DNA from: Glycocaulis albus
GTDB lineage: Bacteria > Pseudomonadota > Alphaproteobacteria > Caulobacterales > Maricaulaceae
Reading direction: 5' to 3'
DNA: 64,000 bases
NCBI RefSeq assembly: GCF_014639075.1
Contig: NZ_BMFS01000005.1
Location: forward strand, 62,001-126,000
Part shown: one piece after another, positions 1 to 64,000 of the stretch
How the letters are laid out: every line of letters starts with the position of its first letter
How positions within the stretch are numbered: position 1 is the first letter of the stretch
Program-made: the position numbers and the translations under genes
Notes under the pieces: generated by a model
Database searches by the model: none
Told to the model about the DNA's origin: nothing
The model's input: only the letters and a program-made list of their open reading frames with translations

Positions 1-1334
1 TATGCGTCGCCGCGTGCTGCGGCATAGGGTGACACGCGAATGCCGCCCGGCAGGGTGAAATTGCGTGACCAGTCGATCTCGCCGGTCGCGCGCGCATAAT
101 CATCGCCCACATTGCGTGTCAGATAGATGCCAGACGCCCTGGCATTGGCAAACCCGGCCCAGCCGGGCAGGGGCAGCCGGTATTCCGCTTCGATGATCGG
201 GGCTATCAGCGGCAGGGTCTCATCATCGATGTTGTCGGCAAGGGACTGGAACCCCATGACGGTGGCATTGGCGAAATACTGCCGGGTCCGCCCGCGCAGA
301 TTGATCTCGCTTGGCAGAAGGCGCGCGTTCAGCCTGGCAAAGTCTGAGGACCTGTCGGCATCGCCGCTGAGCCCGTAACGCTCCAGGTACAACGGGTCGG
401 ATGTCAGCTGCACATTGAAGCGCCATACCCAGCCGGGGGCGACGCGGAACGCGCCCGACCCCGCGACATGACCGCGAAGCTCGGAATCGCCAAACGGGCC
501 GTCCCGGTCGAATTCCTGCTCATAGGTGGCGCTGCCGCGTATATTGATGGCGCCTGACCAGAAGCGCTGCCGGTACTCATAGCGCATGACCGGGTTGAAC
601 TCGGTCATGACCATGGGTGTCACCACAAGATCGCGGTGCGGTGACATGACGTGGTAATAGGGTTGCTGATAGACAAAGCCGAGCCGGTTGGACAGATCGA
701 CCGTGGGGATAAGAAAGCCTGAACGGCGCGGCGCAGACGGGTCTGCGTGCGCGAATACGGGCGAGTAGAAGATCGGGACGCCGAACGCCTCCAGCCGGAC
801 ATCGCGATAATAGATCATTTCCGATTCGGGGTCCTGCACGACCTCGCGCGCGCGGAACCGCCAGGTAGGCGAGCGGCTGTCGTCTTCGCACAGATCGCAC
901 GCGGTATAGTAGGCGCGGTAGAGGGTGACGCCCCCGTCCGACCGGCGCACGGCATAGGCCGATGCGGCCCGGCCATTATTCTCCATGAGCATGGCAAAGC
1001 CGGTGGCCATTGCCTCGGACCACTCATTTGTCAGCTCGATCTCGTCGGCGGTCTGGGCGGGCAGGTTGCCATCATGCAGCCGCACATTGCCGCGCGCGAT
1101 GACCCGGTCCTCGTCGGTGCGGTATTCAACTTCGTCGGCGAAGAGGAGGCGGTCACCGGACTGGACGCTGACATCACCGCGCGCGGTGATGACATTGCCA
1201 TCGCGATTCTGTTCGATTTCGATCGCGTCAAGATAGACGGGTTGTTCGCTCTCCTGCGCGGAGGCACCGGCCGGAACCACAAGTCCCGTGAGCAGGGCAG
1301 CTGCCGCACACATTGTCCTGAACGGCAATCTCAT
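1..1334 (-). CDS. lptD: LPS-assembly outer-membrane protein LptD, N-terminal 444 residues (gene runs off the left edge)
   Basis: The minus strand is open from an ATG at 1334 to the window edge. The product starts with a signal peptide ending in a G-A-S-A-Q type cleavage site, followed by an OstA/LptA-like beta domain (YLDAIEIEQNRDG, then ARGDV and RLLFADEVEY motifs) and the beginning of the beta-barrel (RDVRLEAFGVPIFYSPVFAH; near the edge LPGGIRVSPYAAARGD). LptD with LptE inserts lipopolysaccharide into the outer leaflet of the outer membrane. The usual length is about 700-800 residues, so the C-terminal barrel half is missing. Identification rests on the domain order and the PIFYSP-type motif typical of LptD. 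Confidence 0.88.
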   Translation of the reverse strand, partial: MRLPFRTMCAAAALLTGLVVPAGASAQESEQPVYLDAIEIEQNRDGNVITARGDVSVQSGDRLLFADEVEYRTDEDRVIARGNVRLHDGNLPAQTADEIELTNEWSEAMATGFAMLMENNGRAASAYAVRRSDGGVTLYRAYYTACDLCEDDSRSPTWRFRAREVVQDPESEMIYYRDVRLEAFGVPIFYSPVFAHADPSAPRRSGFLIPTVDLSNRLGFVYQQPYYHVMSPHRDLVVTPMVMTEFNPVMRYEYRQRFWSGAINIRGSATYEQEFDRDGPFGDSELRGHVAGSGAFRVAPGWVWRFNVQLTSDPLYLERYGLSGDADRSSDFARLNARLLPSEINLRGRTRQYFANATVMGFQSLADNIDDETLPLIAPIIEAEYRLPLPGWAGFANARASGIYLTRNVGDDYARATGEIDWSRNFTLPGGIRVSPYAAARGDA

Positions 1335-1545
1335 GCCCTCAATGCTCCACAAATGTCCCCTCGCATGAACCTGAACTCCTAACCCATCGGGTCCGGGGCG
1401 TCCATGGGCCGTGGCCTGCCGGCGCTCCTTTCACAAACCGTCATCAAGCGTGATTGCGAGCTGCCTTGCGTAACGTCCTGAGGCCTGCCACTAAGCAGTC
1501 GGAAATCAGGGACGTAAGGTCTGCAGCAAATCCGGGAGTTGCTGA

Positions 1546-3366
1546 ATGTGCGGTATTGTTGGGGTGGTCGGTCACGGCGAAGCCGAAGGCTTCATTATCG
1601 AGGGCCTTCGCAGGCTTGAATACCGTGGCTACGATTCCGCTGGCATGGGCGTTATTGACAAGGGCGGGGCACTCCATCGCCTGCGCGCAACAGGCAAGGT
1701 GCAGGCCCTTGCCGACAAGGTTCCGGCGGCACTGGGCGGCAGCACCGCTATCGGCCATACACGCTGGGCCACCCATGGCGCTGCAAGCGATGACAATGCG
1801 CACCCCCACAAGGCCGGGCGGGTGCTGGTCGTGCACAACGGAATAATCGAGAATTTCAAGTCGCTGCGCGAGGGTCTCGCTGCGCAGGGGCGCACCTTCA
1901 CCAGCCAGACCGATACTGAAGTTGTCGCCCATCTGATTGACCGGGAAATGCAGGCGGGCAGCGATCCTGTTGCTGCTCTGAAATCCGTATTGCCCCGCCT
2001 GGAAGGCGCGTTCGCGCTGGGCGTCATGATCGATGGTGAAACCGGCTTTATCATGGGTGCCCGCAAGGGTGCGCCGCTGATTGCCGGTCTCGGCGGCAAT
2101 GAAGGCTATCTGGGCTCGGACCCGCTGGCGCTATCCGGCCATGCCAGCCAGATCATGTTCCTGGATGATGGCGACATGGCGGTAATCCGCCCCGGCAGAA
2201 TCGAGGTGTTTGACGCCCGTGGGAGCGCCGTCACGCGTAAGCTGGTCCCCGCCGAGACCAGCCATGTGCTCGCCGAAAAGGGCAATCACCGGCACTTCAT
2301 GGAAAAGGAAATCCATGAGCAGCCCGAAGTGATGGGCCGCACCGTATCGCACTATGTGGATGCTTTTGAAAACAGCGTTCACGAAATTGCCGGGCTCGAT
2401 TTCCGCGCGGCCAGCCGGCTCATCATCGTGGGCTGCGGAACGGCGGCTTATGCCGGTGAAATCTCGCGTTACTGGTTCGGTTCGCTCGCACGCCTTGCCG
2501 TTGAGGTCGATATCGCCTCGGAGTTCCGCTATCGCGATCCGGTCTTCCTGCCCGGCGACATCGCGCTTTTCATCTCGCAGTCGGGTGAGACCGCCGACAC
2601 GCTGGAGGCCATGCGCCTGGCCGCTGCGGCAGGCGTGCAGACACTGGCGCTGGTCAACACCCCACATTCGACGATTGCGCGCGAGGCTTCCCTCGTTGTG
2701 CCGACGCTGGCAGGCCCAGAAATCGGCGTGGCATCGACCAAAGCCTTTACCAGCCAGCTCTCCGCACTGGCGTGCCTGGCCGTGCTGGCCGGGCGCCATC
2801 GCGGCCATCTGGACCGCGCGCAGGAGGCCGGCCATGTCGCGAGCCTTCTGGCTTCGCCGGGCCTGATGGTCAAAGCGCTGGAGCGGGAAGGCGAGATCGA
2901 GCAGCTCGCGCATGAGATCGCCGGTCATCCCACGGTACTCTATCTGGGGCGCAACCAGAATTTCCCGCTGGCGCTTGAGGCGGCGCTGAAGCTGAAGGAA
3001 ATCAGCTATATCCACGCCGAGGGCTATGCCGCTGGCGAGCTCAAACATGGCCCGATCGCGCTGATCGAGGAGGGCCTGCCGGTCATCGTCATCGCGCCGC
3101 ACGATGCGCTGTTCGACAAGACGCGTTCATCCATCCAGCAGGTAGCCAGCCGCGGCGCGCATGTCATTGCGATCACAGACCCGGAAGGCGCGCGTGCGCT
3201 GGAAGGCGAGGCGGCGCGCATCATCACCCTGCCCAAGGGCAGCCAGCTGACCAATCCGCTATTGTTCGCCAGCGCGGTGCAGTTGCTCGCCTATCATGTC
3301 GCCGTCTACAAGGGGACCGATGTGGACCAGCCGCGAAATCTCGCCAAGTCCGTAACCGTCGAATAA
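1546..3366 (+). CDS. glmS: Glutamine--fructose-6-phosphate aminotransferase (isomerizing)
   Basis: This 606-residue protein makes glucosamine-6-phosphate from fructose-6-phosphate and glutamine, the entry step to UDP-GlcNAc for peptidoglycan and LPS. The N-terminus is the class-II glutamine amidotransferase domain with the nucleophile Cys exposed after Met removal (M-CGIVGVVG). Two SIS sugar-isomerase domains follow, with motifs such as SQSGETADT and the C-terminal KSVTVE tail that closes the active site. The length matches E. coli GlmS (609). galU starts 22 nt after the stop, so the two precursor-supply genes probably form an operon. No glmS ribozyme was recognised upstream. Confidence 0.97.
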   Translation: MCGIVGVVGHGEAEGFIIEGLRRLEYRGYDSAGMGVIDKGGALHRLRATGKVQALADKVPAALGGSTAIGHTRWATHGAASDDNAHPHKAGRVLVVHNGIIENFKSLREGLAAQGRTFTSQTDTEVVAHLIDREMQAGSDPVAALKSVLPRLEGAFALGVMIDGETGFIMGARKGAPLIAGLGGNEGYLGSDPLALSGHASQIMFLDDGDMAVIRPGRIEVFDARGSAVTRKLVPAETSHVLAEKGNHRHFMEKEIHEQPEVMGRTVSHYVDAFENSVHEIAGLDFRAASRLIIVGCGTAAYAGEISRYWFGSLARLAVEVDIASEFRYRDPVFLPGDIALFISQSGETADTLEAMRLAAAAGVQTLALVNTPHSTIAREASLVVPTLAGPEIGVASTKAFTSQLSALACLAVLAGRHRGHLDRAQEAGHVASLLASPGLMVKALEREGEIEQLAHEIAGHPTVLYLGRNQNFPLALEAALKLKEISYIHAEGYAAGELKHGPIALIEEGLPVIVIAPHDALFDKTRSSIQQVASRGAHVIAITDPEGARALEGEAARIITLPKGSQLTNPLLFASAVQLLAYHVAVYKGTDVDQPRNLAKSVTVE

Positions 3367-3388
3367 GCCTCCCCACGGAGTATCGAGC

Positions 3389-4267
3389 ATGTCGAAAAAG
3401 CCGGTCCGCAAGGCCGTTCTTCCTGTTGCCGGTCTTGGCACGCGCGTTCTGCCCGCCACCAAGGTGATGCCCAAGGAGATGCTGCCCGTCTTCGACCGGC
3501 CGGCCATCCACTACGTGGTTGATGAGGCCCGTGCGGCGGGCATCGAGCACTTCGTCTTCGTCACCGGGCGCAACAAGGCCTCGATCGAGGACTATTTCGA
3601 TACCGCCTACGAGCTGGAAATGACGCTGGAGGCCAAGGGCAAGACGAAGCTTCTCGAAGAGCTGCGCGCCGACCTTCCCGCGCCCGGCGCGTGCAGCTTT
3701 GTGCGCCAGCAGGCCCCGCTGGGGCTTGGCCATGCGGTGTGGTGCGCGCGCGAGATCGTTGGCAACGAGCCCTTTGCCGTGCTGTTGCCCGACATGATCA
3801 TGCGCGCTGAGACACCGTGCCTGGCCGCGATGGCAAAAGCCTACCAGTCCATTGGCGGCAATCTGATCTCCGTCGAGGAAGTGCCGATGGAAGATGTCAG
3901 CTCCTACGGTGTTATCGAGCCGGGCGCACGCAAGGGCGATCTGATCGAGATGCTCGGCATGGTGGAAAAGCCCGCCGTGAAGGACGCGCCGTCCAACATG
4001 ATGATTTCGGGCCGCTACATCCTGCAGCCGGAGATTTTCGATGCGCTCGATGAGCAAAAGCCCGGCGCAGGCGGCGAGATCCAGCTGACCGACGCCATGC
4101 TGAAGCTCATGGAAACCAGCCCCTTCCACGCCTTGCCCTTTACCGGCGAAACCTTCGATACCGGCTCCAAGACCGGATATTTGCGCGCCGCCGCCGCTTT
4201 TGGCCTTGGCGACCCGGAACATGGCGCGGAAGTGCGCCGTATTCTGGAAAGCCTGCTGAAGCGGTAG
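3389..4267 (+). CDS. galU: UTP--glucose-1-phosphate uridylyltransferase
   Basis: The 292-residue nucleotidyltransferase carries the N-terminal signature AVLPVAGLGTRVLPATK followed by PKEMLPVFDRPAIHY, diagnostic of bacterial GalU. It forms UDP-glucose from UTP and glucose-1-phosphate for polysaccharide and LPS synthesis. Later family motifs are visible (EKP in MVEKPAVKDAPSN, and GEIQLTDAM). It lies directly behind glmS in the same direction, consistent with co-transcription of envelope sugar-nucleotide genes. A convergent tRNA gene follows about 45 nt later. Confidence 0.96.
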   Translation: MSKKPVRKAVLPVAGLGTRVLPATKVMPKEMLPVFDRPAIHYVVDEARAAGIEHFVFVTGRNKASIEDYFDTAYELEMTLEAKGKTKLLEELRADLPAPGACSFVRQQAPLGLGHAVWCAREIVGNEPFAVLLPDMIMRAETPCLAAMAKAYQSIGGNLISVEEVPMEDVSSYGVIEPGARKGDLIEMLGMVEKPAVKDAPSNMMISGRYILQPEIFDALDEQKPGAGGEIQLTDAMLKLMETSPFHALPFTGETFDTGSKTGYLRAAAAFGLGDPEHGAEVRRILESLLKR

Positions 4268-4310
4268 GGGCACCCTCAGCGTCTGCACCAGCTAGCGCTA
4301 TGCGGAAAAA

Positions 4311-4387
4311 TGGTGGGCCCGGAGGGACTCGAACCCCCAACCAAGCGGTTATGAGCCGCCGGCTCTGACCAATTGAGCTACAGGCCC
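4311..4387 (-). tRNA. tRNA with CAT anticodon, probably tRNA-Ile2 (lysidine type)
   Basis: A complete cloverleaf with encoded CCA can be folded on the minus strand: acceptor GGGCCTG pairing with CGGGCCC, discriminator A, T arm with TTCGAGT, and anticodon stem GGCGG/CCGCT around loop CTCATAA. The anticodon is CAT. Acceptor pairs C4-G69 and C5-G68, the elements TilS uses to pick tRNA-Ile2 over tRNA-Met in E. coli, favour isoleucine identity after lysidine modification, and the CCGCTTGGT variable-loop side resembles ileX. Elongator tRNA-Met cannot be fully excluded; the initiator is excluded because position 1 pairs with 72. Confidence 0.9.
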
Positions 4388-4627
4388 ACCGTAGCGCCCT
4401 GATAGCGCACGCTGGCGGGAGGGGGAAGCGCGCGCTTCACGCCAATTTCCGCGTCCGCCGGAACGCGATGGTCATGGGCGCGCCACTGCCCCGCCTTGCT
4501 TTCGCCTTGCGTGCGTGGGGAGATGGACAAATCGCGATGCAACCTCGCTGCAGCCGGATCGTTATCCGGTCCGGGGCGCGGGAGAATTCCGCCTGCGCGC
4601 GATACGGATTGAAAGCGGAGATTGAAG

Positions 4628-5407
4628 ATGAACCATAATTCGAATGTTGCGCAGGCCCGTGTGGCCTTGCGGCGGCGCCTCACCGGCGCGGCCCTGGCAG
4701 CCGGCCTGCTGCTGGGCGCGGCGGCGATGATGCCGGTTCCGGCCTTTGCGCAGGCGCAGACCGAGACGCAAGAGGGCCGCCTGTCCCTGTCGGCGCGCGG
4801 CGAGGTGCGTATCGCACCGGACATGGCCACGGTCAGCGCCGGTGCACAGACCCGCGCCGATACGGCTGCCGAGGCACTGGCCGCCAATGCGCGCGCCATG
4901 TCGGGCGTGTTTCAGGCGCTGGAGCGCGCAGGCATTGCCCGGCGCGATATCCAGACCTCCGGCCTGTCGCTCAACGCGGTCTACGCACCCTACGATTCTT
5001 CCGAGCGCGGGCGAGACCAGCGCATTGTCGGCTATGAGGCCAGCAATACGGTGCGCGTGATCGTGCGCGACATGGACCGCGTGGGCCGCACGATTGATGC
5101 GCTGGTATCTTCCGGTGCCAACCAGCTTCAGGGTGTGAATTTCACCCATTCCGACCCCGCAGAGGCCCGTGACGAGGCCCGCCGCCGCGCGGTGAACGAA
5201 CTCAATCGCCTGCGTGCGCTCTATGCGGAAGCGGCCGGCATCTCGACGGGGCGCCTGATCTCGCTGAGCGAGAGCGGCTCCAGCCAGCCTTCGCCGATGA
5301 TGTATGCCCGCGCGGAGTCCATTTCGATGGATGCCGGCACCGAAGTGGCGCCGGGCGAGATCACGATCTCGGTGAATGTCGATGCAGTCTGGGCCATCCA
5401 GCCCTGA
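4628..5407 (+). CDS. SIMPL-domain (DUF541) periplasmic protein
   Basis: This 259-residue protein starts at the ATG at 4628, seven bases after a GGAG Shine-Dalgarno; an upstream TTG is too close to that site. A long signal peptide (Arg-rich n-region, LLLGAAAMM core, cleavage near AFA-Q) is followed by the SIMPL/DUF541 domain: LSLSARGEVRIAPDMATVSAG, then A-L-A-A-N-A-R-A-M and GYEASNTVRVIVRDMD. E. coli YggE is the best-known relative and has been linked to oxidative stress, but the molecular role of the family is unsettled. It stands alone between a tRNA and a convergent HAD gene. Confidence 0.85.
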   Translation: MNHNSNVAQARVALRRRLTGAALAAGLLLGAAAMMPVPAFAQAQTETQEGRLSLSARGEVRIAPDMATVSAGAQTRADTAAEALAANARAMSGVFQALERAGIARRDIQTSGLSLNAVYAPYDSSERGRDQRIVGYEASNTVRVIVRDMDRVGRTIDALVSSGANQLQGVNFTHSDPAEARDEARRRAVNELNRLRALYAEAAGISTGRLISLSESGSSQPSPMMYARAESISMDAGTEVAPGEITISVNVDAVWAIQP

Positions 5408-5416
5408 TAGAAGCGC

Positions 5417-6247
5417 CTACCAGATGAGCTCCGGGGCCTGCCAGCGCGGGCTCCGGTCGTCCGGCCAGCTGATCTCGCCGGAATTGATCCCGCCAGTGAT
5501 GAAAAGGCAGTCCAGCCCTTCGCGGTTTGCGCCCGCCAGATCGGTCGCCGGCCCGTCGCCTATCGCCAGGATGCGCGCCTTGGGCGGAGTTTCGCCGGAC
5601 AGCCCCGCCAACGCCTGATACGCCAGCTCGTAGATCGGTGCATGCGGCTTTCCGGCATAGAGGGCAGTGCCGCCCAGCTTCTCATAGGCCTCGGCCAGCG
5701 CCCCCGCACAGTAGAGCAGCCGCCCGCCCGGCCCCTGAACCACTATGTCGGGATTGGCGCAGACCATGGGCAGGCCCAGCGCCGCCGCCTCTTCCAGAAG
5801 TCCGGCATAATCCTCCGGCGTTTCGGTCTGGTAGTCGATCAGGCCGGTGCACGAGATCAGCCTTGCGTCCTGCAGGGCGGAAAACTCCAGCTGCGTCCCG
5901 GCATAGATCGGATCGTCGAAATCGGGCCCCAGCTTGTAGGCCGGGCCCTTGCCGAACCCGGTCAGGAGCGCGTGTGTGGCATCACCGGAGGTGACGGCCG
6001 CGTCCCATACCCCGTCCGGCGCCCCCATTCCCTTCAGGAAGTGTTCCAGCGACAGTGAACGGCGCGGCGAGTTGGACACCAGGCAGACCTGGCCTCCTTG
6101 CTCCCGGAAACGGATCAGTGCGTCCAGCGCAGGGCCGATCAGACTCTCCCCGTCCCGTATCACGCCCCAGACATCGCACAGAATGGCATCATACCGGCCT
6201 GCCAGTTGTCCCAGCCGGGCCGGTGCCGGAACCTTCGATGCTGCCAT
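5417..6247 (-). CDS. HAD superfamily class IIA hydrolase (TIGR01459/NagD-like)
   Basis: The 276-residue product carries HAD motif I as CDVWGVIRDG (nucleophile Asp25), a SNSPR motif II and the C-terminal GDGPATDLAGA motif IV, with a class-IIA cap in between. The Asp-x-Trp-Gly form of motif I is typical of the alphaproteobacterial TIGR01459 branch of NagD-like phosphatases; the natural substrate is unknown. Its start codon overlaps the mlaC stop by one base (TAATG), so it is translationally coupled to the mla genes, although no functional link to lipid transport can be read from the sequence. Confidence 0.85.
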   Translation of the reverse strand: MAASKVPAPARLGQLAGRYDAILCDVWGVIRDGESLIGPALDALIRFREQGGQVCLVSNSPRRSLSLEHFLKGMGAPDGVWDAAVTSGDATHALLTGFGKGPAYKLGPDFDDPIYAGTQLEFSALQDARLISCTGLIDYQTETPEDYAGLLEEAAALGLPMVCANPDIVVQGPGGRLLYCAGALAEAYEKLGGTALYAGKPHAPIYELAYQALAGLSGETPPKARILAIGDGPATDLAGANREGLDCLFITGGINSGEISWPDDRSPRWQAPELIW

Positions 6248-6867
6248 TACTGCATTCGCTGGCGCAGGGCGCGGGTTGCCGCACTGATATCGCCGCGTGC
6301 ATTACCGATAATGCTGGTGATTTCCTCGCGCTGGGTCTGGGCCAGCCAGACGCCCAGAACCTCGGCATCGACCACCTTCATGCCCTCATCCCCGCTCAGC
6401 ACGCGCCAGTTGACGGGCACATCCTCGCCCGCGCCATTGGCCCGCACTGTGGAGCGGACAATGAAGTCGCCGGGCGCACGGGTGACAGAGCCTGTTACCT
6501 CCAGCGTCTGGCCTGCATAATTGCCCAGTTCACGCTCATAGACGTTGATCGCAAATTCGCGGAATACGCCGCGGAATTCTTCAAGTTCAGCTTCATCTGC
6601 ACCGCGGCGATACCGCCCCAGCACGAAATTCGTGATGCGCGGCACATCGGCGAGAATGTCCACCCGTTCGCGGAAATTGCGCTTGAGCGTCTCCTCGTCC
6701 AGCTCGCCCTGATTATAGGCCTGCAAGGCGTCAATAACCTGCTGGGCTTCACGCTGGACGAACGCTTCCGCCTCGCCGGCGTCCTGAGCGTGCGATAGCT
6801 GGGTGAACGCCAGCACCGCAAAAGCGGCCACAAGGCTGATCGTGGAAAGTCTGATTAAATGGAGCAT
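6247..6867 (-). CDS. mlaC: MlaC/Ttg2D phospholipid-binding periplasmic protein
   Basis: A 206-residue secreted protein with signal peptide MLHLIRLSTISLVAAFAVLA ending at SHA-Q and the MlaC fold motifs (FRERVDILADVPRITNFVLGRYRR, YERELGNYAGQTLEV, VNWRVL). MlaC ferries phospholipids between the outer-membrane MlaA complex and the inner-membrane MlaFEDB transporter. The start at 6867 is chosen for its signal peptide and the AGGA-type ribosome site just upstream. It sits 37 nt behind mlaA in one operon; mlaFEDB genes are not in the window. Confidence 0.88.
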   Translation of the reverse strand: MLHLIRLSTISLVAAFAVLAFTQLSHAQDAGEAEAFVQREAQQVIDALQAYNQGELDEETLKRNFRERVDILADVPRITNFVLGRYRRGADEAELEEFRGVFREFAINVYERELGNYAGQTLEVTGSVTRAPGDFIVRSTVRANGAGEDVPVNWRVLSGDEGMKVVDAEVLGVWLAQTQREEITSIIGNARGDISAATRALRQRMQ

Positions 6868-6904
6868 GCTTCCTGTCCTGGTGGCTGGCGTGGCTCCCAT
6901 CACG

Positions 6905-7627
6905 TCAGTCGAAATCGGGCAGATCTTCGTAGTCCTGCGCCGTTCCCAGCGCATTCGCCCGGTTCTGCCGGTAGACCGAGCGCAACTGAACGTAGGGGTC
7001 TATGGCACTACGTTCCAGACTCTGGAAGGTTTCATCCAGCTGGAGCCTGACATCTATGGCAAAAATGCCCCGGTAGACCCAGATCGCCTCGGTCTCGCGG
7101 ACATCCTCCACCCAGTAGGTCGGATGGGGATAGCGGTCCACGAACCTGCCGAACGTGTCGCGCACGCTCGACGGGCCCAGGAAGGGCAGGACCATATAGG
7201 GACCGCTTTCAACACCCCAACGCCCGAGCGTTAGGCCGAAATCGGTGTCGCGCCGCTCGATATTGGCTTCGCTGGCGACATCAAACAGCCCGCCTACGCC
7301 GACAATCGTGTTCAGGCCAAACCGGCTGGCCGTGGCAAACGCGTCACCTGGACGCCCCTGCAGCAGCAGGTTTGCGAACACGACCGGCTCATTGAGATTA
7401 CGCAGCGCGTTGCGCACGCCGGTCCGGGCCGGTGCGGGCACGACATCGCGATAGGCATAGGCCGCAGGCGCGATCACAGCTTCGTCTGCTGCGCTGTTGA
7501 AGCTGAACACGGCCCTGTTCAGCGGCTCCAGCGGATCGTTCGTCTGAAGGGATTCGGGCCGCGTGGTGCAGGCCGAGACAGCCAGTCCGGCCAGAATCGC
7601 AAGGCCTGCAAGGCGTAGATGGCGCAT
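6905..7627 (-). CDS. mlaA: MlaA (VacJ) outer-membrane lipoprotein
   Basis: This 240-residue lipoprotein has a lipobox (L-A-V-S-A-C) and the VacJ family motifs NDPLEPLNRAVFSFN, FGLNTIVGVGGLFDVA, DFGLTLGRWGVESGPYMVLPFLGPSS and DRYPHP. MlaA removes mislocalised phospholipids from the outer leaflet of the outer membrane and hands them to MlaC, which is encoded next in the operon. The start at 7627 gives a proper signal peptide. The gene is divergent from metF. Confidence 0.93.
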   Translation of the reverse strand: MRHLRLAGLAILAGLAVSACTTRPESLQTNDPLEPLNRAVFSFNSAADEAVIAPAAYAYRDVVPAPARTGVRNALRNLNEPVVFANLLLQGRPGDAFATASRFGLNTIVGVGGLFDVASEANIERRDTDFGLTLGRWGVESGPYMVLPFLGPSSVRDTFGRFVDRYPHPTYWVEDVRETEAIWVYRGIFAIDVRLQLDETFQSLERSAIDPYVQLRSVYRQNRANALGTAQDYEDLPDFD

Positions 7628-7707
7628 GTTTCCAATATCCCTTCCAGCGCGGCTTCGTGTCCGGTGCCCCCGCATCCGGCTGACTTAAATAAGGCGTCTG
7701 CGCGTTT

Positions 7708-7735
7708 TGCCAAAGATGGATTTGTGCCTTTGGCA
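7708..7735. promoter_or_regulatory. Inverted repeat in the mlaA-metF intergenic region
   Basis: Perfect 8-base arms TGCCAAAG and CTTTGGCA lie 12 bases apart between the divergent mlaA and metF genes. It could be a protein site or an RNA hairpin near the mlaA 5' end. No T-tract follows, so it is not a typical terminator. The role is unknown. Confidence 0.3.
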
Positions 7736-7756
7736 TTGAAGCAGACCAGATAATCG

Positions 7757-7774
7757 CATAAAGATATCCTTATG
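7757..7774. promoter_or_regulatory. Palindromic operator candidate upstream of metF (SahR/SamR-like)
   Basis: CATAAAGATATCCTTATG is an 18-bp palindrome with one mismatched pair, 28 bp before the metF ATG in an otherwise GC-rich genome. AT-rich palindromes with a central GATATC are the kind of site bound by ArsR-family methionine-cycle regulators that sense S-adenosylhomocysteine or S-adenosylmethionine. The link to that family is inference from context and base pattern. Confidence 0.5.
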
Positions 7775-7801
7775 TAGTTGTTTGCGATGCGAGGCGGCAC
7801 C

Positions 7802-8692
7802 ATGCCCGATGGGCGCACCCTGCCGGCCCGGCCCGGCCCGGCCATATCATTCGAATTTTTCCCGCCCAAGAATGAGGCGATGGAGGAGCGGCTGTGGGAT
7901 TCCATCTCACGGCTGGCCCCGCTCGATCCGCTTTATGTGTCGGTGACATACGGGGCGGGCGGCTCGACGCGTGACCGGACGCACCGCACGGTGCGCCGTA
8001 TCGTGGAAGAGACTGCTCTCAAACCCGCAGCCCACCTGACCTGTGTGGACGCGCGGTGTGACGAAGTGGACGAGGTGATCCGCGATTACTGGAATGCGGG
8101 CGTGCGCCACATCGTGGCGCTGCGCGGTGATCCGCCAAGCGGTGTGGGAGAGCGCTATGAACCGTTCGAGGGCGGCTACGCCAATGCCGCCGAACTGACC
8201 GCCGGCATCCGCAAGCTCGGTGATTTCGAGGTGTCTGTCGGCTGCTACCCGGAAAAGCACCCCGAAAGCGCCAGCTTCGATCATGATATCGACTTGCTGA
8301 AAGCCAAGATCGACAATGGCGCCACGCGTGCCATCACCCAGTTCTTTTTCGATGCCGATATCTATTTCCGCTATGTGGACAGGGTACGCAAGGCGGGCAT
8401 CGATATTCCGATCGTGCCGGGCATCATGATGCAAGCCAATTTCGAAGGTCTTGTGCGCATGGCGGGGCTTTGCGGAGCGACCATCCCGGCGCGTCTGTTT
8501 GACCTGTTTGACGGGCTGGAAAGCGATCCGGGCACACGCGAGCTGCTGACCGCCAATGTGGTCGCAGACCTGTGCCATGACTTGTCGGACCAGGGCGTGG
8601 ACCAGTTCCATTTCTACACGCTGAACCGGGCCGAGCTGGCGCTGGCAACCTGCCGGCTACTGGGCGTGCGCCCGGTGGAAATGGCGGCCTGA
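7802..8692 (+). CDS. metF: Methylenetetrahydrofolate reductase
   Basis: The 296-residue flavoenzyme reduces 5,10-methylene-THF to 5-methyl-THF, the methyl donor for MetH. It shows SFEFFPPKN near the start, VTYGAGGSTRDRT, HLTCVDA, ALRGDPPSG and ITQFFFDADIYFRY, all MetF signatures. The start at 7802 is chosen because an AGGCGG ribosome site precedes it at good spacing. The metH halves follow immediately, so the three genes form a methionine-synthesis operon. Confidence 0.96.
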   Translation: MPDGRTLPARPGPAISFEFFPPKNEAMEERLWDSISRLAPLDPLYVSVTYGAGGSTRDRTHRTVRRIVEETALKPAAHLTCVDARCDEVDEVIRDYWNAGVRHIVALRGDPPSGVGERYEPFEGGYANAAELTAGIRKLGDFEVSVGCYPEKHPESASFDHDIDLLKAKIDNGATRAITQFFFDADIYFRYVDRVRKAGIDIPIVPGIMMQANFEGLVRMAGLCGATIPARLFDLFDGLESDPGTRELLTANVVADLCHDLSDQGVDQFHFYTLNRAELALATCRLLGVRPVEMAA

Positions 8693-8695
8693 ACC

Positions 8696-9766
8696 ATGGG
8701 ATTTGACCGCAATTCGCGCCGCAAGGCGCTCGAGGATATCGCGCAGAAGCGCATACTGGTGCTGGACGGCGCCATGGGCACGATGATCCAGCGCCTCAAA
8801 CCCTCCGAAGAGGATTATCGCGGGGAACGCTTCGCTGACTGGCACACCGCGCTCAAGGGCAATAACGATCTTCTGAACCTTACCATGCCGGACTCCATCC
8901 GGGCCATCCACAAGGCCTATTTCGAGGCCGGCGCGGACCTGATCGAGACCAATACCTTCTCCGCCACCACCATTGCGCAGGCCGACTACGCGATGGAGGA
9001 TATTGCCGCTGAAATCGCTCGCGAAGGTGCGCGTCTGGCGCGCGAGGCGGCTGATGCGGTAGAGGCCGAAACCGGCACGCCGCGCGCGGTGGCGGGCGCT
9101 ATCGGCCCGACCAACAAGACGCTCTCCATCTCGCCTTCGGTGGAAGATCCCGGCTTTCGCGATGTCACCTTCGATACCGTGCGCGAGGCCTATGCCGAGC
9201 AGGCGCTCGCCATGGCGGAGTTCGCCGATTTCCTGCTGATCGAGACGATTTTCGACACGCTGAACGCCAAGGCGGCGATCAAGGCGGTGCTCGATCTGCG
9301 CAATGAGGGCAAGCTTGACCCCGCCATTCCGCTCATGCTGTCAGGCACCATTACCGATGCCTCGGGCCGCACCCTGTCGGGTCAGACGACCGAAGCCTTC
9401 TGGAACTCGGTGCGCCATGCAAGGCCATGGGCGGTGGGGCTGAACTGCGCGCTGGGCGCCAGGCAGCTCCGGCCTTACGTGGCCGAGATGAGCCGCGTCG
9501 CGAACACGCGCGTGCTCGCCTATCCCAATGCGGGTCTGCCCAACGCGTTTGGCGAGTATGACGAGACGCCCGATGAGACGGCCGCTTACATCGCCGACTG
9601 GTCGAAAGGCGGGCTTGTCAACATTGTTGGCGGGTGCTGCGGCACCACGCCTGAGCATATCGCGGCCATCGCGAAGGCTGCTTTCGCAGGCAAGCCCCGC
9701 GCCGTGCCGGAACGCCCGCGCGCCATGCGCCTGTCGGGCCTTGAACCGTTTGAACTGGCTTCCTGA
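8696..9766 (+). CDS. metH: Methionine synthase, homocysteine-binding half (split MetH)
   Basis: These 356 residues correspond to the N-terminal homocysteine S-methyltransferase module of MetH (about residues 1-353 in E. coli). Motifs are [46 protein letters not shown] and the zinc-binding [10 protein letters not shown]. It starts 3 nt after metF and ends 3 nt before the second metH gene. The split falls at the Hcy/folate domain boundary, a known arrangement in a number of alphaproteobacteria. It must work with the downstream protein, since it has no folate or cobalamin domain. Confidence 0.94.
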
Positions 9767-9769
9767 TTT

Positions 9770-12457
9770 ATGACTGATACTGCCCAATCCCGTGCCGTCT
9801 TCGTAAACGTTGGCGAACGTACCAACGTCACCGGCTCTGCGCGCTTTAGAAAGCTGATCAAGGAGGGCGATTACGCTACCGCCCTTGATGTCGCGCGTCA
9901 GCAGGTTGAGGCCGGGGCCCAGGTGATCGACATCAACATGGATGAGGGCCTGCTCGATTCAAAGCAGGCCATGATCACCTTCCTCAATCTCATCGCCACC
10001 GAGCCGGACATTGCCCGCGTGCCGATCATGATCGACAGCTCCAAATGGGAGGTGATCGAGGCGGGCCTGAAATGCGTGCAGGGCAAGGCCATCGTCAATT
10101 CCATCTCGCTGAAAGAAGGCGAGGAGAGTTTCCGCGAGCAGGCGAGGGCCTGCCTTGCCTATGGCGCGGCCGTGGTGGTGATGGCGTTCGACGAGGAGGG
10201 CCAGGCCGACACGAAAGAGCGCAAGGTCGAGATATGCGAGCGCGCCTATCACATCCTTGTCGATGAGCTGGGCTTTCCGCCGGAAGACATCATTTTCGAT
10301 CCCAATATCTTCGCGGTGGCGACCGGGATCGAGGAGCATAACGATTATGCCGTCGCCTTCATCGAGGCCACGCGGGAGATCAGGAAGCGTCTGCCGGGCG
10401 TACATGTCTCCGGCGGGGTGTCCAACATCTCATTCTCTTTCCGCGGCAATGAGCCGGTGCGCCAGGCCATGCACTCGGTGTTTCTCTACCATGCCATCAA
10501 GGCGGGCATGGATATGGGCATCGTCAATGCCGGCCAGCTTGAGATTTACGATGAGATCGAACCCAAGCTGCGCGAGCTGGTCGAGGATGTGATCCTCAAC
10601 CGGCGCGAGGATGCCACAGAGCGGCTTCTGGAAGCCGCTGAAGGCTATCGCGATACCGGAGAGGCCGAAGAGAAGGCTGCCGCCGAGTGGCGCTCCCTGC
10701 CCGTTGCAGAGCGCTTAAAGCACGCCCTCGTGAAGGGCCTAGATGAGTTCGTCGTCGAAGACACAGAAGAAGCCCGCCAAGCCGCCGAGCGTCCGCTGCA
10801 CGTCATTGAAGGCCCGCTCATGGACGGGATGAACGTGGTGGGGGACCTCTTCGGCGAGGGCAAGATGTTCCTGCCGCAGGTGGTGAAATCCGCCCGCGTG
10901 ATGAAGAAGGCCGTCGCCCATCTCTTCCCCTATATGGAGGCCGAGCGGGAGGCGGCAGGGCTCGACAAGGAGTCCAACGGCCTTGTCATCATGGCGACGG
11001 TGAAGGGCGATGTGCACGATATCGGCAAGAATATCGTCGGTGTCGTGCTGCAATGTAATGGCTATGACGTGGTTGATCTCGGCGTCATGGTGCCGCCGGA
11101 GAAAATCCTGGAGGCCGCGCGCGAGCACAAGGCCGACATTATCGGCCTGTCGGGTCTCATCACGCCCTCGCTGGACGAGATGGTGTTTCTGGCGAGCGAG
11201 ATGGAGCGCGAGGGCTTCGACATTCCGCTTCTGATCGGCGGGGCGACGACCAGCCCGGCCCATACAGCGGTGAAGATCGAGCCGGCCTACCACAAGGCGC
11301 CGGTCATCCATGTGCATGATGCCAGCCGGGCGGTGGGCGTGGTCTCGAAACTGCTCTCCGACGCCCAGCGCCAGCCTTATTGGGAGGAGGTGCAGTCCAA
11401 TTATGCCCGCATCCGTGAGACCCGCGCGAGGACACAGGGCAATCGCCGCCGTGTAACGCTCGCTGATGCGCGCGCGAAAGCTTTTGATGCCGATGCCACC
11501 AGCCATACGCCCGTCAAACCGCTAAAGCCCGGCCTGACGACCATTGATGATGTGCGCCTGGCCGATCTGGTGCCTTATATCGACTGGACGCCTTTCTTCT
11601 TCTCCTGGGAGATGAAGGGGACGTATCCGGCCATCTTCGATGACCCCAATCGGGGCGAGGCGGCGCGTGCCCTGTTTGACGATGCGCAGGCCATGCTGAA
11701 GCAGATGGTGGAAGGTGACTGGCTAAAACCCAGAGGGGTTGCCGGTCTGTGGCCTGCGAAACGAAACGGTGATGATATCACTGTGTTTGCCGATGAAACC
11801 TGCAAGCAGGAGATCGGCACCTTCTTCGGCCTGCGTCAGCAGGCGGAAAAGGACGGCGACAAGCCCTATTTGTCCATCTCTGACTTCGTACGCAGCGATG
11901 TCACCGACTGGGTAGGCGGGTTCGCCGTCACGTCCGGTGATGCCGAGGACGAGATCGCCGAGCGGTTCAAGAAGGCCAATGACGATTACTCCGCCATAAT
12001 GTTCCAGGCGCTGGCTGACCGTTTTGCCGAAGCCTTCGCCGAATATCTCCACGAGCGGGTCCGCAAGGAGCTCTGGGGCTATGCGAAGGACGAAAAGCTT
12101 TCCACCGATGATCTGATCAAGGAAGCCTATGCGGGCATACGTCCGGCGCCGGGCTACCCCGCCCAGCCGGACCACACGGAAAAGGACCTGCTCTTCAAGC
12201 TACTCGAAGCGCCGGAGCGTACGGGCATCAAACTGACCGAGAGCCGGGCCATGTACCCGGCGGCCTCGGTCTCCGGCCTCTACCTGGCGCATCCTGACAG
12301 CGTCTATTTTGCCGTCGGGCGCATCATGCGCGATCAGGTGGAAGACTATGCGCAGCGCAAGCGCTGGAGCGTGGAGGAGGCGGAGAAGGCACTCGCGCCG
12401 ATACTGGGCTATGAGCCCGATGCGTCCCGGTTGGAGGAAGCCGACGCCGCGGCTTGA
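9770..12457 (+). CDS. metH: Methionine synthase, folate/cobalamin/activation half (split MetH)
   Basis: The 895-residue protein holds the remaining MetH modules in order: pterin-binding domain ([19 protein letters not shown]), cobalamin cap and B12 domain with D-V-H-D-I-G-K-N (lower axial His416) and [13 protein letters not shown], and the AdoMet activation domain ([35 protein letters not shown]). It transfers the methyl group of 5-methyl-THF to homocysteine through cob(I)alamin. It requires the separately encoded homocysteine domain just upstream. Its last 49 bases overlap the end of convergent moeB. Confidence 0.96.
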
Positions 12458-13200
12458 GCGCCACACGCCTCACACGCTGGATCGCGCGCCAGCTTCACGG
12501 TGCGAAGCGCGCCTGAAAGCCCGTCCACAATCTGGACCCGGCCGATGAGCGGCTCGCCCGCTTTCGTGACGAGCTTGATCGCTTCGAGTGCCATCAGCGT
12601 GCCGACAATGCCGGTAATCGCCCCGACAATGCCGGTGACCGCGCAGCTCTCCGCATCAGGGGGGATGCCGGGCACAAGACAGCGATAGCAGGGCGCATGG
12701 GCCCCAAGGTGTGGCGCGAAAGTGGAGACCTGCCCGTCCCAGCGCCCGACCGCGCCGGATACCAGCGGAATGCCCGCCGCGATGGCGGCATCATTCACGG
12801 CAAAGCGGGTCGCAAAGTCATCGCAGCCATCAAGCACCAGGTCGGCACCCTCCAGAACGGCGGGCAGGTTTGCGGGCCCGGCCCGGACCGCATGTGTCTC
12901 GATGCTGACCGCCGGGTCGAGCGCGTGAAGCGCATCCCGGGCCGCCTCGACCTTAAGCCGGTCCACATCGCCGGTGCGGAACAGCACCTGCCGCTGGAGA
13001 TTATCAAGGCTCACCGTGTCGGGATCGATGATTGTCAGGCTGCCGATCCCGGCTGCCACAAGATAGAGCGCTGCCGGAGTACCGAGGCCGCCGGCTCCGA
13101 TCATCACCACCCTGGCAGCCCCCAGCCGGGCCTGACCGGGCCCGCCGATTTCCTTCAGGAGGATATGTCGGGCATGACGGTCAATATCGGTCTGGCGCAC
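12409..13200 (-). CDS. moeB: MoeB/ThiF-family sulfur-carrier adenylyltransferase
   Basis: This 263-residue E1-like enzyme shows the nucleotide-binding loop [17 protein letters not shown], the catalytic region [15 protein letters not shown], and two zinc Cys pairs (C-Y-R-C and C-E-A-C). Proteins of this type adenylate the C-terminal glycine of MoaD or ThiS for molybdopterin or thiamine synthesis. No rhodanese domain is present. No moa or thi genes are nearby, so the carrier partner cannot be decided. The 3' end overlaps metH by 49 bases in convergent orientation. Confidence 0.85.
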
Positions 13201-13277
13201 CTTCTTCGCATCCTTTCAGGCGGGGTTCATCAACGCCATAGCACGCTTGGCTCGAAACGGTCCAAGGGAGGTGTCTC

Positions 13278-13718
13278 ATGGCACAGGGGATTTCACGGCC
13301 GCGCCTTGCAGTGGTGACGGCGCTCGCGCTGATACTGACGGCCTGCGCCACGCAGGAAGGCTACCGCCAGCGGGCAGCATTGCATCTCGGCCACTCGGCC
13401 GATGCGCTCATCATCGAACGCGGCTCTCCGGTGGCGCGTGACTATCTCAGCGACGGCTCGGAGGTGTGGACCTATTTCGTCGCCGAACAGCGCCATGATC
13501 CGGGCGGCTATTCCACCATTCCGCGTGAACGCCGGATTGTCTGGACAGACCGGCACGGCAATGAACATGTCCGCATCGAGCAGTACGAGGAGACGGTCTA
13601 CACCCCGCCACGCAGCTGGATGGTCGAGTGCGAGACCCGCTTCGTGGTCAGCCCGGACGGGATAGTGCGCGATTTCCGCTTTGAGGGGGATGCTTGCCGC
13701 GCGCCGGAGCTGAGCTGA
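13278..13718 (+). CDS. Small lipoprotein of unknown function
   Basis: The 146-residue product has a signal peptide with lipobox L-T-A-C near residue 24. The mature part contains SADALIIERGSPVARDYLSDGSEVWTY, which resembles the short two-helix/beta region of SmpA/BamE-like lipoproteins, and a C-terminal half with two Cys residues (C-E-T-R and G-D-A-C-R) that could pair. I do not recognise a named family. It stands between divergent moeB and the downstream helicase gene. Confidence 0.65.
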   Translation: MAQGISRPRLAVVTALALILTACATQEGYRQRAALHLGHSADALIIERGSPVARDYLSDGSEVWTYFVAEQRHDPGGYSTIPRERRIVWTDRHGNEHVRIEQYEETVYTPPRSWMVECETRFVVSPDGIVRDFRFEGDACRAPELS

Positions 13719-13798
13719 CGCCCCCGGGGCGCAGCAAGGTGTGAATTGACCAGCGCTGGCCACTGGCGGCGGGGGGCGAACCGCGTCAGCCTGCAACG

Positions 13799-15106
13799 AT
13801 GACTGACACGCCCGCCCATTCTCCCGCTTCGGCCGATCTCGATGGCCCGGTGCTCGACTATCTCGTCAATGGCGGGTCCCATGTCTTCCTGACCGGGAGG
13901 GCAGGGACCGGCAAGACCACGCTGACGCGAGCCCTGCTGGAGCGGCTGGGGCCAAGCGCCGCTGTGCTGGCACCTACCGGCGTTGCCGCCATGCAGGCGG
14001 GCGGGCAGACCCTGCACGCCTTTTTCCGCCTGCCACCGCGCCTGGTGGAGCCCTCGGATATCCGCCGCCTGCGCAATGCGCGCGCGGTCAAAGCGCTCAA
14101 AACCCTCGTCATTGACGAGATTTCCATGGTCCGCGCCGACATGATGTGGGCGATCGATGCAAGCTTGCGCCTGAATCGGGAAAGCTCGGAACCCTTCGGC
14201 GGGGTGCGCATGATCGTCGTCGGTGATCTATCCCAGCTTCCCCCGGTCGTGCGCGACGAGGAGGCGGGCTATCTGGAGATGGCCTATGGCGGGCCGTTCT
14301 TCTTTCATCCGCCCGCCTTTCGCGATGCCGGGTTTTCGATGCTGGAACTGACGAAAGTCCACCGGCAGGCCGATCCTGATTTTGTGCAGATACTCAATGC
14401 CGTGCGAACCGGCGAGCTGACGCGCGAGGAAGGCGCGGTGCTCAATACGCGCGTCACGGGCCGGTCGGGGCTGGAAGCCAGCGCCACCCATGTCGTGCTG
14501 ACCCCCACCAATGAGGCAGCCTTCCGCATCAATGCGCAGCGCCTGGATGCCCTGCCGGGAAAGCCGGAGCTGATCGAGGGCAAGACCTCCGGCCAGTTTG
14601 ACCAGCGCATCATGCCGACCGATGATCCGCTGATCCTGAAACGCGGCGCGCGCGTCATGCTCCTGAGGAATGATCCCGGAGGGCGCTGGGTCAACGGGTC
14701 GCTCGGCGAAGTCGTCGGTTTTGCCGAGGCGGGCGTGATGGTGAAGATCGGTGAGGAAGTGCACCGCATTGAGCCGGTGCAGTGGGACCGCCATGCCTAC
14801 AGCTACGATCCGGCGGCGAAATCGCTCAAGAAAGAGACGGTTGGCAGCTTCACCCAGCTTCCGCTTCGCCTTGCCTGGGCGATGACCATCCACAAGGCGC
14901 AGGGCCTGACACTGGACCGGGTCTATCTCGACCTTCCCGGCCGCCTGTTCGCGCACGGACAGGCCTATGTCGCCCTGTCACGCGCGCGAACCCTGGAGGG
15001 CATGGAGCTGTCGCGTCCGTTGCGCCCGTCCGACATCATCGTCGACCAGCGCATATTCGACGTGAAGAGCTATTGCGATTCCGCGCCTGCCCGGCTGGAG
15101 GGTTAG
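13799..15106 (+). CDS. PIF1-like DNA helicase (SF1B)
   Basis: This 435-residue ATPase has Walker A GRAGTGKTT (residues 33-41), motif APTGVAAMQAGGQTLHAFF, Walker B LVIDEISMV, GDLSQLPPV and the C-terminal UvrD-like motif MTIHKAQGLTLDRV with ALSRARTLEGM. These are the ordered SF1B motifs of PIF1/RecD-type 5'-3' helicases. Bacterial PIF1 homologues unwind G-quadruplexes and forked DNA; the role here is inferred. It is convergent with dut, leaving only 3 bases between the stops. Confidence 0.88.
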   Translation: MTDTPAHSPASADLDGPVLDYLVNGGSHVFLTGRAGTGKTTLTRALLERLGPSAAVLAPTGVAAMQAGGQTLHAFFRLPPRLVEPSDIRRLRNARAVKALKTLVIDEISMVRADMMWAIDASLRLNRESSEPFGGVRMIVVGDLSQLPPVVRDEEAGYLEMAYGGPFFFHPPAFRDAGFSMLELTKVHRQADPDFVQILNAVRTGELTREEGAVLNTRVTGRSGLEASATHVVLTPTNEAAFRINAQRLDALPGKPELIEGKTSGQFDQRIMPTDDPLILKRGARVMLLRNDPGGRWVNGSLGEVVGFAEAGVMVKIGEEVHRIEPVQWDRHAYSYDPAAKSLKKETVGSFTQLPLRLAWAMTIHKAQGLTLDRVYLDLPGRLFAHGQAYVALSRARTLEGMELSRPLRPSDIIVDQRIFDVKSYCDSAPARLEG

Positions 15107-15109
15107 GGC

Positions 15110-15559
15110 TTACACGCCCGTCGATCCGAACCCGCCCTCACCGCGCTGTGTCTCGTCCAGCGTGTCAGCCGGTATCAGCTCGGCCTGCACGACCGGCGCG
15201 ATGACCATCTGGGCTATGCGCTCGCCCCGCCGCACCGTGAAAGGTTCGCGGCCATGATTGATGAGGTTCACGCGGACCTCGCCGCGATAGTCGGCATCAA
15301 TCGTGCCGGGCGTGTTCACACACGAAATGCCGAACTTGGCGGCAAGCCCGGAGCGCGGACGCACCTGCGCCTCATAGCCTTCGGGAAGGGCAATCGCCAG
15401 CCCGGTCGGGATCAGCTGCCACTCACCCGGCTGCAGGGTAACCGGCGCGTCGGCCGGGAGCGCGGCAGGCAGATCCATGCCCGCCGATCCCGGTGTCTGA
15501 TAGCGGGGAAGGTCCAGGCCCGCGAAATGCTCCAGCGCCTTTATGCGCACCTGAACCAT
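15110..15559 (-). CDS. dut: Deoxyuridine 5'-triphosphate nucleotidohydrolase
   Basis: The 149-residue trimeric dUTPase shows the five family motifs: [14 protein letters not shown], the uridine-binding [24 protein letters not shown] and the P-loop-like tail GGFGSTG. It hydrolyses dUTP to dUMP, preventing uracil incorporation. It is the last gene of the minus-strand ubiE-ubiB-coaCB run, a conserved alphaproteobacterial neighbourhood. Confidence 0.97.
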
Positions 15560-15583
15560 GAAAGAATCCCCCGCCGGAAGCCG

Positions 15584-16039
15584 CTATTGCGGGTTTTCTT
15601 CCATCCAGCGTTCCATCTCGTCAATGCTGTCGTCAAAGCCTTCGACAGTCGAGATGATGCCCTGACGTTCCTCATCGGTCAGCGAGCCCATCATGACGCC
15701 GATGGCATAATCGCCATCCTGAATGCCCATGCTCACCACGGTGGGGTCTTCCGGAGTGCCCGCGCGGATCATCAGCGGCAGGCCGGCCAGCAGGACCTTG
15801 AAGTCGTTGCGGTCAGGCACAACGCTCTCGCGGTCGCAGAGGATCGCGCCGGTCCCTTCCGGCAGGGGGGGCAATTGCAGCGGGCCAGGGCGGGCTGCGG
15901 CCTCGCGCACATTAAAACCCTGGATCACAGTCGGCTGAGCACCGGCAGTGCCCGGAATCGCGAAGCAGTCGGCAAATGCAGGCGCGCCAGCCGCCAGACT
16001 TGCAACAAGGGCGGCTCCGCTGGCGAACAATCTCTTCAT
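15584..16039 (-). CDS. Secreted protein of unknown function
   Basis: The 151-residue product starts at 16039 with signal peptide MKRLFASGAALVASLAAGA ending AFA-D. The mature part has two Cys residues (D-C-F-A and I-L-C-D) and an acidic, Glu/Asp-rich C-terminus (EGFDDSIDEMERWMEENPQ). I recognise no family. It lies between coaB and dut on the same strand, 24 nt before dut, so probably co-transcribed with them. Confidence 0.6.
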   Translation of the reverse strand: MKRLFASGAALVASLAAGAPAFADCFAIPGTAGAQPTVIQGFNVREAAARPGPLQLPPLPEGTGAILCDRESVVPDRNDFKVLLAGLPLMIRAGTPEDPTVVSMGIQDGDYAIGVMMGSLTDEERQGIISTVEGFDDSIDEMERWMEENPQ

Positions 16040-16103
16040 GGAGAAACTCCTGATAGCGGCCGTGAACGGGCGTGCCCGTCTGGCGGCCAAGGCGGGCGTG
16101 AGC

Positions 16104-16769
16104 CTAACGCTGCGAATGTGTGTTTAACAAGGCCATCAGTGAATCAGCCAGTTGCGCCGCAATCACGTCCTTCGGCGCGCGCGCCAGAGCTTGCGTTTCG
16201 CCGCGCGAAACGATCAGCACCGCATTTTCCGCTCCGCCCATGGCGTCGCCCGATACATCATTGGCGATGATGAGATCGCATCCCTTGCGGTCCAGCTTTG
16301 CCCGCGCCAGGGCCTCAAGAGTGTCGGTGTCCGGGGCCGTCTCGGCGGCAAAACCGACCGCAAGGCGCGGGCGTCCTTCCGCAAGGCCGGACACGTCTTT
16401 AAGGATGTCCGGGTTCTCCACCAGCTGAAGGCTCGCAAAGCCCTTCTTGTCGGTTTTTATCTTGCTGGCATGGCGAGTTGCCGGCCGCCAGTCGGCCACG
16501 GCGGCAACCGCTATGAACCCGTCGGCGGGCAGGGCCGCCATCACCGCGCCGCGCATCTCCAGCGCGGTCTGGACCTTGATCAGATCGGCGCCCGCTGGCG
16601 GCTCGATATTCACCGGCCCGGAGACCAGCGTGACGCGCGCGCCGCGGGCCAGCAGCGCCGCGGCCAGCGCATAGCCCTGCCGTCCGGAAGAATGGTTGGA
16701 CAGGAAGCGGACAGGGTCGATGGGCTCCACCGTAGGCCCTGCCGTAACGATAATGTGCGGCGCTTTCAT
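16104..16769 (-). CDS. coaB: Phosphopantothenate--cysteine ligase (separate CoaB)
   Basis: These 221 residues match the C-terminal half of the usual CoaBC (Dfp) fusion: ITAGPT-type start VTAGPTVEPIDPVRFLSNHSSG, VTLVSGP, AAVADWRPA, VGFAAET and IANDVS. The enzyme joins 4'-phosphopantothenate to cysteine in coenzyme A synthesis. It starts inside the coaC stop (ATGA overlap), so the two halves are separate but translationally coupled. A single-base change could restore a fusion, so either a natural split or a frameshift in the assembly would explain it. Confidence 0.93.
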   Translation of the reverse strand: MKAPHIIVTAGPTVEPIDPVRFLSNHSSGRQGYALAAALLARGARVTLVSGPVNIEPPAGADLIKVQTALEMRGAVMAALPADGFIAVAAVADWRPATRHASKIKTDKKGFASLQLVENPDILKDVSGLAEGRPRLAVGFAAETAPDTDTLEALARAKLDRKGCDLIIANDVSGDAMGGAENAVLIVSRGETQALARAPKDVIAAQLADSLMALLNTHSQR

Positions 16770-17305
16770 CGGTTCAGAACGGCAAGGGCCGCTTCGGCAA
16801 TCTGCACAGGTTCGGCCATGCGGCCCGGACCAAACTCGCCGCAGGCCATCTCGCCTTCATCAGGACCCACGAAAGTGATGCCCCGGCTTTTCAGGGTTTC
16901 CAGATTGGCCTGTGTGGCCGCGTGCTCCCACATGCGCACATTCATCGCAGGCGCCATCAGCACCGGCTTGTCAGTGGCCAGCAAGGCGGTGGAAGCCAGA
17001 TCATCGCACAGCCCGTGCGCGGCCTTGGCCATGATGTTGGCGGTCGCCGGTGCGACCACGATCAGCTCTGCCGAGCGCGACAGCTCGATATGGCCCATCT
17101 CGGTCTCGTCAGTGAGCGAAAACAGGTTGTCATAGGCCTTCTCACCTGACAGGGCGGCCACGCTCATCGGCGTCACGAACTGCTTGGCCGCATCGGTGAG
17201 GATGCAGCTCACGCCAACGCCGCGCCGCTTCCACTCGCGGATCAGTTCCAGCGATTTGTAGGCGGCGATACCGCCGGAAATGATGAGAAGGATGCGGGTG
17301 CTCAT
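16766..17305 (-). CDS. coaC: Phosphopantothenoylcysteine decarboxylase (separate CoaC)
   Basis: The 179-residue flavoprotein matches the N-terminal half of CoaBC: ILLIISGGIAAYKSLELIR, the catalytic-His region MGHIELSRSAELIVVAPATANIMAKAAHG, and PVLMAPAMNVRMW. It decarboxylates phosphopantothenoylcysteine to phosphopantetheine. It overlaps coaB by ATGA at its end and the doc stop by ATGA at its start. In most bacteria coaC and coaB are one gene, so this layout is unusual. Confidence 0.93.
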   Translation of the reverse strand: MSTRILLIISGGIAAYKSLELIREWKRRGVGVSCILTDAAKQFVTPMSVAALSGEKAYDNLFSLTDETEMGHIELSRSAELIVVAPATANIMAKAAHGLCDDLASTALLATDKPVLMAPAMNVRMWEHAATQANLETLKSRGITFVGPDEGEMACGEFGPGRMAEPVQIAEAALAVLNR

Positions 17306-17697
17306 AACTTATAAGACCATTGCTTCAGCCAGGCGGCAAAGCCCGCCTCGTCCAGGGAGCCGTCTGCCAGAGCGAGCACTGTGCGCGTCGCGTCGCGTTC
17401 GGTCGCGTCCAGATACCAGCCATTGATCCTTAGCATCATATAGCTGGCGATGAATGCCATGCGCTTGTTGCCGTCCAGAAAAGGATGGTTTCTCGCTATG
17501 CCAAATCCGATGCTGGCGGCCAGATCATGGATTTGTGGCGCCGGGTCTGCGTAGGCGAGTTTGTTTTCTGCCCTGCTGATGGCGGAATTCAAAGCGCCTT
17601 CATCACGCAGACCACGTGCGCCGCCGGTGGCGTCCATCTCGCGTTCATAGGCGTCCAGTATGGCCGACAGCGGCAGGAGCCGGATGTCGTGGCTCAT
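17302..17697 (-). CDS. doc: Doc (death-on-curing) family toxin
   Basis: This 131-residue Fic-fold protein carries the Doc-type motif N-H-P-F-L-D-G-N-K-R (His71), where Lys replaces the second Gly of AMPylating Fic enzymes. P1 Doc phosphorylates EF-Tu and blocks translation; the same activity is inferred here. The N-terminal helix GLRDEGALNSAISRAENKLAY is also typical of the family. It is overlapped by the antitoxin gene upstream (ATGA) and by coaC downstream (ATGA), so the toxin is translated within a housekeeping operon. Confidence 0.9.
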   Translation of the reverse strand: MSHDIRLLPLSAILDAYEREMDATGGARGLRDEGALNSAISRAENKLAYADPAPQIHDLAASIGFGIARNHPFLDGNKRMAFIASYMMLRINGWYLDATERDATRTVLALADGSLDEAGFAAWLKQWSYKL

Positions 17698-17921
17698 TTG
17701 GCGAGATCTTCGAGGGTCTTGCTATAGCGCGTCCGGCATTCCTCGTAGGCGGACATCGCCGCGCTATAAGGTGCCTCGGACTTTACCAGGGTGACGCGGC
17801 CACCGGTGACTTCGAGCGTAACCTCATCGCCACGGTTAAGCCCCGCCCTTTCCAGTACTTCCTTCGGAAGCCGGACGCCCGTCGAATTGCCCTGCTTGGT
17901 CAGCTTTACGGTAATCGTCAT
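17694..17921 (-). CDS. AbrB/MazE-type antitoxin of the doc module
   Basis: The 75-residue product has an N-terminal SpoVT-AbrB swapped-hairpin domain (LTKQGNSTGVRLPKEVLERAGLNRGDEV) and a short C-terminal tail that would wrap the toxin. It replaces the Phd antitoxin found with P1 Doc; AbrB-Doc pairs are known on chromosomes. Start 17921 lies six bases after a GAGG site; the ATG at 17924 is an alternative. The stop overlaps the doc ATG. Such antitoxins usually repress their own operon, which here would also touch coaC and coaB. Confidence 0.85.
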   Translation of the reverse strand: MTITVKLTKQGNSTGVRLPKEVLERAGLNRGDEVTLEVTGGRVTLVKSEAPYSAAMSAYEECRTRYSKTLEDLAK

Positions 17922-17957
17922 CATACACCTCTGGCCCATATATAAGCACAGTCGTGC

Positions 17958-19505
17958 TTACATTTCAAGTCGGCCTGTCAGGGCAAGGGTGAGCAGCACG
18001 GTGAGGCTGGCCGTTGTGATGGCAATGAGCATGCCGGTGAACCAGCCGCGCCTGACTGGTGCGGACACCTGTTCAGGCGTGTTCATCCGCTCGGCGGCCT
18101 CGGTCAGGCGCTCCAGCGTGACGGGCAGGGCAACAAGGCTGGTGTGCAGCCGCTCCAGATCACGCAAAACGTCCCGGATCCGCCCCTCCGGGCCCAGCTC
18201 GCGGCGCATGAAGCGCTCTACGGCAGGCGCGGACGATTCCCACATATCGTGAGCCGGGGTGAGGGTGCGGCACACGCCTTCCACCTGCACCATGGTCTTC
18301 TGCAAGAGGATGAGCTGTGGCTGCAGATGCATGTCGAACAGCTCGGTCACCTCGAAGAGCTGCAGGAGTACGCGTGACATCGGCACCTCGTCGGCGCGCT
18401 TGCCGAAAATCGGCTCGGCCACCGAACGCAGCGCAGCGGAGAAATCGGCGCGGGCATGATGGGACGGCACATAGCCGGCATCGAAATGGGCATCGGCTGC
18501 GCGGTCATAATCACGTGTAAGGAAGCCGTGAAGGATGCGGGCGAGATAGCGCCGCTCCGGGCCTTCAAGCCGTCCCACGATGCCAAAATCCACGGCCCAC
18601 AACTTTCCGTCCCGCCCCACGAACAGATTGCCCGCATGCATGTCGGCGTGAAATGCGCCGCGCTCCAGAGCGCAGGTGAGGAAGGCATCGGTGATGTCCG
18701 AGGCGAGTTTCACCCGGTCGACGCCTGCCGCCTCGACAGCGTCGATATCGGTCAGCGGTATTGCGTCGATCCATTCAGTGGTCAGCACGCGCTTCGATGT
18801 CAGCGGCCAGATGACTTCCGGGATGTGCAGGTTCTGCGCGGCGACGGCGGCTTCCATCAGTTCGCTGGCACCGGCTGCCTCCATGCGCAGATCCAGCTCC
18901 AGCACCAGAGAGCGCGCTACCGTTTCGACAAAGGCGCGCGGCTCCATCCGACGCGAAGCCGGAAAGAAGCGCACGGCCAGCCCAGCGCCCATGCGCAGCA
19001 CGGCAATGTCTTTGTGGATGCGCTGATCGATGCCGGGGCGCAGCACCTTCACCGCGACGGTTTGGCCGTTGTGCGTGACCGCCTTGTGGACCTGAGCGAT
19101 GGAGGCCGCGGCCGCGGGCGGGCCGAACTCGGCAAACAGCGTTTCTACCGGTGCTTCCAGTTCGGTTTCGACAACCTTTCGGGCCTCGGCATCGGGAAAC
19201 GGGTTCATCCGGTCCTGCAGGCGCGACAGGCCGCGCGCGAAATGCACGCCCACCACGTCGGCTCTGGTGGCCAGCACCTGGCCCAGCTTCACATAGGACG
19301 GCCCCAACTCTTCCAGCGCGCGGGCCAGCCGCTCGCCGGGATTGTCCGCACGGCCACGTATGGCGACAAGGCGGGCCAAGCGCCCGGCCAGCCTCGCGGG
19401 GGCCGGGAAGACGGCCTGGTACTCGACCGGGAACATGGCGTCGTGGCGTGCCAGCGTCCACGCCGCGCGCATAAGCCGGAAAAAGGTGAAGACAGGTCCA
19501 AACAT
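17958..19505 (-). CDS. ubiB: UbiB, ABC1/ADCK kinase-like ubiquinone biosynthesis protein
   Basis: The 515-residue protein shows the KxGQ motif of the UbiB family (SYVKLGQVLATRADV, residues 70-84), the Ala-rich loop AAAASIAQVHKA, VAVKVLRPGI, HADMHAGNLFVGRDG and AVDFGIVGRL, followed by a hydrophobic C-terminal anchor (LIAITTASLTVLLTLAL). UbiB is an ATPase needed for coenzyme Q synthesis or lipid mobilisation at the inner membrane. It lies between ubiE and the antitoxin gene on the same strand. Confidence 0.95.
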   Translation of the reverse strand: MFGPVFTFFRLMRAAWTLARHDAMFPVEYQAVFPAPARLAGRLARLVAIRGRADNPGERLARALEELGPSYVKLGQVLATRADVVGVHFARGLSRLQDRMNPFPDAEARKVVETELEAPVETLFAEFGPPAAAASIAQVHKAVTHNGQTVAVKVLRPGIDQRIHKDIAVLRMGAGLAVRFFPASRRMEPRAFVETVARSLVLELDLRMEAAGASELMEAAVAAQNLHIPEVIWPLTSKRVLTTEWIDAIPLTDIDAVEAAGVDRVKLASDITDAFLTCALERGAFHADMHAGNLFVGRDGKLWAVDFGIVGRLEGPERRYLARILHGFLTRDYDRAADAHFDAGYVPSHHARADFSAALRSVAEPIFGKRADEVPMSRVLLQLFEVTELFDMHLQPQLILLQKTMVQVEGVCRTLTPAHDMWESSAPAVERFMRRELGPEGRIRDVLRDLERLHTSLVALPVTLERLTEAAERMNTPEQVSAPVRRGWFTGMLIAITTASLTVLLTLALTGRLEM

Positions 19506-19571
19506 CGCGCCGTGAGGTTTAGGCGGCTATCGCCAGTTTGGCGAGAGGGCGCATGTGCGGCGCTTTTACCG

Positions 19572-20324
19572 TCAACTTACCCGCCAGCCTGTGTGCAGGG
19601 CTGCGATGCCGCCCGACAGGTTCGTCACCGAGACTTGCCCAAAACCGGCCTCGCGCAGCTCTGCGGCAAACGCCTCCTGGTGGGGGAAGCGGCGGATGGA
19701 TTCCACCAGATACTGATAGCTGTCGCGATCCTTCGCGATGAGCGCGCCCAGCTCCGGAATCGCCTTGAACGACCACAGATCATAAACATTGGCGATGGCG
19801 CGCGTGACGGGGCGGGAGAACTCAAGGCACAGGAAGCGTCCGCCGGGCTTGAGCACGCGGTGCATTTCCCGCAAGGCCTGCAGCCGGTCTGTGACATTGC
19901 GGATGCCGAAGCCGATCATCACGCAGTCGGCGCTCTTATCGTCAAAGGGCAGGCACTCGGCATTGGCGACGGCCCATTCAATGCCGTCTGCCTGGCCGCG
20001 CTTGATCCCGGCGTTCAGCATTTCCTCGTTGATGTCGGCAACGATGGCGGTGGCCGGCCTCTGGCCGGGGCGCTTCGAGCGCTCGATGAAGGCGCGGGCG
20101 AGATCGCCTGTACCGCCGGCCACATCGATCAGCCGCTCGCCGGGCTTGGGCCTTGCGCGGGTGATGGTGATGTCTTTCCAGACCCGGTGGATGCCAAGGC
20201 TCATCACATCATTCATCAGGTCATAGCGGCGCGCGGAGCGGTCGAACACGCTGCGCACAAGGCCCTGTTTTTCCTCGCGAGGCACCTCGCGAAAGCCGAA
20301 GGATGTGGTGTTGGTATCGCTCAT
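19572..20324 (-). CDS. ubiE: Ubiquinone/menaquinone C-methyltransferase
   Basis: The start at 20324 gives a 250-residue SAM-dependent methyltransferase beginning [14 protein letters not shown]; longer in-frame starts add non-conserved sequence. It shows [42 protein letters not shown] (SAM motif I), FGIRNV and FLCLEFSRP, all UbiE signatures. It methylates the ring carbon of demethoxy-ubiquinol intermediates. ubiB follows 66 nt downstream in the same operon. Confidence 0.96.
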
Positions 20325-20379
20325 GGTGTCGAGCCTAGCCTTCGTCGTTGAAAGCCGCCAGTGCGGCGAAACGCGCCGC

Positions 20380-21057
20380 TCAGTAAAGACGCACGCAGTC
20401 CGGTCCGGTTTCACCCTCGAGCGCATAGCGCGCCGTGGCCCCGGCATCATCGAACCATGTCTGCCCGTCCGCGCTTTCATGGCGCAGAACACCTTCGGAG
20501 TCGCCCGCCATGGCGGCGCCAAGCGCGTATTCGGTATCTGCTACAGACAGGCTGGCACCGTCCGCATCGCGATTGAGGATGACCAGAGCGTCCCCGCACA
20601 GGAAAATGGCTTCCTCTGCATCGATCGTAACGGTCTCTTCAGCCGTACCGGTCAGGCCGGTGTCGAACGGATCAAGGCGTATCACGCCGGCATCAATGCG
20701 CATCTGGCGGACATCCACCGGCACCGGCGCGCTCAACCAGTGCAGTTCGCCGTCCCAGGCGAGGGCCGCGCGCACGGAATAGCTTTGCCCGTCCTCCAGC
20801 CGCGCCGGATCAATAGTCAGGCTCACCTCTAGCGGCAGGTCGGCGCCATCAAGCACGGCGCTCGCCTCGGCCACAGCATCACCGCCTCCGCTTGCCGGTA
20901 TCAGCTCGACCAGCACGGCTGTGCCATCGGGCAGGCGCACCGGCTCGCCAACGCTTAAGCTCGCTGTCAGCGTGCGCGGCGCGGTCTCGTCAAAAGGCGA
21001 GCACGCCGCGGTCAGTATGAAGCAAAGCGTGATAATCGCAGCCAGCAGCCGGACCAT
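20380..21057 (-). CDS. Lipoprotein with YbaY-like and MliC-like domains
   Basis: This 225-residue lipoprotein (lipobox L-T-A-A-C) appears to join two domains. Residues about 30-120 resemble YbaY-type lipoproteins ([21 protein letters not shown], then [21 protein letters not shown]). The C-terminal part ([15 protein letters not shown], then [18 protein letters not shown] and GPDCVRLY) has the spaced Cys pair and beta pattern of MliC inhibitors of c-type lysozyme. The domain calls are by eye. It follows divergently from mutM and lies upstream of ubiE on the minus strand. Confidence 0.65.
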
Positions 21058-21155
21058 GTCGGAGTGTCTCCCAGTGAAGCTGGCACTGGCCTTAGCACAG
21101 CGCGCGGCCACATTCTAAGCTGGAAGACGCACCCAGCCTGTGACGGAGCCCTGCC

Positions 21156-22028
21156 ATGCCCGAACTACCCGAGGTCGAGACCGTCCGCCGGGGCCTCATC
21201 CCGGCGATGGAGGGGCGGCGGATCGTGTCTGCGCGGCTGAACCGCAAGGATCTGCGCTTTGCCTTTCCTGACCGGATGGCTGAGCGCCTGACCGGCACGC
21301 AGGTGGAGCGCCTCGACAGGCGCGCGAAATACTTGCTGGCGCGGCTGGGTTCAGGCGAAACCCTGCTCATGCATCTGGGCATGTCGGGGCGGTTCTCGAT
21401 TCTGGCAGACGATATGGCGCGCCAGCCGGGAGACTTTGTCTATGCCGCGCCCGCCAACCCGGCCCATGACCATGTCGTGCTGGAGATGGAGGGCGGGGTG
21501 ACGATCACCTATAATGATCCCCGCCGGTTCGGCTTCATGACGCTTTTTGACACCGCGCTGGAAGCTCAAAACCCCTATCTGGCGCAGCTCGGGCCTGAAC
21601 CGGATTCCAATTTGTTTTCCGGGCCACATCTGGCCGCAGCGCTGAAAGGACGGCGCTCACCCATCAAGACCGCATTGCTGGATCAGCGCGTCGTGGCGGG
21701 GCTGGGCAATATCTATGTGTGCGAGGCCCTCTGGCGCGCGCGCATCAGCCCCAGGCGGCTGGCCCACACCATTGCCGGTGAACGCGCCGAACGGCTGGCG
21801 GTGGCGGTACGCAACGTGATTTCCGAGGCGATTGATGCGGGCGGATCCACCTTGCGCGATTATGCGGGCGCAGACGGGGCGCTAGGCTATTTCCAGCACA
21901 GGTTTGACGCCTATGGGCGCGAGGGCGAGACTTGCCGCGGCGCGGGCGGCCGGGTGTGCGGCAAGCCGGTTTCCCGCATCGTGCAACAGGGGCGGTCCAC
22001 GTTCTTCTGTCCCGATTGTCAGCGATGA
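21156..22028 (+). CDS. mutM: Formamidopyrimidine-DNA glycosylase
   Basis: The 290-residue repair enzyme begins with the catalytic [14 protein letters not shown] (Pro1 nucleophile, Glu2), has the Lys-containing LDRRAKYLL loop, NDPRRFGFM, and the helix-two-turn-helix [18 protein letters not shown]. It removes 8-oxoguanine and nicks the strand. The C-terminal zinc finger keeps four Cys, but the first pair is spaced C-x7-C ([11 protein letters not shown]) rather than the common C-x2-C. It lies divergent from the lipoprotein gene near dnaA, as in many alphaproteobacteria. Confidence 0.96.
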
Positions 22029-22059
22029 TCCCGACGGAAGTTACAAATATGTCATCCAA

Positions 22060-22081
22060 AATGTTGTAGACATATAACATT
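22060..22081. promoter_or_regulatory. AT-rich inverted repeat upstream of the TraB/GumN gene
   Basis: Arms of the form AATGTTgTA and TAtAACATT (8 of 9 pairs) are separated by four bases, about 70 bp before the gene start. The half-sites resemble those of Fur-family metal regulators such as Zur, but the spacing is three bases wider than a standard Zur box. Function is speculative. Confidence 0.35.
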
Positions 22082-22151
22082 CCGTTTGATATCAAGCTCT
22101 CATGGCTGTCCCGGCGGGGTAGCCCGGATACACAACAAGAAGGTCAGACCC

Positions 22152-23072
22152 ATGTTGAAAAACACCATCAGACAAGCGGCAATTGCCGCGCTGGGCTTCC
22201 TGGCCGGGGTTGGGCTCTCCTCCCTGGAACGAAGCTACGCACAGGATTATGCCGCCATTGAGGCCTCTCCGGCCCTGTGGACGATCGAAGCCGATGGCGC
22301 GACCGTCCATCTGTTCGGCACCTTCCACCTGCTGCCGGACGCGCTCGACTGGCGCTCCGATGCGGTGAACACCGCCTTTGCCGAGGCCGATACGGTATGG
22401 TTCGAGGCCGATGTCCTCAGCCCTGAGGCCCAGGCGCAGATGCAGTCGCTGATCCCGCAGCTCGGGCTGAACCCGCAAGGCGTCACCCTGTCCTCCCTGC
22501 TGGGGGCAGATACTTACGCCGCCTTCGAGGCACAGACGGCAGAGCTGGGTGTTCCCGCAGGCAATTTCGAACCTGTCCAGCCCTGGCTTGCCGGCATTAC
22601 GCTGGGCGCCCTGCAGCTGCAATCCCTGGGCTTCAATCCGGCGACGGGCGTCGAGGCGGTGCTGAGCGCCGAGGCCAATACACTAGGCAAGCAGCTCGAT
22701 TATTTCGAAACGGCCGAGGGCCAGCTGCGCATTCTCTCCGACCTGTCCATGGATACCCAGATCGAATGGCTGCGGGTCAGCCTGGAAGAGATGGGTGATC
22801 TGCGCAGTGAAATGGACCGCATGGTCACCGCCTGGGCAACTGGCGACATGGACACGCTGGACGCACAGGTGAACGGCTCCATCCGTGATGCCAGCGCCGA
22901 GCTGTATGAAGCGATCATGGTGGCACGCAATCGCGACTGGGTGCCGCAGATCACGGCCATGCTGGATACCGGAGGCACGCATTTTGTCGCCGTCGGTGCC
23001 GGTCATCTTCCCGGTGAGCAGGGTGTGGTCGAGCTCTTGCGGGCTGAAGGCTACGAAGTCACGCGCCGCTAG
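22152..23072 (+). CDS. TraB/GumN family protein
   Basis: The 306-residue product starts at 22152 with a membrane-targeting N-terminus ([23 protein letters not shown]) ending near SYA-Q. The mature part shows the family's [21 protein letters not shown] opening with its GTFH motif, an internal PWLAG segment, [10 protein letters not shown], and the C-terminal [20 protein letters not shown] motif. TraB/GumN/Tiki relatives include metal-dependent peptidases in animals, but the bacterial function is unknown. It is transcribed away from mutM with a palindrome upstream and a strong GC hairpin after the stop. Confidence 0.85.
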
Positions 23073-23098
23073 GCCTGCACCATCGATATGCACATATC

Positions 23099-23130
23099 GC
23101 CCGCCCCGGGGTGTCGACCCCGGGGCGGGC
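23099..23130 (+). terminator. GC-rich hairpin after the TraB/GumN gene
   Basis: A perfect 14-bp stem (23099-23112 with 23117-23130) closes on a GTCG tetraloop 26 bases after the stop codon. The following bases are TTCCTGT, so the U-tract is poor. A terminator is the likely role, though a stable processing or mRNA-protecting hairpin would look the same. Confidence 0.6.
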
Positions 23131-23203
23131 TTCCTGTATGGAAGCCGCCGCATCGAACTTCGCGGCACCGTCCAGGCGGTGTCATCCTCAAGGAGGGCTC
23201 AAG

Positions 23204-23980
23204 ATGGCCTACAAGACGATCCAGACCAAAACCGAGGGCCGTGTCGGCGTCATCACGTTTGACCGCCCCTCGGCGCTCAACGCGCTGTGTGACGAGCTGA
23301 CCTCGGAGCTGGCATCGGCGCTGGACGCGTTCGAGGCCGATGAGGGCATCGGCTGTGTGGTCCTCACCGGTTCGGCCAAGGCATTTGCTGCCGGGGCCGA
23401 TATCAAGGAATTGCAGGATCGCGATTTCGTCTCGCTCTACATGCATGACCCGTTCGCGAAGAGCTGGGAATCGGTGGCCCGCTTCCGCAAGCCGGTCATT
23501 GCCGCTGTTGCCGGTTATGCGCTGGGCGGCGGGTGCGAGATCGCCATGATGTGCGATTTCATCATTGCGGCTGAAACCGCGAAGTTCGGCCAGCCCGAGA
23601 TCAATCTCGGCGTGATGCCGGGAGCCGGTGGTACCCAGCGCCTGCCGCGCGCTGTCGGCAAGTCCAAGGCCATGGACATGTGCCTTACGGGCCGCATGAT
23701 GAATGCCGAGGAGGCCGAGCGTGCCGGCCTGGTCTCGCGCATCGTGCCCGCTGACGACCTGCTCGACACGGCCATGGAAGCCGCCGAGGCCATCGCTGCC
23801 AAATCCCTGCCCATCGCGATGATGACCAAGGAGGCGGTGAACATGGCGTATGAAATGGGCCTGACCGAAGGCATCCGCTTTGAACGCCGCGTCTTCCAGT
23901 CCCAGTTTGCCACCGAAGACCAGAAGGAAGGCATGGCCGCCTTTGCCAGCAAGCGCGCTGCGCATTTCCGCCATCGCTGA
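23204..23980 (+). CDS. Enoyl-CoA hydratase (crotonase)
   Basis: The ATG at 23204 follows a strong AGGAGGG site and gives 258 residues. Crotonase motifs are complete: oxyanion-hole [25 protein letters not shown] and [21 protein letters not shown], with both catalytic Glu residues present, so true hydratase activity on 2-enoyl-CoA is expected. It corresponds to the short-chain enoyl-CoA hydratase gene commonly found between mutM and rpsT in alphaproteobacteria. Confidence 0.93.
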
Positions 23981-23997
23981 TTTAGCACGCGCCGCGG

Positions 23998-24026
23998 TTG
24001 ACGAAGCCGGGGCGCACGGGTATACG
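23998..24026 (+). promoter_or_regulatory. Housekeeping-sigma promoter candidate for rpsT
   Basis: TTGACG (23998-24003) and TATACG (24021-24026) are separated by 17 bases, close to sigma-70-type consensus, 98 bp before the rpsT start and just after the crotonase stop. Transcription would begin near 24033. Confidence 0.6.
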
Positions 24027-24123
24027 CCGCGCCTCACTTCGCTCAACGCTTGCCTTTCAAAGGGCGCGGCGCGACGGTGAGTAAAATACGTTTCAACGAC
24101 TGTTTCAGGCCCCTGGAGTATCC

Positions 24124-24390
24124 ATGGCGAATACGAGTTCGGCGAAAAAGATGGTGCGCAAGATTGCGCGCCGTACCGCCATCAACAAAACCCGCCGCTC
24201 GCGCATGCGCACCTTCGTGAAAAAGGTCGAGCTGGCCATCGCAGCCGGCAACCAGGCCGAAGCCCGTGACGCACTGCGTGCGGCCGAATCCGAGGTGATG
24301 AGCGCCGTCTCCAAGGGTGTCATCCACAAGAACACCGGCTCGCGGAAGGTTTCGCGCCTTTCGGCCCGTGTGAAGTCGATGAACGCCTAG
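24124..24390 (+). CDS. rpsT: 30S ribosomal protein S20
   Basis: This 88-residue basic protein has the S20 start [18 protein letters not shown], the conserved [10 protein letters not shown] segment and [17 protein letters not shown] near the C-terminus. It binds 16S rRNA early in 30S assembly. The gene is monocistronic, with a good promoter upstream and a textbook terminator downstream. Confidence 0.98.
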
Positions 24391-24421
24391 TCAAAACTCG
24401 TCCTTAGCCGGATAAGTTTAG

Positions 24422-24457
24422 AGCGTGTCTGCAGGAACTCTGCAGGCACGCTTTTTT
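24422..24457 (+). terminator. Intrinsic terminator of rpsT
   Basis: A 13-bp stem (24422-24434 with 24440-24452, one G-T pair) with a five-base loop is followed by six T residues, 31 bases after the rpsT stop. Confidence 0.95.
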
Positions 24458-24865
24458 GTTGGTTTTCTGTTTGGAAAATCGTCGGGCAGGCCTGTTGCAC
24501 AAGGTGTTCCGGCAACCTTCCCGGCTGCTATTTCTCTGTCCGTCCGCAGCTCGAAACGCCCGGCGCCATGAACGCCTGCGGAACGTAAACCGGCACTGAA
24601 ATTTTTTTCACTGCGCAACGTCCAGCGCAATCAGGGAAATCTCCTTGTCAAGCGCCGAATCGATCCGGAATCACGGTTAATGATGTTGATTCCCCCGCCG
24701 CTCTGGCTAACCTGTCTGAACCGACGCGACTGATCTCCATACGGACCGACAGCGGGCTGCGGGGGCGAGCACATGGCTCGCCGCCGGACGGGGAAGTCTT
24801 GTTTGAAATCAACGTAATAGCTGCGGGACGTAGCCTGCGGCCGACAGGTTTGAGGTTGGGGACTA
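24458..24865. other. rpsT-dnaA intergenic region, no gene seen; no consensus DnaA boxes
   Basis: About 400 bases without a credible reading frame lie before dnaA. I looked for TTATNCACA boxes on both strands and saw only weak matches (for example TGTTGCACA near 24493), so an origin of replication here is not supported. The region does hold three closely spaced GANTC sites (24657-24692). It probably carries the dnaA promoter and leader. Confidence 0.6.
24657..24692. promoter_or_regulatory. Cluster of three GANTC (CcrM-type methylation) sites upstream of dnaA
   Basis: GAATC at 24657, GAATC at 24668 and GATTC at 24688 fall within 36 bases. GANTC is expected about once per 256 bases by chance. 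In Caulobacter the dnaA promoter is controlled by CcrM methylation of GANTC sites, so a similar cell-cycle role is inferred. Confidence 0.6.
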
Positions 24866-26359
24866 ATGGGGCTGAATAACTCAGTTTCTAACGCCAGAAC
24901 ACAGCAGCGGGGCGTCATGCAGGGAGTGCCGGCCGTCAGCGAGGTCTGGCGCGATGTACGCGCCCGGCTGCGTCAGGAATACGGTGATGTCATCTATGTA
25001 TCCGAGATCGCGCGCCTGCGCGTGGCAGAGGATGCCAATGGCTCCATCCAGATCATCTGCGCCAACGATTTCGGCCGCGCCTGGGTGGAGGACAATCTCG
25101 GTGCCCGTCTGCGGGCCTTGTGGACGACCTTTGATGCCGGTCCGCGCGATATAGTGATCTGCTGCGAGGGCGTCCCGGCAGCGCGCGCCGGCGCTCGCGA
25201 AGAACGCCGCGTGCCTGCCAATGGTGCCGGAGCTGTCCGTCCCGCGGCGCCTGTAGCAACAGCACCCGTTCGCGATGCCCTGGCGGGTTCCGCTGCGTCT
25301 GCGGCGCTTGGCGTACCGGAGCGCGCCTCGCGCAGCGATGGTCGCTTCACCTTCAACACTTTCATGGTGGGGTCGGCCAATGCGATGGCGAGCACGGCGG
25401 CCAAGGCCATTGCCGGCGCCTCGGCCCCGCCCTTCAATCCGGCCTTCTTCCACGGTGGCTACGGGGTGGGCAAGACGCATCTGCTGAACGCCATTGCCCA
25501 TGCTGTGAGCCTTGGCGAGTCTGGCCGCAAGGTGCTCTACCTGACCGCAGAGGAATTCCTCAACGGCTTCCAGTCGGCTCTGCGGGCGCGCGATGTCCAG
25601 CCTTTCAAGGACCAGGTGCGCACGTGCGATGTGCTGCTGATCGATGACGTGCATTTCATCGCCGGCAAGCCGAGCACGGAGAGCGAGTTCCTGCACACCA
25701 TCGCGGCCCTGATCGCCGAGAACCGTCAGGTGGTGCTGGCATCGCATTGCGCGCCGGCCGAGCTGGGCGTCGGTGATGAGCGCCTGCGTTCGCTGCTGCG
25801 CGGCGGCTTTGCCTGCGAGTTGTTCGGGCCCGATCTCGACCTGCGCCGCAAGATCGTTGACTGCAAGGTGGCGCAGGCGCGTTCGCACTGCCCGGATCTG
25901 GACGTGCCTGAACAGGTGCGCGATTTCCTGGCCGCCCGCGTGACCAGCTCCGCGCGGGAGCTCGAAGGCGTGCTCAACAATGTCATCGTGCGTACGGCCT
26001 ACATGGAGCGCCCGGTCACGATCGAGGCGGTGGAGGAAGTGCTGGGTGACCTGCCCGTGAAGGCAGAAAAGCGCGTCACAGTCGATGAGATACAAAAGGC
26101 GGTCGCCGCCTATTTCTCGATCACGCCCTCCGACATCAATTCCAAGCGCCGCACGCAGTCTGTCGTGCGTCCGCGCCATATCGCCATGTATCTCGCCAAG
26201 ACGATGACCACGCGCTCCCTGCCCGATATCGGACGGCGCTTTGGCGGCCGCGACCACTCGACGGTCATCCATGCGGTCACGAAAATTACCGCCCAGCTTG
26301 GCGCTGATCCGCTGCTGGCAGAGGATGTCGAGGCCATCAGAAAGCGTCTTCGCGGCTGA
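24866..26359 (+). CDS. dnaA: Chromosomal replication initiator DnaA
   Basis: The 497-residue initiator has an N-terminal DnaB/self-contact domain (VWRDVRARLRQEYGDVIYVSEI), an Ala/Pro-rich linker of about 60 residues, an AAA+ core with Walker A GGYGVGKTH (about residue 197) and Walker B LLIDDVHFIAGK (about 258), and the DNA-binding domain with signature GGRDHSTVIHAV. The form of domain I and the linker resembles Caulobacterales DnaA. The ATG at 24866 is kept because GAGG and GGGGA lie just upstream; MQGVPAVSEVW (24917) is an alternative. dnaN and recF follow. Confidence 0.97.
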   Translation: MGLNNSVSNARTQQRGVMQGVPAVSEVWRDVRARLRQEYGDVIYVSEIARLRVAEDANGSIQIICANDFGRAWVEDNLGARLRALWTTFDAGPRDIVICCEGVPAARAGAREERRVPANGAGAVRPAAPVATAPVRDALAGSAASAALGVPERASRSDGRFTFNTFMVGSANAMASTAAKAIAGASAPPFNPAFFHGGYGVGKTHLLNAIAHAVSLGESGRKVLYLTAEEFLNGFQSALRARDVQPFKDQVRTCDVLLIDDVHFIAGKPSTESEFLHTIAALIAENRQVVLASHCAPAELGVGDERLRSLLRGGFACELFGPDLDLRRKIVDCKVAQARSHCPDLDVPEQVRDFLAARVTSSARELEGVLNNVIVRTAYMERPVTIEAVEEVLGDLPVKAEKRVTVDEIQKAVAAYFSITPSDINSKRRTQSVVRPRHIAMYLAKTMTTRSLPDIGRRFGGRDHSTVIHAVTKITAQLGADPLLAEDVEAIRKRLRG

Positions 26360-26380
26360 TTGTGCTGCAACGCCCCCCGG

Positions 26381-26417
26381 CGACCGCAAGAGACCCCTTC
26401 TTGCGGTCGTTTTTTTT
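26381..26417 (+). terminator. Intrinsic terminator of dnaA
   Basis: CGACCGCAAG pairs with CTTGCGGTCG over a nine-base loop and is followed by eight T residues, starting 22 bases after the dnaA stop. dnaN therefore needs its own promoter or read-through. Confidence 0.95.
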
Positions 26418-26513
26418 GGTCTATGGTGAACAACCCGGTTTACTAGCGATTCTGTCAGGCGGGAGGCTGCGCTAGCCGGGCTTTCCGCCAAATCTGGTCA
26501 AAAGGCGATAGTG

Positions 26514-27632
26514 ATGAAGCTCACGATAGAGCGCGCGGCCCTCCTGAAAGCGCTTGGACACGTCCAGGCGGTGGTGGAACGGCGCAATACCATCCCGATC
26601 CTCTCCAACGTGCTGATCAATGCCAATGGCCAGCATATGCGCCTTACTGCAACCGACCTTGATACAGAGATCGTGGAAGAGGCCCCCGCCCATGTGGAGC
26701 GGGCCGGTATCGTCACGGCTCCGGCGCACACGCTCTACGAGATTGCCCGCAAACTGCCCGAAGGGGCGGATGTGACCTTGCAGATGGCCGGCGACGATCC
26801 GCGCCTGCAGCTTTCCGCAGGGCGCTCGCGCTTCAACCTGCCGGCACTGCCCGCCGGCGACTTCCCGGTCATGCCGACCGAGGACCTCGCGACCAGCTTC
26901 TCCCTGCCGGCCGCTTCCTTCGCCCGTCTCATCGACAAGACCCGCTTTGCGATCTCGACGGAAGAGACGCGCTATTATCTCAACGGCATCCATCTGCACG
27001 CCGCCGAGCGGGATGGCCGCAAGACGCTGCGCGCTGTCGCGACCGACGGCCACCGTCTGGCGTTGGCCGAAACCGATCTGCCCTCTGGCGCCGAGGGCAT
27101 GCCGGCCGTCATCGTGCCGCGCAAACCCATTCAGGAACTGCGCCGCCTGCTCGAAGACGTGGATGATGATATCCGCGTGCAGGTCTCCGAAGGCAAGATC
27201 CGCTTCGAGCTGGGCGCCGCCGTGCTGACCTCGAAACTCATTGACGGCACCTTCCCGGACTATGAACGCGTGATCCCGCGCGGCAATGACAAGATCATGA
27301 AGGTCGACCGCGCCCCGTTTGCGCAGGCCGTCGACCGGGTGGCCACGATCAGTCAGGAGAAGTCCCGCTCGATCAAGCTCACCGTGTCGGATTCCACGCT
27401 TGTGCTGGCGGTCAACAATCCCGAAAGCGGCACGGCCAGCGAAGAGCTGCATGCAGATTACGCGTCCGATGAAATCGTGATCGGCTTCAATGCGCGCTAT
27501 TTGCTGGATGTGGCTGCGCAGATCGCTGGCGATGAAGCCATGTTCGAGTTTGCCGATTCCGGCTCGCCCACGCGCGTGACCGATTCCGGCGATCCGGACG
27601 CCGAATACGTGCTGATGCCGCTGCGGGTGTAG
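26514..27632 (+). CDS. dnaN: DNA polymerase III beta sliding clamp
   Basis: The start ATG at 26514 gives MKLTIERAALLKALGHVQAVVERRNTIPILSNVLI, a standard clamp N-terminus; the GTG three bases earlier is not needed. The 372 residues span three clamp domains and end with the conserved P-D-A-E-Y-V-L-M-P-L-R-V that lines the partner-binding pocket. It tethers the replicative polymerase to DNA. It lies between dnaA and recF in the classical origin-region order. Confidence 0.97.
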   Translation: MKLTIERAALLKALGHVQAVVERRNTIPILSNVLINANGQHMRLTATDLDTEIVEEAPAHVERAGIVTAPAHTLYEIARKLPEGADVTLQMAGDDPRLQLSAGRSRFNLPALPAGDFPVMPTEDLATSFSLPAASFARLIDKTRFAISTEETRYYLNGIHLHAAERDGRKTLRAVATDGHRLALAETDLPSGAEGMPAVIVPRKPIQELRRLLEDVDDDIRVQVSEGKIRFELGAAVLTSKLIDGTFPDYERVIPRGNDKIMKVDRAPFAQAVDRVATISQEKSRSIKLTVSDSTLVLAVNNPESGTASEELHADYASDEIVIGFNARYLLDVAAQIAGDEAMFEFADSGSPTRVTDSGDPDAEYVLMPLRV

Positions 27633-27692
27633 GGCCGGTTCTGGCAGTGCCGGGTTCCCGGCGCGCAGCGCCGCAAGCGCGAACGCGCGCCG

Positions 27693-27742
27693 GCGACTTT
27701 TCGCGGAACATCGCAACGCGGATGCGTTGCGGAGCTAAAGAG
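27693..27742 (+). repeat. Dispersed repeat, family B copy 1
   Basis: A 50-base sequence starting GCGACTTTTCGCGGAACATC, with internal arms CGCAACGC and GCGTTGCG around GGAT, recurs almost unchanged at 52537-52587. The two copies differ only around the GGAGC/GGAAAC step. Both are intergenic, and this one sits between dnaN and recF. Confidence 0.85.
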
Positions 27743-27775
27743 CGGCTTCTGCGGTGCCGGCTGGAGTAGTTCGCA

Positions 27776-28921
27776 ATGACTAAGGCAAGCCGCGCCGCCG
27801 TCACCCGCCTGAAGCTCACCGGCTTTCGCAATTACGCCTGGCTGGACCTGACGCTGGATTCGCGCCCTGTCTGCCTGTTCGGGCCCAATGGCGCTGGCAA
27901 GACCAATCTGGTTGAAGCGGTATCGTTTCTGGGACCGGGCCGGGGCTTGCGTGCCGCCGGTTCCGACGCGGTGCGCCAGCGGTCTGGCGAAGGCGAGGCA
28001 CCCGTCTGGGCGGTACATGCCGAGGCCGAAACGGTAGACGGCCCGGTCACGCTGGCAACCGGTGCTGACCCCGATAATCCCGCGCGCCGAAAGACGCGCC
28101 TTGAAGGGGTCGCCACCACCCAGACCCAGCTCGCGCGCCTGTTTCCGATGATCTGGCTCACCCCGCGCGAAGACCGGCTCTGGGCAGGCCCGCGCAGTGA
28201 CCGTTTGCGGTTTTTTGACCGGCTGGTGCTGGCTGGCGAGCCGGGCCACGGCACGCAGGCCAACGCGTATGACAAGGCGATGCGTGAGCGCCAGCGCCTG
28301 CTGGAGCGTATGGATGAAGGCCTCAGCGTTGATCTGTCATGGCTGGACGCACTCGAAGCCAAGATGGCTGAAGCTGGCACCGCGATGGCGCGTGCGCGCC
28401 TGTCGGCCCTGAATGCCCTGCAGGGCGAGATTGATGACCGCCCGGCATCTGCCTTCCCGAAGGCCGATCTGGCACTCTCCGGCTATCTGGAGGGGCTTCT
28501 GGGCGAGGATGAGGCGGCGGCTGAAGCCCGCTTCGCCGAGCGCCTGAAAGACACGCGCCGCAAGGATGGCGCGGCGGGCCGGGCGCTGACCGGCCCCCAT
28601 CGCACCGAGCTGGAGGCGCGCCACCGGGAGAAGGATCAGGTTGCGGCGGACTGTTCAACCGGCGAGCAGAAAGCCCTGCTGCTGGGATTGGCGCTCGCTC
28701 ATGGCGCGGCGCTGGCGCGTGAGCGCGGGGCAGCGCCGGTGATGATCTTTGATGAGGCGTGCGCGCATCTCGACTCTGACCGGCGAGAAGGCCTCGCGCG
28801 CGCGATTGCCGCGATTGGCTGCCAGGCCTGGCTGACCGGCGTGGAGAAGGGCCTCTTCGAGGCGTTCGGGGAGGGCGTGCAATATGTCAGCGTGGAGGCG
28901 GGGAGGGCAGTGCGAGGGTAG
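27776..28921 (+). CDS. recF: DNA replication/repair protein RecF
   Basis: The 381-residue SMC-like ATPase has LTGFRNYAWLDL, Walker A GPNGAGKTN (residues 36-44), WLTPREDRLW, the ABC signature S-T-G-E-Q-K-A-L-L-L and Walker B MIFDEACAHLDSDRR. RecF with RecO and RecR loads RecA at single-strand gaps. It follows dnaN after a 143-base gap that contains a dispersed repeat. Confidence 0.95.
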   Translation: MTKASRAAVTRLKLTGFRNYAWLDLTLDSRPVCLFGPNGAGKTNLVEAVSFLGPGRGLRAAGSDAVRQRSGEGEAPVWAVHAEAETVDGPVTLATGADPDNPARRKTRLEGVATTQTQLARLFPMIWLTPREDRLWAGPRSDRLRFFDRLVLAGEPGHGTQANAYDKAMRERQRLLERMDEGLSVDLSWLDALEAKMAEAGTAMARARLSALNALQGEIDDRPASAFPKADLALSGYLEGLLGEDEAAAEARFAERLKDTRRKDGAAGRALTGPHRTELEARHREKDQVAADCSTGEQKALLLGLALAHGAALARERGAAPVMIFDEACAHLDSDRREGLARAIAAIGCQAWLTGVEKGLFEAFGEGVQYVSVEAGRAVRG

Positions 28922-28944
28922 TTGCGTGCTTCGTACCGCGTTTT

Positions 28945-28960
28945 CCCGACGAAAGTCGGG
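28945..28960 (+). repeat. CCCGAC-GAAA-GTCGGG hairpin after recF
   Basis: A 6-bp stem closed by a GNRA (GAAA) tetraloop stands 24 bases after the recF stop, within the phrase TTCCCGACGAAAGTCGGGAT. This is a common dispersed hairpin of alphaproteobacterial intergenic DNA. No T-tract follows, so terminator function is uncertain. Confidence 0.55.
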
Positions 28961-29010
28961 ATCCAGAAAAGGACTGGGCACCGGCTTTCGCCGTGGAAAC
29001 GAGGGGACAA

Positions 29011-29433
29011 CTACCCCTTCAATTTCCGCAACCGCTCCTTGGATCCCTCATGGATCAGGCGCAGCTCGTCCAGCGTCTCGTCGATCTGGCGGCGCTTGTC
29101 CTCCAGTTCGGCGATCTTCTCGCCCGTGCGCTCGATCACATAGCGCAGCTGGCGCTCGCGGCCCTCGCCCTCACGGCCGAAGAGTTCGAGGAAGGTGCGG
29201 ATTTCCGACAGTTTCGAGCCAATGGCCTTGGCGCGCAGGATGAGCGAAAGGCGCTGGCGGTCGGTCTCTGTATAGATGCGCTGCGTGCCGACGCGCTTCG
29301 GGCTGATGAGGCCCTTGTCCTCATAGAAGCGTATAGTGCGCTGGCTTATGTCGAAATGCGCGGCCAGATCGGCGATCCCGTAAAGGGTTTCGCCTGTCTC
29401 ATCCGCTTTCATGCTGGCCGATGCCTGAGCCAT
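29011..29433 (-). CDS. MerR-family transcriptional regulator (LiuR/PsrA-type context)
   Basis: The 140-residue protein has a MerR winged helix (YGIADLAAHFDISQRTIRFYEDKGLISPKRVGTQRIY) and a coiled-coil dimerisation helix (LRYVIERTGEKIAELEDKRRQIDETLDEL), with no Cys-rich metal-binding tail. The ATG at 29433 is preferred over a GTG two codons upstream. It is divergent from the branched acyl-CoA catabolic operon that starts at 29550. MerR-type LiuR regulators control leucine and fatty-acid degradation genes in proteobacteria, so an acyl-CoA-responsive repressor is the likely role. Confidence 0.88.
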   Translation of the reverse strand: MAQASASMKADETGETLYGIADLAAHFDISQRTIRFYEDKGLISPKRVGTQRIYTETDRQRLSLILRAKAIGSKLSEIRTFLELFGREGEGRERQLRYVIERTGEKIAELEDKRRQIDETLDELRLIHEGSKERLRKLKG

Positions 29434-29465
29434 TTTCACGCTGCCTGACGCTTACAAGAACTGCT

Positions 29466-29479
29466 TGACGTATACGTAA
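29466..29479. promoter_or_regulatory. Operator candidate between the MerR gene and the catabolic operon
   Basis: TTGACGTATACGTAA contains the perfect 10-base palindrome ACGTATACGT, centred between the divergent genes. TTACAA (29452) and TAAGCA (29477) flank it with a 19-base spacer, the geometry of MerR-controlled promoters, though the -10 match is weak. Confidence 0.5.
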
Positions 29480-29549
29480 GCATGCGCCAGCCTGAAGGAG
29501 ATGACAAGAGCCCCGTCAGACGGGCCAGTCAGGGAGGAGATGCACGCCA

Positions 29550-30431
29550 GTGACCGCCAAGGGGTATGACAGCGTATTTCGCGATGATCTGTTTGCCGGC
29601 AAGACGATAGTAGTCACTGGCGGCGGGTCTGGCATTGGCCGCTGCGCGGCCCATGAGCTGGCAAGCCTTGGCGCAAAGGTGATCATTACCGGGCGCAAGC
29701 CGGAAAAGCTGGAAAGCGTCGCCGCCGAAATCGCCGAGGATGGTGGCATCTGCCACATGGCGGGCTTTGACATCCGTGATGAAGAGGGCGTGAAGGCCGC
29801 GGTGGCGGAGATCGTCGCCGAACACGGCCCCATCCACGGCCTCGTCAACAATGCGGGCGGGCAATTCCCGGCGAACCTGCAGGACATTTCCAAGAAGGGC
29901 TGGGACGCGGTCATCGCGACCAATCTGACCGGCGGCTTCCTGATGATGCGCGCCGTGTTCGAGGCCTCCATGGCCGAACATGGCGGGGCGGTCGTCAACA
30001 TGACGGCAGACATGTGGAACGGCATGCCCGGCATGGCCCATTCGGGCGCCGCGCGGGCGGGCATGTCGAACCTCACCAAGACTGCCGCCTTCGAGTGGGC
30101 GCAATATGGCGTGCGGGTGAACGCAGTGGCGCCCGGCTGGATCGCCTCATCCGGCATGGATACCTATGGCGGTGCGGTGCGCGCCATGATTCCGCATCTG
30201 CGCCAGCACTTGCCCGCCAAACGCATGGGCACAGAGGCGGAAGTGTCCTCTGCCATCGTGTTCCTGCTTAGCGAGGGCGCGAGCTTCATCACCGGCGTGA
30301 CGCTGGCCATTGATGGCGGTGCGCCGCTGGGCAGCGCAGTCTTCCCGCTGCCCGATCACGAGAAAAGCACCGCCTATAATGGCTTCCACCGGGCGGTGGA
30401 TCCGGAAGTCCTGCGCGGAGGCGGAAACTGA
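29550..30431 (+). CDS. SDR-family oxidoreductase, PECR/DECR-like
   Basis: This 293-residue protein starts at a GTG, since the nearby ATG at 29540 runs into a stop. It has the cofactor motif VTGGGSGIG (residues 23-30) and NNAG. In place of the usual Tyr-x-x-x-Lys it has A-H-S-G-A-A-R-A-G followed by NLTK, the arrangement of peroxisomal trans-2-enoyl-CoA reductase and 2,4-dienoyl-CoA reductase SDRs. Reduction of an enoyl- or dienoyl-CoA is therefore more likely than alcohol oxidation. Its stop overlaps the next ATG (TGATG). Similar SDRs occur in atu terpene-degradation clusters. Confidence 0.82.
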   Translation: MTAKGYDSVFRDDLFAGKTIVVTGGGSGIGRCAAHELASLGAKVIITGRKPEKLESVAAEIAEDGGICHMAGFDIRDEEGVKAAVAEIVAEHGPIHGLVNNAGGQFPANLQDISKKGWDAVIATNLTGGFLMMRAVFEASMAEHGGAVVNMTADMWNGMPGMAHSGAARAGMSNLTKTAAFEWAQYGVRVNAVAPGWIASSGMDTYGGAVRAMIPHLRQHLPAKRMGTEAEVSSAIVFLLSEGASFITGVTLAIDGGAPLGSAVFPLPDHEKSTAYNGFHRAVDPEVLRGGGN

Positions 30432-32041
30432 TGCCCTTACTGGTCTCCCGCATCAACGCCTCCAGCGATGAGTTTCGCGCCAATGCCGACAGGATGGCCG
30501 AGCGCCTCGCCGAAGTGCGCGCGCTGGAAGAGAAGGTCCGCGCCAATTCAGAGCGCAAGCGGGCCGACTTTGAAAAGCGCGGGCAATTGCTGCCCCGCGA
30601 GCGCGTAGCGCGGCTCCTTGACCGGGATGCCCCCTTCCTGGAGCTATCGCCTCTGGCGGGCCTGAAAATGCATGATGATGACGGGGACAAGGGCGCGTCG
30701 GGCGGTGGCTCCATTGTCGGCATCGGACAGGTGTGCGGCAAGCGCGTCATCATTGGCGCGTCCGATAGCGCCATCAAAGGCGGCACGGTCGCGCCGATGG
30801 GCCTGAAAAAGGCCCTGCGCGCGCAAGAGATCGCGTTAGAGAACAAGCTGCCCATGATCCATCTGGTGGAGTCCGGCGGCGCAAACCTGCTCTATCAGGC
30901 CGAGATTTTCGTCGATGGCGGCCGCAGCTTTGCCAATCAGGCGCGGCTTTCGGCGGCCGGCATTCCGCAGATCGCCGTCGTGCATGGCTCGTCGACGGCA
31001 GGCGGGGCATATCTGCCGGGCCTGTCGGATTATGTCGTGCTGGTGAAGGGCAATTCGAAGATTTTCCTAGCCGGACCGCCGCTGGTCAAAGCTGCGATTG
31101 GCGAGGACGCGGACGATGAAAGCCTTGGCGGGGCAAAGCTCCATGGCGAGGTGACAGGCCTTGGCGAATATGTCGCCGAGGACGATGCGCAGGCCATCGC
31201 CTATGCCCGCGAGATCATGGACAAGCTGAACTGGGATGGCGCCACCCCGCCGGGGCAGGGTGCGCCGCCCAAATTCGCCAGCGAGGAATTGCTGGGCGTT
31301 GTCCCGGCCGATGACCGCACGCCCTATGATGTGAAAGAGGTTATCGCCCGCATTGTGGACGGGTCGGACTTCCTGGAATTCAAGGCGCGCTATGGCGCGG
31401 AGACGGTGTGCGGTCATGCCCGCATTGGCGGGCACCTCGTCGGAATTCTCGGCAATAACGGCCCGATCCAGCCCGAAGGCTCGATGAAGGCGGGCCAGTT
31501 TATCCAGCTTTGCGACCAGTCCGGCACGCCGCTCATCTTCCTGCAGAACACCACCGGCTACATGGTCGGCTCGAAGGCAGAGGCTGACGGTGCGATCAAG
31601 CATGGCTCGAAAATGATCCAGGCCGTCGCCAATGCGCGCGTCGCCAAGATCACCATCGTGCTTGGCGGTTCCTACGGGGCGGGCAATTACGGCATGTGCG
31701 GGCGCGGGTTCGATCCGCGCTTCATCTTCGCCTGGCCAACCGCGCGCACCGCCGTGATGGGCGGGGCGCAGGCCGCCAGGGTGATGGAGATCATCACCCG
31801 CGCCAAGAATGAGCGCGCCGGCCAGCCGACCGATGAGGATGGCCTGAAAGCCATGAGCGACATGATCCGCACCGGGCTTGAGGAGCAGTCCTACGCCCTC
31901 TTTGGCACGGCGCGGCTGTGGGATGACGGCATTATCGACCCGCGCGATACCCGCGCCATCCTCACCGAGAGCCTGAATATCTGTGCCGAGGCTGATGCCC
32001 GCACGCTGAACGCCAACACGTTTGGCGTGGCCCGCTTCTAG
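30431..32041 (+). CDS. Biotin-dependent acyl-CoA carboxylase, beta (carboxyltransferase) subunit, AtuC/LiuB type
   Basis: The 536-residue subunit has both crotonase-like carboxyltransferase halves, with LLPRERVARLLD, LVESGGANL, AVVHGSSTAGGAYLPGLSDY, FLAGPPLVKAAIGE, VIARIVDGSDFLEF, GGSYGAGNYGMCGRGFDPRF and a C-terminal F-G-V-A-R-F. After ESGGANL the FPDR-x-HFGR segment typical of methylcrotonyl-CoA carboxylase is absent (YQAEIFVDGGRSFANQA instead), and HGSSTAGGAY resembles geranyl-CoA carboxylase AtuC as I recall it. A gamma-carboxylation of a longer 3-methyl-2-enoyl-CoA is therefore plausible. The partner alpha subunit is at 34168. Confidence 0.88.
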   Translation: MPLLVSRINASSDEFRANADRMAERLAEVRALEEKVRANSERKRADFEKRGQLLPRERVARLLDRDAPFLELSPLAGLKMHDDDGDKGASGGGSIVGIGQVCGKRVIIGASDSAIKGGTVAPMGLKKALRAQEIALENKLPMIHLVESGGANLLYQAEIFVDGGRSFANQARLSAAGIPQIAVVHGSSTAGGAYLPGLSDYVVLVKGNSKIFLAGPPLVKAAIGEDADDESLGGAKLHGEVTGLGEYVAEDDAQAIAYAREIMDKLNWDGATPPGQGAPPKFASEELLGVVPADDRTPYDVKEVIARIVDGSDFLEFKARYGAETVCGHARIGGHLVGILGNNGPIQPEGSMKAGQFIQLCDQSGTPLIFLQNTTGYMVGSKAEADGAIKHGSKMIQAVANARVAKITIVLGGSYGAGNYGMCGRGFDPRFIFAWPTARTAVMGGAQAARVMEIITRAKNERAGQPTDEDGLKAMSDMIRTGLEEQSYALFGTARLWDDGIIDPRDTRAILTESLNICAEADARTLNANTFGVARF

Positions 32042-32061
32042 ACCCTTAAAGGAACGCTCCC

Positions 32062-33219
32062 ATGCAGTTCACCACCGAACATAACCAGCTTCGCGATACC
32101 ATCGCCAAATTCATCGCGACCGAGATCAATCCGCACGTGGAAGAGTGGGAGAAGGCGGAAGAATTCCCCTCCCACGAGCTTTTCAAGAAGATGGGTGATC
32201 TGGGCCTTCTGGGTCTGCGCTGGCCGGAGAAGTTCGGCGGGGCGGGGCTCGATTTCTCCTATGCGCTGGTGCTCGCCGAGGAGCTGGGCCTGGTCAATTG
32301 CGGCGGTGTGCCGATGGCGATTGGCGTGCAGACCGACATGGCAACGCCTGCGCTGGCCAATTTCGGCTCTGACGAGCTGCGCGCCGAGTTTCTGGCCCCT
32401 GCCATCTCCGGCGATGCGGTGGTGTGTCTTGGCGTGTCGGAGCCGGGCGGCGGGTCTGACGTGGCGGCGCTGAAAACCACAGCTAAATCGGACGGAGATG
32501 ATTACGTCATCACCGGCACCAAGATGTGGATCACCAATGGCATGAAGGCCGACTGGTGCTGCCTTCTGGCCAACACGTCCGACGGTCCGGCTCACGGCAA
32601 CAAATCCCTCATCATCGTGCCGATGAATTCCAAGGGCATTACGCGCCAGAAAATCCACAAGATCGGCATGCACTGCTCGGACACGGCCCAGCTCTTCTTC
32701 GATGAAGTGCGGGTGCCCAAGCGCAACCGGATCGGGGATGAGGGCGCAGGCTTCCTCTACCAGATGCTGCAATTCCAGGAGGAGCGCCTGTTCGGCGCGG
32801 CCTCCTCGCTGAAAAGCCTCGACCGGGCGATTGATCTGACCATCGAATATACGCGCGACCGAAAGGCGTTTGGCCATTCGGTGCTGGACAATCAGGTTGT
32901 CCATTTCCGCCTTGCTGAACTTCGCACCGAGGTGGAGGCGCTGCGCGCGCTGACCTACCGCGCCGTGGCGGATTTCATGGAAGGCAAGGACGTGACCCGG
33001 CTCGCCTCCATGGCGAAGCTGAAATGCGGCCGTCTGACCCGCGAGGTTGCCGATAGCTGCCTGCAATACTGGGGTGGCATGGGCTACACGTCCGATAACC
33101 CCATTGCCCGCTCCTTCCGCGATGGCCGCCTGATCTCCATTGGTGGTGGCACCGACGAGATCATGCTGGGCATTATCTGCAAGCTGGAAGGCACTCTTCC
33201 CAAGCGCCGGAAGGACTGA
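32062..33219 (+). CDS. Acyl-CoA dehydrogenase, citronellyl-CoA/isovaleryl-CoA dehydrogenase-like
   Basis: The 385-residue flavoprotein has LGVSEPGGGSDVAALKTTA, the substrate region KMWITNGMKADW and the C-terminal SIGGGTDEIMLGII. The residue before G-T, which is the catalytic Glu in MCAD-type enzymes, is Gly here. Instead there is Q-E-E-R-L at 239-243, the Glu-Arg-Leu position used as base by isovaleryl-CoA and long-chain dehydrogenases. That supports a methyl-branched substrate, as in AtuD. The stop overlaps the next start (TGATG). Confidence 0.86.
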   Translation: MQFTTEHNQLRDTIAKFIATEINPHVEEWEKAEEFPSHELFKKMGDLGLLGLRWPEKFGGAGLDFSYALVLAEELGLVNCGGVPMAIGVQTDMATPALANFGSDELRAEFLAPAISGDAVVCLGVSEPGGGSDVAALKTTAKSDGDDYVITGTKMWITNGMKADWCCLLANTSDGPAHGNKSLIIVPMNSKGITRQKIHKIGMHCSDTAQLFFDEVRVPKRNRIGDEGAGFLYQMLQFQEERLFGAASSLKSLDRAIDLTIEYTRDRKAFGHSVLDNQVVHFRLAELRTEVEALRALTYRAVADFMEGKDVTRLASMAKLKCGRLTREVADSCLQYWGGMGYTSDNPIARSFRDGRLISIGGGTDEIMLGIICKLEGTLPKRRKD

Positions 33220-34019
33220 TGAGCGCGCCCGAGACAATCCTGATCGAAACCCGTGCCGGGGTGCGTCATGTGACGCTGAACCGGCCGGAGACCCGCAACG
33301 CCATGTCGCTGGCCATGGTGGACGAGCTGTTGGCCGCGCTCAAAAGCGCTGAAAGCGACGGCGTGCGCGCCATCGTCCTCAAAGGCGCAGGCGGGCATTT
33401 CTGCTCCGGCGGGGATGTGAAGGATATGGGCGCGGCCTATGCAGGCCCCGGCCCGGATGGGCAGGACCCGGCGGCGAAGGTCAACGCCCAGTTCGGCCAT
33501 TTATGCAAAGCCTATGCGGAGACCGGCCTGCCGGTGATCGTGGTGCTGGAAGGCGCGGTAATGGGCGGCGGGTTTGGCCTGGCGTGCGTGGCCGATGTGG
33601 CGCTGGCACGCGAGACGGCACTGTTCCGTCTGCCTGAAACCGGGCTTGGCCTCGTCCCGGCGCAGATCGCGCCTTTCCTCGTGGAGCGGCTCGGCTATTC
33701 CGAAGCGCGTCGCCTGGCCGTCACGGGCGGGAAAATCGATGCGCTGGGCGCGTTGCGCCTGCGCCTCGTCCATGGTGTGCACGAGGGCGAGGATGCGATG
33801 AATACGGCGCTGGAATCCGTTCTCACCGACATCCGCAAAGGCGCGCCGGATGCGATCGCGCAAACCAAGCGCCTGATGCGCCGCGCGCGGCTGCATGATG
33901 CCGGTTCGCTTATTGATGACGCGGCGAAGGTGTTTGCCGCTGCCGTGCGCAGCGAGGAGGGAGCCGAGGGGCTTTCTGCCTTCATCGAGAAACGCCCCGC
34001 CAAATGGGTGCAGGGATGA
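33219..34019 (+). CDS. Crotonase-family hydratase, AtuE/LiuC-like
   Basis: This 266-residue protein has VTLNRPETRNAMSL, the oxyanion loop HFCSGGDVKDMG, VMGGGFGLACVADVALA and RLPETGLGLVPAQIAPFLVERLG. One catalytic Glu is kept (in P-E-T-G-L-G), while the other position reads Phe-Gly as in LiuC-type methylglutaconyl-CoA hydratases. Hydration of a glutaconyl-CoA-type product of the carboxylase is the inferred step. It is coupled to the dehydrogenase upstream; a 148-base gap with a hairpin repeat follows. Confidence 0.84.
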   Translation: MSAPETILIETRAGVRHVTLNRPETRNAMSLAMVDELLAALKSAESDGVRAIVLKGAGGHFCSGGDVKDMGAAYAGPGPDGQDPAAKVNAQFGHLCKAYAETGLPVIVVLEGAVMGGGFGLACVADVALARETALFRLPETGLGLVPAQIAPFLVERLGYSEARRLAVTGGKIDALGALRLRLVHGVHEGEDAMNTALESVLTDIRKGAPDAIAQTKRLMRRARLHDAGSLIDDAAKVFAAAVRSEEGAEGLSAFIEKRPAKWVQG

Positions 34020-34042
34020 GTGCCAGCCACATTTCATTCCCG

Positions 34043-34132
34043 CGTCATTCCGGGCGAGCTTGCGAGACCCGGAACCCAGTCCTTCATAAACTCTGGGTTC
34101 CGGATAACGCCTTCGGCGTTTCCGGAATGACG
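34043..34132. repeat. Dispersed hairpin repeat, family C (cruciform-like)
   Basis: An 11-bp outer stem (CGTCATTCCGG at 34043-34053 with 34122-34132) encloses a second perfect 11-bp stem (34069-34079 with 34093-34103) and a 6-bp hairpin AACGCC-TTC-GGCGTT (34106-34120). It fills most of the gap inside the catabolic operon. Its inner motif (GGGTCTCGC-AAGCTCGCCCGG in reverse) recurs at 57291-57385. Confidence 0.85.
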
Positions 34133-34167
34133 CAAAATTGGGCCGGTATTGATGGAGATGCCGCGCC

Positions 34168-36132
34168 ATGACCACTCCCATCAAATCCGTTCTGGTGGCC
34201 AATCGCGGCGAGATCTCCGTGCGGGTCTTACGCTACGCCAAGAGCCGCAATATACGCGCCATCGCCGTCTATTCCGACGCCGATGCGGACGCCCTGCATG
34301 TGCGCGAAGCGGATATCGCCGTGCATATCGGCCCGGCAGCGGCGTCGGCAAGCTATCTCAATATCGACGCGATCATAGCGGCGGCGAAGGAAACCGGCGC
34401 AGACGCCATCCATCCCGGCTATGGCTTCCTGTCGGAGAACGCTGCCTTCGCGCGGGCGTGCGCCGCTGAAGGCATTGTCTTCATCGGCCCGCCACCCGAA
34501 GCCATCGAGGCGATGGGCGACAAGGCGCGCGCCAAGGCGCTGCTGGCGGCTTCCGGCATATCCATGGTGCCCGGCTGGCAGGGCGAGGATCAGTCCGACG
34601 CCAATCTGATCAAGCAGGCTGACGCTATCGGCTATCCGTTGCTGATCAAGGCGGTGGCAGGCGGGGGCGGGCGCGGCATGCGCGCGGTGAACTCCAGCGC
34701 CGGGTTTGCAGAGGCGCTTGTGTCCGCTCGGCGCGAGGCCAAATCCGCCTTCGGCGACGATGCCGTTCTGCTGGAAAAGCTGATCACACCGGCCCGCCAT
34801 GTGGAGGTGCAGGTCTTCGCCGACACCCACGGCAATACGATCCATATCGGCGAGCGCGACTGCTCGGCCCAGCGCCGCCGCCAGAAAGTGATCGAGGAAG
34901 CCCCGTCGCCCGCCGTCAACGAGACCTTGCGCGCCGCCATGGGCGCAGAAGCGGTGCGGGTGGCAAAGGCGGTGGGCTATGTCGGCGCCGGCACGGTGGA
35001 ATTCCTGCTCGATGCGGACGGGAAATTCTACTTCCTGGAGATGAATACCCGCCTGCAGGTCGAACATCCCGTGACCGAGGAAGTCTTCGGGATGAACCTT
35101 GTCGAGTGGCAGTTCATCGTTGCCATGGGCGGCCCATTGCCCGTCGAGCAGGAGAGTGTGGCGCCGTGGGGCCATGCCATTGAGGTGCGTCTCTATGCCG
35201 AAGACCCGCTGGACGGGTTCAAGCCGCAATCGGGCGTCATTGCCTATTTCGACCCCGAACGTGCCATGCGTGAAACGCGTATCGATACCGGCTTTGTCAC
35301 TGGCGACACGGTGTCGACGGCCTATGACGCCATGGTCGCAAAGATCATCAGCTACGCGCCCAGCCGCGGCGAGGCGATTGATCTGCTGATCGCCGGATTG
35401 GCGAAGGCGCCGATGCTGGGGGTGAAGACCAATCGCGATTTCCTCATCCGGCTGCTCGACAGCAAGGCTTTCCGCACGGGCGCGGTGACGATTTCTGATC
35501 TGGACGACTGGGCGGCGTCCGTCAGCGGTCCGTTCGCGCCAGAGTCTGTACCCGGCGAAGCGATTGCGGTGGCGGCCGCGCTGCTGGCCTCACCTGCCCA
35601 GGGCGCGGTACGCGGCGGGTCGGTCCGAAGCTTCACCCTGCCGCTGGAAGCCGATCGCGAGGCGATGGACGTCTTCGTCGAGCAGGATGGCGCGCACGCC
35701 GTCACAGTGAGCCTTGGCGACGCCCGCCATGCCATCACCCTGCTGGAGGAAGACGCACCATACTTGCGCTACCGCCTCGACGGTGTGGACCGGCAGGCCT
35801 GTGTGGCTGAAGGCACGGACGGCACGCTCCACATCGCGCTCGACTGCCGTATCGTCGCGGTGCGTGAGCCCTCCGCTTTCAGTGATGCCAGCGCCGCCGA
35901 TCCGTCGCGCATTACCGCTCCCGTCTCCGGGGCACTGGTGGCTGTGAATGTGAAGCCCGGCGATGTGGTGAAGGCGGGCGATGTGCTCGCCCTGATGGAA
36001 GCGATGAAGATGGAAATGCGCCTCACCGCCGCTGCCAACGGCGTGGTGAAGGCGGTACACGCCGCCGCCGGCCAGCAGGCCGCAGGCGGCACGCTTCTGA
36101 TCGAGCTCGAACTTGAAGGACAAAATCCATGA
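34168..36132 (+). CDS. Biotin-dependent acyl-CoA carboxylase, alpha subunit (biotin carboxylase + BCCP), AtuF/LiuD type
   Basis: The 654-residue subunit has the biotin-carboxylase start SVLVANRGEISVRVLR, IHPGYGFLSENAAFA, the ATP-grasp Gly loop AVAGGGGRGM, FLEMNTRLQVEHPVTE and a C-terminal biotinyl domain with E-A-M-K-M-E (biotin Lys614). The region between (about 460-570) fits the BT domain that binds the beta subunit. It works with the carboxyltransferase at 30431. The stop overlaps the BKACE start by ATGA. Confidence 0.92.
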   Translation: MTTPIKSVLVANRGEISVRVLRYAKSRNIRAIAVYSDADADALHVREADIAVHIGPAAASASYLNIDAIIAAAKETGADAIHPGYGFLSENAAFARACAAEGIVFIGPPPEAIEAMGDKARAKALLAASGISMVPGWQGEDQSDANLIKQADAIGYPLLIKAVAGGGGRGMRAVNSSAGFAEALVSARREAKSAFGDDAVLLEKLITPARHVEVQVFADTHGNTIHIGERDCSAQRRRQKVIEEAPSPAVNETLRAAMGAEAVRVAKAVGYVGAGTVEFLLDADGKFYFLEMNTRLQVEHPVTEEVFGMNLVEWQFIVAMGGPLPVEQESVAPWGHAIEVRLYAEDPLDGFKPQSGVIAYFDPERAMRETRIDTGFVTGDTVSTAYDAMVAKIISYAPSRGEAIDLLIAGLAKAPMLGVKTNRDFLIRLLDSKAFRTGAVTISDLDDWAASVSGPFAPESVPGEAIAVAAALLASPAQGAVRGGSVRSFTLPLEADREAMDVFVEQDGAHAVTVSLGDARHAITLLEEDAPYLRYRLDGVDRQACVAEGTDGTLHIALDCRIVAVREPSAFSDASAADPSRITAPVSGALVAVNVKPGDVVKAGDVLALMEAMKMEMRLTAAANGVVKAVHAAAGQQAAGGTLLIELELEGQNP

Positions 36133-36992
36133 GCAAGGCCGTCATCACCTGCGCGATCAATGGCGTGCTGACTAATCCCAAGCAGCACCCCGTACCTGTG
36201 ACCCCTGCTGAAATGGCGGCGAGTGCGCGTGAGGCCTACGATGCCGGCGCCGCCGTCATGCATGTGCATTTTCGCATGCAGGAAGAGGGGCTTGGCGGTT
36301 TCCCCAGCTGGGATCCCGATCTGGCGCTGGAAATGTGCGAGGCGATCCGCGATGCCTGCCCCGGCGTCATCATCAACCAGACGACCGGCATTGTCGGTCC
36401 GGACGTGTCCGGGCCGGTGGCCTGCATCCGCAAGGTCAAACCGGAAATCGCCGCGTGTAATGCGGGCTCACTGAACTATCTCAAACTCAGGAGTGACGGG
36501 TCATGGGCCTGGCCGCCCATGATGTTCGACAACCCGGTGGAGAAGATCCAGACCATGATCGATGCCATGGCCGAAACCGGCGCCCACCCGGAGTTTGAAT
36601 GCTTCGATGTCGGCATTGTCCGTTCGGTCAACATGTACATCGAGAACGGGATGGCCCCGTCCGCCCACTACAACTTCGTGATGGGTGTGGCCTCCGGCAT
36701 GCCGTGCGATGCGCGCCTGCTGGAGCTGCTGACCGAATACAAGCGCGAAGGCGACCCTTGGCAGACGACACTCATCGGGCGCACAGAGATCTGGCCTGTG
36801 CATCAGCGTGCGGCGGAACTGGGCGGCATGCTGCGAACCGGGCTGGAGGACACGTTCTACCTGCCGGACGGGGAACGCGCATCAGGCAATGGCGCGCTGA
36901 TCGAAGCTCTGGTTCAATGTGCCAGGAATGCGGGCCGGGAGATCGCCTCCCCGCAAGAAGCCCGTGCACTGATGAAGCTTGGGGGAGGATAA
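36129..36992 (+). CDS. BKACE family beta-keto acid cleavage enzyme (DUF849)
   Basis: This 287-residue TIM-barrel protein has the family zinc motif A-V-M-H-V-H (His45, His47), the NQTTGIVG segment, NAGSLNYLK and ECFDVGIVRS. BKACE enzymes condense a beta-keto acid with acetyl-CoA to release acetoacetate and a new CoA ester; Kce of lysine fermentation is the founding member. The operon has no HMG-CoA lyase, so BKACE may cleave a keto intermediate instead. The start overlaps the carboxylase stop, and the ligase gene follows one base after its own stop. Confidence 0.85.
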   Translation: MSKAVITCAINGVLTNPKQHPVPVTPAEMAASAREAYDAGAAVMHVHFRMQEEGLGGFPSWDPDLALEMCEAIRDACPGVIINQTTGIVGPDVSGPVACIRKVKPEIAACNAGSLNYLKLRSDGSWAWPPMMFDNPVEKIQTMIDAMAETGAHPEFECFDVGIVRSVNMYIENGMAPSAHYNFVMGVASGMPCDARLLELLTEYKREGDPWQTTLIGRTEIWPVHQRAAELGGMLRTGLEDTFYLPDGERASGNGALIEALVQCARNAGREIASPQEARALMKLGGG

Positions 36993-36993
36993 A

Positions 36994-38800
36994 ATGGTAG
37001 CCGCGACGGCCTCTGATCTGCCACGTCTTGCGGGAGGCAGGCGCTTCCCATCAACCCCGGCGCGCGTACTCGAAAATGGCGAGACGGAGCCGGACGCGCC
37101 CGCCTATGTCTTTCACAATGGCGGGGACTGGGAAACGCGCAGCTGGTCTGAGTATTCGGCAGAGGCCAGACAGGCCGGACGCGCGCTTCTGGCGCTGGGT
37201 TTCGGCAAGGACCAGTCCGTTGCCATTCTGGGCTTCAACCGGCCGGAATGGACGATTATGGCGAACGCCGCGATGATGGCGGGCGGCAAGCCGGCAGGCA
37301 TTTACTGGACCAGTGCCCCGCCCGAGATCGCCTACATTCTCCAGCATTCCGAAAGCCCGGTCTATCTGGTGGAAGATGCCGGTCAGGCTCGTCAGGCGCT
37401 GGAGCTGAAGACTGATTGCCCGAACCTTGCCCACATCATCGTCATGCGCGGAGCAGAGGCCCCTGAAGGCACGATGAGCTGGGACGCCTTCATGGCGCTC
37501 GGCACCGAGGATCACGAGGCAGAGCTGCTCGCCCGCCTCGATGCGCTGTAAGAACATGGCGTGGCGACGCTGATCTACACCTCTGGCACCACCGGACCGC
37601 CCAAGGCCGTGATGCTCAGCCATGGCAATATCGCGTGGAGCGCGTCCGCCCTGATCGAGATGTTTGGCCGCAAGAAAGGCGATCGCTCGCTTTCCTATCT
37701 GCCGATTGCCCATATCGCCGAGCAGCAGGCCTCGGTCCACAATCACGCCGCGGCGGGCGGCACGCTCTGGTTTGCGCGCTCCATGGAGACGCTGGCCGAG
37801 GATCTGAAAGCCTGCCGGCCCACCATCTTCTTCGGTGTGCCGCGCGTCTGGGAGAAGATGGCCGAAACCATTCAGGGGCGCCTTGCCGAAGCCACCGGTA
37901 CCAAGGCGAAAATGGCGAAATGGGCCATGGATACCGCCCGTAAGGTCAATCTGGCGAAGATTGACGGCAAGCCGGTATCGCCGCTTCTCTCCCTGCAGAA
38001 AGCCCTTGCCGGCAAGCTGGTCCTGTCCAAGGTCAAGGACGCGCTGGGCCTCGACAAATCGCGCATGCTGATCTCCGGCGCCGCGCCGATTTCGCCGGAA
38101 GTCCTGCGCTTTTTCGCCGGGCTCGATCTGGTGATCTATGAAGGTTACGGCCAATCGGAAACCTCCGCCCCGTCCACCTTCAATGCGCCAGGCGCGGTGC
38201 GCCTCGGCTCGGTGGGCAAGCTGGTCCCGGGCATGCAGTCACGCGTTACCGAGGAGGGAGAGCTTCTCGTCAAGGGCCCGAACATCTTCAAGGGCTATAT
38301 GAAGAATAATGACGCTACGGCCGACAGCTTCACTGGCGATGGCTGGATGCGCACCGGGGACGTGGTCAATATTGATGATGACGGCTTTGTCTTCATCACC
38401 GGGCGGATCAAGGACATCATCATCACGGCAGGCGGCAAGAATATCACCCCGGCCAATCTTGAAACCGATCTGATGAATATCGCGCTGGTGGAGCATGCCG
38501 TCGTGGTCGGCGATGCCAAGCCCTACCTTTCTGCCCTGCTGACCTTGAGCGCGGACGGTCTGGCCGCCTTTGCCAAAAAGCATGGCCTTGAAGGCGATAT
38601 TCGCAACCACCCCAAGGTGATCGAGGCGCTGCAGGATGGCGTCGACCAGCTCAATACCCGCCATGCACGCGTGGAAAACATCCGCAAGTTTGCTGTGCTC
38701 CCCGGCGCATTCAGCGTGGAAGGCGGCGAGTTGACCCCCACCATGAAGGTCAAGCGCAAGGTGGTGATCGAGCGCAACCGGGAGATCGTCGAAAGCCTCT

Positions 38801-38811
<11 letters not shown>
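36994..38811 (+). pseudogene. AMP-forming acyl-CoA ligase interrupted by an in-frame TAA
   Basis: One reading frame encodes a complete long-chain acyl-CoA synthetase-like enzyme of about 605 codons, but codon 186 (37549-37551) is TAA. Before it are the N-terminal adenylation motifs (VAILGFNRPEWTIMANAAMMAGG, GIYWTSAPPEIAYIL). Ten bases after it, in the same frame, comes TLIYTSGTTGPPKAVMLSHGN, then YEGYGQSETSAPS, GWMRTGDV and GRIKDIIITAGGKNITP. A GTG at 37561 could restart the C-terminal 416 residues, but no clear ribosome site precedes it. The family would activate the fatty or terpenoid acid that feeds this operon. A sequencing error, true nonsense mutation or read-through are all possible. 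Confidence 0.85.
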
Positions 38812-40273
<1,462 letters not shown>

Positions 40274-40278
40274 CGTAT

Positions 40279-40324
40279 CCCTCGTCCTTCGAGACGGCCT
40301 TTCAGGCCTCCTCAGGATGAGGGG
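40279..40324. repeat. Dispersed hairpin repeat, family A copy 1
   Basis: A 45-base imperfect stem-loop (CCCTCGTCC at the left, GGATGAGGG at the right, GGCC-TTTCA-GGCC in the middle) fills the gap between the convergent monooxygenase and hydrolase genes. A second copy lies at 46200-46244. It may act as a bidirectional terminator here. Confidence 0.85.
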
Positions 40325-40340
40325 AAGCTCGCGTGCGCTC

Positions 40341-41261
40341 TCAAGCCAGCTGCAATTCCACCCAGACGCGCGCCCGGTCAATTGCCCAGTCGGCTTCGGG
40401 GATGAGGGGTGAGAATATCTGGAAATCATGCCACATGCCTTCCCAGACTTCGCACTCCACAGGGACGCCCGCCGCTTCCAGCTTCTCGGCCAGACGCGTG
40501 GAATCGCTCAGGAGGATCTCGTCCGACCCCACCTGAATGAGGGTTGGGGGCAAGCCGTGGAGGTCTGCAAAGAGCGGTGAGGCTTCAGGGTCAGTGCCGG
40601 GCCGTCCGCCCAGATAGAGCGCCCCGCCTGCACCGAGATAATCCGGGTTGAGCATCGGATCACGCAGCGCCCTGGTTTTCACGCTCTCGCCGCTCATCGA
40701 AAGGTCTGTCCACGGCGAGAGCAGATACAGCGCATCGGGCACACGCCTGCCCGCATCGCGCAGGCGTATGGCCGCAGCCAGCGCCAGACCGCCGCCGGCG
40801 GAATCGCCGGCCAGGATCACCGGCCCGGTCTCATTTGCCATCACAGCTTCCAGAGCCGCCACCGCGTCCTCGATTGCAGCGGGGCAGGGGTGTTCAGGCG
40901 CCATGCGGTAATTGACCGAAATGGCGTTCAGGGAAAACGCGGCCGCCATGCGTGCGACCAGTGCGCGGTGGCTGAGCGCCGAGCCACGCGAATATCCCCC
41001 GCCATGCAGATAGACCAGCATGCCGTTACGGGCGCTTTCCGGCGCGAAGGCGAGCGCATCAAGGCCGCCAATCTCGGTGCGTGCCACTTCCACATCCTTC
41101 GGCATGGGCAATTGCCGGCCTGCCTTGTCCATGCGGGCCCGTGCGTGCTCGGCGCTGGTGGCGGGTGACAGGCTGGATCTTCCGGCCTTGCGGGCCATGC
41201 GGCGGCCCAGGAATGAGCGCAGGCGCAGCCCCTTGCGGGCGGGAATGGTCTCGATGGTCAT
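40341..41261 (-). CDS. Alpha/beta-hydrolase, hormone-sensitive-lipase (family IV) type
   Basis: This 306-residue esterase shows the family IV oxyanion motif Y-L-H-G-G-G-Y, the nucleophile elbow G-D-S-A-G-G-G, an Asp in G-S-D-E-I-L-L-S-D and the catalytic His in M-W-H-D-F-Q. Enzymes of this type hydrolyse short to medium acyl esters. It is translationally coupled to the upstream hydrolase (ATGA overlap) and convergent with the monooxygenase, so it may process esters from that reaction; this is inference from context. Confidence 0.87.
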   Translation of the reverse strand: MTIETIPARKGLRLRSFLGRRMARKAGRSSLSPATSAEHARARMDKAGRQLPMPKDVEVARTEIGGLDALAFAPESARNGMLVYLHGGGYSRGSALSHRALVARMAAAFSLNAISVNYRMAPEHPCPAAIEDAVAALEAVMANETGPVILAGDSAGGGLALAAAIRLRDAGRRVPDALYLLSPWTDLSMSGESVKTRALRDPMLNPDYLGAGGALYLGGRPGTDPEASPLFADLHGLPPTLIQVGSDEILLSDSTRLAEKLEAAGVPVECEVWEGMWHDFQIFSPLIPEADWAIDRARVWVELQLA

Positions 41262-42208
41262 ACAGGTTCACGCCCCTCTGCAATGATGCGCTCCGCCCAT
41301 CCGGCAAAATCGCTCATAGCCTGCTCATAGCCGATATCGTTCAGTGTTTCGTGCCTCCCCTTGGGATCATGACGCATGGTCACGCGCGTGAAGCGGTTAT
41401 TGTAAAGCCGTCCGGCGAGAATCTTGACCGCCTTGCCATTATTGGTGGCCGGGTCAGCCCCGCCACCGGCCAGATGGATCGGCAGGTCGCGCGCCATGTT
41501 CTCCAGCCGCGCGCCATCCTCGCCGCGTTCAAACCCGTTGACGAAATCCCGCCACAAAAGGCGCGAGGCCGGCCAGCCGCACATCGGATCGGCGATATAG
41601 GCGTCGACCTCCTCGGGGATACGCGACAGCCAGTCGCAATCGGTACGCGCCTTGCGCACGCGCTTGCCCCAGGCCTCAAAAGTGAGTGCGTTCAGCCACA
41701 GGCTCGGCTCTGACGGCTTCCGGACAAAACCTTCCAGCCACAACACCGCCCGCATCAGCCCGGCAAGGCTCCCCAGCGCCAGATTGGCGTTCCACACGGC
41801 CACGCCGGCCAGCGAGCCGTGTTCGTCCATGGCCTGATTCATGGCGATCACCCCGCCCATTGAATGGCCGAACACGATCACGGGCAGGCCGGGAAAGCGT
41901 TTCTGCATGTGCCCGCGCACAAAGCGGGCATCACCCATAAGCTTGTTCCAGCCGTCCTTGAGCGCATAGACGCGCGGCGGCGCATCCGGCGCGCTCGTCT
42001 GGCCGTGGCCACGATGGTCATGCGCGCTGACGTGAAAGCCGCGGCCGGAAAGATAGCGCGCGAAGCGTTCATAGCGCCCGCCATGCTCGGCAAGCCCGTG
42101 ATGGATCATCACGATGCCCTTTGCCGGGCCCTGGGCCTCCATGACCCGCAGCGCCAGGCGCGCGCCGGTCGCGCTGTCCACGAAGTCTGGCTGGAACCCG
42201 CTCATCAT
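41258..42208 (-). CDS. Alpha/beta-hydrolase, monoacylglycerol-lipase-like (S33/hydrolase_4)
   Basis: The 316-residue protein has IHHGLAEHGGRYERFARYL, AHDHRGHGQT and the nucleophile elbow G-H-S-M-G-G, typical of lysophospholipase/monoacylglycerol lipase relatives, with a late His in K-G-R-H-E-T-L-N. Either of two adjacent ATGs (42208 or 42205) may be used, behind a G-rich ribosome site. It forms a two-gene operon with the family IV esterase and is divergent from glpK. Confidence 0.85.
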   Translation of the reverse strand: MMSGFQPDFVDSATGARLALRVMEAQGPAKGIVMIHHGLAEHGGRYERFARYLSGRGFHVSAHDHRGHGQTSAPDAPPRVYALKDGWNKLMGDARFVRGHMQKRFPGLPVIVFGHSMGGVIAMNQAMDEHGSLAGVAVWNANLALGSLAGLMRAVLWLEGFVRKPSEPSLWLNALTFEAWGKRVRKARTDCDWLSRIPEEVDAYIADPMCGWPASRLLWRDFVNGFERGEDGARLENMARDLPIHLAGGGADPATNNGKAVKILAGRLYNNRFTRVTMRHDPKGRHETLNDIGYEQAMSDFAGWAERIIAEGREPV

Positions 42209-42288
42209 GCCCCCTTACGCTTTGCTTTGATGAGTTTAGCCTGCATTCTGATACCGCTGCCACCGTCTTGGCATCATGGGGAGACGCC

Positions 42289-43785
42289 ATGCTCAGCCGC
42301 TCGCGCAAAGTGCCTGCCATTCTGGCTATCGATCAGGGCACGACCTCCAGCCGCGCCATGGTGTTCGGCCTTGAAGGCAGCGTAATCGCGCTGGCGCAGG
42401 AAGAATTCACGCAAGTCTACCCCAAGCCCGGCTGGGTGGAACATGACCCGGAAGTGATCTGGGCGACGGTCCTCTCCACCGCGCGCAAGGCGATCAAGGC
42501 GGGCGAGGCGAAAGGCTATGAGATCACCTGCCTTGGCGTGACCAATCAGCGCGAGACGACTCTGGTCTGGGACCGCCAGACCGGTGAGCCGGTGCATAAT
42601 GCGATTGTCTGGCAGGACCGGCGCACGGGCGAGGCGTGCGCGAAGCTGGAGGCCGATGGCGCGGGCGCGATGGTGGCCGGCAAGGCCGGGCTGGTGCTGG
42701 ACCCGTATTTTTCCGCCACGAAGATTGGCTGGATCCTCGATAATGTGCCGGGCGCACGCAAGAAGGCCGAAGGCGGAAAGCTCGCCTTCGGCACGGTGGA
42801 GAGCTTCCTCATCTGGCGGCTGACCAGGGGCAAACGCCACATCACAGACGCCACCAATGCCAGCCGCACCAGCCTTTATGATCTTGAAGCGCAGGACTGG
42901 GACGCAGAGCTCTTGCGCCTGTTCAATATACCGCGTGCCATCCTGCCTGAAGTGGCCGATTGCGCAGGCGAGCTGGGTGTCGCCGACAAGTCCGTCCTCG
43001 GCCATGCGATACCGATTACTGGTGCTGCCGGCGATCAGCAGGCCGCCGCTATCGGTCAGGCCTGTTTGTCGCCGGGCGAGATGAAATCGACCTATGGCAC
43101 CGGCGCCTTCATGATCCTCAATACGGGCGAGACGCGCGTGACCTCGCAGAACCGCCTGCTGGCGACGACCGCCTGGCGGCTGGAGGGCAGGTCCGCCTTT
43201 GCTTTGGAGGGGTCAGTCCTCTCTGCCGGAGCAACGATCCAGTGGCTGCGTGACGGACTGGGGCTAATCTCCAAGGCGTCTGAGGTGGAGGCGCTGGCGG
43301 CAAGTGCCGACCCGGATGCGCCGGTCTATCTGGTGCCCGCCTTTACCGGCCTTGGCGCGCCGCACTGGCAGCCGGAGGCGAGGGGGCTCATCACCGGCCT
43401 GACGCGCGGGGCAGGCCGGGCGGAGATTGCACGGGCGGCGCTGGAATCCACCGCCTTCCAGACCCATGATCTGCTCACCGCCATGCGCGCTGACGGTGCG
43501 CAAACGCTCACCTTGAAAGTTGATGGCGGCATGGTGGCCAATGCCGCCTTCCTGCAGCGGCTGGCTGATATCTGCGATCTGGAGGTGGTGCGGCCGGTGA
43601 ATACGGAAACGACCGCCTGGGGCGCGGCTTTTCTGGCAGGCCTCGGGGCCGGGCATTTTGCCTCCATCAGCGAGGCTGCGAGTCTGTGGAAAGCCGATCA
43701 GCGCTTCGCTCCGACGGCGGATCCGGGCTGGCGGACGCGCCATCTGGCGGGGTGGGCGGACGCGCTCCGGCGCACCACAATGTAA
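42289..43785 (+). CDS. glpK: Glycerol kinase
   Basis: The ATG at 42289 follows GGGAG and gives 498 residues beginning MLSRSRKVPAILAIDQGTTSSR. FGGY-kinase motifs are complete: DQGTTSSR, GWVEHDPEVIW, NQRETTLVWDR, GAAGDQQAA, KSTYGTGAFM and the G-x-x-x-Q-T-H-D-L region. It phosphorylates glycerol to glycerol-3-phosphate. No glpD or glpF is nearby. Its stop codon lies within the palindrome at 43780-43796. Confidence 0.96.
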   Translation: MLSRSRKVPAILAIDQGTTSSRAMVFGLEGSVIALAQEEFTQVYPKPGWVEHDPEVIWATVLSTARKAIKAGEAKGYEITCLGVTNQRETTLVWDRQTGEPVHNAIVWQDRRTGEACAKLEADGAGAMVAGKAGLVLDPYFSATKIGWILDNVPGARKKAEGGKLAFGTVESFLIWRLTRGKRHITDATNASRTSLYDLEAQDWDAELLRLFNIPRAILPEVADCAGELGVADKSVLGHAIPITGAAGDQQAAAIGQACLSPGEMKSTYGTGAFMILNTGETRVTSQNRLLATTAWRLEGRSAFALEGSVLSAGATIQWLRDGLGLISKASEVEALAASADPDAPVYLVPAFTGLGAPHWQPEARGLITGLTRGAGRAEIARAALESTAFQTHDLLTAMRADGAQTLTLKVDGGMVANAAFLQRLADICDLEVVRPVNTETTAWGAAFLAGLGAGHFASISEAASLWKADQRFAPTADPGWRTRHLAGWADALRRTTM

Positions 43786-43796
43786 TAATATTACAT
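43780..43796. promoter_or_regulatory. Zur-like palindrome upstream of thrS
   Basis: ATGTAATAATATTACAT has perfect 8-base arms around a single central A, overlaps the glpK stop and lies 86 bp before thrS. It matches the core of the proteobacterial Zur box (ATGTTATAATATAACAT) at 15 of 17 positions. Control of thrS by a zinc-sensing Fur-family repressor is inferred. Confidence 0.55.
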
Positions 43797-43881
43797 CAAC
43801 GTGGAATCCGGTCATGGACTTGTGCAGCGCACGCGCTTAAATCCGGTCCCTTACCAGTCACCCATTACCATCAAGAAGCCC

Positions 43882-45717
43882 ATGTCACAGCAAGACTTCC
43901 CCCTCGATACGAAGCGCCACACGGCGGCCCATCTGATGGCCGCTGCCGTGAAGGAAATCTGGCCAGAGGCCCGGTTCGGTGTGGGGCCTGCGACCGCGAC
44001 CGGCTTCTACTACGACATCAACCTGCCCAATACGCTCACGCCGGAAGACCTGACCGCTATCGAGAAGCGCATGAAGGAAATGCGCAAGGAGCGCATTGCC
44101 ATGGTGCGCGAGGAGCTGCCGATTGACAGCGCCATCGAGTACATGCGCCGCGAGGGGCAGGACTTCAAAGTCGAGCTTCTGGAACTCTTGCGCGACAAGG
44201 GCTCCACGGCGATTGCCAAGGAGACCGGCGATGAGAGTGTTGCCGGGGACGGCCTGGACTCCGTCAGCTTCTACAAGCTGGGTGATTTCGTCGATCTATG
44301 CCGTGGACCGCATGTCGATCATTCCGGCCAGGTCGGCCATTTCAAGCTGCGCTCTATCGCCGGCGCCTATTGGCGCGGGGATGCTAAGAACCCGCAGCTG
44401 CAGCGTATCCACGCCTTGTGCTTTGACACCAAGGAAGAGCTGGACGCGGAAATCCTGCGCCTTGAGGAGCAGGCCAAGCGCGACCACCGCAAGATCGGCA
44501 AGGAGCTGGGTCTTTTCACCATCGTGGAAGAGGTGGGCGCGGGCCTGCCGCTCTGGCTGCCGGCCGGCAATGTGATCCGCGACGAGCTGGAGCATCTGGC
44601 CCGTCAGGAAGAACGCGCCGCCGGATACCAGCGCGTCTCCACGCCCCACATCACCAAGGGCGAGCTGTATCACAAGTCCGGGCATTTGCCGTACTACGCC
44701 GAGGACATGTACGCGCCGATCATGATCGACGAGCAGGAATACTATCTGCGCCCGATGAACTGCCCGCACCACCACATGATCTACGCCCACGACCAGTGGA
44801 GCTATCGCGATCTGCCGGTGCGTCTGTCCGAATACGGACAGGTCTACCGCTATGAGGCGTCGGGCGGCCTGTCCGGGCTGATGCGGGTGCGCGGCTTCTG
44901 CCAGAACGACGCGCATATCTATTGCCGCGAGGATCAGGCCAAGGACGAGTTTCTGGCCGTGATGCACATGCATGCGAAATACTATCGCATGTTCGGCATC
45001 GAGGATTTCTGGATGCGGCTCTCCCTGCCCGATTTCGACAATCTCGACAAATATGTCGATGATACGCAAGGCTGGATGAAGGCGCTGGGCATCCTGAAAG
45101 AGGCGATGGACGAGTCCGGTTATCCGTACAAGGAAGTTGACGGCGAGGCGGCCTTCTACGGGCCCAAAGTGGACTTCATGGCGAAGTCCGTCGTCGGCAC
45201 GGAGTACGCGATCTCCACCAACCAGCTAGACTTCATGGCCACCAAGCGCTTCGATCTGGAATACACGTCAGAGGACGGTTCCAAGCAGCCGGTCTATGTG
45301 ATCCACCGCGCGCCGCTGGGCAGCCATGAGCGCTTCGTCGCCTTCCTGATCGAGCATTATGCCGGCAAGTTCCCGGTTTGGCTCGCGCCCGTTCAGGCGG
45401 TCGTGATCCCGATTGCCGACCGGCATGAGGAATATGCCAAACAGGTGCAGCAACGGCTGTTCAACGCGGAAACCAAATCGGTCCATTCGGGCATCCGCGT
45501 GGAAGCCGATCTGGCTGGCGAGCGTATGCAGAAGAAGATCCGCAACGCGCAGAACCGCAAAATCCCTTACATGCTCGTCGTCGGCGATGCCGAGGCCGAG
45601 GCCGGCACAGTCGCCCTGCGCCACCGCGATCATGGCGATCTCGGCACGGTGAGTGTGGACGATGTGATTGCCCGCATCACCAAAGAGATCAACACGCGGG
45701 TGGATCAGCCTGCGTGA
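43882..45717 (+). CDS. thrS: Threonyl-tRNA synthetase lacking the N-terminal TGS domain
   Basis: The best start (43882) gives 611 residues beginning MSQQDFPLDTKRHTAAHLMA, which is already the editing domain. The usual 60-residue TGS/N1 domain is absent, and the preceding bases do not encode one. The editing domain keeps H-T-A-A-H and D-L-C-R-G-P-H. The catalytic core keeps the zinc ligands (Cys in P-M-N-C-P-H, His in N-D-A-H-I, His in V-I-H-R-A) and MRVRGF, and the C-terminal anticodon domain is complete. It charges tRNA-Thr. A palindrome resembling a Zur box precedes it. Confidence 0.95.
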   Translation: MSQQDFPLDTKRHTAAHLMAAAVKEIWPEARFGVGPATATGFYYDINLPNTLTPEDLTAIEKRMKEMRKERIAMVREELPIDSAIEYMRREGQDFKVELLELLRDKGSTAIAKETGDESVAGDGLDSVSFYKLGDFVDLCRGPHVDHSGQVGHFKLRSIAGAYWRGDAKNPQLQRIHALCFDTKEELDAEILRLEEQAKRDHRKIGKELGLFTIVEEVGAGLPLWLPAGNVIRDELEHLARQEERAAGYQRVSTPHITKGELYHKSGHLPYYAEDMYAPIMIDEQEYYLRPMNCPHHHMIYAHDQWSYRDLPVRLSEYGQVYRYEASGGLSGLMRVRGFCQNDAHIYCREDQAKDEFLAVMHMHAKYYRMFGIEDFWMRLSLPDFDNLDKYVDDTQGWMKALGILKEAMDESGYPYKEVDGEAAFYGPKVDFMAKSVVGTEYAISTNQLDFMATKRFDLEYTSEDGSKQPVYVIHRAPLGSHERFVAFLIEHYAGKFPVWLAPVQAVVIPIADRHEEYAKQVQQRLFNAETKSVHSGIRVEADLAGERMQKKIRNAQNRKIPYMLVVGDAEAEAGTVALRHRDHGDLGTVSVDDVIARITKEINTRVDQPA

Positions 45718-45781
45718 ATGGCTGGACTCCCGGCCGGGCATGGCGAGAGCCGGGACCTTGCGCAGAACTGGCAGATAGAGG

Positions 45782-45809
45782 CCCCGGACAGCGCTGCGCG
45801 CTTCCGGGG
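45782..45809. terminator. Weak hairpin between thrS and the FPD-repeat gene
   Basis: CCCCGGA (45782-45788) pairs with TCCGGGG (45803-45809) over a 14-base loop in the convergent gap; TTTC follows on the plus strand. A terminator for thrS is possible but the signal is modest. Confidence 0.35.
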
Positions 45810-45828
45810 TTTCACGTTGTTGGGATCC

Positions 45829-46134
45829 TCACCTGACGCCTGGAAAGCTCGTTACATACTCCACCCGTATATCGGGAAAGCTCGTCACGAACTGCACCGT
45901 GAAGTCCGGGAAGCTGTCGACGAACTGCCAGCGCCCGCAGGAATCGGGAAAACTCGTGACCTGCTGCACCCGGATATCGGGGAAGCTGGAGACCAACTCC
46001 ACCTTGATGTCGGGAAAACTGCTCACCACCTGAACCCTGCCCTGCAGGGGAATGCCGTTATAGGCGCAGTCCGGCCCCACAGGCGGGCTGGCGGCCAGCG
46101 CGGCCATGATCAGCGGTGAAGCAGCAATCAACAT
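45829..46134 (-). CDS. Small secreted protein built of 11-residue V-x-x-V-(S/T)-S-F-P-D repeats
   Basis: The 101-residue product has a signal peptide (MLIAASPLIMAALAAS) and then six near-identical repeats of about 11 residues: VQVVSSFPD, VELVSSFPD, VQQVTSFPD, QFVDSFPD, VQFVTSFPD, VEYVTSFPG. A Cys-Gly-Arg-Trp insert follows repeat 3, and a second Cys (G-P-D-C) lies before repeat 1, so one disulfide is possible. The alternating hydrophobic pattern predicts short stacked beta strands, such as a beta-solenoid. I cannot assign a function. Its ribosome site GGGAGGGG is inside the 3' arm of the hairpin at 46137-46166. Confidence 0.8.
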   Translation of the reverse strand: MLIAASPLIMAALAASPPVGPDCAYNGIPLQGRVQVVSSFPDIKVELVSSFPDIRVQQVTSFPDSCGRWQFVDSFPDFTVQFVTSFPDIRVEYVTSFPGVR

Positions 46135-46136
46135 GG

Positions 46137-46166
46137 AAAAAGCCCCTCCCTGGCGGGAGAGGCTTT
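46137..46166 (-). terminator. Intrinsic terminator after pntB that also contains the ribosome site of the next gene
   Basis: On the minus strand AAAGCCTCTCCC pairs (one mismatch) with GGGAGGGGCTTT over loop GCCA and is followed by a T run. The 3' arm GGGAGGGG is the Shine-Dalgarno of the FPD-repeat gene, whose ATG (46134) is three bases beyond the T run. Confidence 0.75.
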
Positions 46167-46199
46167 CAGAACGCTCATGAACGCGCGGTGAAGACCTCG

Positions 46200-46244
46200 C
46201 CCTCGTCTTTCGAGACGGCCTTTCAGGCCTCCTCGGGACGAGGG
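46200..46244. repeat. Dispersed hairpin repeat, family A copy 2
   Basis: This copy matches 40279-40324 closely. Outer arms are CCCTCGTC and GACGAGGG here; the differences from copy 1 (T/C and A/G changes) keep the stem paired. It lies just downstream of pntB, between its stop and the terminator at 46137. Confidence 0.85.
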
Positions 46245-46254
46245 AAATGCATTC

Positions 46255-47661
46255 CTAATGCATGCCCTTCACGATGCTCTCGGTCATCTTCTTGGCATCG
46301 CCCAGCAGCATCAGCGTGTTGTCGCGGAAGAAGAGCGGGTTCTCCACCCCGGCATAGCCAGAGCCCAGCGAGCGCTTGATGAACATCACCGTGCCCGCCT
46401 TCCACACCTGCAGGACAGGCATGCCGTAAATCGGGCTGGACGGGTCGTCCTCGGCGGCCGGGTTGGTCACGTCATTGGCACCGATGACGAAGGCCACATC
46501 GGCCTGCGAGAAGGAGGAGTTGATATCCTCCAGCTCGAATACCTCGTCATAGGGCACCTGCGCTTCGGCCAGCAGCACGTTCATGTGGCCGGGCATGCGG
46601 CCCGCTACAGGGTGGATGGCGTAGGAGACGTCTACCCCTTCGGCTTTGAGCGCATCGCCCATTTCCTTCAGCGCATGCTGGGCCTGCGCCACCGCCATGC
46701 CATAGCCCGGCACGATGATGACCTTGCCGGCATTCTTCAGAATGAAGGCGGCATCATCGGCAGAGCCCTGCTTGACGATGCGCCCGCCGGTATCGGCCGC
46801 GGCAGACGCCACGCTTTCGCCGCCGAACCCGCCAAGGATCACGGAAATGAAGGAGCGGTTCATCCCCTTGCACATGATGTAGGAAAGGATGGCGCCCGAT
46901 GAGCCCACCAGCGCGCCGGTAACCAGCAGCGCCGTGTTCTCCAGCGTGAAGCCGAGCGCAGCTGCGGCCCAGCCCGAATACGAGTTGAGCATGGAGACGA
47001 CGACAGGCATGTCAGCCCCGCCAATCGGCACGATCAGCAAGACCCCCAGCACCAGTGCCAGAACCGCGATGATCCAGAACGCAGCTTTCGCGTCGCCGCC
47101 GGAAGCCACCAGAAACGCGATGAAGACGGCGCAGGCAATGCCGAGCCCGAGATTGAGCCAGTGCTGGCCTTTGAACACCAGTGGCGCGCCGGACATGATG
47201 CCCTGCAGTTTCATGAAGGCGATGACCGAGCCGGAGAAGGTAATCGCCCCGATGGCCGTGCCAATGCCTAGCTCGATCAATGACAGGGCTTTGAGGCCGC
47301 CCATCTCGTCGGCAATGCCGAACGCTGTGGGGGCGTAAAGTGCAGCCGCTGCTACGAGCACTGCGCACAGACCGACGAGAGAGTGGAACCCGGCGACCAG
47401 CTGAGGCATGGCCGTCATCGCGATGCGCCGCGCAATCACCGCACCTATCGTGCCGCCAACGGCTATTGCGCCGGCGATCACGATGAAGCCGGTAAAGCCG
47501 ATATCGAGCAATAACAGCGTGGTCGTGATGGCTATCGCCATGCCTGCCATGCCGAAATAATTGCCCTGGCGGGCGGTTTCGGGATTGGACAACCCGCGCA
47601 GCGCCAGAATGAAGAGAATGCCCGAGCCGAGATAGAACAGGGCGGCAAAATTGGGGGTCAT
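46255..47661 (-). CDS. pntB: NAD(P) transhydrogenase subunit beta
   Basis: The start at 47661 gives 468 residues. The N-terminal half has about eight or nine membrane helices (LFYLGSGILFILALRGLSN, then ITTTLLLLDIGFTGFIVIAGA). The C-terminal NADP-binding domain III shows the VIIVPGYGMAVAQAQHAL fingerprint, HPVAGRMPGHMNVLLAEA and GANDVTNPAA. With the alpha subunits it couples proton entry to NADPH production at the inner membrane. Its start overlaps the stop of the preceding pnt gene (ATGA). Confidence 0.97.
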   Translation of the reverse strand: MTPNFAALFYLGSGILFILALRGLSNPETARQGNYFGMAGMAIAITTTLLLLDIGFTGFIVIAGAIAVGGTIGAVIARRIAMTAMPQLVAGFHSLVGLCAVLVAAAALYAPTAFGIADEMGGLKALSLIELGIGTAIGAITFSGSVIAFMKLQGIMSGAPLVFKGQHWLNLGLGIACAVFIAFLVASGGDAKAAFWIIAVLALVLGVLLIVPIGGADMPVVVSMLNSYSGWAAAALGFTLENTALLVTGALVGSSGAILSYIMCKGMNRSFISVILGGFGGESVASAAADTGGRIVKQGSADDAAFILKNAGKVIIVPGYGMAVAQAQHALKEMGDALKAEGVDVSYAIHPVAGRMPGHMNVLLAEAQVPYDEVFELEDINSSFSQADVAFVIGANDVTNPAAEDDPSSPIYGMPVLQVWKAGTVMFIKRSLGSGYAGVENPLFFRDNTLMLLGDAKKMTESIVKGMH

Positions 47662-47993
47662 TCGCCGGACTCCTTGGGCGCTGCCGCCGGACGCTCTTTC
47701 TTCTTGTACATGGCCAGCATGCGCTGGGTGACGAGGAAGCCGCCGAAAATATTGATCGAGGCGAGCACCACGGCGAGAAGCCCTGTGCCTTGCGCAAACC
47801 GGCTGTCGAGGCCGGTTGCTGCTGCACCAGCGGCCAAGAGCGCGCCGACAATGATTACCGAGGAAATGGCGTTGGTCACGCTCATCAGGGGCGTGTGCAG
47901 GGCCGGGGTCACCGACCACACCACATAATAGCCCACAAAGATGGCGAGCACGAAAATCGCCAGCCGGTAGATATTCGGATCAATGGCTTCCAT
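47658..47993 (-). CDS. pntAB: NAD(P) transhydrogenase membrane subunit alpha-2
   Basis: This 111-residue membrane protein corresponds to the C-terminal transmembrane part of E. coli PntA, a separate subunit in alphaproteobacteria (as in Rhodospirillum). Helices are FVLAIFVGYYVVWSVTPALHTPLMSVTNAIS, VGALLAAGAAATG and LLAVVLASINIFGGFLVTQRMLAMY; the T-P-L-M-S-V-T-N-A-I-S segment is diagnostic. Start 47993 follows a GGAG site. It overlaps pntB by ATGA. Confidence 0.95.
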   Translation of the reverse strand: MEAIDPNIYRLAIFVLAIFVGYYVVWSVTPALHTPLMSVTNAISSVIIVGALLAAGAAATGLDSRFAQGTGLLAVVLASINIFGGFLVTQRMLAMYKKKERPAAAPKESGE

Positions 47994-48029
47994 ACGTCTC
48001 ACTCCGCCCCGTTGCTGAGGCTCTGTCTG

Positions 48030-48119
48030 CTAGCCGAGGAATACCGCTGCGGCGGCAAAGGCGCTCAGCGTGACGATGGCCACACCGGCCATGACAATCT
48101 GTGTGATGCGGCGTTTCAT
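48030..48119 (-). CDS. 29-residue single-span membrane microprotein inside the pnt operon
   Basis: An ATG at 48119 lies four bases after the pntAA stop and eight bases after a strong GGAGGA ribosome site. The frame encodes MKRRITQIVMAGVAIVTLSA followed by F-A-A-A-A-V-F-L-G and ends at 48030. The positive N-terminus and one hydrophobic stretch predict a tiny inner-membrane protein. Position between pntAA and pntAB suggests an accessory transhydrogenase peptide. I do not recognise a named family, and expression is unproven. Confidence 0.65.
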   Translation of the reverse strand: MKRRITQIVMAGVAIVTLSAFAAAAVFLG

Positions 48120-48123
48120 GGGT

Positions 48124-49248
48124 CTATCCTCCGAGGGAAGGATGAACGACTGCGCCATCGCGCGTCAGCGTCATCCCCTTGATGATCTCGTCCTCCCATT
48201 GAGGCGAGAGCGCGCCAGCCTCATCCCGCAATAGCGGGGCAAGATTGACGAAATTCTTGGCCAGAAGCTGCGAGGCATCCGCAGCGAGGCGCGCAGGCAG
48301 ATTGGTGAAGCCCGCGATCTTCACGCCGCCATGCTCCACGACCTCATCGGCCCTGGTCAGCTCGCAGTTTCCGCCTGTGGCGGCGGCGATGTCGATGATG
48401 ACCGAGCCGGGCTTCATCGTCTCCACCATGGCCTTCGTGATGAGGCGTGGCGCCGGACGGCCCGGGATCAGCGCGGTTGTCACCACGATATCCTGCTTGG
48501 CGATATGAGCAGCGACCAGTTCGGCCTGTTTGGCCTTGTAGTCATCGCTCATCTCCTTGGCGTAGCCGCCAGCGGTCTCGGCGGCCTTGAATTCCTCGTC
48601 CTCGACAGCGATGAATTTTGCGCCCAGCGAGCCGACCTGTTCCTTGGCGGCGGGACGCACATCATTGGCCGACACGATCGCGCCCAGACGCCGTGCGGTG
48701 GCGATAGCCTGCAGGCCCGCAACGCCCGCGCCCATGATGAAGGCTTTCGCGGCGGCGACCGTTCCGGCAGCCGTCATCATCATCGGGAAGGCGCGGCCAT
48801 AGAGCGTGGCGGCCTCGATAACCGCCCGGTAGCCAGCCAGGTTGGACTGTGAAGAAAGCGCGTCCATGGACTGGGCGCGCGTGATGCGCGGCGTGTATTC
48901 CATCGCCAGCGCGTTGACGCCCGCATCGGCGCAGGCCTTGGCAAAATCCTTGTCCCCATGCGGATCGAGAAGCCCGATCAGCACAGCGCCCTTCGGCAGC
49001 TTGGCAAGGGTTGCCGCATCGGGGCGGCGCACGGTCAGGAAAACCTCGCCATCCTTGATGGCTGCGGCACGGGTTACGCAATTTGCACCCGCCGCCTGAT
49101 AGGCCGCGTCTGTCACACTGGCGGAAAGCCCTGCGCCCTTTTCCACCGATACGCTGGCACCGGCCTTGATAAGCGCCCTCACCGAGTCCGGCGTGGCGGC
49201 CACGCGGGCTTCGCCGGGAAATGTTTCGGTGAGAACGGCTATGCGCAT
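48124..49248 (-). CDS. pntAA: NAD(P) transhydrogenase subunit alpha-1 (NAD-binding)
   Basis: The 374-residue soluble domain I shows RIAVLTETFPGEARVAATPD, the alanine-dehydrogenase-like MTAAGTVAAAKAFIMGAGVAG with Rossmann motif G-A-G-V-A-G, RRLGAIVSANDVR and VTTALIPGRPAPRLIT. It binds NAD(H) and passes hydride to the pntB NADP domain. It is the first transhydrogenase gene; the 98-base gap upstream separates it from the COX4-like gene. Confidence 0.96.
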   Translation of the reverse strand: MRIAVLTETFPGEARVAATPDSVRALIKAGASVSVEKGAGLSASVTDAAYQAAGANCVTRAAAIKDGEVFLTVRRPDAATLAKLPKGAVLIGLLDPHGDKDFAKACADAGVNALAMEYTPRITRAQSMDALSSQSNLAGYRAVIEAATLYGRAFPMMMTAAGTVAAAKAFIMGAGVAGLQAIATARRLGAIVSANDVRPAAKEQVGSLGAKFIAVEDEEFKAAETAGGYAKEMSDDYKAKQAELVAAHIAKQDIVVTTALIPGRPAPRLITKAMVETMKPGSVIIDIAAATGGNCELTRADEVVEHGGVKIAGFTNLPARLAADASQLLAKNFVNLAPLLRDEAGALSPQWEDEIIKGMTLTRDGAVVHPSLGG

Positions 49249-49346
49249 GGTGACATCCTGTCCGGCCGGGGCGGGAGATACTCAGGATGTCACAATGCGC
49301 GAATCTCGATGATGCGCAAAGGCGAAATTTGGTTAACGGCCCGGGC

Positions 49347-49640
49347 TTAGCCCGTGAACACTGCGATTGCCAGGCCGATAATGGCTGTCAGCACCGTCAG
49401 AACACCGGTGGTCAGCCAGTACCACGGCCCCTGCTTCATGATCACGCCGCCAATGACACCGACAGCCAGGCCAAAGCCGAGCGCGGTGAACCAGCCAGAG
49501 CCGGTGGCGAAAGCAAATGTCAGGAATACAACCGTGTAGGCCAGCACCAGCGACGAGGAGACGCCCGCCTTCATCACGCCCACGAACATGCCTTGCTGCT
49601 CGGAAATATTCATTTCGCCGCGGGTGTATTCAGATGCCAT
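49347..49640 (-). CDS. aa3-type cytochrome oxidase subunit IV-like membrane protein (PF07835)
   Basis: The start at 49640 gives 97 residues opening MASEYTRGEMNISEQQGMF, which matches the PF07835 motif (Y-x-x-G-x-M-x-I-x-E-Q) found at the N-terminus of alphaproteobacterial aa3 oxidase subunit IV. Three hydrophobic segments follow (about 24-46, 49-68 and 73-95), whereas the classical subunit has one. Small PF07835 genes often stand next to pnt genes in this class, as here. Confidence 0.78.
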   Translation of the reverse strand: MASEYTRGEMNISEQQGMFVGVMKAGVSSSLVLAYTVVFLTFAFATGSGWFTALGFGLAVGVIGGVIMKQGPWYWLTTGVLTVLTAIIGLAIAVFTG

Positions 49641-49714
49641 GTCGGAGCTCCGTCTGGTCAGTAGAGGCTGTTGATCCGGCAATTAGCATGGGTTTGACCG
49701 GGGGCCAATACCGC

Positions 49715-50653
49715 TCAGGCGTGCTTTTTCGCCTGCTTTGCCCAGCCCTCGCACAGGGCTTGCAGCACGCTGGCAACCGCAAGCGGCTGGTCAAGGATCA
49801 GATGATGCTTGGCGTCGGGCACGCTGACGAAGGGCGAAGCTGTGAACACGGTGCGCATGTAGTCCCAGGTTTCGGCCTGCATCAGGCGCGATTGTGCGCC
49901 GCGTACGAACGCCAGCGGACATTTCAGGCTTGCCGCAGCCTTCTCGGGATCGCGCCGCTCCCAGCTCAGCTTCGCCCACAGATCCGGATCAAACTTCCAC
50001 GTCACGCCGCCTTTCGTCTCTTTCAGCGAACCGCGCGCGATATGGTCCAGCAGCCAGAGATGCTCGCAAGGCTGGTCCGGCAAGAGGCGGAAGCGGGCCA
50101 GCGCTGTCCCGGTGTCCTTGTAAACACGGCCGCCCCGGCGCGGCGGCGACCCCTCGCGTTGCTCGGTCTGCGGGCGGATCGGGCTGTCCAGAATGATACC
50201 GGCCGCGAAATGTTCACCGATGGCGATGGCCGCGCTCAGCGTGACGAACCCGCCAAAGGAATGCCCGGCGAGTACCGGCTTTCCGGTTTCGAACGCGCCG
50301 CCAGCCTCGGCCGCGGCAAGCACATCGGACGCATGATCGTTCATCGAATAGGTCTCGCGCCAACCGCTATCGCCCATGCCGGCCAGATCTGGCGCCACAA
50401 CGCGGTAGCCTTCAGCCGCGAGGAAGGGCCCTATTGCGTCCCACCATCCCTTGTGGGCCGTGCCGCCATGAACCAGGATCAGGCCCGGCGCGCCGCGCGG
50501 CCCCCATGCCTTCCAGGAAAGAGCGGTATCCAGCCGTGATACAGTACCGGTCTCGCACTCTGTCTCCAGGGCGCGGGCAAACCATTTCGGGCCCGTCAGC
50601 TTTTCACCCTTGAGTGCGGCAAGCGGAGAGGGCGGGCGTTCGCGTTCGGTCAT
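49715..50653 (-). CDS. Alpha/beta-hydrolase
   Basis: The 312-residue protein has the oxyanion motif L-V-H-G-G-T-A-H-K-G-W-W, VVAPDLAGMGDSGWRETYSM, the nucleophile elbow A-G-H-S-F-G-G, and a terminal His in D-A-K-H-H-L-I-L-D-Q-P. This is the general pattern of epoxide-hydrolase/haloalkane-dehalogenase-like esterases; the substrate is not predictable. It is transcribed alone, divergent from the sigma-54 regulator. Confidence 0.85.
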   Translation of the reverse strand: MTERERPPSPLAALKGEKLTGPKWFARALETECETGTVSRLDTALSWKAWGPRGAPGLILVHGGTAHKGWWDAIGPFLAAEGYRVVAPDLAGMGDSGWRETYSMNDHASDVLAAAEAGGAFETGKPVLAGHSFGGFVTLSAAIAIGEHFAAGIILDSPIRPQTEQREGSPPRRGGRVYKDTGTALARFRLLPDQPCEHLWLLDHIARGSLKETKGGVTWKFDPDLWAKLSWERRDPEKAAASLKCPLAFVRGAQSRLMQAETWDYMRTVFTASPFVSVPDAKHHLILDQPLAVASVLQALCEGWAKQAKKHA

Positions 50654-50970
50654 CAGGAAATCCGTCCGTTTACATGACGGGCCGGGCAGCAGCGTCCCCG
50701 GCGGCAGAAGGGAGGCATTGGGTAGGCCCGCAGGCGCGATGCGTCAATCAGCGCCGGTCAGCTTCCTCTCAACCTATTGCTAACCCTCTATTTACCCTAA
50801 CCATTTCTCACCGGTCTCTACACGTGACCTTAACCGGAAGTGTCCCATAACGGTGCGCATCAAGGGGCGGGTCCACAACAGAGCCTGGCCGTTCACGCAG
50901 AAAACTGCGGAATGGTCACAAAGGGCCGGGGCACGCCTCACCAAGGTGGGACAAAAAAGGTGTGGGTGAC
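50654..50970. other. Intergenic region before the sigma-54 regulator, no gene seen
   Basis: About 317 bases between divergent genes hold no credible frame. The middle is richer in A and T (TAACCCTCTATTTACCCTAACC near 50785). I saw no clear sigma-54 (GG-N10-GC) or CtrA site that I would defend, and no terminator. Confidence 0.5.
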
Positions 50971-52455
50971 ATGGCCAAGACAATCCTGATCGTCGATGAC
51001 GATCCGACGCAACGCCGCCTGATGCAGGCGGTTCTGGAAAAGCAGGGGCATCACCCTGAAATGGCCGAAAGCGGAGAAGCCGGTCTCGACCGCATCCGCC
51101 GCGGCGGCATTGATGTCGTGCTGCTGGACATGGTCATGCCGGGCATGGACGGTCAGGAAACGCTCGAGGCGATCAAGGCGCGCGAGCCGGACCTGCCGGT
51201 CATCGTCCTCACCGCCCATGGCGGTATCGAGACGGTGGTAAAGGCGATGCGTGCCGGTGCGGTCGACTTCTTCGTGAAGCCTGCCAGCCCGGAACGTATC
51301 GCGGTCTCCATCCGCAATGCCTTCAAGGTGAAGGATCTGACCGGCGAGGTGACGCGCCTGAAGCGCACCCAGTCCGGCCAGCTCGGCTTCAAGGACATGA
51401 TCGCGTCGGCACCCGCCATGCGTCAGGTCGTGCGGCTGGGCGAGCGCGCGGCCAAGTCCAACATTCCGATCCTCATCACCGGGGAAAGCGGCGTCGGCAA
51501 GGAGCTGGTCGCCCGCTCCATCATGGCGGCGTCCGACCGGGCAGGCCGTCCTTTCGTGGCCGTGAACTGTGGTGCGATCCCGGAAAACCTGGTGGAATCC
51601 ACCCTGTTCGGTCACGAAAAGGGTGCGTTCACCGGCGCGGTGGCCAAGCATATGGGCAAGTTCCAGGAGGCTGATGGCGGCACGCTCTTCCTTGACGAAA
51701 TCGGCGAGTTGCCGCTGGACATGCAGGTGAAGCTGCTGCGCGCCCTGCAGGAAGGCGAGGTTGACCCGGTCGGCGGCAAGAAGCCGGTGAAGGTCGATGT
51801 TCGCATCGTTTCGGCGACGAACCGCGATCTGGCCGAGCAGGTCAAATGCGGCGCTTTCCGCGAAGACCTGTTCTACCGCCTCAATGTCTTCCCCATCGAG
51901 GTGCCAAGCCTTGCCGAGCGGGCCGACGACATCCCGGCTCTGGTGCGCCACTTCATTGCGCGCTTCAACGCGCAAGAGGGCAAGACCGTGCTGGATGCTA
52001 CATCGGAGACAATGGACATGCTCGCCCGCCATCACTGGAAGGGCAATGTGCGCCAGTTGGAAAATGCGGTGTTCCGCGCCGTGGTTCTGTGCGACGGGGA
52101 TTATCTGACGCCAGAGGATTTTCCGCAGATTTCCGGGCTGAACCCGACCTTGCGCTCAGCCGAAGCCGAGCGTCCGGCTGCGGTTGCCGAGACAGCTGCT
52201 CCTGCCGAGCCGGTGGACGAGACCGGAGAGGAGAGCAATGGTCACGTATCTGCGTTCCCGGTGGATATTACGGACGCGGGCGGGCATTTGCGGCCGCTGG
52301 AATCCATCGAGCGCGACCTGATCGCCTTTGCCATCGAGACCTATTCGGGCCGCATGGCGGAAGTGGCGCGCAGGCTCGGCCTTGGCCGTTCCACGCTGTA
52401 CCGCAAGGTGCGAGAGTACGATCTCGAAGTGGACAATTTCCGCGAGGCGGGTTGA
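50971..52455 (+). CDS. NtrC-family sigma-54-dependent response regulator
   Basis: The ATG at 50971 gives 494 residues. A receiver domain (TILIVDDDPTQRRLMQAVLE, phospho-acceptor Asp53 in V-L-L-D-M-V-M-P-G-M-D-G, Lys in F-F-V-K-P-A) is followed by an AAA+ domain with Walker A GESGVGKE, the sigma-54 contact loop G-A-F-T-G-A and GGTLFLDEIGELP, then a Fis-type helix-turn-helix (MAEVARRLGLGRSTLYRKVREY). It resembles Caulobacter TacA in architecture, which controls stalk genes, but no kinase is nearby to support that. It activates sigma-54 promoters when phosphorylated. Confidence 0.94.
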   Translation: MAKTILIVDDDPTQRRLMQAVLEKQGHHPEMAESGEAGLDRIRRGGIDVVLLDMVMPGMDGQETLEAIKAREPDLPVIVLTAHGGIETVVKAMRAGAVDFFVKPASPERIAVSIRNAFKVKDLTGEVTRLKRTQSGQLGFKDMIASAPAMRQVVRLGERAAKSNIPILITGESGVGKELVARSIMAASDRAGRPFVAVNCGAIPENLVESTLFGHEKGAFTGAVAKHMGKFQEADGGTLFLDEIGELPLDMQVKLLRALQEGEVDPVGGKKPVKVDVRIVSATNRDLAEQVKCGAFREDLFYRLNVFPIEVPSLAERADDIPALVRHFIARFNAQEGKTVLDATSETMDMLARHHWKGNVRQLENAVFRAVVLCDGDYLTPEDFPQISGLNPTLRSAEAERPAAVAETAAPAEPVDETGEESNGHVSAFPVDITDAGGHLRPLESIERDLIAFAIETYSGRMAEVARRLGLGRSTLYRKVREYDLEVDNFREAG

Positions 52456-52536
52456 TGGGTGGTCCTCAGATGCTCCGCACATCCGTGCGTCGCTGCGGGC
52501 AATCCCCGATCAAGCCGGGGACAGGCCTTCGCGCCC

Positions 52537-52587
52537 GCGACTTTTCGCGGAACATCGCAACGCGGATGCGTTGCGGAAACTAAAGAG
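52537..52587 (+). repeat. Dispersed repeat, family B copy 2
   Basis: This is the second copy of the element at 27693-27742, in the same orientation, with the same CGCAACGC-GGAT-GCGTTGCG hairpin. It is embedded in a longer run of short hairpins (CCCCGATCAAGCCGGGG at 52504 and a GGACCGCTACGCGGCC step near 52600) that fill the gap before the peptidase gene. Confidence 0.85.
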
Positions 52588-52682
52588 GCATGGGTCCCCC
52601 GGACCGCTACGCGGCCGGAGGATGACAACGGATCAAACCTATGCGCCTTCAAACTCTGGCCAATAATCGATCAGCCTTGTAG

Positions 52683-52715
52683 CGTCCGGGCAGGTTTCAA
52701 CTGCCCGGACGTTTT
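52683..52715 (+). terminator. Intrinsic terminator abutting the DPP-IV-like start codon
   Basis: CGTCCGGGCAG (52683-52693) pairs perfectly with CTGCCCGGACG (52701-52711) over loop GTTTCAA and is followed by TTTTCT. The ATG of the next gene begins four bases after the T run. Confidence 0.8.
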
Positions 52716-52718
52716 CTC

Positions 52719-54962
52719 ATGCGCGCTGTCCTGATTACCCTTCTGCCTGCCGCTTTGGCCCTGTCCTCGTGTCAGGAGGCCGCAACGCCGGTTCTCGAGC
52801 AGGAGGGTGAGCGGCTAACGATTGAACGGCTCTACGCCTCGCCTGATCTGACCGGCCCCACGGCGCGCTCGGTGCGTTTCTCGCCTGATGGCAGCCGGAT
52901 CACCTTCCTGCGCGCCAAGGAGGAGGACCGTACGGTTCAGGATCTCTGGGCGATGGATGTGGAGACGGGCCGCACCTATGTGCTCGTAGATGCGCGCCAG
53001 CTGGCACCCGAAGAACGCGAGCTGACAGAGGCGGAAATCCAGTTCCGCGAGCGCGCCCGCATCACCGCTACAGGCGTCGTCAGCTATGACTGGGACGAAG
53101 CCGGCGACGCCGTTCTGGTGCCGCTGGACGGCGATGTCTTCTATGTCGACGTGGAGAGCGGCGAGGCCCGCCGCCTGACGGAGACTGAAGCGTTCGAGAC
53201 CGACGCCAAGGTCAGCCCGCGCGGCGGCTATGTCTCCTTCATCCGTGACCAGAATCTCTGGGTCCATGATCTGGCGACTGGCGAGGAGCGCGCCCTGACG
53301 ACAGAAGGTGGCGGCCTGATCAGCTGGGGTATGGCCGAATTCGTCGCGCAGGAAGAAATGAGCCGCTACACCGGCTATTGGTGGTCGCCCGATGACAGCC
53401 GCATCGCCGTTGCCCGCGTGGATGAAAGCCCCGTCATGGTCGTGGAGCGTTTCGGCATTTCCGCCGAGGGCGTGTCCGTCTCCGAGCAGCGCTATCCGCG
53501 AGCCGGCACCCCCAATGCCATTGTCACCCTGCATGTGATCGACCTCGCCAGCGGCGAGGTGGTCGACATGGACCTGGGTGATGAAACCGATATCTATCTC
53601 AACCGCGTCAACTGGAGCCGGTCTGGTGGAACCTTGTGGGTGCAGCGCCAGAACCGCGCACAGACGCAATGGGATTTGCTGGCCCTGAACCCCACGACCG
53701 GAGCTGAAGATGCCACAAGGCGCATCACCGAAACGGCGGATACCTGGATCAATCTCGATCACGATCTGCACACCACCGCCGGCGGGGGGCTGCTCTATCT
53801 CTCCGAACAGTCCGGCTTTCGGCATATCCGCCGTGTCCATGCCGACGGGACAGCTGAGGACCTCACCTCCGGCAACTGGGTGGTCGATGGTATTGCCGGC
53901 CTGGATGAGGAGAGCGGCACGGTCTGGTTTACCGGCTGGATGGAAAGCCCGCTGGAGCGCCATCTCTACTCGGTGAGCCTTGAGGGCGATGAGCCCGTGC
54001 GCCTCACGCAAGGCCAGGGCCGCTGGAGTGTCTCTGTCGGATCGGGCGGATCGGGCTTTATCGGCACCTATTCGGATGTGGAGACACCGCCCAGCACCGC
54101 GCTCTTTGCCATGGACGGGGAGCGGATCGCCTGGGTGGAGGAAAACCCGCTCGATGAAACCCATCCTTACGCGCCCTATCTCGCCCGCCATGTCTGGCCC
54201 GAATACGGCACACTGACAGCCGCCGATGGCGAGACCGATCTGCACTGGCAGATGTACCGCCCGGACCATTGCACGGCCTCCACGCCTTGCCCGGCCATCG
54301 TGCAGGTGTATGGCGGACCCGGCGTGCAGACCGTACACACGGGCTGGCAGTCCTTGCGTGACCAGATCCTGGTCCAATCCGGCTATGTCCTCTTCAAGGT
54401 CGACAACCGGGGCAGCTCAAACCGCGGTCATGCCTTCGAGGCCGCCCTGCATCTGCGCATGGGCATTCTCGAGGTCGAAGACCAGCTGGCGGGCCTTGAC
54501 TGGCTGCAGGCGCGCGATTTCGTTGATGCGGACAGGGTGGGCCTGTGGGGCTGGTCCTATGGCGGCTACATGACGCTGATGACCACGCTTCAGGCACCGG
54601 GCCGGTTTGCCGCCGGGATTGCTGGTGCGCCGGTGACCGACTGGTCACTCTATGACACGCATTACACCGAGCGCTTCATGTCCACCCCGCAGGAGAATCC
54701 GGAAGGCTACGAGGCCGGGTCGGTGTTTGCCCATCTTGATGGTTATGAGACGCCGCTTCTCGTCATTCACGGCATGGCCGACGACAATGTGACCTTCGAT
54801 CACTCCACCCGCCTGTTTGCCGAACTGCAGGAGCGCGGGGAGCTGTTCGAGATGATGACCTATCCCGGCCAGCGCCACGGAATCCGCCCGCCGCCCTTGC
54901 AGATTCACCTTCTGAAGACACAGATGGCCTTCTTCGACCGGCATTTGTGGCCTGAACGATAA
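52719..54962 (+). CDS. Dipeptidyl-peptidase IV-like S9B serine peptidase, lipoprotein
   Basis: The 747-residue enzyme starts with a lipoprotein signal (lipobox A-L-S-S-C), followed by an eight-bladed beta-propeller including the substrate-anchoring double Glu (E-F-V-A-Q-E-E-M), and a C-terminal alpha/beta-hydrolase domain with VYGGPGVQTV, the nucleophile G-W-S-Y-G-G (Ser613), Asp in G-M-A-D-D-N-V and His in Q-R-H-G-I. It removes X-Pro or X-Ala dipeptides from peptide N-termini in the periplasm or at the cell surface. A terminator hairpin lies directly before the ATG, leaving almost no room for a ribosome site. Confidence 0.94.
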   Translation: MRAVLITLLPAALALSSCQEAATPVLEQEGERLTIERLYASPDLTGPTARSVRFSPDGSRITFLRAKEEDRTVQDLWAMDVETGRTYVLVDARQLAPEERELTEAEIQFRERARITATGVVSYDWDEAGDAVLVPLDGDVFYVDVESGEARRLTETEAFETDAKVSPRGGYVSFIRDQNLWVHDLATGEERALTTEGGGLISWGMAEFVAQEEMSRYTGYWWSPDDSRIAVARVDESPVMVVERFGISAEGVSVSEQRYPRAGTPNAIVTLHVIDLASGEVVDMDLGDETDIYLNRVNWSRSGGTLWVQRQNRAQTQWDLLALNPTTGAEDATRRITETADTWINLDHDLHTTAGGGLLYLSEQSGFRHIRRVHADGTAEDLTSGNWVVDGIAGLDEESGTVWFTGWMESPLERHLYSVSLEGDEPVRLTQGQGRWSVSVGSGGSGFIGTYSDVETPPSTALFAMDGERIAWVEENPLDETHPYAPYLARHVWPEYGTLTAADGETDLHWQMYRPDHCTASTPCPAIVQVYGGPGVQTVHTGWQSLRDQILVQSGYVLFKVDNRGSSNRGHAFEAALHLRMGILEVEDQLAGLDWLQARDFVDADRVGLWGWSYGGYMTLMTTLQAPGRFAAGIAGAPVTDWSLYDTHYTERFMSTPQENPEGYEAGSVFAHLDGYETPLLVIHGMADDNVTFDHSTRLFAELQERGELFEMMTYPGQRHGIRPPPLQIHLLKTQMAFFDRHLWPER

Positions 54963-55030
54963 GACCCTGTACCCACAGAGCCGGTCCGCTTCACTGCCCG
55001 CCTGAAAGCCTTCGAGACGGGGGAGCGGAC

Positions 55031-55332
55031 ATGGATTGCCGACGTGCACGGTTTGCAGGAGGTCTGGCCGGATGGCCAGTCACGCACCTTGCCCTGGCAA
55101 GCTTTGCGCCGGCCGACTTTGGCCTGCTGGCGCTTAGGCTGCTGACTGGCAGTTTCCTTATGTGGGGGACGGTCGACAATATCAGCTCAGCTGAGCGCAT
55201 GGCCGAGTTTGTCGGCTTTCTGGGCCAGTCCGGCTTCATCATGCCAGAGCTGATGGCGCCACTCTCGGTCTACACCCAGTTCATCTGCGGGGCGCTGGTC
55301 AGCTGATCACTGGCTGGAGCGCCGGATAACAA
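55031..55332 (+). pseudogene. Truncated DoxX-family membrane protein remnant
   Basis: The frame from 55031 reads LLALRLLTGSFLMWGTVDNISSAERMAEFV and MPELMAPLSVYTQFICGAL, a good match to the first half of DoxX proteins, then stops at 55306 where two more helices are expected. Another frame continues briefly as Q-L-I-T-G-W-S-A-G before a second stop at 55332, suggesting a frameshift followed by decay. The first 25 residues do not look conserved. Confidence 0.65.
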
Positions 55333-55442
55333 AGCCGAAAGCCTGATCCTGTCTGCCGCCGCCGTGGCATTTAGCGCACAGGCTGGGCTTTCAAACACGG
55401 TTAACCGGCCCTTTTGACCTTAACATCGCCCGATTTTTCGCA

Positions 55443-55457
55443 GTAACCTTCTGTTAA
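55443..55457. promoter_or_regulatory. CtrA-like site upstream of the threonine-hydrolase gene
   Basis: GTAA-N7-TTAAC lies 78 bp before the start at 55535. The CtrA consensus is TTAA-N7-TTAA, so one base deviates. The match is short and could be chance. Confidence 0.25.
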
Positions 55458-55534
55458 CGGGCGGCCAGCAGGCCGGCAGAGGGACCGGAAAAAGACTGGC
55501 GGGTACATCGCGCCAGCGAGGGGAAAATGGGCCA

Positions 55535-56773
55535 ATGACGTCTGAAGTGATGATCATGAACCGCCAGGCCGTGGCGCTCGCCGCTGACAGTGCGGTCACC
55601 TATGGCGGCGGGCCGGACCCGGTGGTCACGCTGGAGGCGGAGAAAATCCTGCCGCTCAATGGCTCGGTCGCGCTCATGGTCTATTCGCGCGGTGATGTGC
55701 TGGGCCGCTCCTGGTCGCAGATCGCCCACGCCTTCCGCCAGCAGCATGGCAGCGCAGAATTTGAAAGCGTGGCCGAGTGCGCGAAAGCCTTTTTTGCCTT
55801 CGTGGACGGCAATCGCAAGCTTTTCCCCGAGCGCGAGGAGCGCGAGGAGTTCGAGGAGCTGATGCGCGCCGCCTTCCTCACCCTGATGAATCATGCGCGC
55901 GCCATGGCGAGCTATCCGGGCGCCGGGTATGAAGACGATGCAGCCGCCTTCGAGGCTGCTCTGGAGCTCTATCGCAGCCATCTTGCCAATGATGAGAGCG
56001 GCCGTCCGCGAGCGGACCTGGAGGTGTTTGGTCATCTGACCCGGGAACGCTTCTACGAGCTGTACGGCGCCATGCTCGATCAGCTGATCGCCGATGCGCT
56101 GGGCGCGTTCGGGCAGGAAGAGGCGATGCGCGCGCGCCTGTTCGATTTTGCCTACATGATCGTCACCAAGCCGGCCTTTCTGGAACCCTATGCGGGCCTT
56201 GTGTTCGCCGGTCTGGGGACAGCCGACATTTTCCCGGTCTATGTCCATCACTACGCCTCCATCCTCGTAGACGGCGTGATGAAGCGCGCTCATGACGAGA
56301 CCACGGCTGTGGGCGTGGATGACGGGCCGAACGCCTTTGTGCGCACGTTTGCACAAGCGGACATGACCCATGCCTTCCTGCGCGGCATCCACCCGCTCAT
56401 GTTCGACATGATGATCTCGATGAACCTCATCACCAACGAGGCGGCCGCCGAAACGGCCCTGCGCGAGGCGGGACTTGATGACAGCAAGGCAGGCGAGGTG
56501 ATGGAGCGCATCGGGCAGAGCGCCCTGCCGGCACTGACCGGTCATTTCATCAAGGCCTCCCATCAGGTCAGCCAGGAGGAGTTCATCAACCCCTTCATCC
56601 AGGTGGTCTCGGCCTCCGGCAAGCGCCAGATAGCAGAAACCTCCAAGGCACTTGTGGAACTCAACATCCTAAAAAGCAGCCTTCACATGACCCAGACCGG
56701 GGTTGGCGGGGATGTGGATGTGGTGATGATCTCGCAAACCGGCGGCGTTGAATGGTATGCTCGCAAGGCCTGA
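55535..56773 (+). CDS. Uncharacterised proteasome-superfamily (Ntn) threonine hydrolase
   Basis: The 412-residue protein begins M-T-S-E-V-M-I-M-N-R-Q-A-V-A-L-A-A-D-S-A-V-T. Removing Met exposes Thr1; Asp then falls at position 17 exactly as in HslV and proteasome beta subunits, and a Lys (E-K-I-L) falls at 36, near the catalytic Lys33. The segments ALMVYSRGDVLGRSW and VFAGLGTADIFPVYV, and the end GGDVDVVMISQTGGVEWY, fit the same fold. The length is more than twice that of HslV, with a helical, acidic insert (about 85-200). It belongs to a widespread but, as far as I know, unstudied AADSAVT family. A 162-residue gene follows 25 bases later. Confidence 0.7.
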   Translation: MTSEVMIMNRQAVALAADSAVTYGGGPDPVVTLEAEKILPLNGSVALMVYSRGDVLGRSWSQIAHAFRQQHGSAEFESVAECAKAFFAFVDGNRKLFPEREEREEFEELMRAAFLTLMNHARAMASYPGAGYEDDAAAFEAALELYRSHLANDESGRPRADLEVFGHLTRERFYELYGAMLDQLIADALGAFGQEEAMRARLFDFAYMIVTKPAFLEPYAGLVFAGLGTADIFPVYVHHYASILVDGVMKRAHDETTAVGVDDGPNAFVRTFAQADMTHAFLRGIHPLMFDMMISMNLITNEAAAETALREAGLDDSKAGEVMERIGQSALPALTGHFIKASHQVSQEEFINPFIQVVSASGKRQIAETSKALVELNILKSSLHMTQTGVGGDVDVVMISQTGGVEWYARKA

Positions 56774-56798
56774 GGGCTGGCGGGCAAGGAGCAATGAT

Positions 56799-57287
56799 AT
56801 GAACGATACACCGTCCCGGCTGGATCTGGACCGCGCCCGCGCCGCACTGGCCAAGGTGCGTGATGAAGGCGCGATTGCCGTGCGCGCCCCGCGCCCGGCA
56901 GACCTGTCACGCCTGCGAGAGGAGGCCGACCGCCGCCACCGCATCGAAACGCGTGCCGGTGCCTTCCGCATGGAATTGCGCAGCCAGCTTGGCCTTGCCG
57001 ACACGCAAGGCCCTTACTCGCCTTTGCCGTTGAACACATCCGGCGTGCTGGGCCACGCCCTGTGTGACGCGGATATCTGCACACCCGAACCGCCCATGGC
57101 TGCAGCGCCCGCGCGCCCGAAGGCCGATCCGGCGCCCTCCATTGCCGGTGACCATGCCGATACGGGCTTTGCCGGTGAGGCGCCGGCCGTCGAGCCGGTG
57201 GCGCCGGAAACGGATGCAGGGTGGGCGGATGGCGCGCCCGAACCGGAAGCGCCGCCCCAGCGCAAGAAGTTCCTGGGGCTGTTCTAG
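56799..57287 (+). CDS. Hypothetical protein following the threonine hydrolase
   Basis: The ATG at 56799 follows AAGGAG and gives 162 residues. The first 75 residues are charged and helical (LDLDRARAALAKVRDEG, LSRLREEADRRHRIETRAGAF). The rest is Ala/Pro/Glu-rich and looks disordered, ending in a basic-hydrophobic tail R-K-K-F-L-G-L-F. No family is recognised. The short spacing to the upstream gene suggests co-expression, possibly as its partner or regulator. Confidence 0.6.
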   Translation: MNDTPSRLDLDRARAALAKVRDEGAIAVRAPRPADLSRLREEADRRHRIETRAGAFRMELRSQLGLADTQGPYSPLPLNTSGVLGHALCDADICTPEPPMAAAPARPKADPAPSIAGDHADTGFAGEAPAVEPVAPETDAGWADGAPEPEAPPQRKKFLGLF

Positions 57288-57290
57288 GCC

Positions 57291-57385
57291 GGGTCTCGCT
57301 GAGCTCCCGGAAGTCCGGAGGGCTGTCCGGGACCAGTTTCAGGATAGTTCTGATAGAGGCCACGGGTCTCGCAAAGCTCGCCCGG
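57291..57385. repeat. Two copies of a family C repeat motif
   Basis: GGGTCTCGC-(T)-GAGCTC-CCGG at 57291-57310 and GGGTCTCGC-AA-AGCTCGCCCGG at 57364-57385 are direct copies of the motif that appears in reverse complement inside the repeat at 34043-34132. They occupy the gap between convergent genes. Confidence 0.6.
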
Positions 57386-57401
57386 GGTTTCATGGCTTGA
57401 A

Positions 57402-57902
57402 TTACGCCGTCAGCAAAACCTGGCAGATCGCTTCAAGCCCGTCCCTGTCTTCCGGACCGAAGGCGCCAAGGCTTTCAGAGTCCACGTCCAGCACCGCCGC
57501 CAGCGATCCGTCGGCCCGGAATACCGGCACGACGATTTCCGAGTTTGATCGGCTGTCGCAGGCTATGTGGCCGGGGAAGGCATGGACATCTTCCACCAGC
57601 TGCGTCTCGCCGCTCGCCGCCGCCGCGCCGCACACACCCTTGCCAAAGGGAATGCGCAAACACCCCAGCGTGCCCTGGTACGGGCCAACCACCAGCTCTG
57701 CCGGCTTTAGCGGGTCGACCACATAGAAGCCCGTCCAGAAGAAACGCGGGGCAAAATTCTGTGCCAGCACGCAGGCCGCCGTGGCAAAGCGCGCCGTCTC
57801 GCTGGTCTCGCCTGCCACAATGGCGGCAATCTCCTCCGCCACGCGGACATAGGCTTGTTCAAGCGTTTCGCCTGCGGGTGCGGTAGAAAGGGCTTCGGCC
57901 AT
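57402..57902 (-). CDS. msrC: Free methionine-(R)-sulfoxide reductase (GAF domain, fRMsr)
   Basis: The 166-residue GAF-domain protein has FFWTGFYVVDP, VVGPYQGTLGCLRIPFGKGVCGAAA, EDVHAFPGHIACDS and SEIVVPV, with the Cys residues used by fRMsr enzymes (G-C-L-R, G-V-C-G, A-C-D-S). It reduces free methionine-R-sulfoxide, an oxidative-stress repair step. Start 57902 is preferred because GAGG precedes it by six bases; in-frame ATGs at 57908 and 57914 exist. Confidence 0.92.
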   Translation of the reverse strand: MAEALSTAPAGETLEQAYVRVAEEIAAIVAGETSETARFATAACVLAQNFAPRFFWTGFYVVDPLKPAELVVGPYQGTLGCLRIPFGKGVCGAAAASGETQLVEDVHAFPGHIACDSRSNSEIVVPVFRADGSLAAVLDVDSESLGAFGPEDRDGLEAICQVLLTA

Positions 57903-58048
57903 GGGCATCCTCATTCAGCAGCAATGATGTGACATCTAGGCGTGAATGGGCCGCCTCGCCAGAGGCGTGGCGTGCGCTTTCCCGCCCGGCATCAGCCCCT
58001 TGCATGGGCTCGGCCTTCGCCGTACATCGGTTCTGTGCAATGCGCCTC

Positions 58049-58122
58049 GCGGGTGTAGCTCAATGGTAGAGCAGAAGCTTCCCAAGCTTAAGACGAGGGT
58101 TCGATTCCCTTCACCCGCTCCA
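58049..58122 (+). tRNA. tRNA-Gly (anticodon CCC)
   Basis: A complete 74-base cloverleaf with encoded CCA: acceptor GCGGGTG pairs with CACCCGC, D arm TAGCTCAATGGTAGAGC, anticodon loop TTCCCAA, T loop TTCGATT. The anticodon CCC reads GGG glycine codons. The bottom anticodon-stem pair (27-43) is a G-A mismatch. A run of five T follows directly. Confidence 0.96.
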
Positions 58123-58279
58123 TTTTTCCGTCAGTGCTGAGCCTACCCTTCGCGTTCGCGCGGACACGGGCGGGCGGTGGTCCTTCCCTGACGGGATCGG
58201 AATAACCATTTCTGCCGCCTCAAACAAATTTCCCGCCCCCCGGTGATCCGGGCTTTGTTCTATCGCGTATTGAATATCA

Positions 58280-58298
58280 GATACCGCTTTCCGGTATC
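58280..58298 (+). promoter_or_regulatory. Small hairpin in the leader of the fasciclin gene
   Basis: GATACCG and CGGTATC pair perfectly over loop CTTTC, 65 bases before the fasciclin ATG. It may be a transcript-stabilising or regulatory hairpin. No direct evidence of function. Confidence 0.3.
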
Positions 58299-58363
58299 GC
58301 GAGGCTGGCCGGTTTCCCCCGGACGCCCGGCTTCGTTCCGGCAACTGAAACGGAGACTATTCC

Positions 58364-58864
58364 ATGCGTCTGACTGCCATGATTTCCTCGACCGCCGCTG
58401 CCGCTGCCCTTCTGGCCGCGCCGGTGCTTGCCGACCATCACAGCGAGCCTGCCGACATCGTCGATACGGCTGTGGCCGCTGACGACTTCAACACGCTGGT
58501 CGCCGCTGTGCAGGCCGCTGATCTTGTTGACGCCCTGAAAGGCGAAGGCCCGTTCACCGTCTTTGCGCCGACCGATGCGGCTTTTGCCGCCCTGCCGGAA
58601 GGCACGGTTGACACCCTGCTGATGCCGGAAAATCAGGCGCAGCTGCAGGCCGTTCTGACCTACCACGTGGTTGCGGGCAGCTACATGTCCGACAGCATCG
58701 ATCCCGGCAGCTATGATCTGGAAACCCTGCAAGGCTCCACGGTCAATGTCGTCGTCGGTGAAGACGGCTCGGTCACGGTGGATGGCGCCAACGTCATCAC
58801 CGCCGACATCGAAGCCTCCAACGGCGTGATCCACGTGATCGACGCCGTCATCCTGCCGAACTGA
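58364..58864 (+). CDS. Secreted fasciclin (FAS1) domain protein
   Basis: The 166-residue product has a signal peptide cleaved near V-L-A-D and one complete FAS1 domain: [34 protein letters not shown], the Y-H family motif [11 protein letters not shown], and [16 protein letters not shown]1 proteins act in cell adhesion or surface attachment. The gene is monocistronic, with a strong terminator behind it. Confidence 0.92.
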
Positions 58865-58890
58865 TCCCCTCCATAGATTCGGCATTTGGA

Positions 58891-58927
58891 AGGGCCCGCC
58901 GTTCTCCCCTGCGGCGGGCCCTTTTTT
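58891..58927 (+). terminator. Intrinsic terminator of the fasciclin gene
   Basis: GGGCCCGCCG (58892-58901) pairs with CGGCGGGCCC (58912-58921) and is followed by six T residues, 27 bases after the stop. Confidence 0.95.
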
Positions 58928-58943
58928 GTCTTTGAGGGTAGGG

Positions 58944-60419
58944 CTATTCGCCGGCTTCCTCGCTGGCCTTGCCGCTGGCTTCAATGGCTTTGAGCTCGGT
59001 ATTCTCCGGCGCGTCGGAGGCCTTCAGTGCGCCCTTGCGGCGTGCGGCACGTGGAACGATCAGCGTCTGCACCTGGCTTTCCATGTACTCGATGATCATG
59101 CCGGCGACGTCTTTCTCGCTTGTGCGCTCAATGCCTTCCAGACCCGGCGAGGAATTGACCTCCAGGATTTTTGGCCCGGAATTGGAGCGTAGCAGGTCCA
59201 CCCCCGCTACCGATAATCCCATCGCCTTGGCGGCCCGCACGGCTGTGGATCGCTCCTCGGGGGTGATTTTGACCGCTTCTGCCGTGCCGCCCCGGTGCAA
59301 ATTGGAGCGGAATTCGTCAGCGGAGGCCTGGCGCTTCATGGCTGCTACCACCTTGCCGCCGACGACGAAGCAGCGAATGTCGGCCCCGCCTGCCTCCTTG
59401 ACGAATTCCTGAACGATGAAATTGGCTTCCAGCCCGCGAAATGCGTCGATCACGCTTTCGGCCGCCTTCTTGGTATCGGCCAGTACCACGCCCCGGCCTT
59501 GCGTGCTTTCCAGCAGTTTCACCACCAGCGGCGCGCCGCCGACCAGCTCTATCAGGGTCTTGGTGTCCTTGGGCGAGTGGGCAAAGGCCGTCGAGGGCAT
59601 GCCGATGCCGGCACGCGCCAGCAGCTGGTGGGCGTAAAGCTTGTCGCGGCTGGCGCCGATGGCGGCGGCCGGATTGAGAATATAGGCGCCGGTCATGGCA
59701 AACTGGCGGATCACCGCCATGCCGTAATTGGTCATCGATGCGCCGATGCGCGGGATCACCGCATCAAAACGGGGCAGGCGGCGGCCATCATAGTAGATGG
59801 CAGGCGAGAGCGTATTAATGCCCATCGAGCAGCGCGCCGTATTGATCATCTCGGCAACGTGGCCACGCTCCTCGGCAGCCTTTTTCAGGCGCTTCGAGGA
59901 GTAATTGGTCGGCTCGCGGGTCAGTATGGCGATGCGAAGCGGGCGCTTGACCGGCTTCTGGCGCGGATAGTCTGAATAGACCTTGTAGCCGATCTTGCCC
60001 TGCACGTAGGAGACGGCCGGGTTGACCACGATGCCGTCGCGGATGGCCGTGCGGCCCAGCAGCATGCGGTAATTCATGCTTTCCCGGTTGGTCAGGGTGA
60101 GCTCGATAGGCCACTCGCGCGCGCCGACCTTGACCATCGCCTCGATCACCCAGCGCAGCTCGGACTCGCCATTGGACGAGGTGACCTCGCGCCGGTCGAC
60201 GGCTGGCGCCGCGCAAGTGATCTCCACATCGGGCTGGCTGGGGATGGGGTGGATGACAAAGCGCACCTGTGGCGCATTGTCCGGTCCGAACGGCTCTACC
60301 GATACCGCATGCAGCGCAGAGGTGCGCGCGCCGGTATCGACCTTGGCCTTGATCGCCGGAATGCCCAGCTCCGGGAAGGACGCCCACTCTTCCCAACCCA
60401 GTACGAACGGTTGATCCAT
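58944..60419 (-). CDS. rimK: RimB-RimK fusion: ATP-dependent zinc protease domain plus ATP-grasp glutamate ligase
   Basis: The start at 60419 gives 491 residues. The first 160 carry the retropepsin-like RimB domain ([39 protein letters not shown]; the D-T-G-A is the active-site motif). Residues from about 165 form a RimK ATP-grasp enzyme ([68 protein letters not shown]). RimK adds glutamates to ribosomal protein S6 and RimB trims or controls it, so one chain may hold both activities. A short acidic, Ala-rich tail ends the protein. Confidence 0.9.
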
Positions 60420-60638
60420 CAAATCCTCTATAGTCCTCTGGCGCCCTGATAATGCTGGCGGGCTTGCCCGCCAGCCGCGTGCCTTAGCGCGCAATTCTTC
60501 CCGCGTCCATCGGGCCTGCTTGCGGGATGGATGTCAATTTCTTCCGGCCCGGAAAGATATATCTGCGCTTGGCGAGCCTCGACGCGCGGCGCCCCGTGGC
60601 CCATGTCATCAGGCATATGGATCACAGGAGGCTTCATC

Positions 60639-61475
60639 ATGGCCGGAATATACCGTCCGCTTGTGAAATTGACGCGCGGCATGGCCGCCTCGGACGGGGC
60701 GGGCGTGAAAATGACGCGTCTGCTAGGCACGCCTGAATTGCGCGTGCTGGACCCTTTCCTGATGCTCGACAAGTTCCACTCCGATAACCCGGACGATTAT
60801 ATCGCCGGCTTTCCCGAGCATCCCCACCGGGGCTTTGAGACCGTGACCTACATGGTCGCGGGCCGCATGCGCCACAAGGACAATAAGGGCCATGAAGGCG
60901 TGATCGAGCCGGGCGGGGTGCAGTGGATGACGGCCGCTGGCGGCATCATCCATTCGGAAATGCCCGAGCAGGAAGACGGGCTGATGAGTGGCTTCCAGCT
61001 CTGGATCAACCTGCCCGCAGCCGAGAAGATGAAGCCGGCCGGCTATCAGGAATACACCGCCTCCCAGGTGGCTGAGGACAGGCGTGAGGGCGTGACGGCG
61101 CGCATCGTCGCCGGACGCACTTCGGCAGGCGTTGAAGGCCCGGTGAAAAACATCACGACGCAGCCTTTTTACGCCGAGCTCGTTATGGAGCCGGGTGCTG
61201 TGTTCGAGGAGGCCATTCCGGCGGAGAAAACCACCATCCTGGCAGTCCATACCGGCCAGGTAAGCGTTTCTGGCATTGCTTTGCCCGAAGCCCATCTGGG
61301 CGTTTTCGGCCCCGGCGACACGGTACGTATCGAGGCGGGGCCACACGGTGCCCGCGCCATCCTGGCGGCCGCCAACCCGATTGGCGAACCGATCGCCTGG
61401 GGCGGTCCGTTCGTGATGAATACCGAAGGCGAGGTGCGCCAGGCCATGCTGGACTACCAGATGGGCCGGTTCTGA
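60639..61475 (+). CDS. Pirin-family cupin protein
   Basis: The ATG at 60639 follows CAGGAGG and gives 278 residues. Pirin signatures are present: LDPFLMLDKFHSDNPDDYIAGFPEHPHRGFETVTYMVAG with the two metal His residues, and the second metal pair in G-G-I-I-H-S-E-M-P. The family has quercetinase-like folds; bacterial roles are diverse and unproven. It is divergent from rimK and 50 bases upstream of a glutathione-dependent reductase gene, with which it may be co-expressed. Confidence 0.92.
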   Translation: MAGIYRPLVKLTRGMAASDGAGVKMTRLLGTPELRVLDPFLMLDKFHSDNPDDYIAGFPEHPHRGFETVTYMVAGRMRHKDNKGHEGVIEPGGVQWMTAAGGIIHSEMPEQEDGLMSGFQLWINLPAAEKMKPAGYQEYTASQVAEDRREGVTARIVAGRTSAGVEGPVKNITTQPFYAELVMEPGAVFEEAIPAEKTTILAVHTGQVSVSGIALPEAHLGVFGPGDTVRIEAGPHGARAILAAANPIGEPIAWGGPFVMNTEGEVRQAMLDYQMGRF

Positions 61476-61525
61476 CGCGTCAATCGCCCCGGGACGGATA
61501 GAAGCAGAACTGAAGGAGACCGCCT

Positions 61526-62494
61526 ATGGGACGGCTCGTGGACGGCGTCTGGAAAGACGAATGGTACGACACCGGGAAATCAGGTGGGAAATTCGAGCGC
61601 CAGGACAGCGTGTTCCGCAACTGGGTGACGGCCGACGGCTCGGCGGGTCCTACCGGCGAGGCGGGCTTCAAGGCCGAGGCCGGGCGCTACCACCTCTACG
61701 TCTCGCTCGCCTGCCCTTGGGCGCACCGCACGCTGATCTTCCGCCACCTCAAAGGGCTGGAGGACATGATTGATGTGTCGGTCGTCCACTGGCTGATGAA
61801 GGAAAACGGATGGACCTTCAAGGACGGCCCCGGCGTGATCCCCGATCCGCTGCACGGGGCGGAATATCTCCATCAGGTCTACACGGCCGCCAAGAGCGAC
61901 TATACGGGCCGGGTGACCGTGCCAGTGCTATGGGACAAGCAGAAAAACACTATCGTCTCCAATGAGAGCGCGGACATTATCCGTATGTTCAATTCCGCGT
62001 TTGACGGTGTGGGCGCTGCGCCGGGCGATTACTATCCCGAGCATCTGCGCGGCGAGATCGATGCTCTCAATGCGCGCATCTACGACACGGTCAATAACGG
62101 CGTCTACAAGTCCGGCTTTGCCACATCGCCAAGCGCGTATCAGGAGGCGGTCACCACCCTGTTTGAGAGCCTGGACTGGCTGGAAAGCCTTCTGTCCGAT
62201 GGCCGCGAATATCTGTGCGGCAATACGCTGACCGAGGCCGACTGGCGGCTATACACCACTTTGGTGCGCTTTGATCCGGTCTATCACGGCCATTTCAAAT
62301 GCAATCTCAAACGCCTGATCGACTATCCGCATATCGCGGCCTATGCGCGCCGCCTGCACGGCCTGCCGGGCATCTCGGACATCTTCAATCTCGATCACGC
62401 CAAGCGCCATTATTACGAGAGCCATGACATGATCAATCCGACCGGCATCGTGCCGCTGGGACCTGATGTGCATGTAGCCGACGGGCGTTCCTAG
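61526..62494 (+). CDS. Glutathionyl-hydroquinone reductase (xi-class GST)
   Basis: This 322-residue GST has the class signature Cys in L-A-C-P-W-A-H-R-T, VPVLWDKQKNTIVSNESADIIRMFN, and the C-terminal domain with LTEADWRLYTTLVRFDPVYHGHFKCN. These match the YqjG/Ecm4/PcpF family, which reduces glutathionyl-hydroquinones using a Cys rather than Tyr or Ser. It follows pirin, and the two may serve quinone or aromatic detoxification. Confidence 0.93.
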   Translation: MGRLVDGVWKDEWYDTGKSGGKFERQDSVFRNWVTADGSAGPTGEAGFKAEAGRYHLYVSLACPWAHRTLIFRHLKGLEDMIDVSVVHWLMKENGWTFKDGPGVIPDPLHGAEYLHQVYTAAKSDYTGRVTVPVLWDKQKNTIVSNESADIIRMFNSAFDGVGAAPGDYYPEHLRGEIDALNARIYDTVNNGVYKSGFATSPSAYQEAVTTLFESLDWLESLLSDGREYLCGNTLTEADWRLYTTLVRFDPVYHGHFKCNLKRLIDYPHIAAYARRLHGLPGISDIFNLDHAKRHYYESHDMINPTGIVPLGPDVHVADGRS

Positions 62495-62512
62495 GTGCGT
62501 CTCCAGCACTTT

Positions 62513-62537
62513 TGCCCCCGCCATGATGGCGGGGGCA
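62513..62537 (+). terminator. GC-rich hairpin after the GST gene
   Basis: TGCCCCCGCC and GGCGGGGGCA form a perfect 10-bp stem with loop ATGAT, 18 bases after the stop. No T run follows, so a terminator is probable rather than certain. Confidence 0.5.
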
Positions 62538-62719
62538 GGGGATGATTGCTGCAGCGCAAATAAGCGCCATATAAAACCGCCCGCCTCGATCCCGTCCAGC
62601 CACAAAGCAGGCGGACACAGCCCATTTTGTCTTGTGGAATCGCTAGAACTCAGCTTAGCGTTAACCATCGTGCTTTTAAGGGGCGCGATATATAAAAAAG
62701 AACAGACGGGAGGAGCCTT

Positions 62720-63043
62720 ATGTCTATTGCAAAAATTGTCTGGGCCGTCAGCATTTTGGCGGCGATTGTTCTGGCCTTTGTGACCTTCGAATATGGCGGT
62801 GCCATACTGGCGGTTCTGGGCCTTGCAAGCGGGTTTTTTGTCTCTGCAGACCACAGGCGCGGCGTGCTGATCGCCGCGATTTTCCTTCTGGTCGGTGCCA
62901 GTGCGCTCGAAGCGATACCGGTTGTCGGCGAGTATCTGACTGCGATCCTGGGCAGCTATGCCAACGTGCTGGCAGCCGCCTCGGTGATGGTGATTGTCAT
63001 GGTCACTGTCGAGCGCCTCATGCCGGCCAAATCCGGCGGCTGA
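62720..63043 (+). CDS. Small multi-span membrane protein of unknown function
   Basis: The 107-residue product follows GGGAGGAG and consists of hydrophobic segments at about 6-22, 24-42, 48-65 and 76-97, ending in a short basic tail (ERLMPAKSGG). No motif I recognise. It stands alone behind an A/T-rich leader (ATATATAAAAAAG near 62690). Confidence 0.6.
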   Translation: MSIAKIVWAVSILAAIVLAFVTFEYGGAILAVLGLASGFFVSADHRRGVLIAAIFLLVGASALEAIPVVGEYLTAILGSYANVLAAASVMVIVMVTVERLMPAKSGG

Positions 63044-63231
63044 CCGCTCCATCCGTTCAGACAGCAGGAACCCCGTCCGGATCCCGGTCCGGGCGGGGTA
63101 TTTCAAATGTCCCTCGCGCCCCTGCCTGATATACGCCCACACCCCCTCCATTGGCAGCGCGGGCGCCGTCACCCCTGATATCACCGGCTTGTGACATGAC
63201 TTTCCGAAACGGGACGGGCATTCCTCTGAAG

Positions 63232-63615
63232 ATGATGGAAGAAACACCTGTCAAAGCCTTGCAGCGCGATGCCCCCTCCAACCGGCTGAGCGGACTTTTC
63301 GCCGGGGGAGGGGTGGCTGCGGGTCTGTCCGGCCTTGCCGGGGCTACTTGTTGCATCCTCCCGATTTTCTTGGCGAATCTCGGAGCCGGCACCGCCCTGT
63401 TGCTACATTTGCGGTTCTTCGTACGCAATCAGCTATGGTTTTCGCTGGCGGCATTCGCGCTGGTGTGTGTGGCGGGCTATTTAGCGTTTCGCGGCGGGCG
63501 CAGGCCGGGACGGATTGTTACCGTGATTCTGATCCTGTCGGCGGTCCTGACGGCGGCGTCCCTTGTGGTGCCGTTCTTTGAGGCTGATCTGGTGCGCTGG
63601 GCTTACGGACGATGA
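63232..63615 (+). CDS. MerT-like membrane transport protein
   Basis: From the ATG at 63232 the product is 127 residues (63196 is an alternative start). It has the MerT-like first helix with a vicinal Cys pair (LSGLAGATCCILPIFLANLG), followed by two further hydrophobic spans (LWFSLAAFALVCVAGYLAF and VTVILILSAVLTAASLVV). MerT proteins take up mercuric ions using the Cys pair. No merR, merP or merA is nearby, so the metal is uncertain. It overlaps the next gene by ATGA. Confidence 0.72.
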   Translation: MMEETPVKALQRDAPSNRLSGLFAGGGVAAGLSGLAGATCCILPIFLANLGAGTALLLHLRFFVRNQLWFSLAAFALVCVAGYLAFRGGRRPGRIVTVILILSAVLTAASLVVPFFEADLVRWAYGR

Positions 63616-63839
63616 GCAAGGTGGTCCTTCAGTCAGTGCTCACCTGTCCGGAATGTGGCCACAGCTCGACGGACACGATGCCGTCGGATGCCTGCCAGTT
63701 TTTCTATGACTGCAAGGGGTGCGGGGCGGTGCTGAGGCCCAGGCCCGGCGATTGTTGCGTCTATTGCTCCTTTGGCGACATCCCCTGTCCTCCTGTGCAG
63801 GAAGACGCGGCCTGCTGCCAAGGCAATGGCCCGGCCTGA
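63612..63839 (+). CDS. GDCCVxC-domain Cys-rich small protein
   Basis: The 75-residue protein has eleven Cys, including a zinc-ribbon-like C-P-E-C-G, C-K-G-C-G and the family motif R-P-G-D-C-C-V-Y-C-S-F-G, then P-C-P-P and A-A-C-C-Q. This is the GDCCVxC family, whose members are commonly encoded beside MerT-like genes and sometimes are selenoproteins. A metal-binding or metal-delivery role with the coupled MerT-like protein is likely. Confidence 0.78.
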   Translation: MSKVVLQSVLTCPECGHSSTDTMPSDACQFFYDCKGCGAVLRPRPGDCCVYCSFGDIPCPPVQEDAACCQGNGPA

Positions 63840-63945
63840 GGCTTACCGTCCCCCGCGCACCGCTTCCATTGCCTTGACCCGTCCGGCTGCGCTATAGCGC
63901 GGCCAGACTTCCTCCCCCTGCCGCGCCGTCAAAGGAGCCCCGCTC

Positions 63946-64000
63946 ATGTCGTCCTATCAATACGTCTATCACATGGACAAGCTGGCCAAGACTTATCCGG
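63946..64000 (+). CDS. ettA: Energy-dependent translational throttle EttA, first 18 codons (runs off the right edge)
   Basis: An ATG after AAAGGAG opens a frame reading SSYQYVYHMDKLAKTYP, closely matching the start of EttA (A-x-Y-Q-Y-V-Y-x-M-x-x-L-x-K-x-Y-P), an ABC-F protein that binds the ribosomal E site. Only the N-terminus is visible. Confidence 0.8.
   Translation, partial: MSSYQYVYHMDKLAKTYP

Follow-up and report, generated by a model that had tools for sequence, protein, structure and literature searches.

The locus examined here raises the question of what kind of enzyme is encoded by a gene of the alphaproteobacterium Glycocaulis albus whose 412-residue product starts with Met-Thr, and what part is played by the small gene directly behind it. 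In the window, i.e. the entire stretch of 64,000 nucleotides of contig NZ_BMFS01000005.1 that was analyzed, the enzyme gene occupies positions 55535..56773 (+), with MTSEVMIMNRQAVALAADSAVT as the N-terminus of its product, and the partner gene, encoding 162 amino acids, occupies positions 56799..57287 (+). The original prediction proposed an HslV-like threonine hydrolase with an intact Thr1/Asp17/Lys triad, an acidic helical insert and a downstream partner that might be a substrate adaptor or an inhibitor.

The catalytic triad is borne out by its conservation across homologs. Following removal of Met, the nucleophile would be Thr1 (codon 55538..55540, +), which aligns with Thr1 of the T. acidophilum proteasome beta subunit; the other two members are Asp17 (codon 55586..55588, +) and the lysine predicted near 33-36, which is Lys36 in the mature numbering (codon 55643..55645, +) and aligns with Lys33 of both the T. 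acidophilum beta subunit and HslV. Of the 159 complete homologs, 157 have Thr and 2 have Ser as residue 1, which in every homolog comes right behind the start codon, exactly 16 residues ahead of Asp17. The non-redundant alignment of 83 sequences has Thr1 in 81 and Ser1 in 2, with Asp17 and Lys36 each present in 83/83; the pattern used in the genome search included Asp17, so that its conservation among the genome hits is to some degree a product of the search, whereas residue 1 and Lys36 were absent from the pattern and their conservation is not. Asp17 is kept also in homologs that were found without any pattern. Thus, position 1 (Thr or Ser in 83/83) and Asp17 (83/83) do not drift among homologs, and the agreement with the first observation is far beyond chance. 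Ser at position 1, with the rest of the motif kept, occurs in Gracilimonas mengyeensis (L106:8001-9284) and in one viral contig (L167:207-1496). Within the genus, the dN/dS ratio of the enzyme is in the range of 0.04 to 0.15.

PHROG 5990, a phage protein family of unknown function (PHROG annotation), matches the window enzyme over its full length (E 3e-48) and is the only library model with a match to it; neither the enzyme nor the partner matches any Pfam or NCBIfam model at E up to 1, or any PADLOC defense model. A single-sequence phmmer comparison of the enzyme with the PDB yielded chance matches only. In a profile search of the PDB, the best match is the beta subunit of the T. acidophilum proteasome (E 0.002), in an alignment that sets VGGPxDVAVI of the enzyme opposite SGGMIDVAVI of the beta subunit and Thr1 opposite Thr1.

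The AlphaFold model, built from the 83 sequences (pLDDT 92.8, pTM 0.89), has the element order of a proteasome beta subunit, with helices on either side of two beta-sheets, to which two helical insertions are added. All of its best fold matches in the PDB are proteasome beta subunits, followed by Anbu, with probabilities up to 1.00; the model and the fold matches agree on an Ntn-hydrolase fold, as originally claimed, and not on an unrelated one. Insertion 1, predicted to consist of four acidic helices, follows H1/H2 (residues 99-211, positions 55829..56167, +), and insertion 2, also helical and smaller, lies between H3 and H4 (residues about 312-361, positions 56468..56617, +). The acidic insert recognized from the sequence of the 412-residue chain is a property of the family, residues 95-213 being net negative in 79 of the 83 homologs.

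Among the known relatives, HslV shares the N-terminal hairpin with the enzyme, and its Thr1, Asp17 and Lys33 can be aligned with the enzyme's triad. The enzyme differs in its two helical insertions and in having no HslU-type gene beside it, and the genome encodes a separate HslV of about 171 aa that lacks insertions and matches PF00227, which excludes HslV identity. The profile comparison of the enzyme with HslV is convincing over the N-terminal 45 residues only and then strays; for this reason, the fold evidence was used for family placement. Given the short, insert-free HslV chain, the separate genomic HslV and the best sequence and fold matches, all to proteasome beta subunits, the enzyme does not resemble HslV in particular. 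Anbu and BPH are, like this enzyme, bacterial proteasome homologs without a known unfoldase, and Anbu is among the fold matches; however, neither has been described with these two insertions or with such a partner, and BPH forms a double ring.

A closer counterpart is found among the 22 new, uncharacterized proteasome homologs reported by Fuchs, Alva and Lupas in 2021 (PMC8665760). In that survey, insertions both after H1/H2 and between H3/H4 are combined only in PMI-3 and PMI-4 (Proteasome homolog with Multiple Insertions 4; reference sequences HDY66466.1 and others), and phage occurrence is listed for PMI-4 and not for PMI-3 (PMC8665760, Table 1). Because the window enzyme has both insertions and its homologs occur in phages as well as in several bacterial phyla, it is most likely PMI-4, judged from architecture and distribution set beside the published description. 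Shared traits are the proteasome-like fold, the Thr1/Asp17/Lys33-type triad, both insertions, the lack of a propeptide and the broad bacterial range that includes phages. Going by the model, the enzyme belongs to the proteasome-like Ntn hydrolases and uses threonine as its nucleophile. The original description of a recurrent but unstudied family holds as to recurrence, and our literature search found no experiments on a PMI-4-type enzyme; the family is not wholly undescribed, however, as it fits PMI-4.

The active site departs from that of the proteasome outside the triad. The column of proteasome Ser169 is Val in 83/83 homologs, that of Asp166 varies among the 83, and the GSG turn ahead of H3, which holds Ser129 in the proteasome, reads FAQ in the enzyme, with Ser129 assigned by topology. 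The nearest candidate for the oxyanion-hole Gly47 is a column occupied by Gly in 66/83 homologs and by Ala in the other 17/83, the window enzyme among them, an uncertain equivalence given the variable loop that precedes it. As far as the alignment can tell, the core triad is retained and the auxiliary Ser129 and Ser169 of the proteasome are not; because of the latter, chemistry other than proteolysis is possible. A precedent is connectase, a proteasome homolog with a helical insertion that is a motif-specific ligase (PMC8665760). Connectase resembles the enzyme in family, in its helical insertion and in having no partner ATPase, and it demonstrates that this fold is able to ligate instead of degrade; it differs in being restricted to methanogens and in carrying its insertion at S3/S4, without H1/H2 (PMC8665760).

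The partner gene starts 25 nt behind the stop codon of the enzyme gene, in the same direction, and is preceded by a ribosome-binding site, AAGGAG (56786..56791, +), read directly from the sequence. The generality of this arrangement was assessed by treating all genes alike, a small downstream gene being defined as a co-directional ORF of 40-200 aa with an RBS score >=5 and a start at -35 to +60 nt. Such ORFs follow the enzyme in 30 of 35 non-redundant chromosomal loci, compared to 24 of 177 other long genes there (p 8e-17), and in 40 of 45 non-redundant viral loci, compared to 55 of 139 other long genes there (p 2e-9). Phage records annotated by others likewise show a small gene behind the enzyme, and so do most of the very divergent homologs recovered by profile search without a pattern, in which it starts at -20 to +6 nt. 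Partners of alphaproteobacteria are about 130-190 aa long; those of phages and other bacteria are shorter, at about 37-76 aa. No partner is evident behind six homologs (L108, L113, L174, L202, L203 and L205); in the viral contig L113, its place is taken by a 347-aa protein with a hydrophobic N-terminus (about 9318 onward).

In the family of the window's host, the full-length enzyme and the partner are found in the same 11 of 61 genomes, adjacent every time, and outside those 11 the partner has just one weak match, broken by stop codons. One genome of the host's own genus (G004) lacks both genes, which suggests joint loss or joint gain. With a dN/dS ratio of 0.14-0.33 within the genus, the partner evolves faster than the enzyme and is still under purifying selection. 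The enzyme-partner link is strong; the functional tie to the downstream gene that had been anticipated is supported by the excess of small downstream ORFs and by the co-occurrence in 11/61 genomes, whereas the roles named for it, substrate adaptor or inhibitor, were a guess. These observations weigh on the simplest alternative, namely that the enzyme works by itself in general protein quality control, with unrelated small ORFs lying downstream of it by chance. Fuchs et al. saw nothing informative in the gene surroundings of their families (PMC8665760), and partners of different clades are not recognizably homologous, both as this alternative would have it; nevertheless, the strong excess of small downstream genes in chromosomes and phages, the presence of both genes in the same 11/61 genomes and the purifying selection on the window partner make it very improbable.

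The partner protein itself seems to be undescribed so far. In the window, it comprises conserved N-terminal helices, an LCDADxC motif, a disordered, variable linker and a conserved basic-aromatic C-terminal tail; its structure model contains two moderately confident helices, the remainder being disordered and of low confidence. Maricaulaceae partners share a conserved AVRxPRPADLSRL segment, the LCDADxC motif, a linker that varies in length and sequence, and a terminal (R/K)(R/K)KFLG(I/L)F. In an alignment of 12 partner sequences, the Leu, Cys, Asp, Ala and second Cys of LCDADxC are invariant; in the window, the motif reads LCDADIC, with both conserved Cys (57060..57080, +). The window partner ends in RKKFLGLF (57261..57284, +). 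Parvularculaceae partners, which differ from those of Maricaulaceae over most of their length, end alike, and the tails of both families conform to basic-[FR][LF]G[IL]F. Other chromosomal clades have a different basic-hydrophobic partner end and phage partners have no common C-terminus, so the FLGxF tail, as read from these sequences, is a clade feature and not a universal one. We considered the tail as a general degradation tag and rejected this, FLGxF-stop being confined in the whole genome to a single occurrence, in the partner gene. Net charge was also compared: the enzyme is acidic in 81 of 83 cases, and partners are basic in 59 of 70, against 66% of background small ORFs; the window partner itself has a net charge of -5, and the charge complementarity of the pair is modest.

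The partner might instead be a dedicated substrate, which the Thr1 enzyme would cleave or ligate to another protein at a short motif, much as connectase uses a recognition motif of its own; the disordered partner chain does carry conserved short motifs, namely AVRxPRPADLSRL, LCDADxC and the tail. The connectase precedent (PMC8665760) and the non-conservation of auxiliary proteolytic residues lend weight to this reading. It nonetheless appears rather unlikely, considering that phage partners of different clades share no motif that could serve as a fixed recognition site and that, comparing the model with the published description (PMC8665760), the insertions of the enzyme are placed elsewhere than that of connectase.

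The enzyme gene is rare and patchy in the phylum, an even draw across which gave a homolog in 8 of 349 genomes. Of 61 related genomes, 21 have a homolog; homologs are also present in 13 annotated phage or satellite records, at least 274 genome contigs and at least 106 viral contigs. One enzyme variant is present in 9 of 5,426 complete genomes of E. coli, and some genomes have two divergent enzyme copies (G046, with L021 and L023, and G132). All 6 sampled Parvularculaceae genomes encode the enzyme, and this family appears to have fixed the module. In 27 Parvularculaceae loci (L043-L102), a gene that reads as SelO-like lies upstream of the enzyme at a median offset of about -0.8 kb, which is probably family-level synteny and not a functional link.

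The window surroundings are ordinary chromosomal genes: judged by reading, genes for an S9-type peptidase and a DoxX-like protein flank the pair upstream, and a GAF/fRMsr-like gene on the opposite strand flanks it downstream. Further on, at 58944-60494 (-), a single ORF seems from its reading to combine a RimK-type ligase with an N-terminal domain resembling an ATP-dependent zinc protease. As the original prediction had stated, no AAA+ unfoldase gene adjoins the enzyme in the window, and none was recognized among the recurrent neighbors in the fetched loci, where gene calls were mechanical. In streptococcal satellites, the module is near or at the end opposite the integrase, the enzyme and partner being the last two genes of Javan468 and Javan103; in phage Javan85, it lies behind the lysin, at the record end. 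In Stenotrophomonas phage BUCT708 and an E. coli prophage, the module is on the strand opposite to its phage neighbors, beside lysis genes or the antiterminator Q. Accessory genes that are expressed in lysogens typically occupy such sites. The prophage copy of E. coli strain H3 (L209:7032-10284) is near tRNA-Gly and tRNA-Thr genes that lie within the prophage and near a DNA methyltransferase, and its partner is a 49-aa ORF that is unannotated in RefSeq. Because repressors, Q-like antiterminators, holins, endolysins and integrases make up most of the viral-contig neighbors, a defense-island explanation was dropped; known defense genes are not enriched beside the enzyme in viral contigs, where only scattered methyltransferases and HTH PADLOC matches were seen, and we found no literature on this enzyme family in phage defense.

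Accessory positions in temperate phages and satellites would also suit a short-lived inhibitor or antitoxin, the shutdown of whose synthesis upon infection or induction would free the hydrolase to harm or arrest the cell, in an abortive, toxin-antitoxin-like module. The partner is small, fast-evolving and, in the window, predicted to be disordered, and both genes travel together when the module moves, all of which is compatible with this possibility. We regard it as unlikely, since some homologs have no visible partner, the enzyme gene precedes the partner gene, an order less often met in toxin-antitoxin pairs, the 6/6 incidence in sampled Parvularculaceae is unlike that of typical toxin-antitoxin loci, and the neighborhood is not one of defense genes. 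The inhibitor and dedicated-substrate readings are serious rivals to the gating model that we favor.

According to this gating model, to which we give a probability just short of even, the two genes form one mobile accessory module, in which the enzyme is regulated by a docking partner without an ATPase. Methionine aminopeptidase (MetAP) would remove Met and thereby expose Thr1, with no propeptide involved. The PMI-4 insertions have been predicted to hinder ring stacking (PMC8665760), and by the same argument those of the window enzyme would make the usual stacking of rings unlikely. The partner would dock on the enzyme via short motifs, in alphaproteobacteria most likely via the conserved basic-aromatic C-terminal tail, and once docked would gate or target the enzyme, acting as a peptidase and not as a ligase, without ATP. 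HslU and Bpa/PafE engage their peptidases through docking tails at the C-terminus, and the partner resembles both, as well as SspB-type tethered adaptors, in presenting a short conserved C-terminal peptide that would engage the protease (in SspB, behind a variable linker); it differs in having no ATPase domain and no detectable homology, so that the analogy would be one of layout only. The module is carried by temperate phages and by streptococcal satellites at their accessory-gene positions, where it may confer some benefit on the lysogen.

Fuchs et al. found no gene contexts or co-occurrence patterns suggestive of function for their families (PMC8665760); what is new relative to their work is the gene context of the enzyme, that is, a partner gene that is nearly always present and residence at accessory sites of phages and satellites. 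Many proteasome homologs were listed in 2021 without a functional clue, and for one of them there is now a concrete hypothesis, together with a minimal two-protein set to purify, of which the window pair and the E. coli prophage pair are tractable versions. It is conceivable, although we would not rate the chance highly, that an enzyme with an ATPase-free, tail-docking regulator gives temperate phages and satellites a two-gene weapon or switch to use on competing phages or the host, and that this module has been permanently taken up by one bacterial family. If the partner gates the enzyme, proteasome-type active sites would have a third mode of control in addition to AAA+ rings and Bpa/PA28-type caps.
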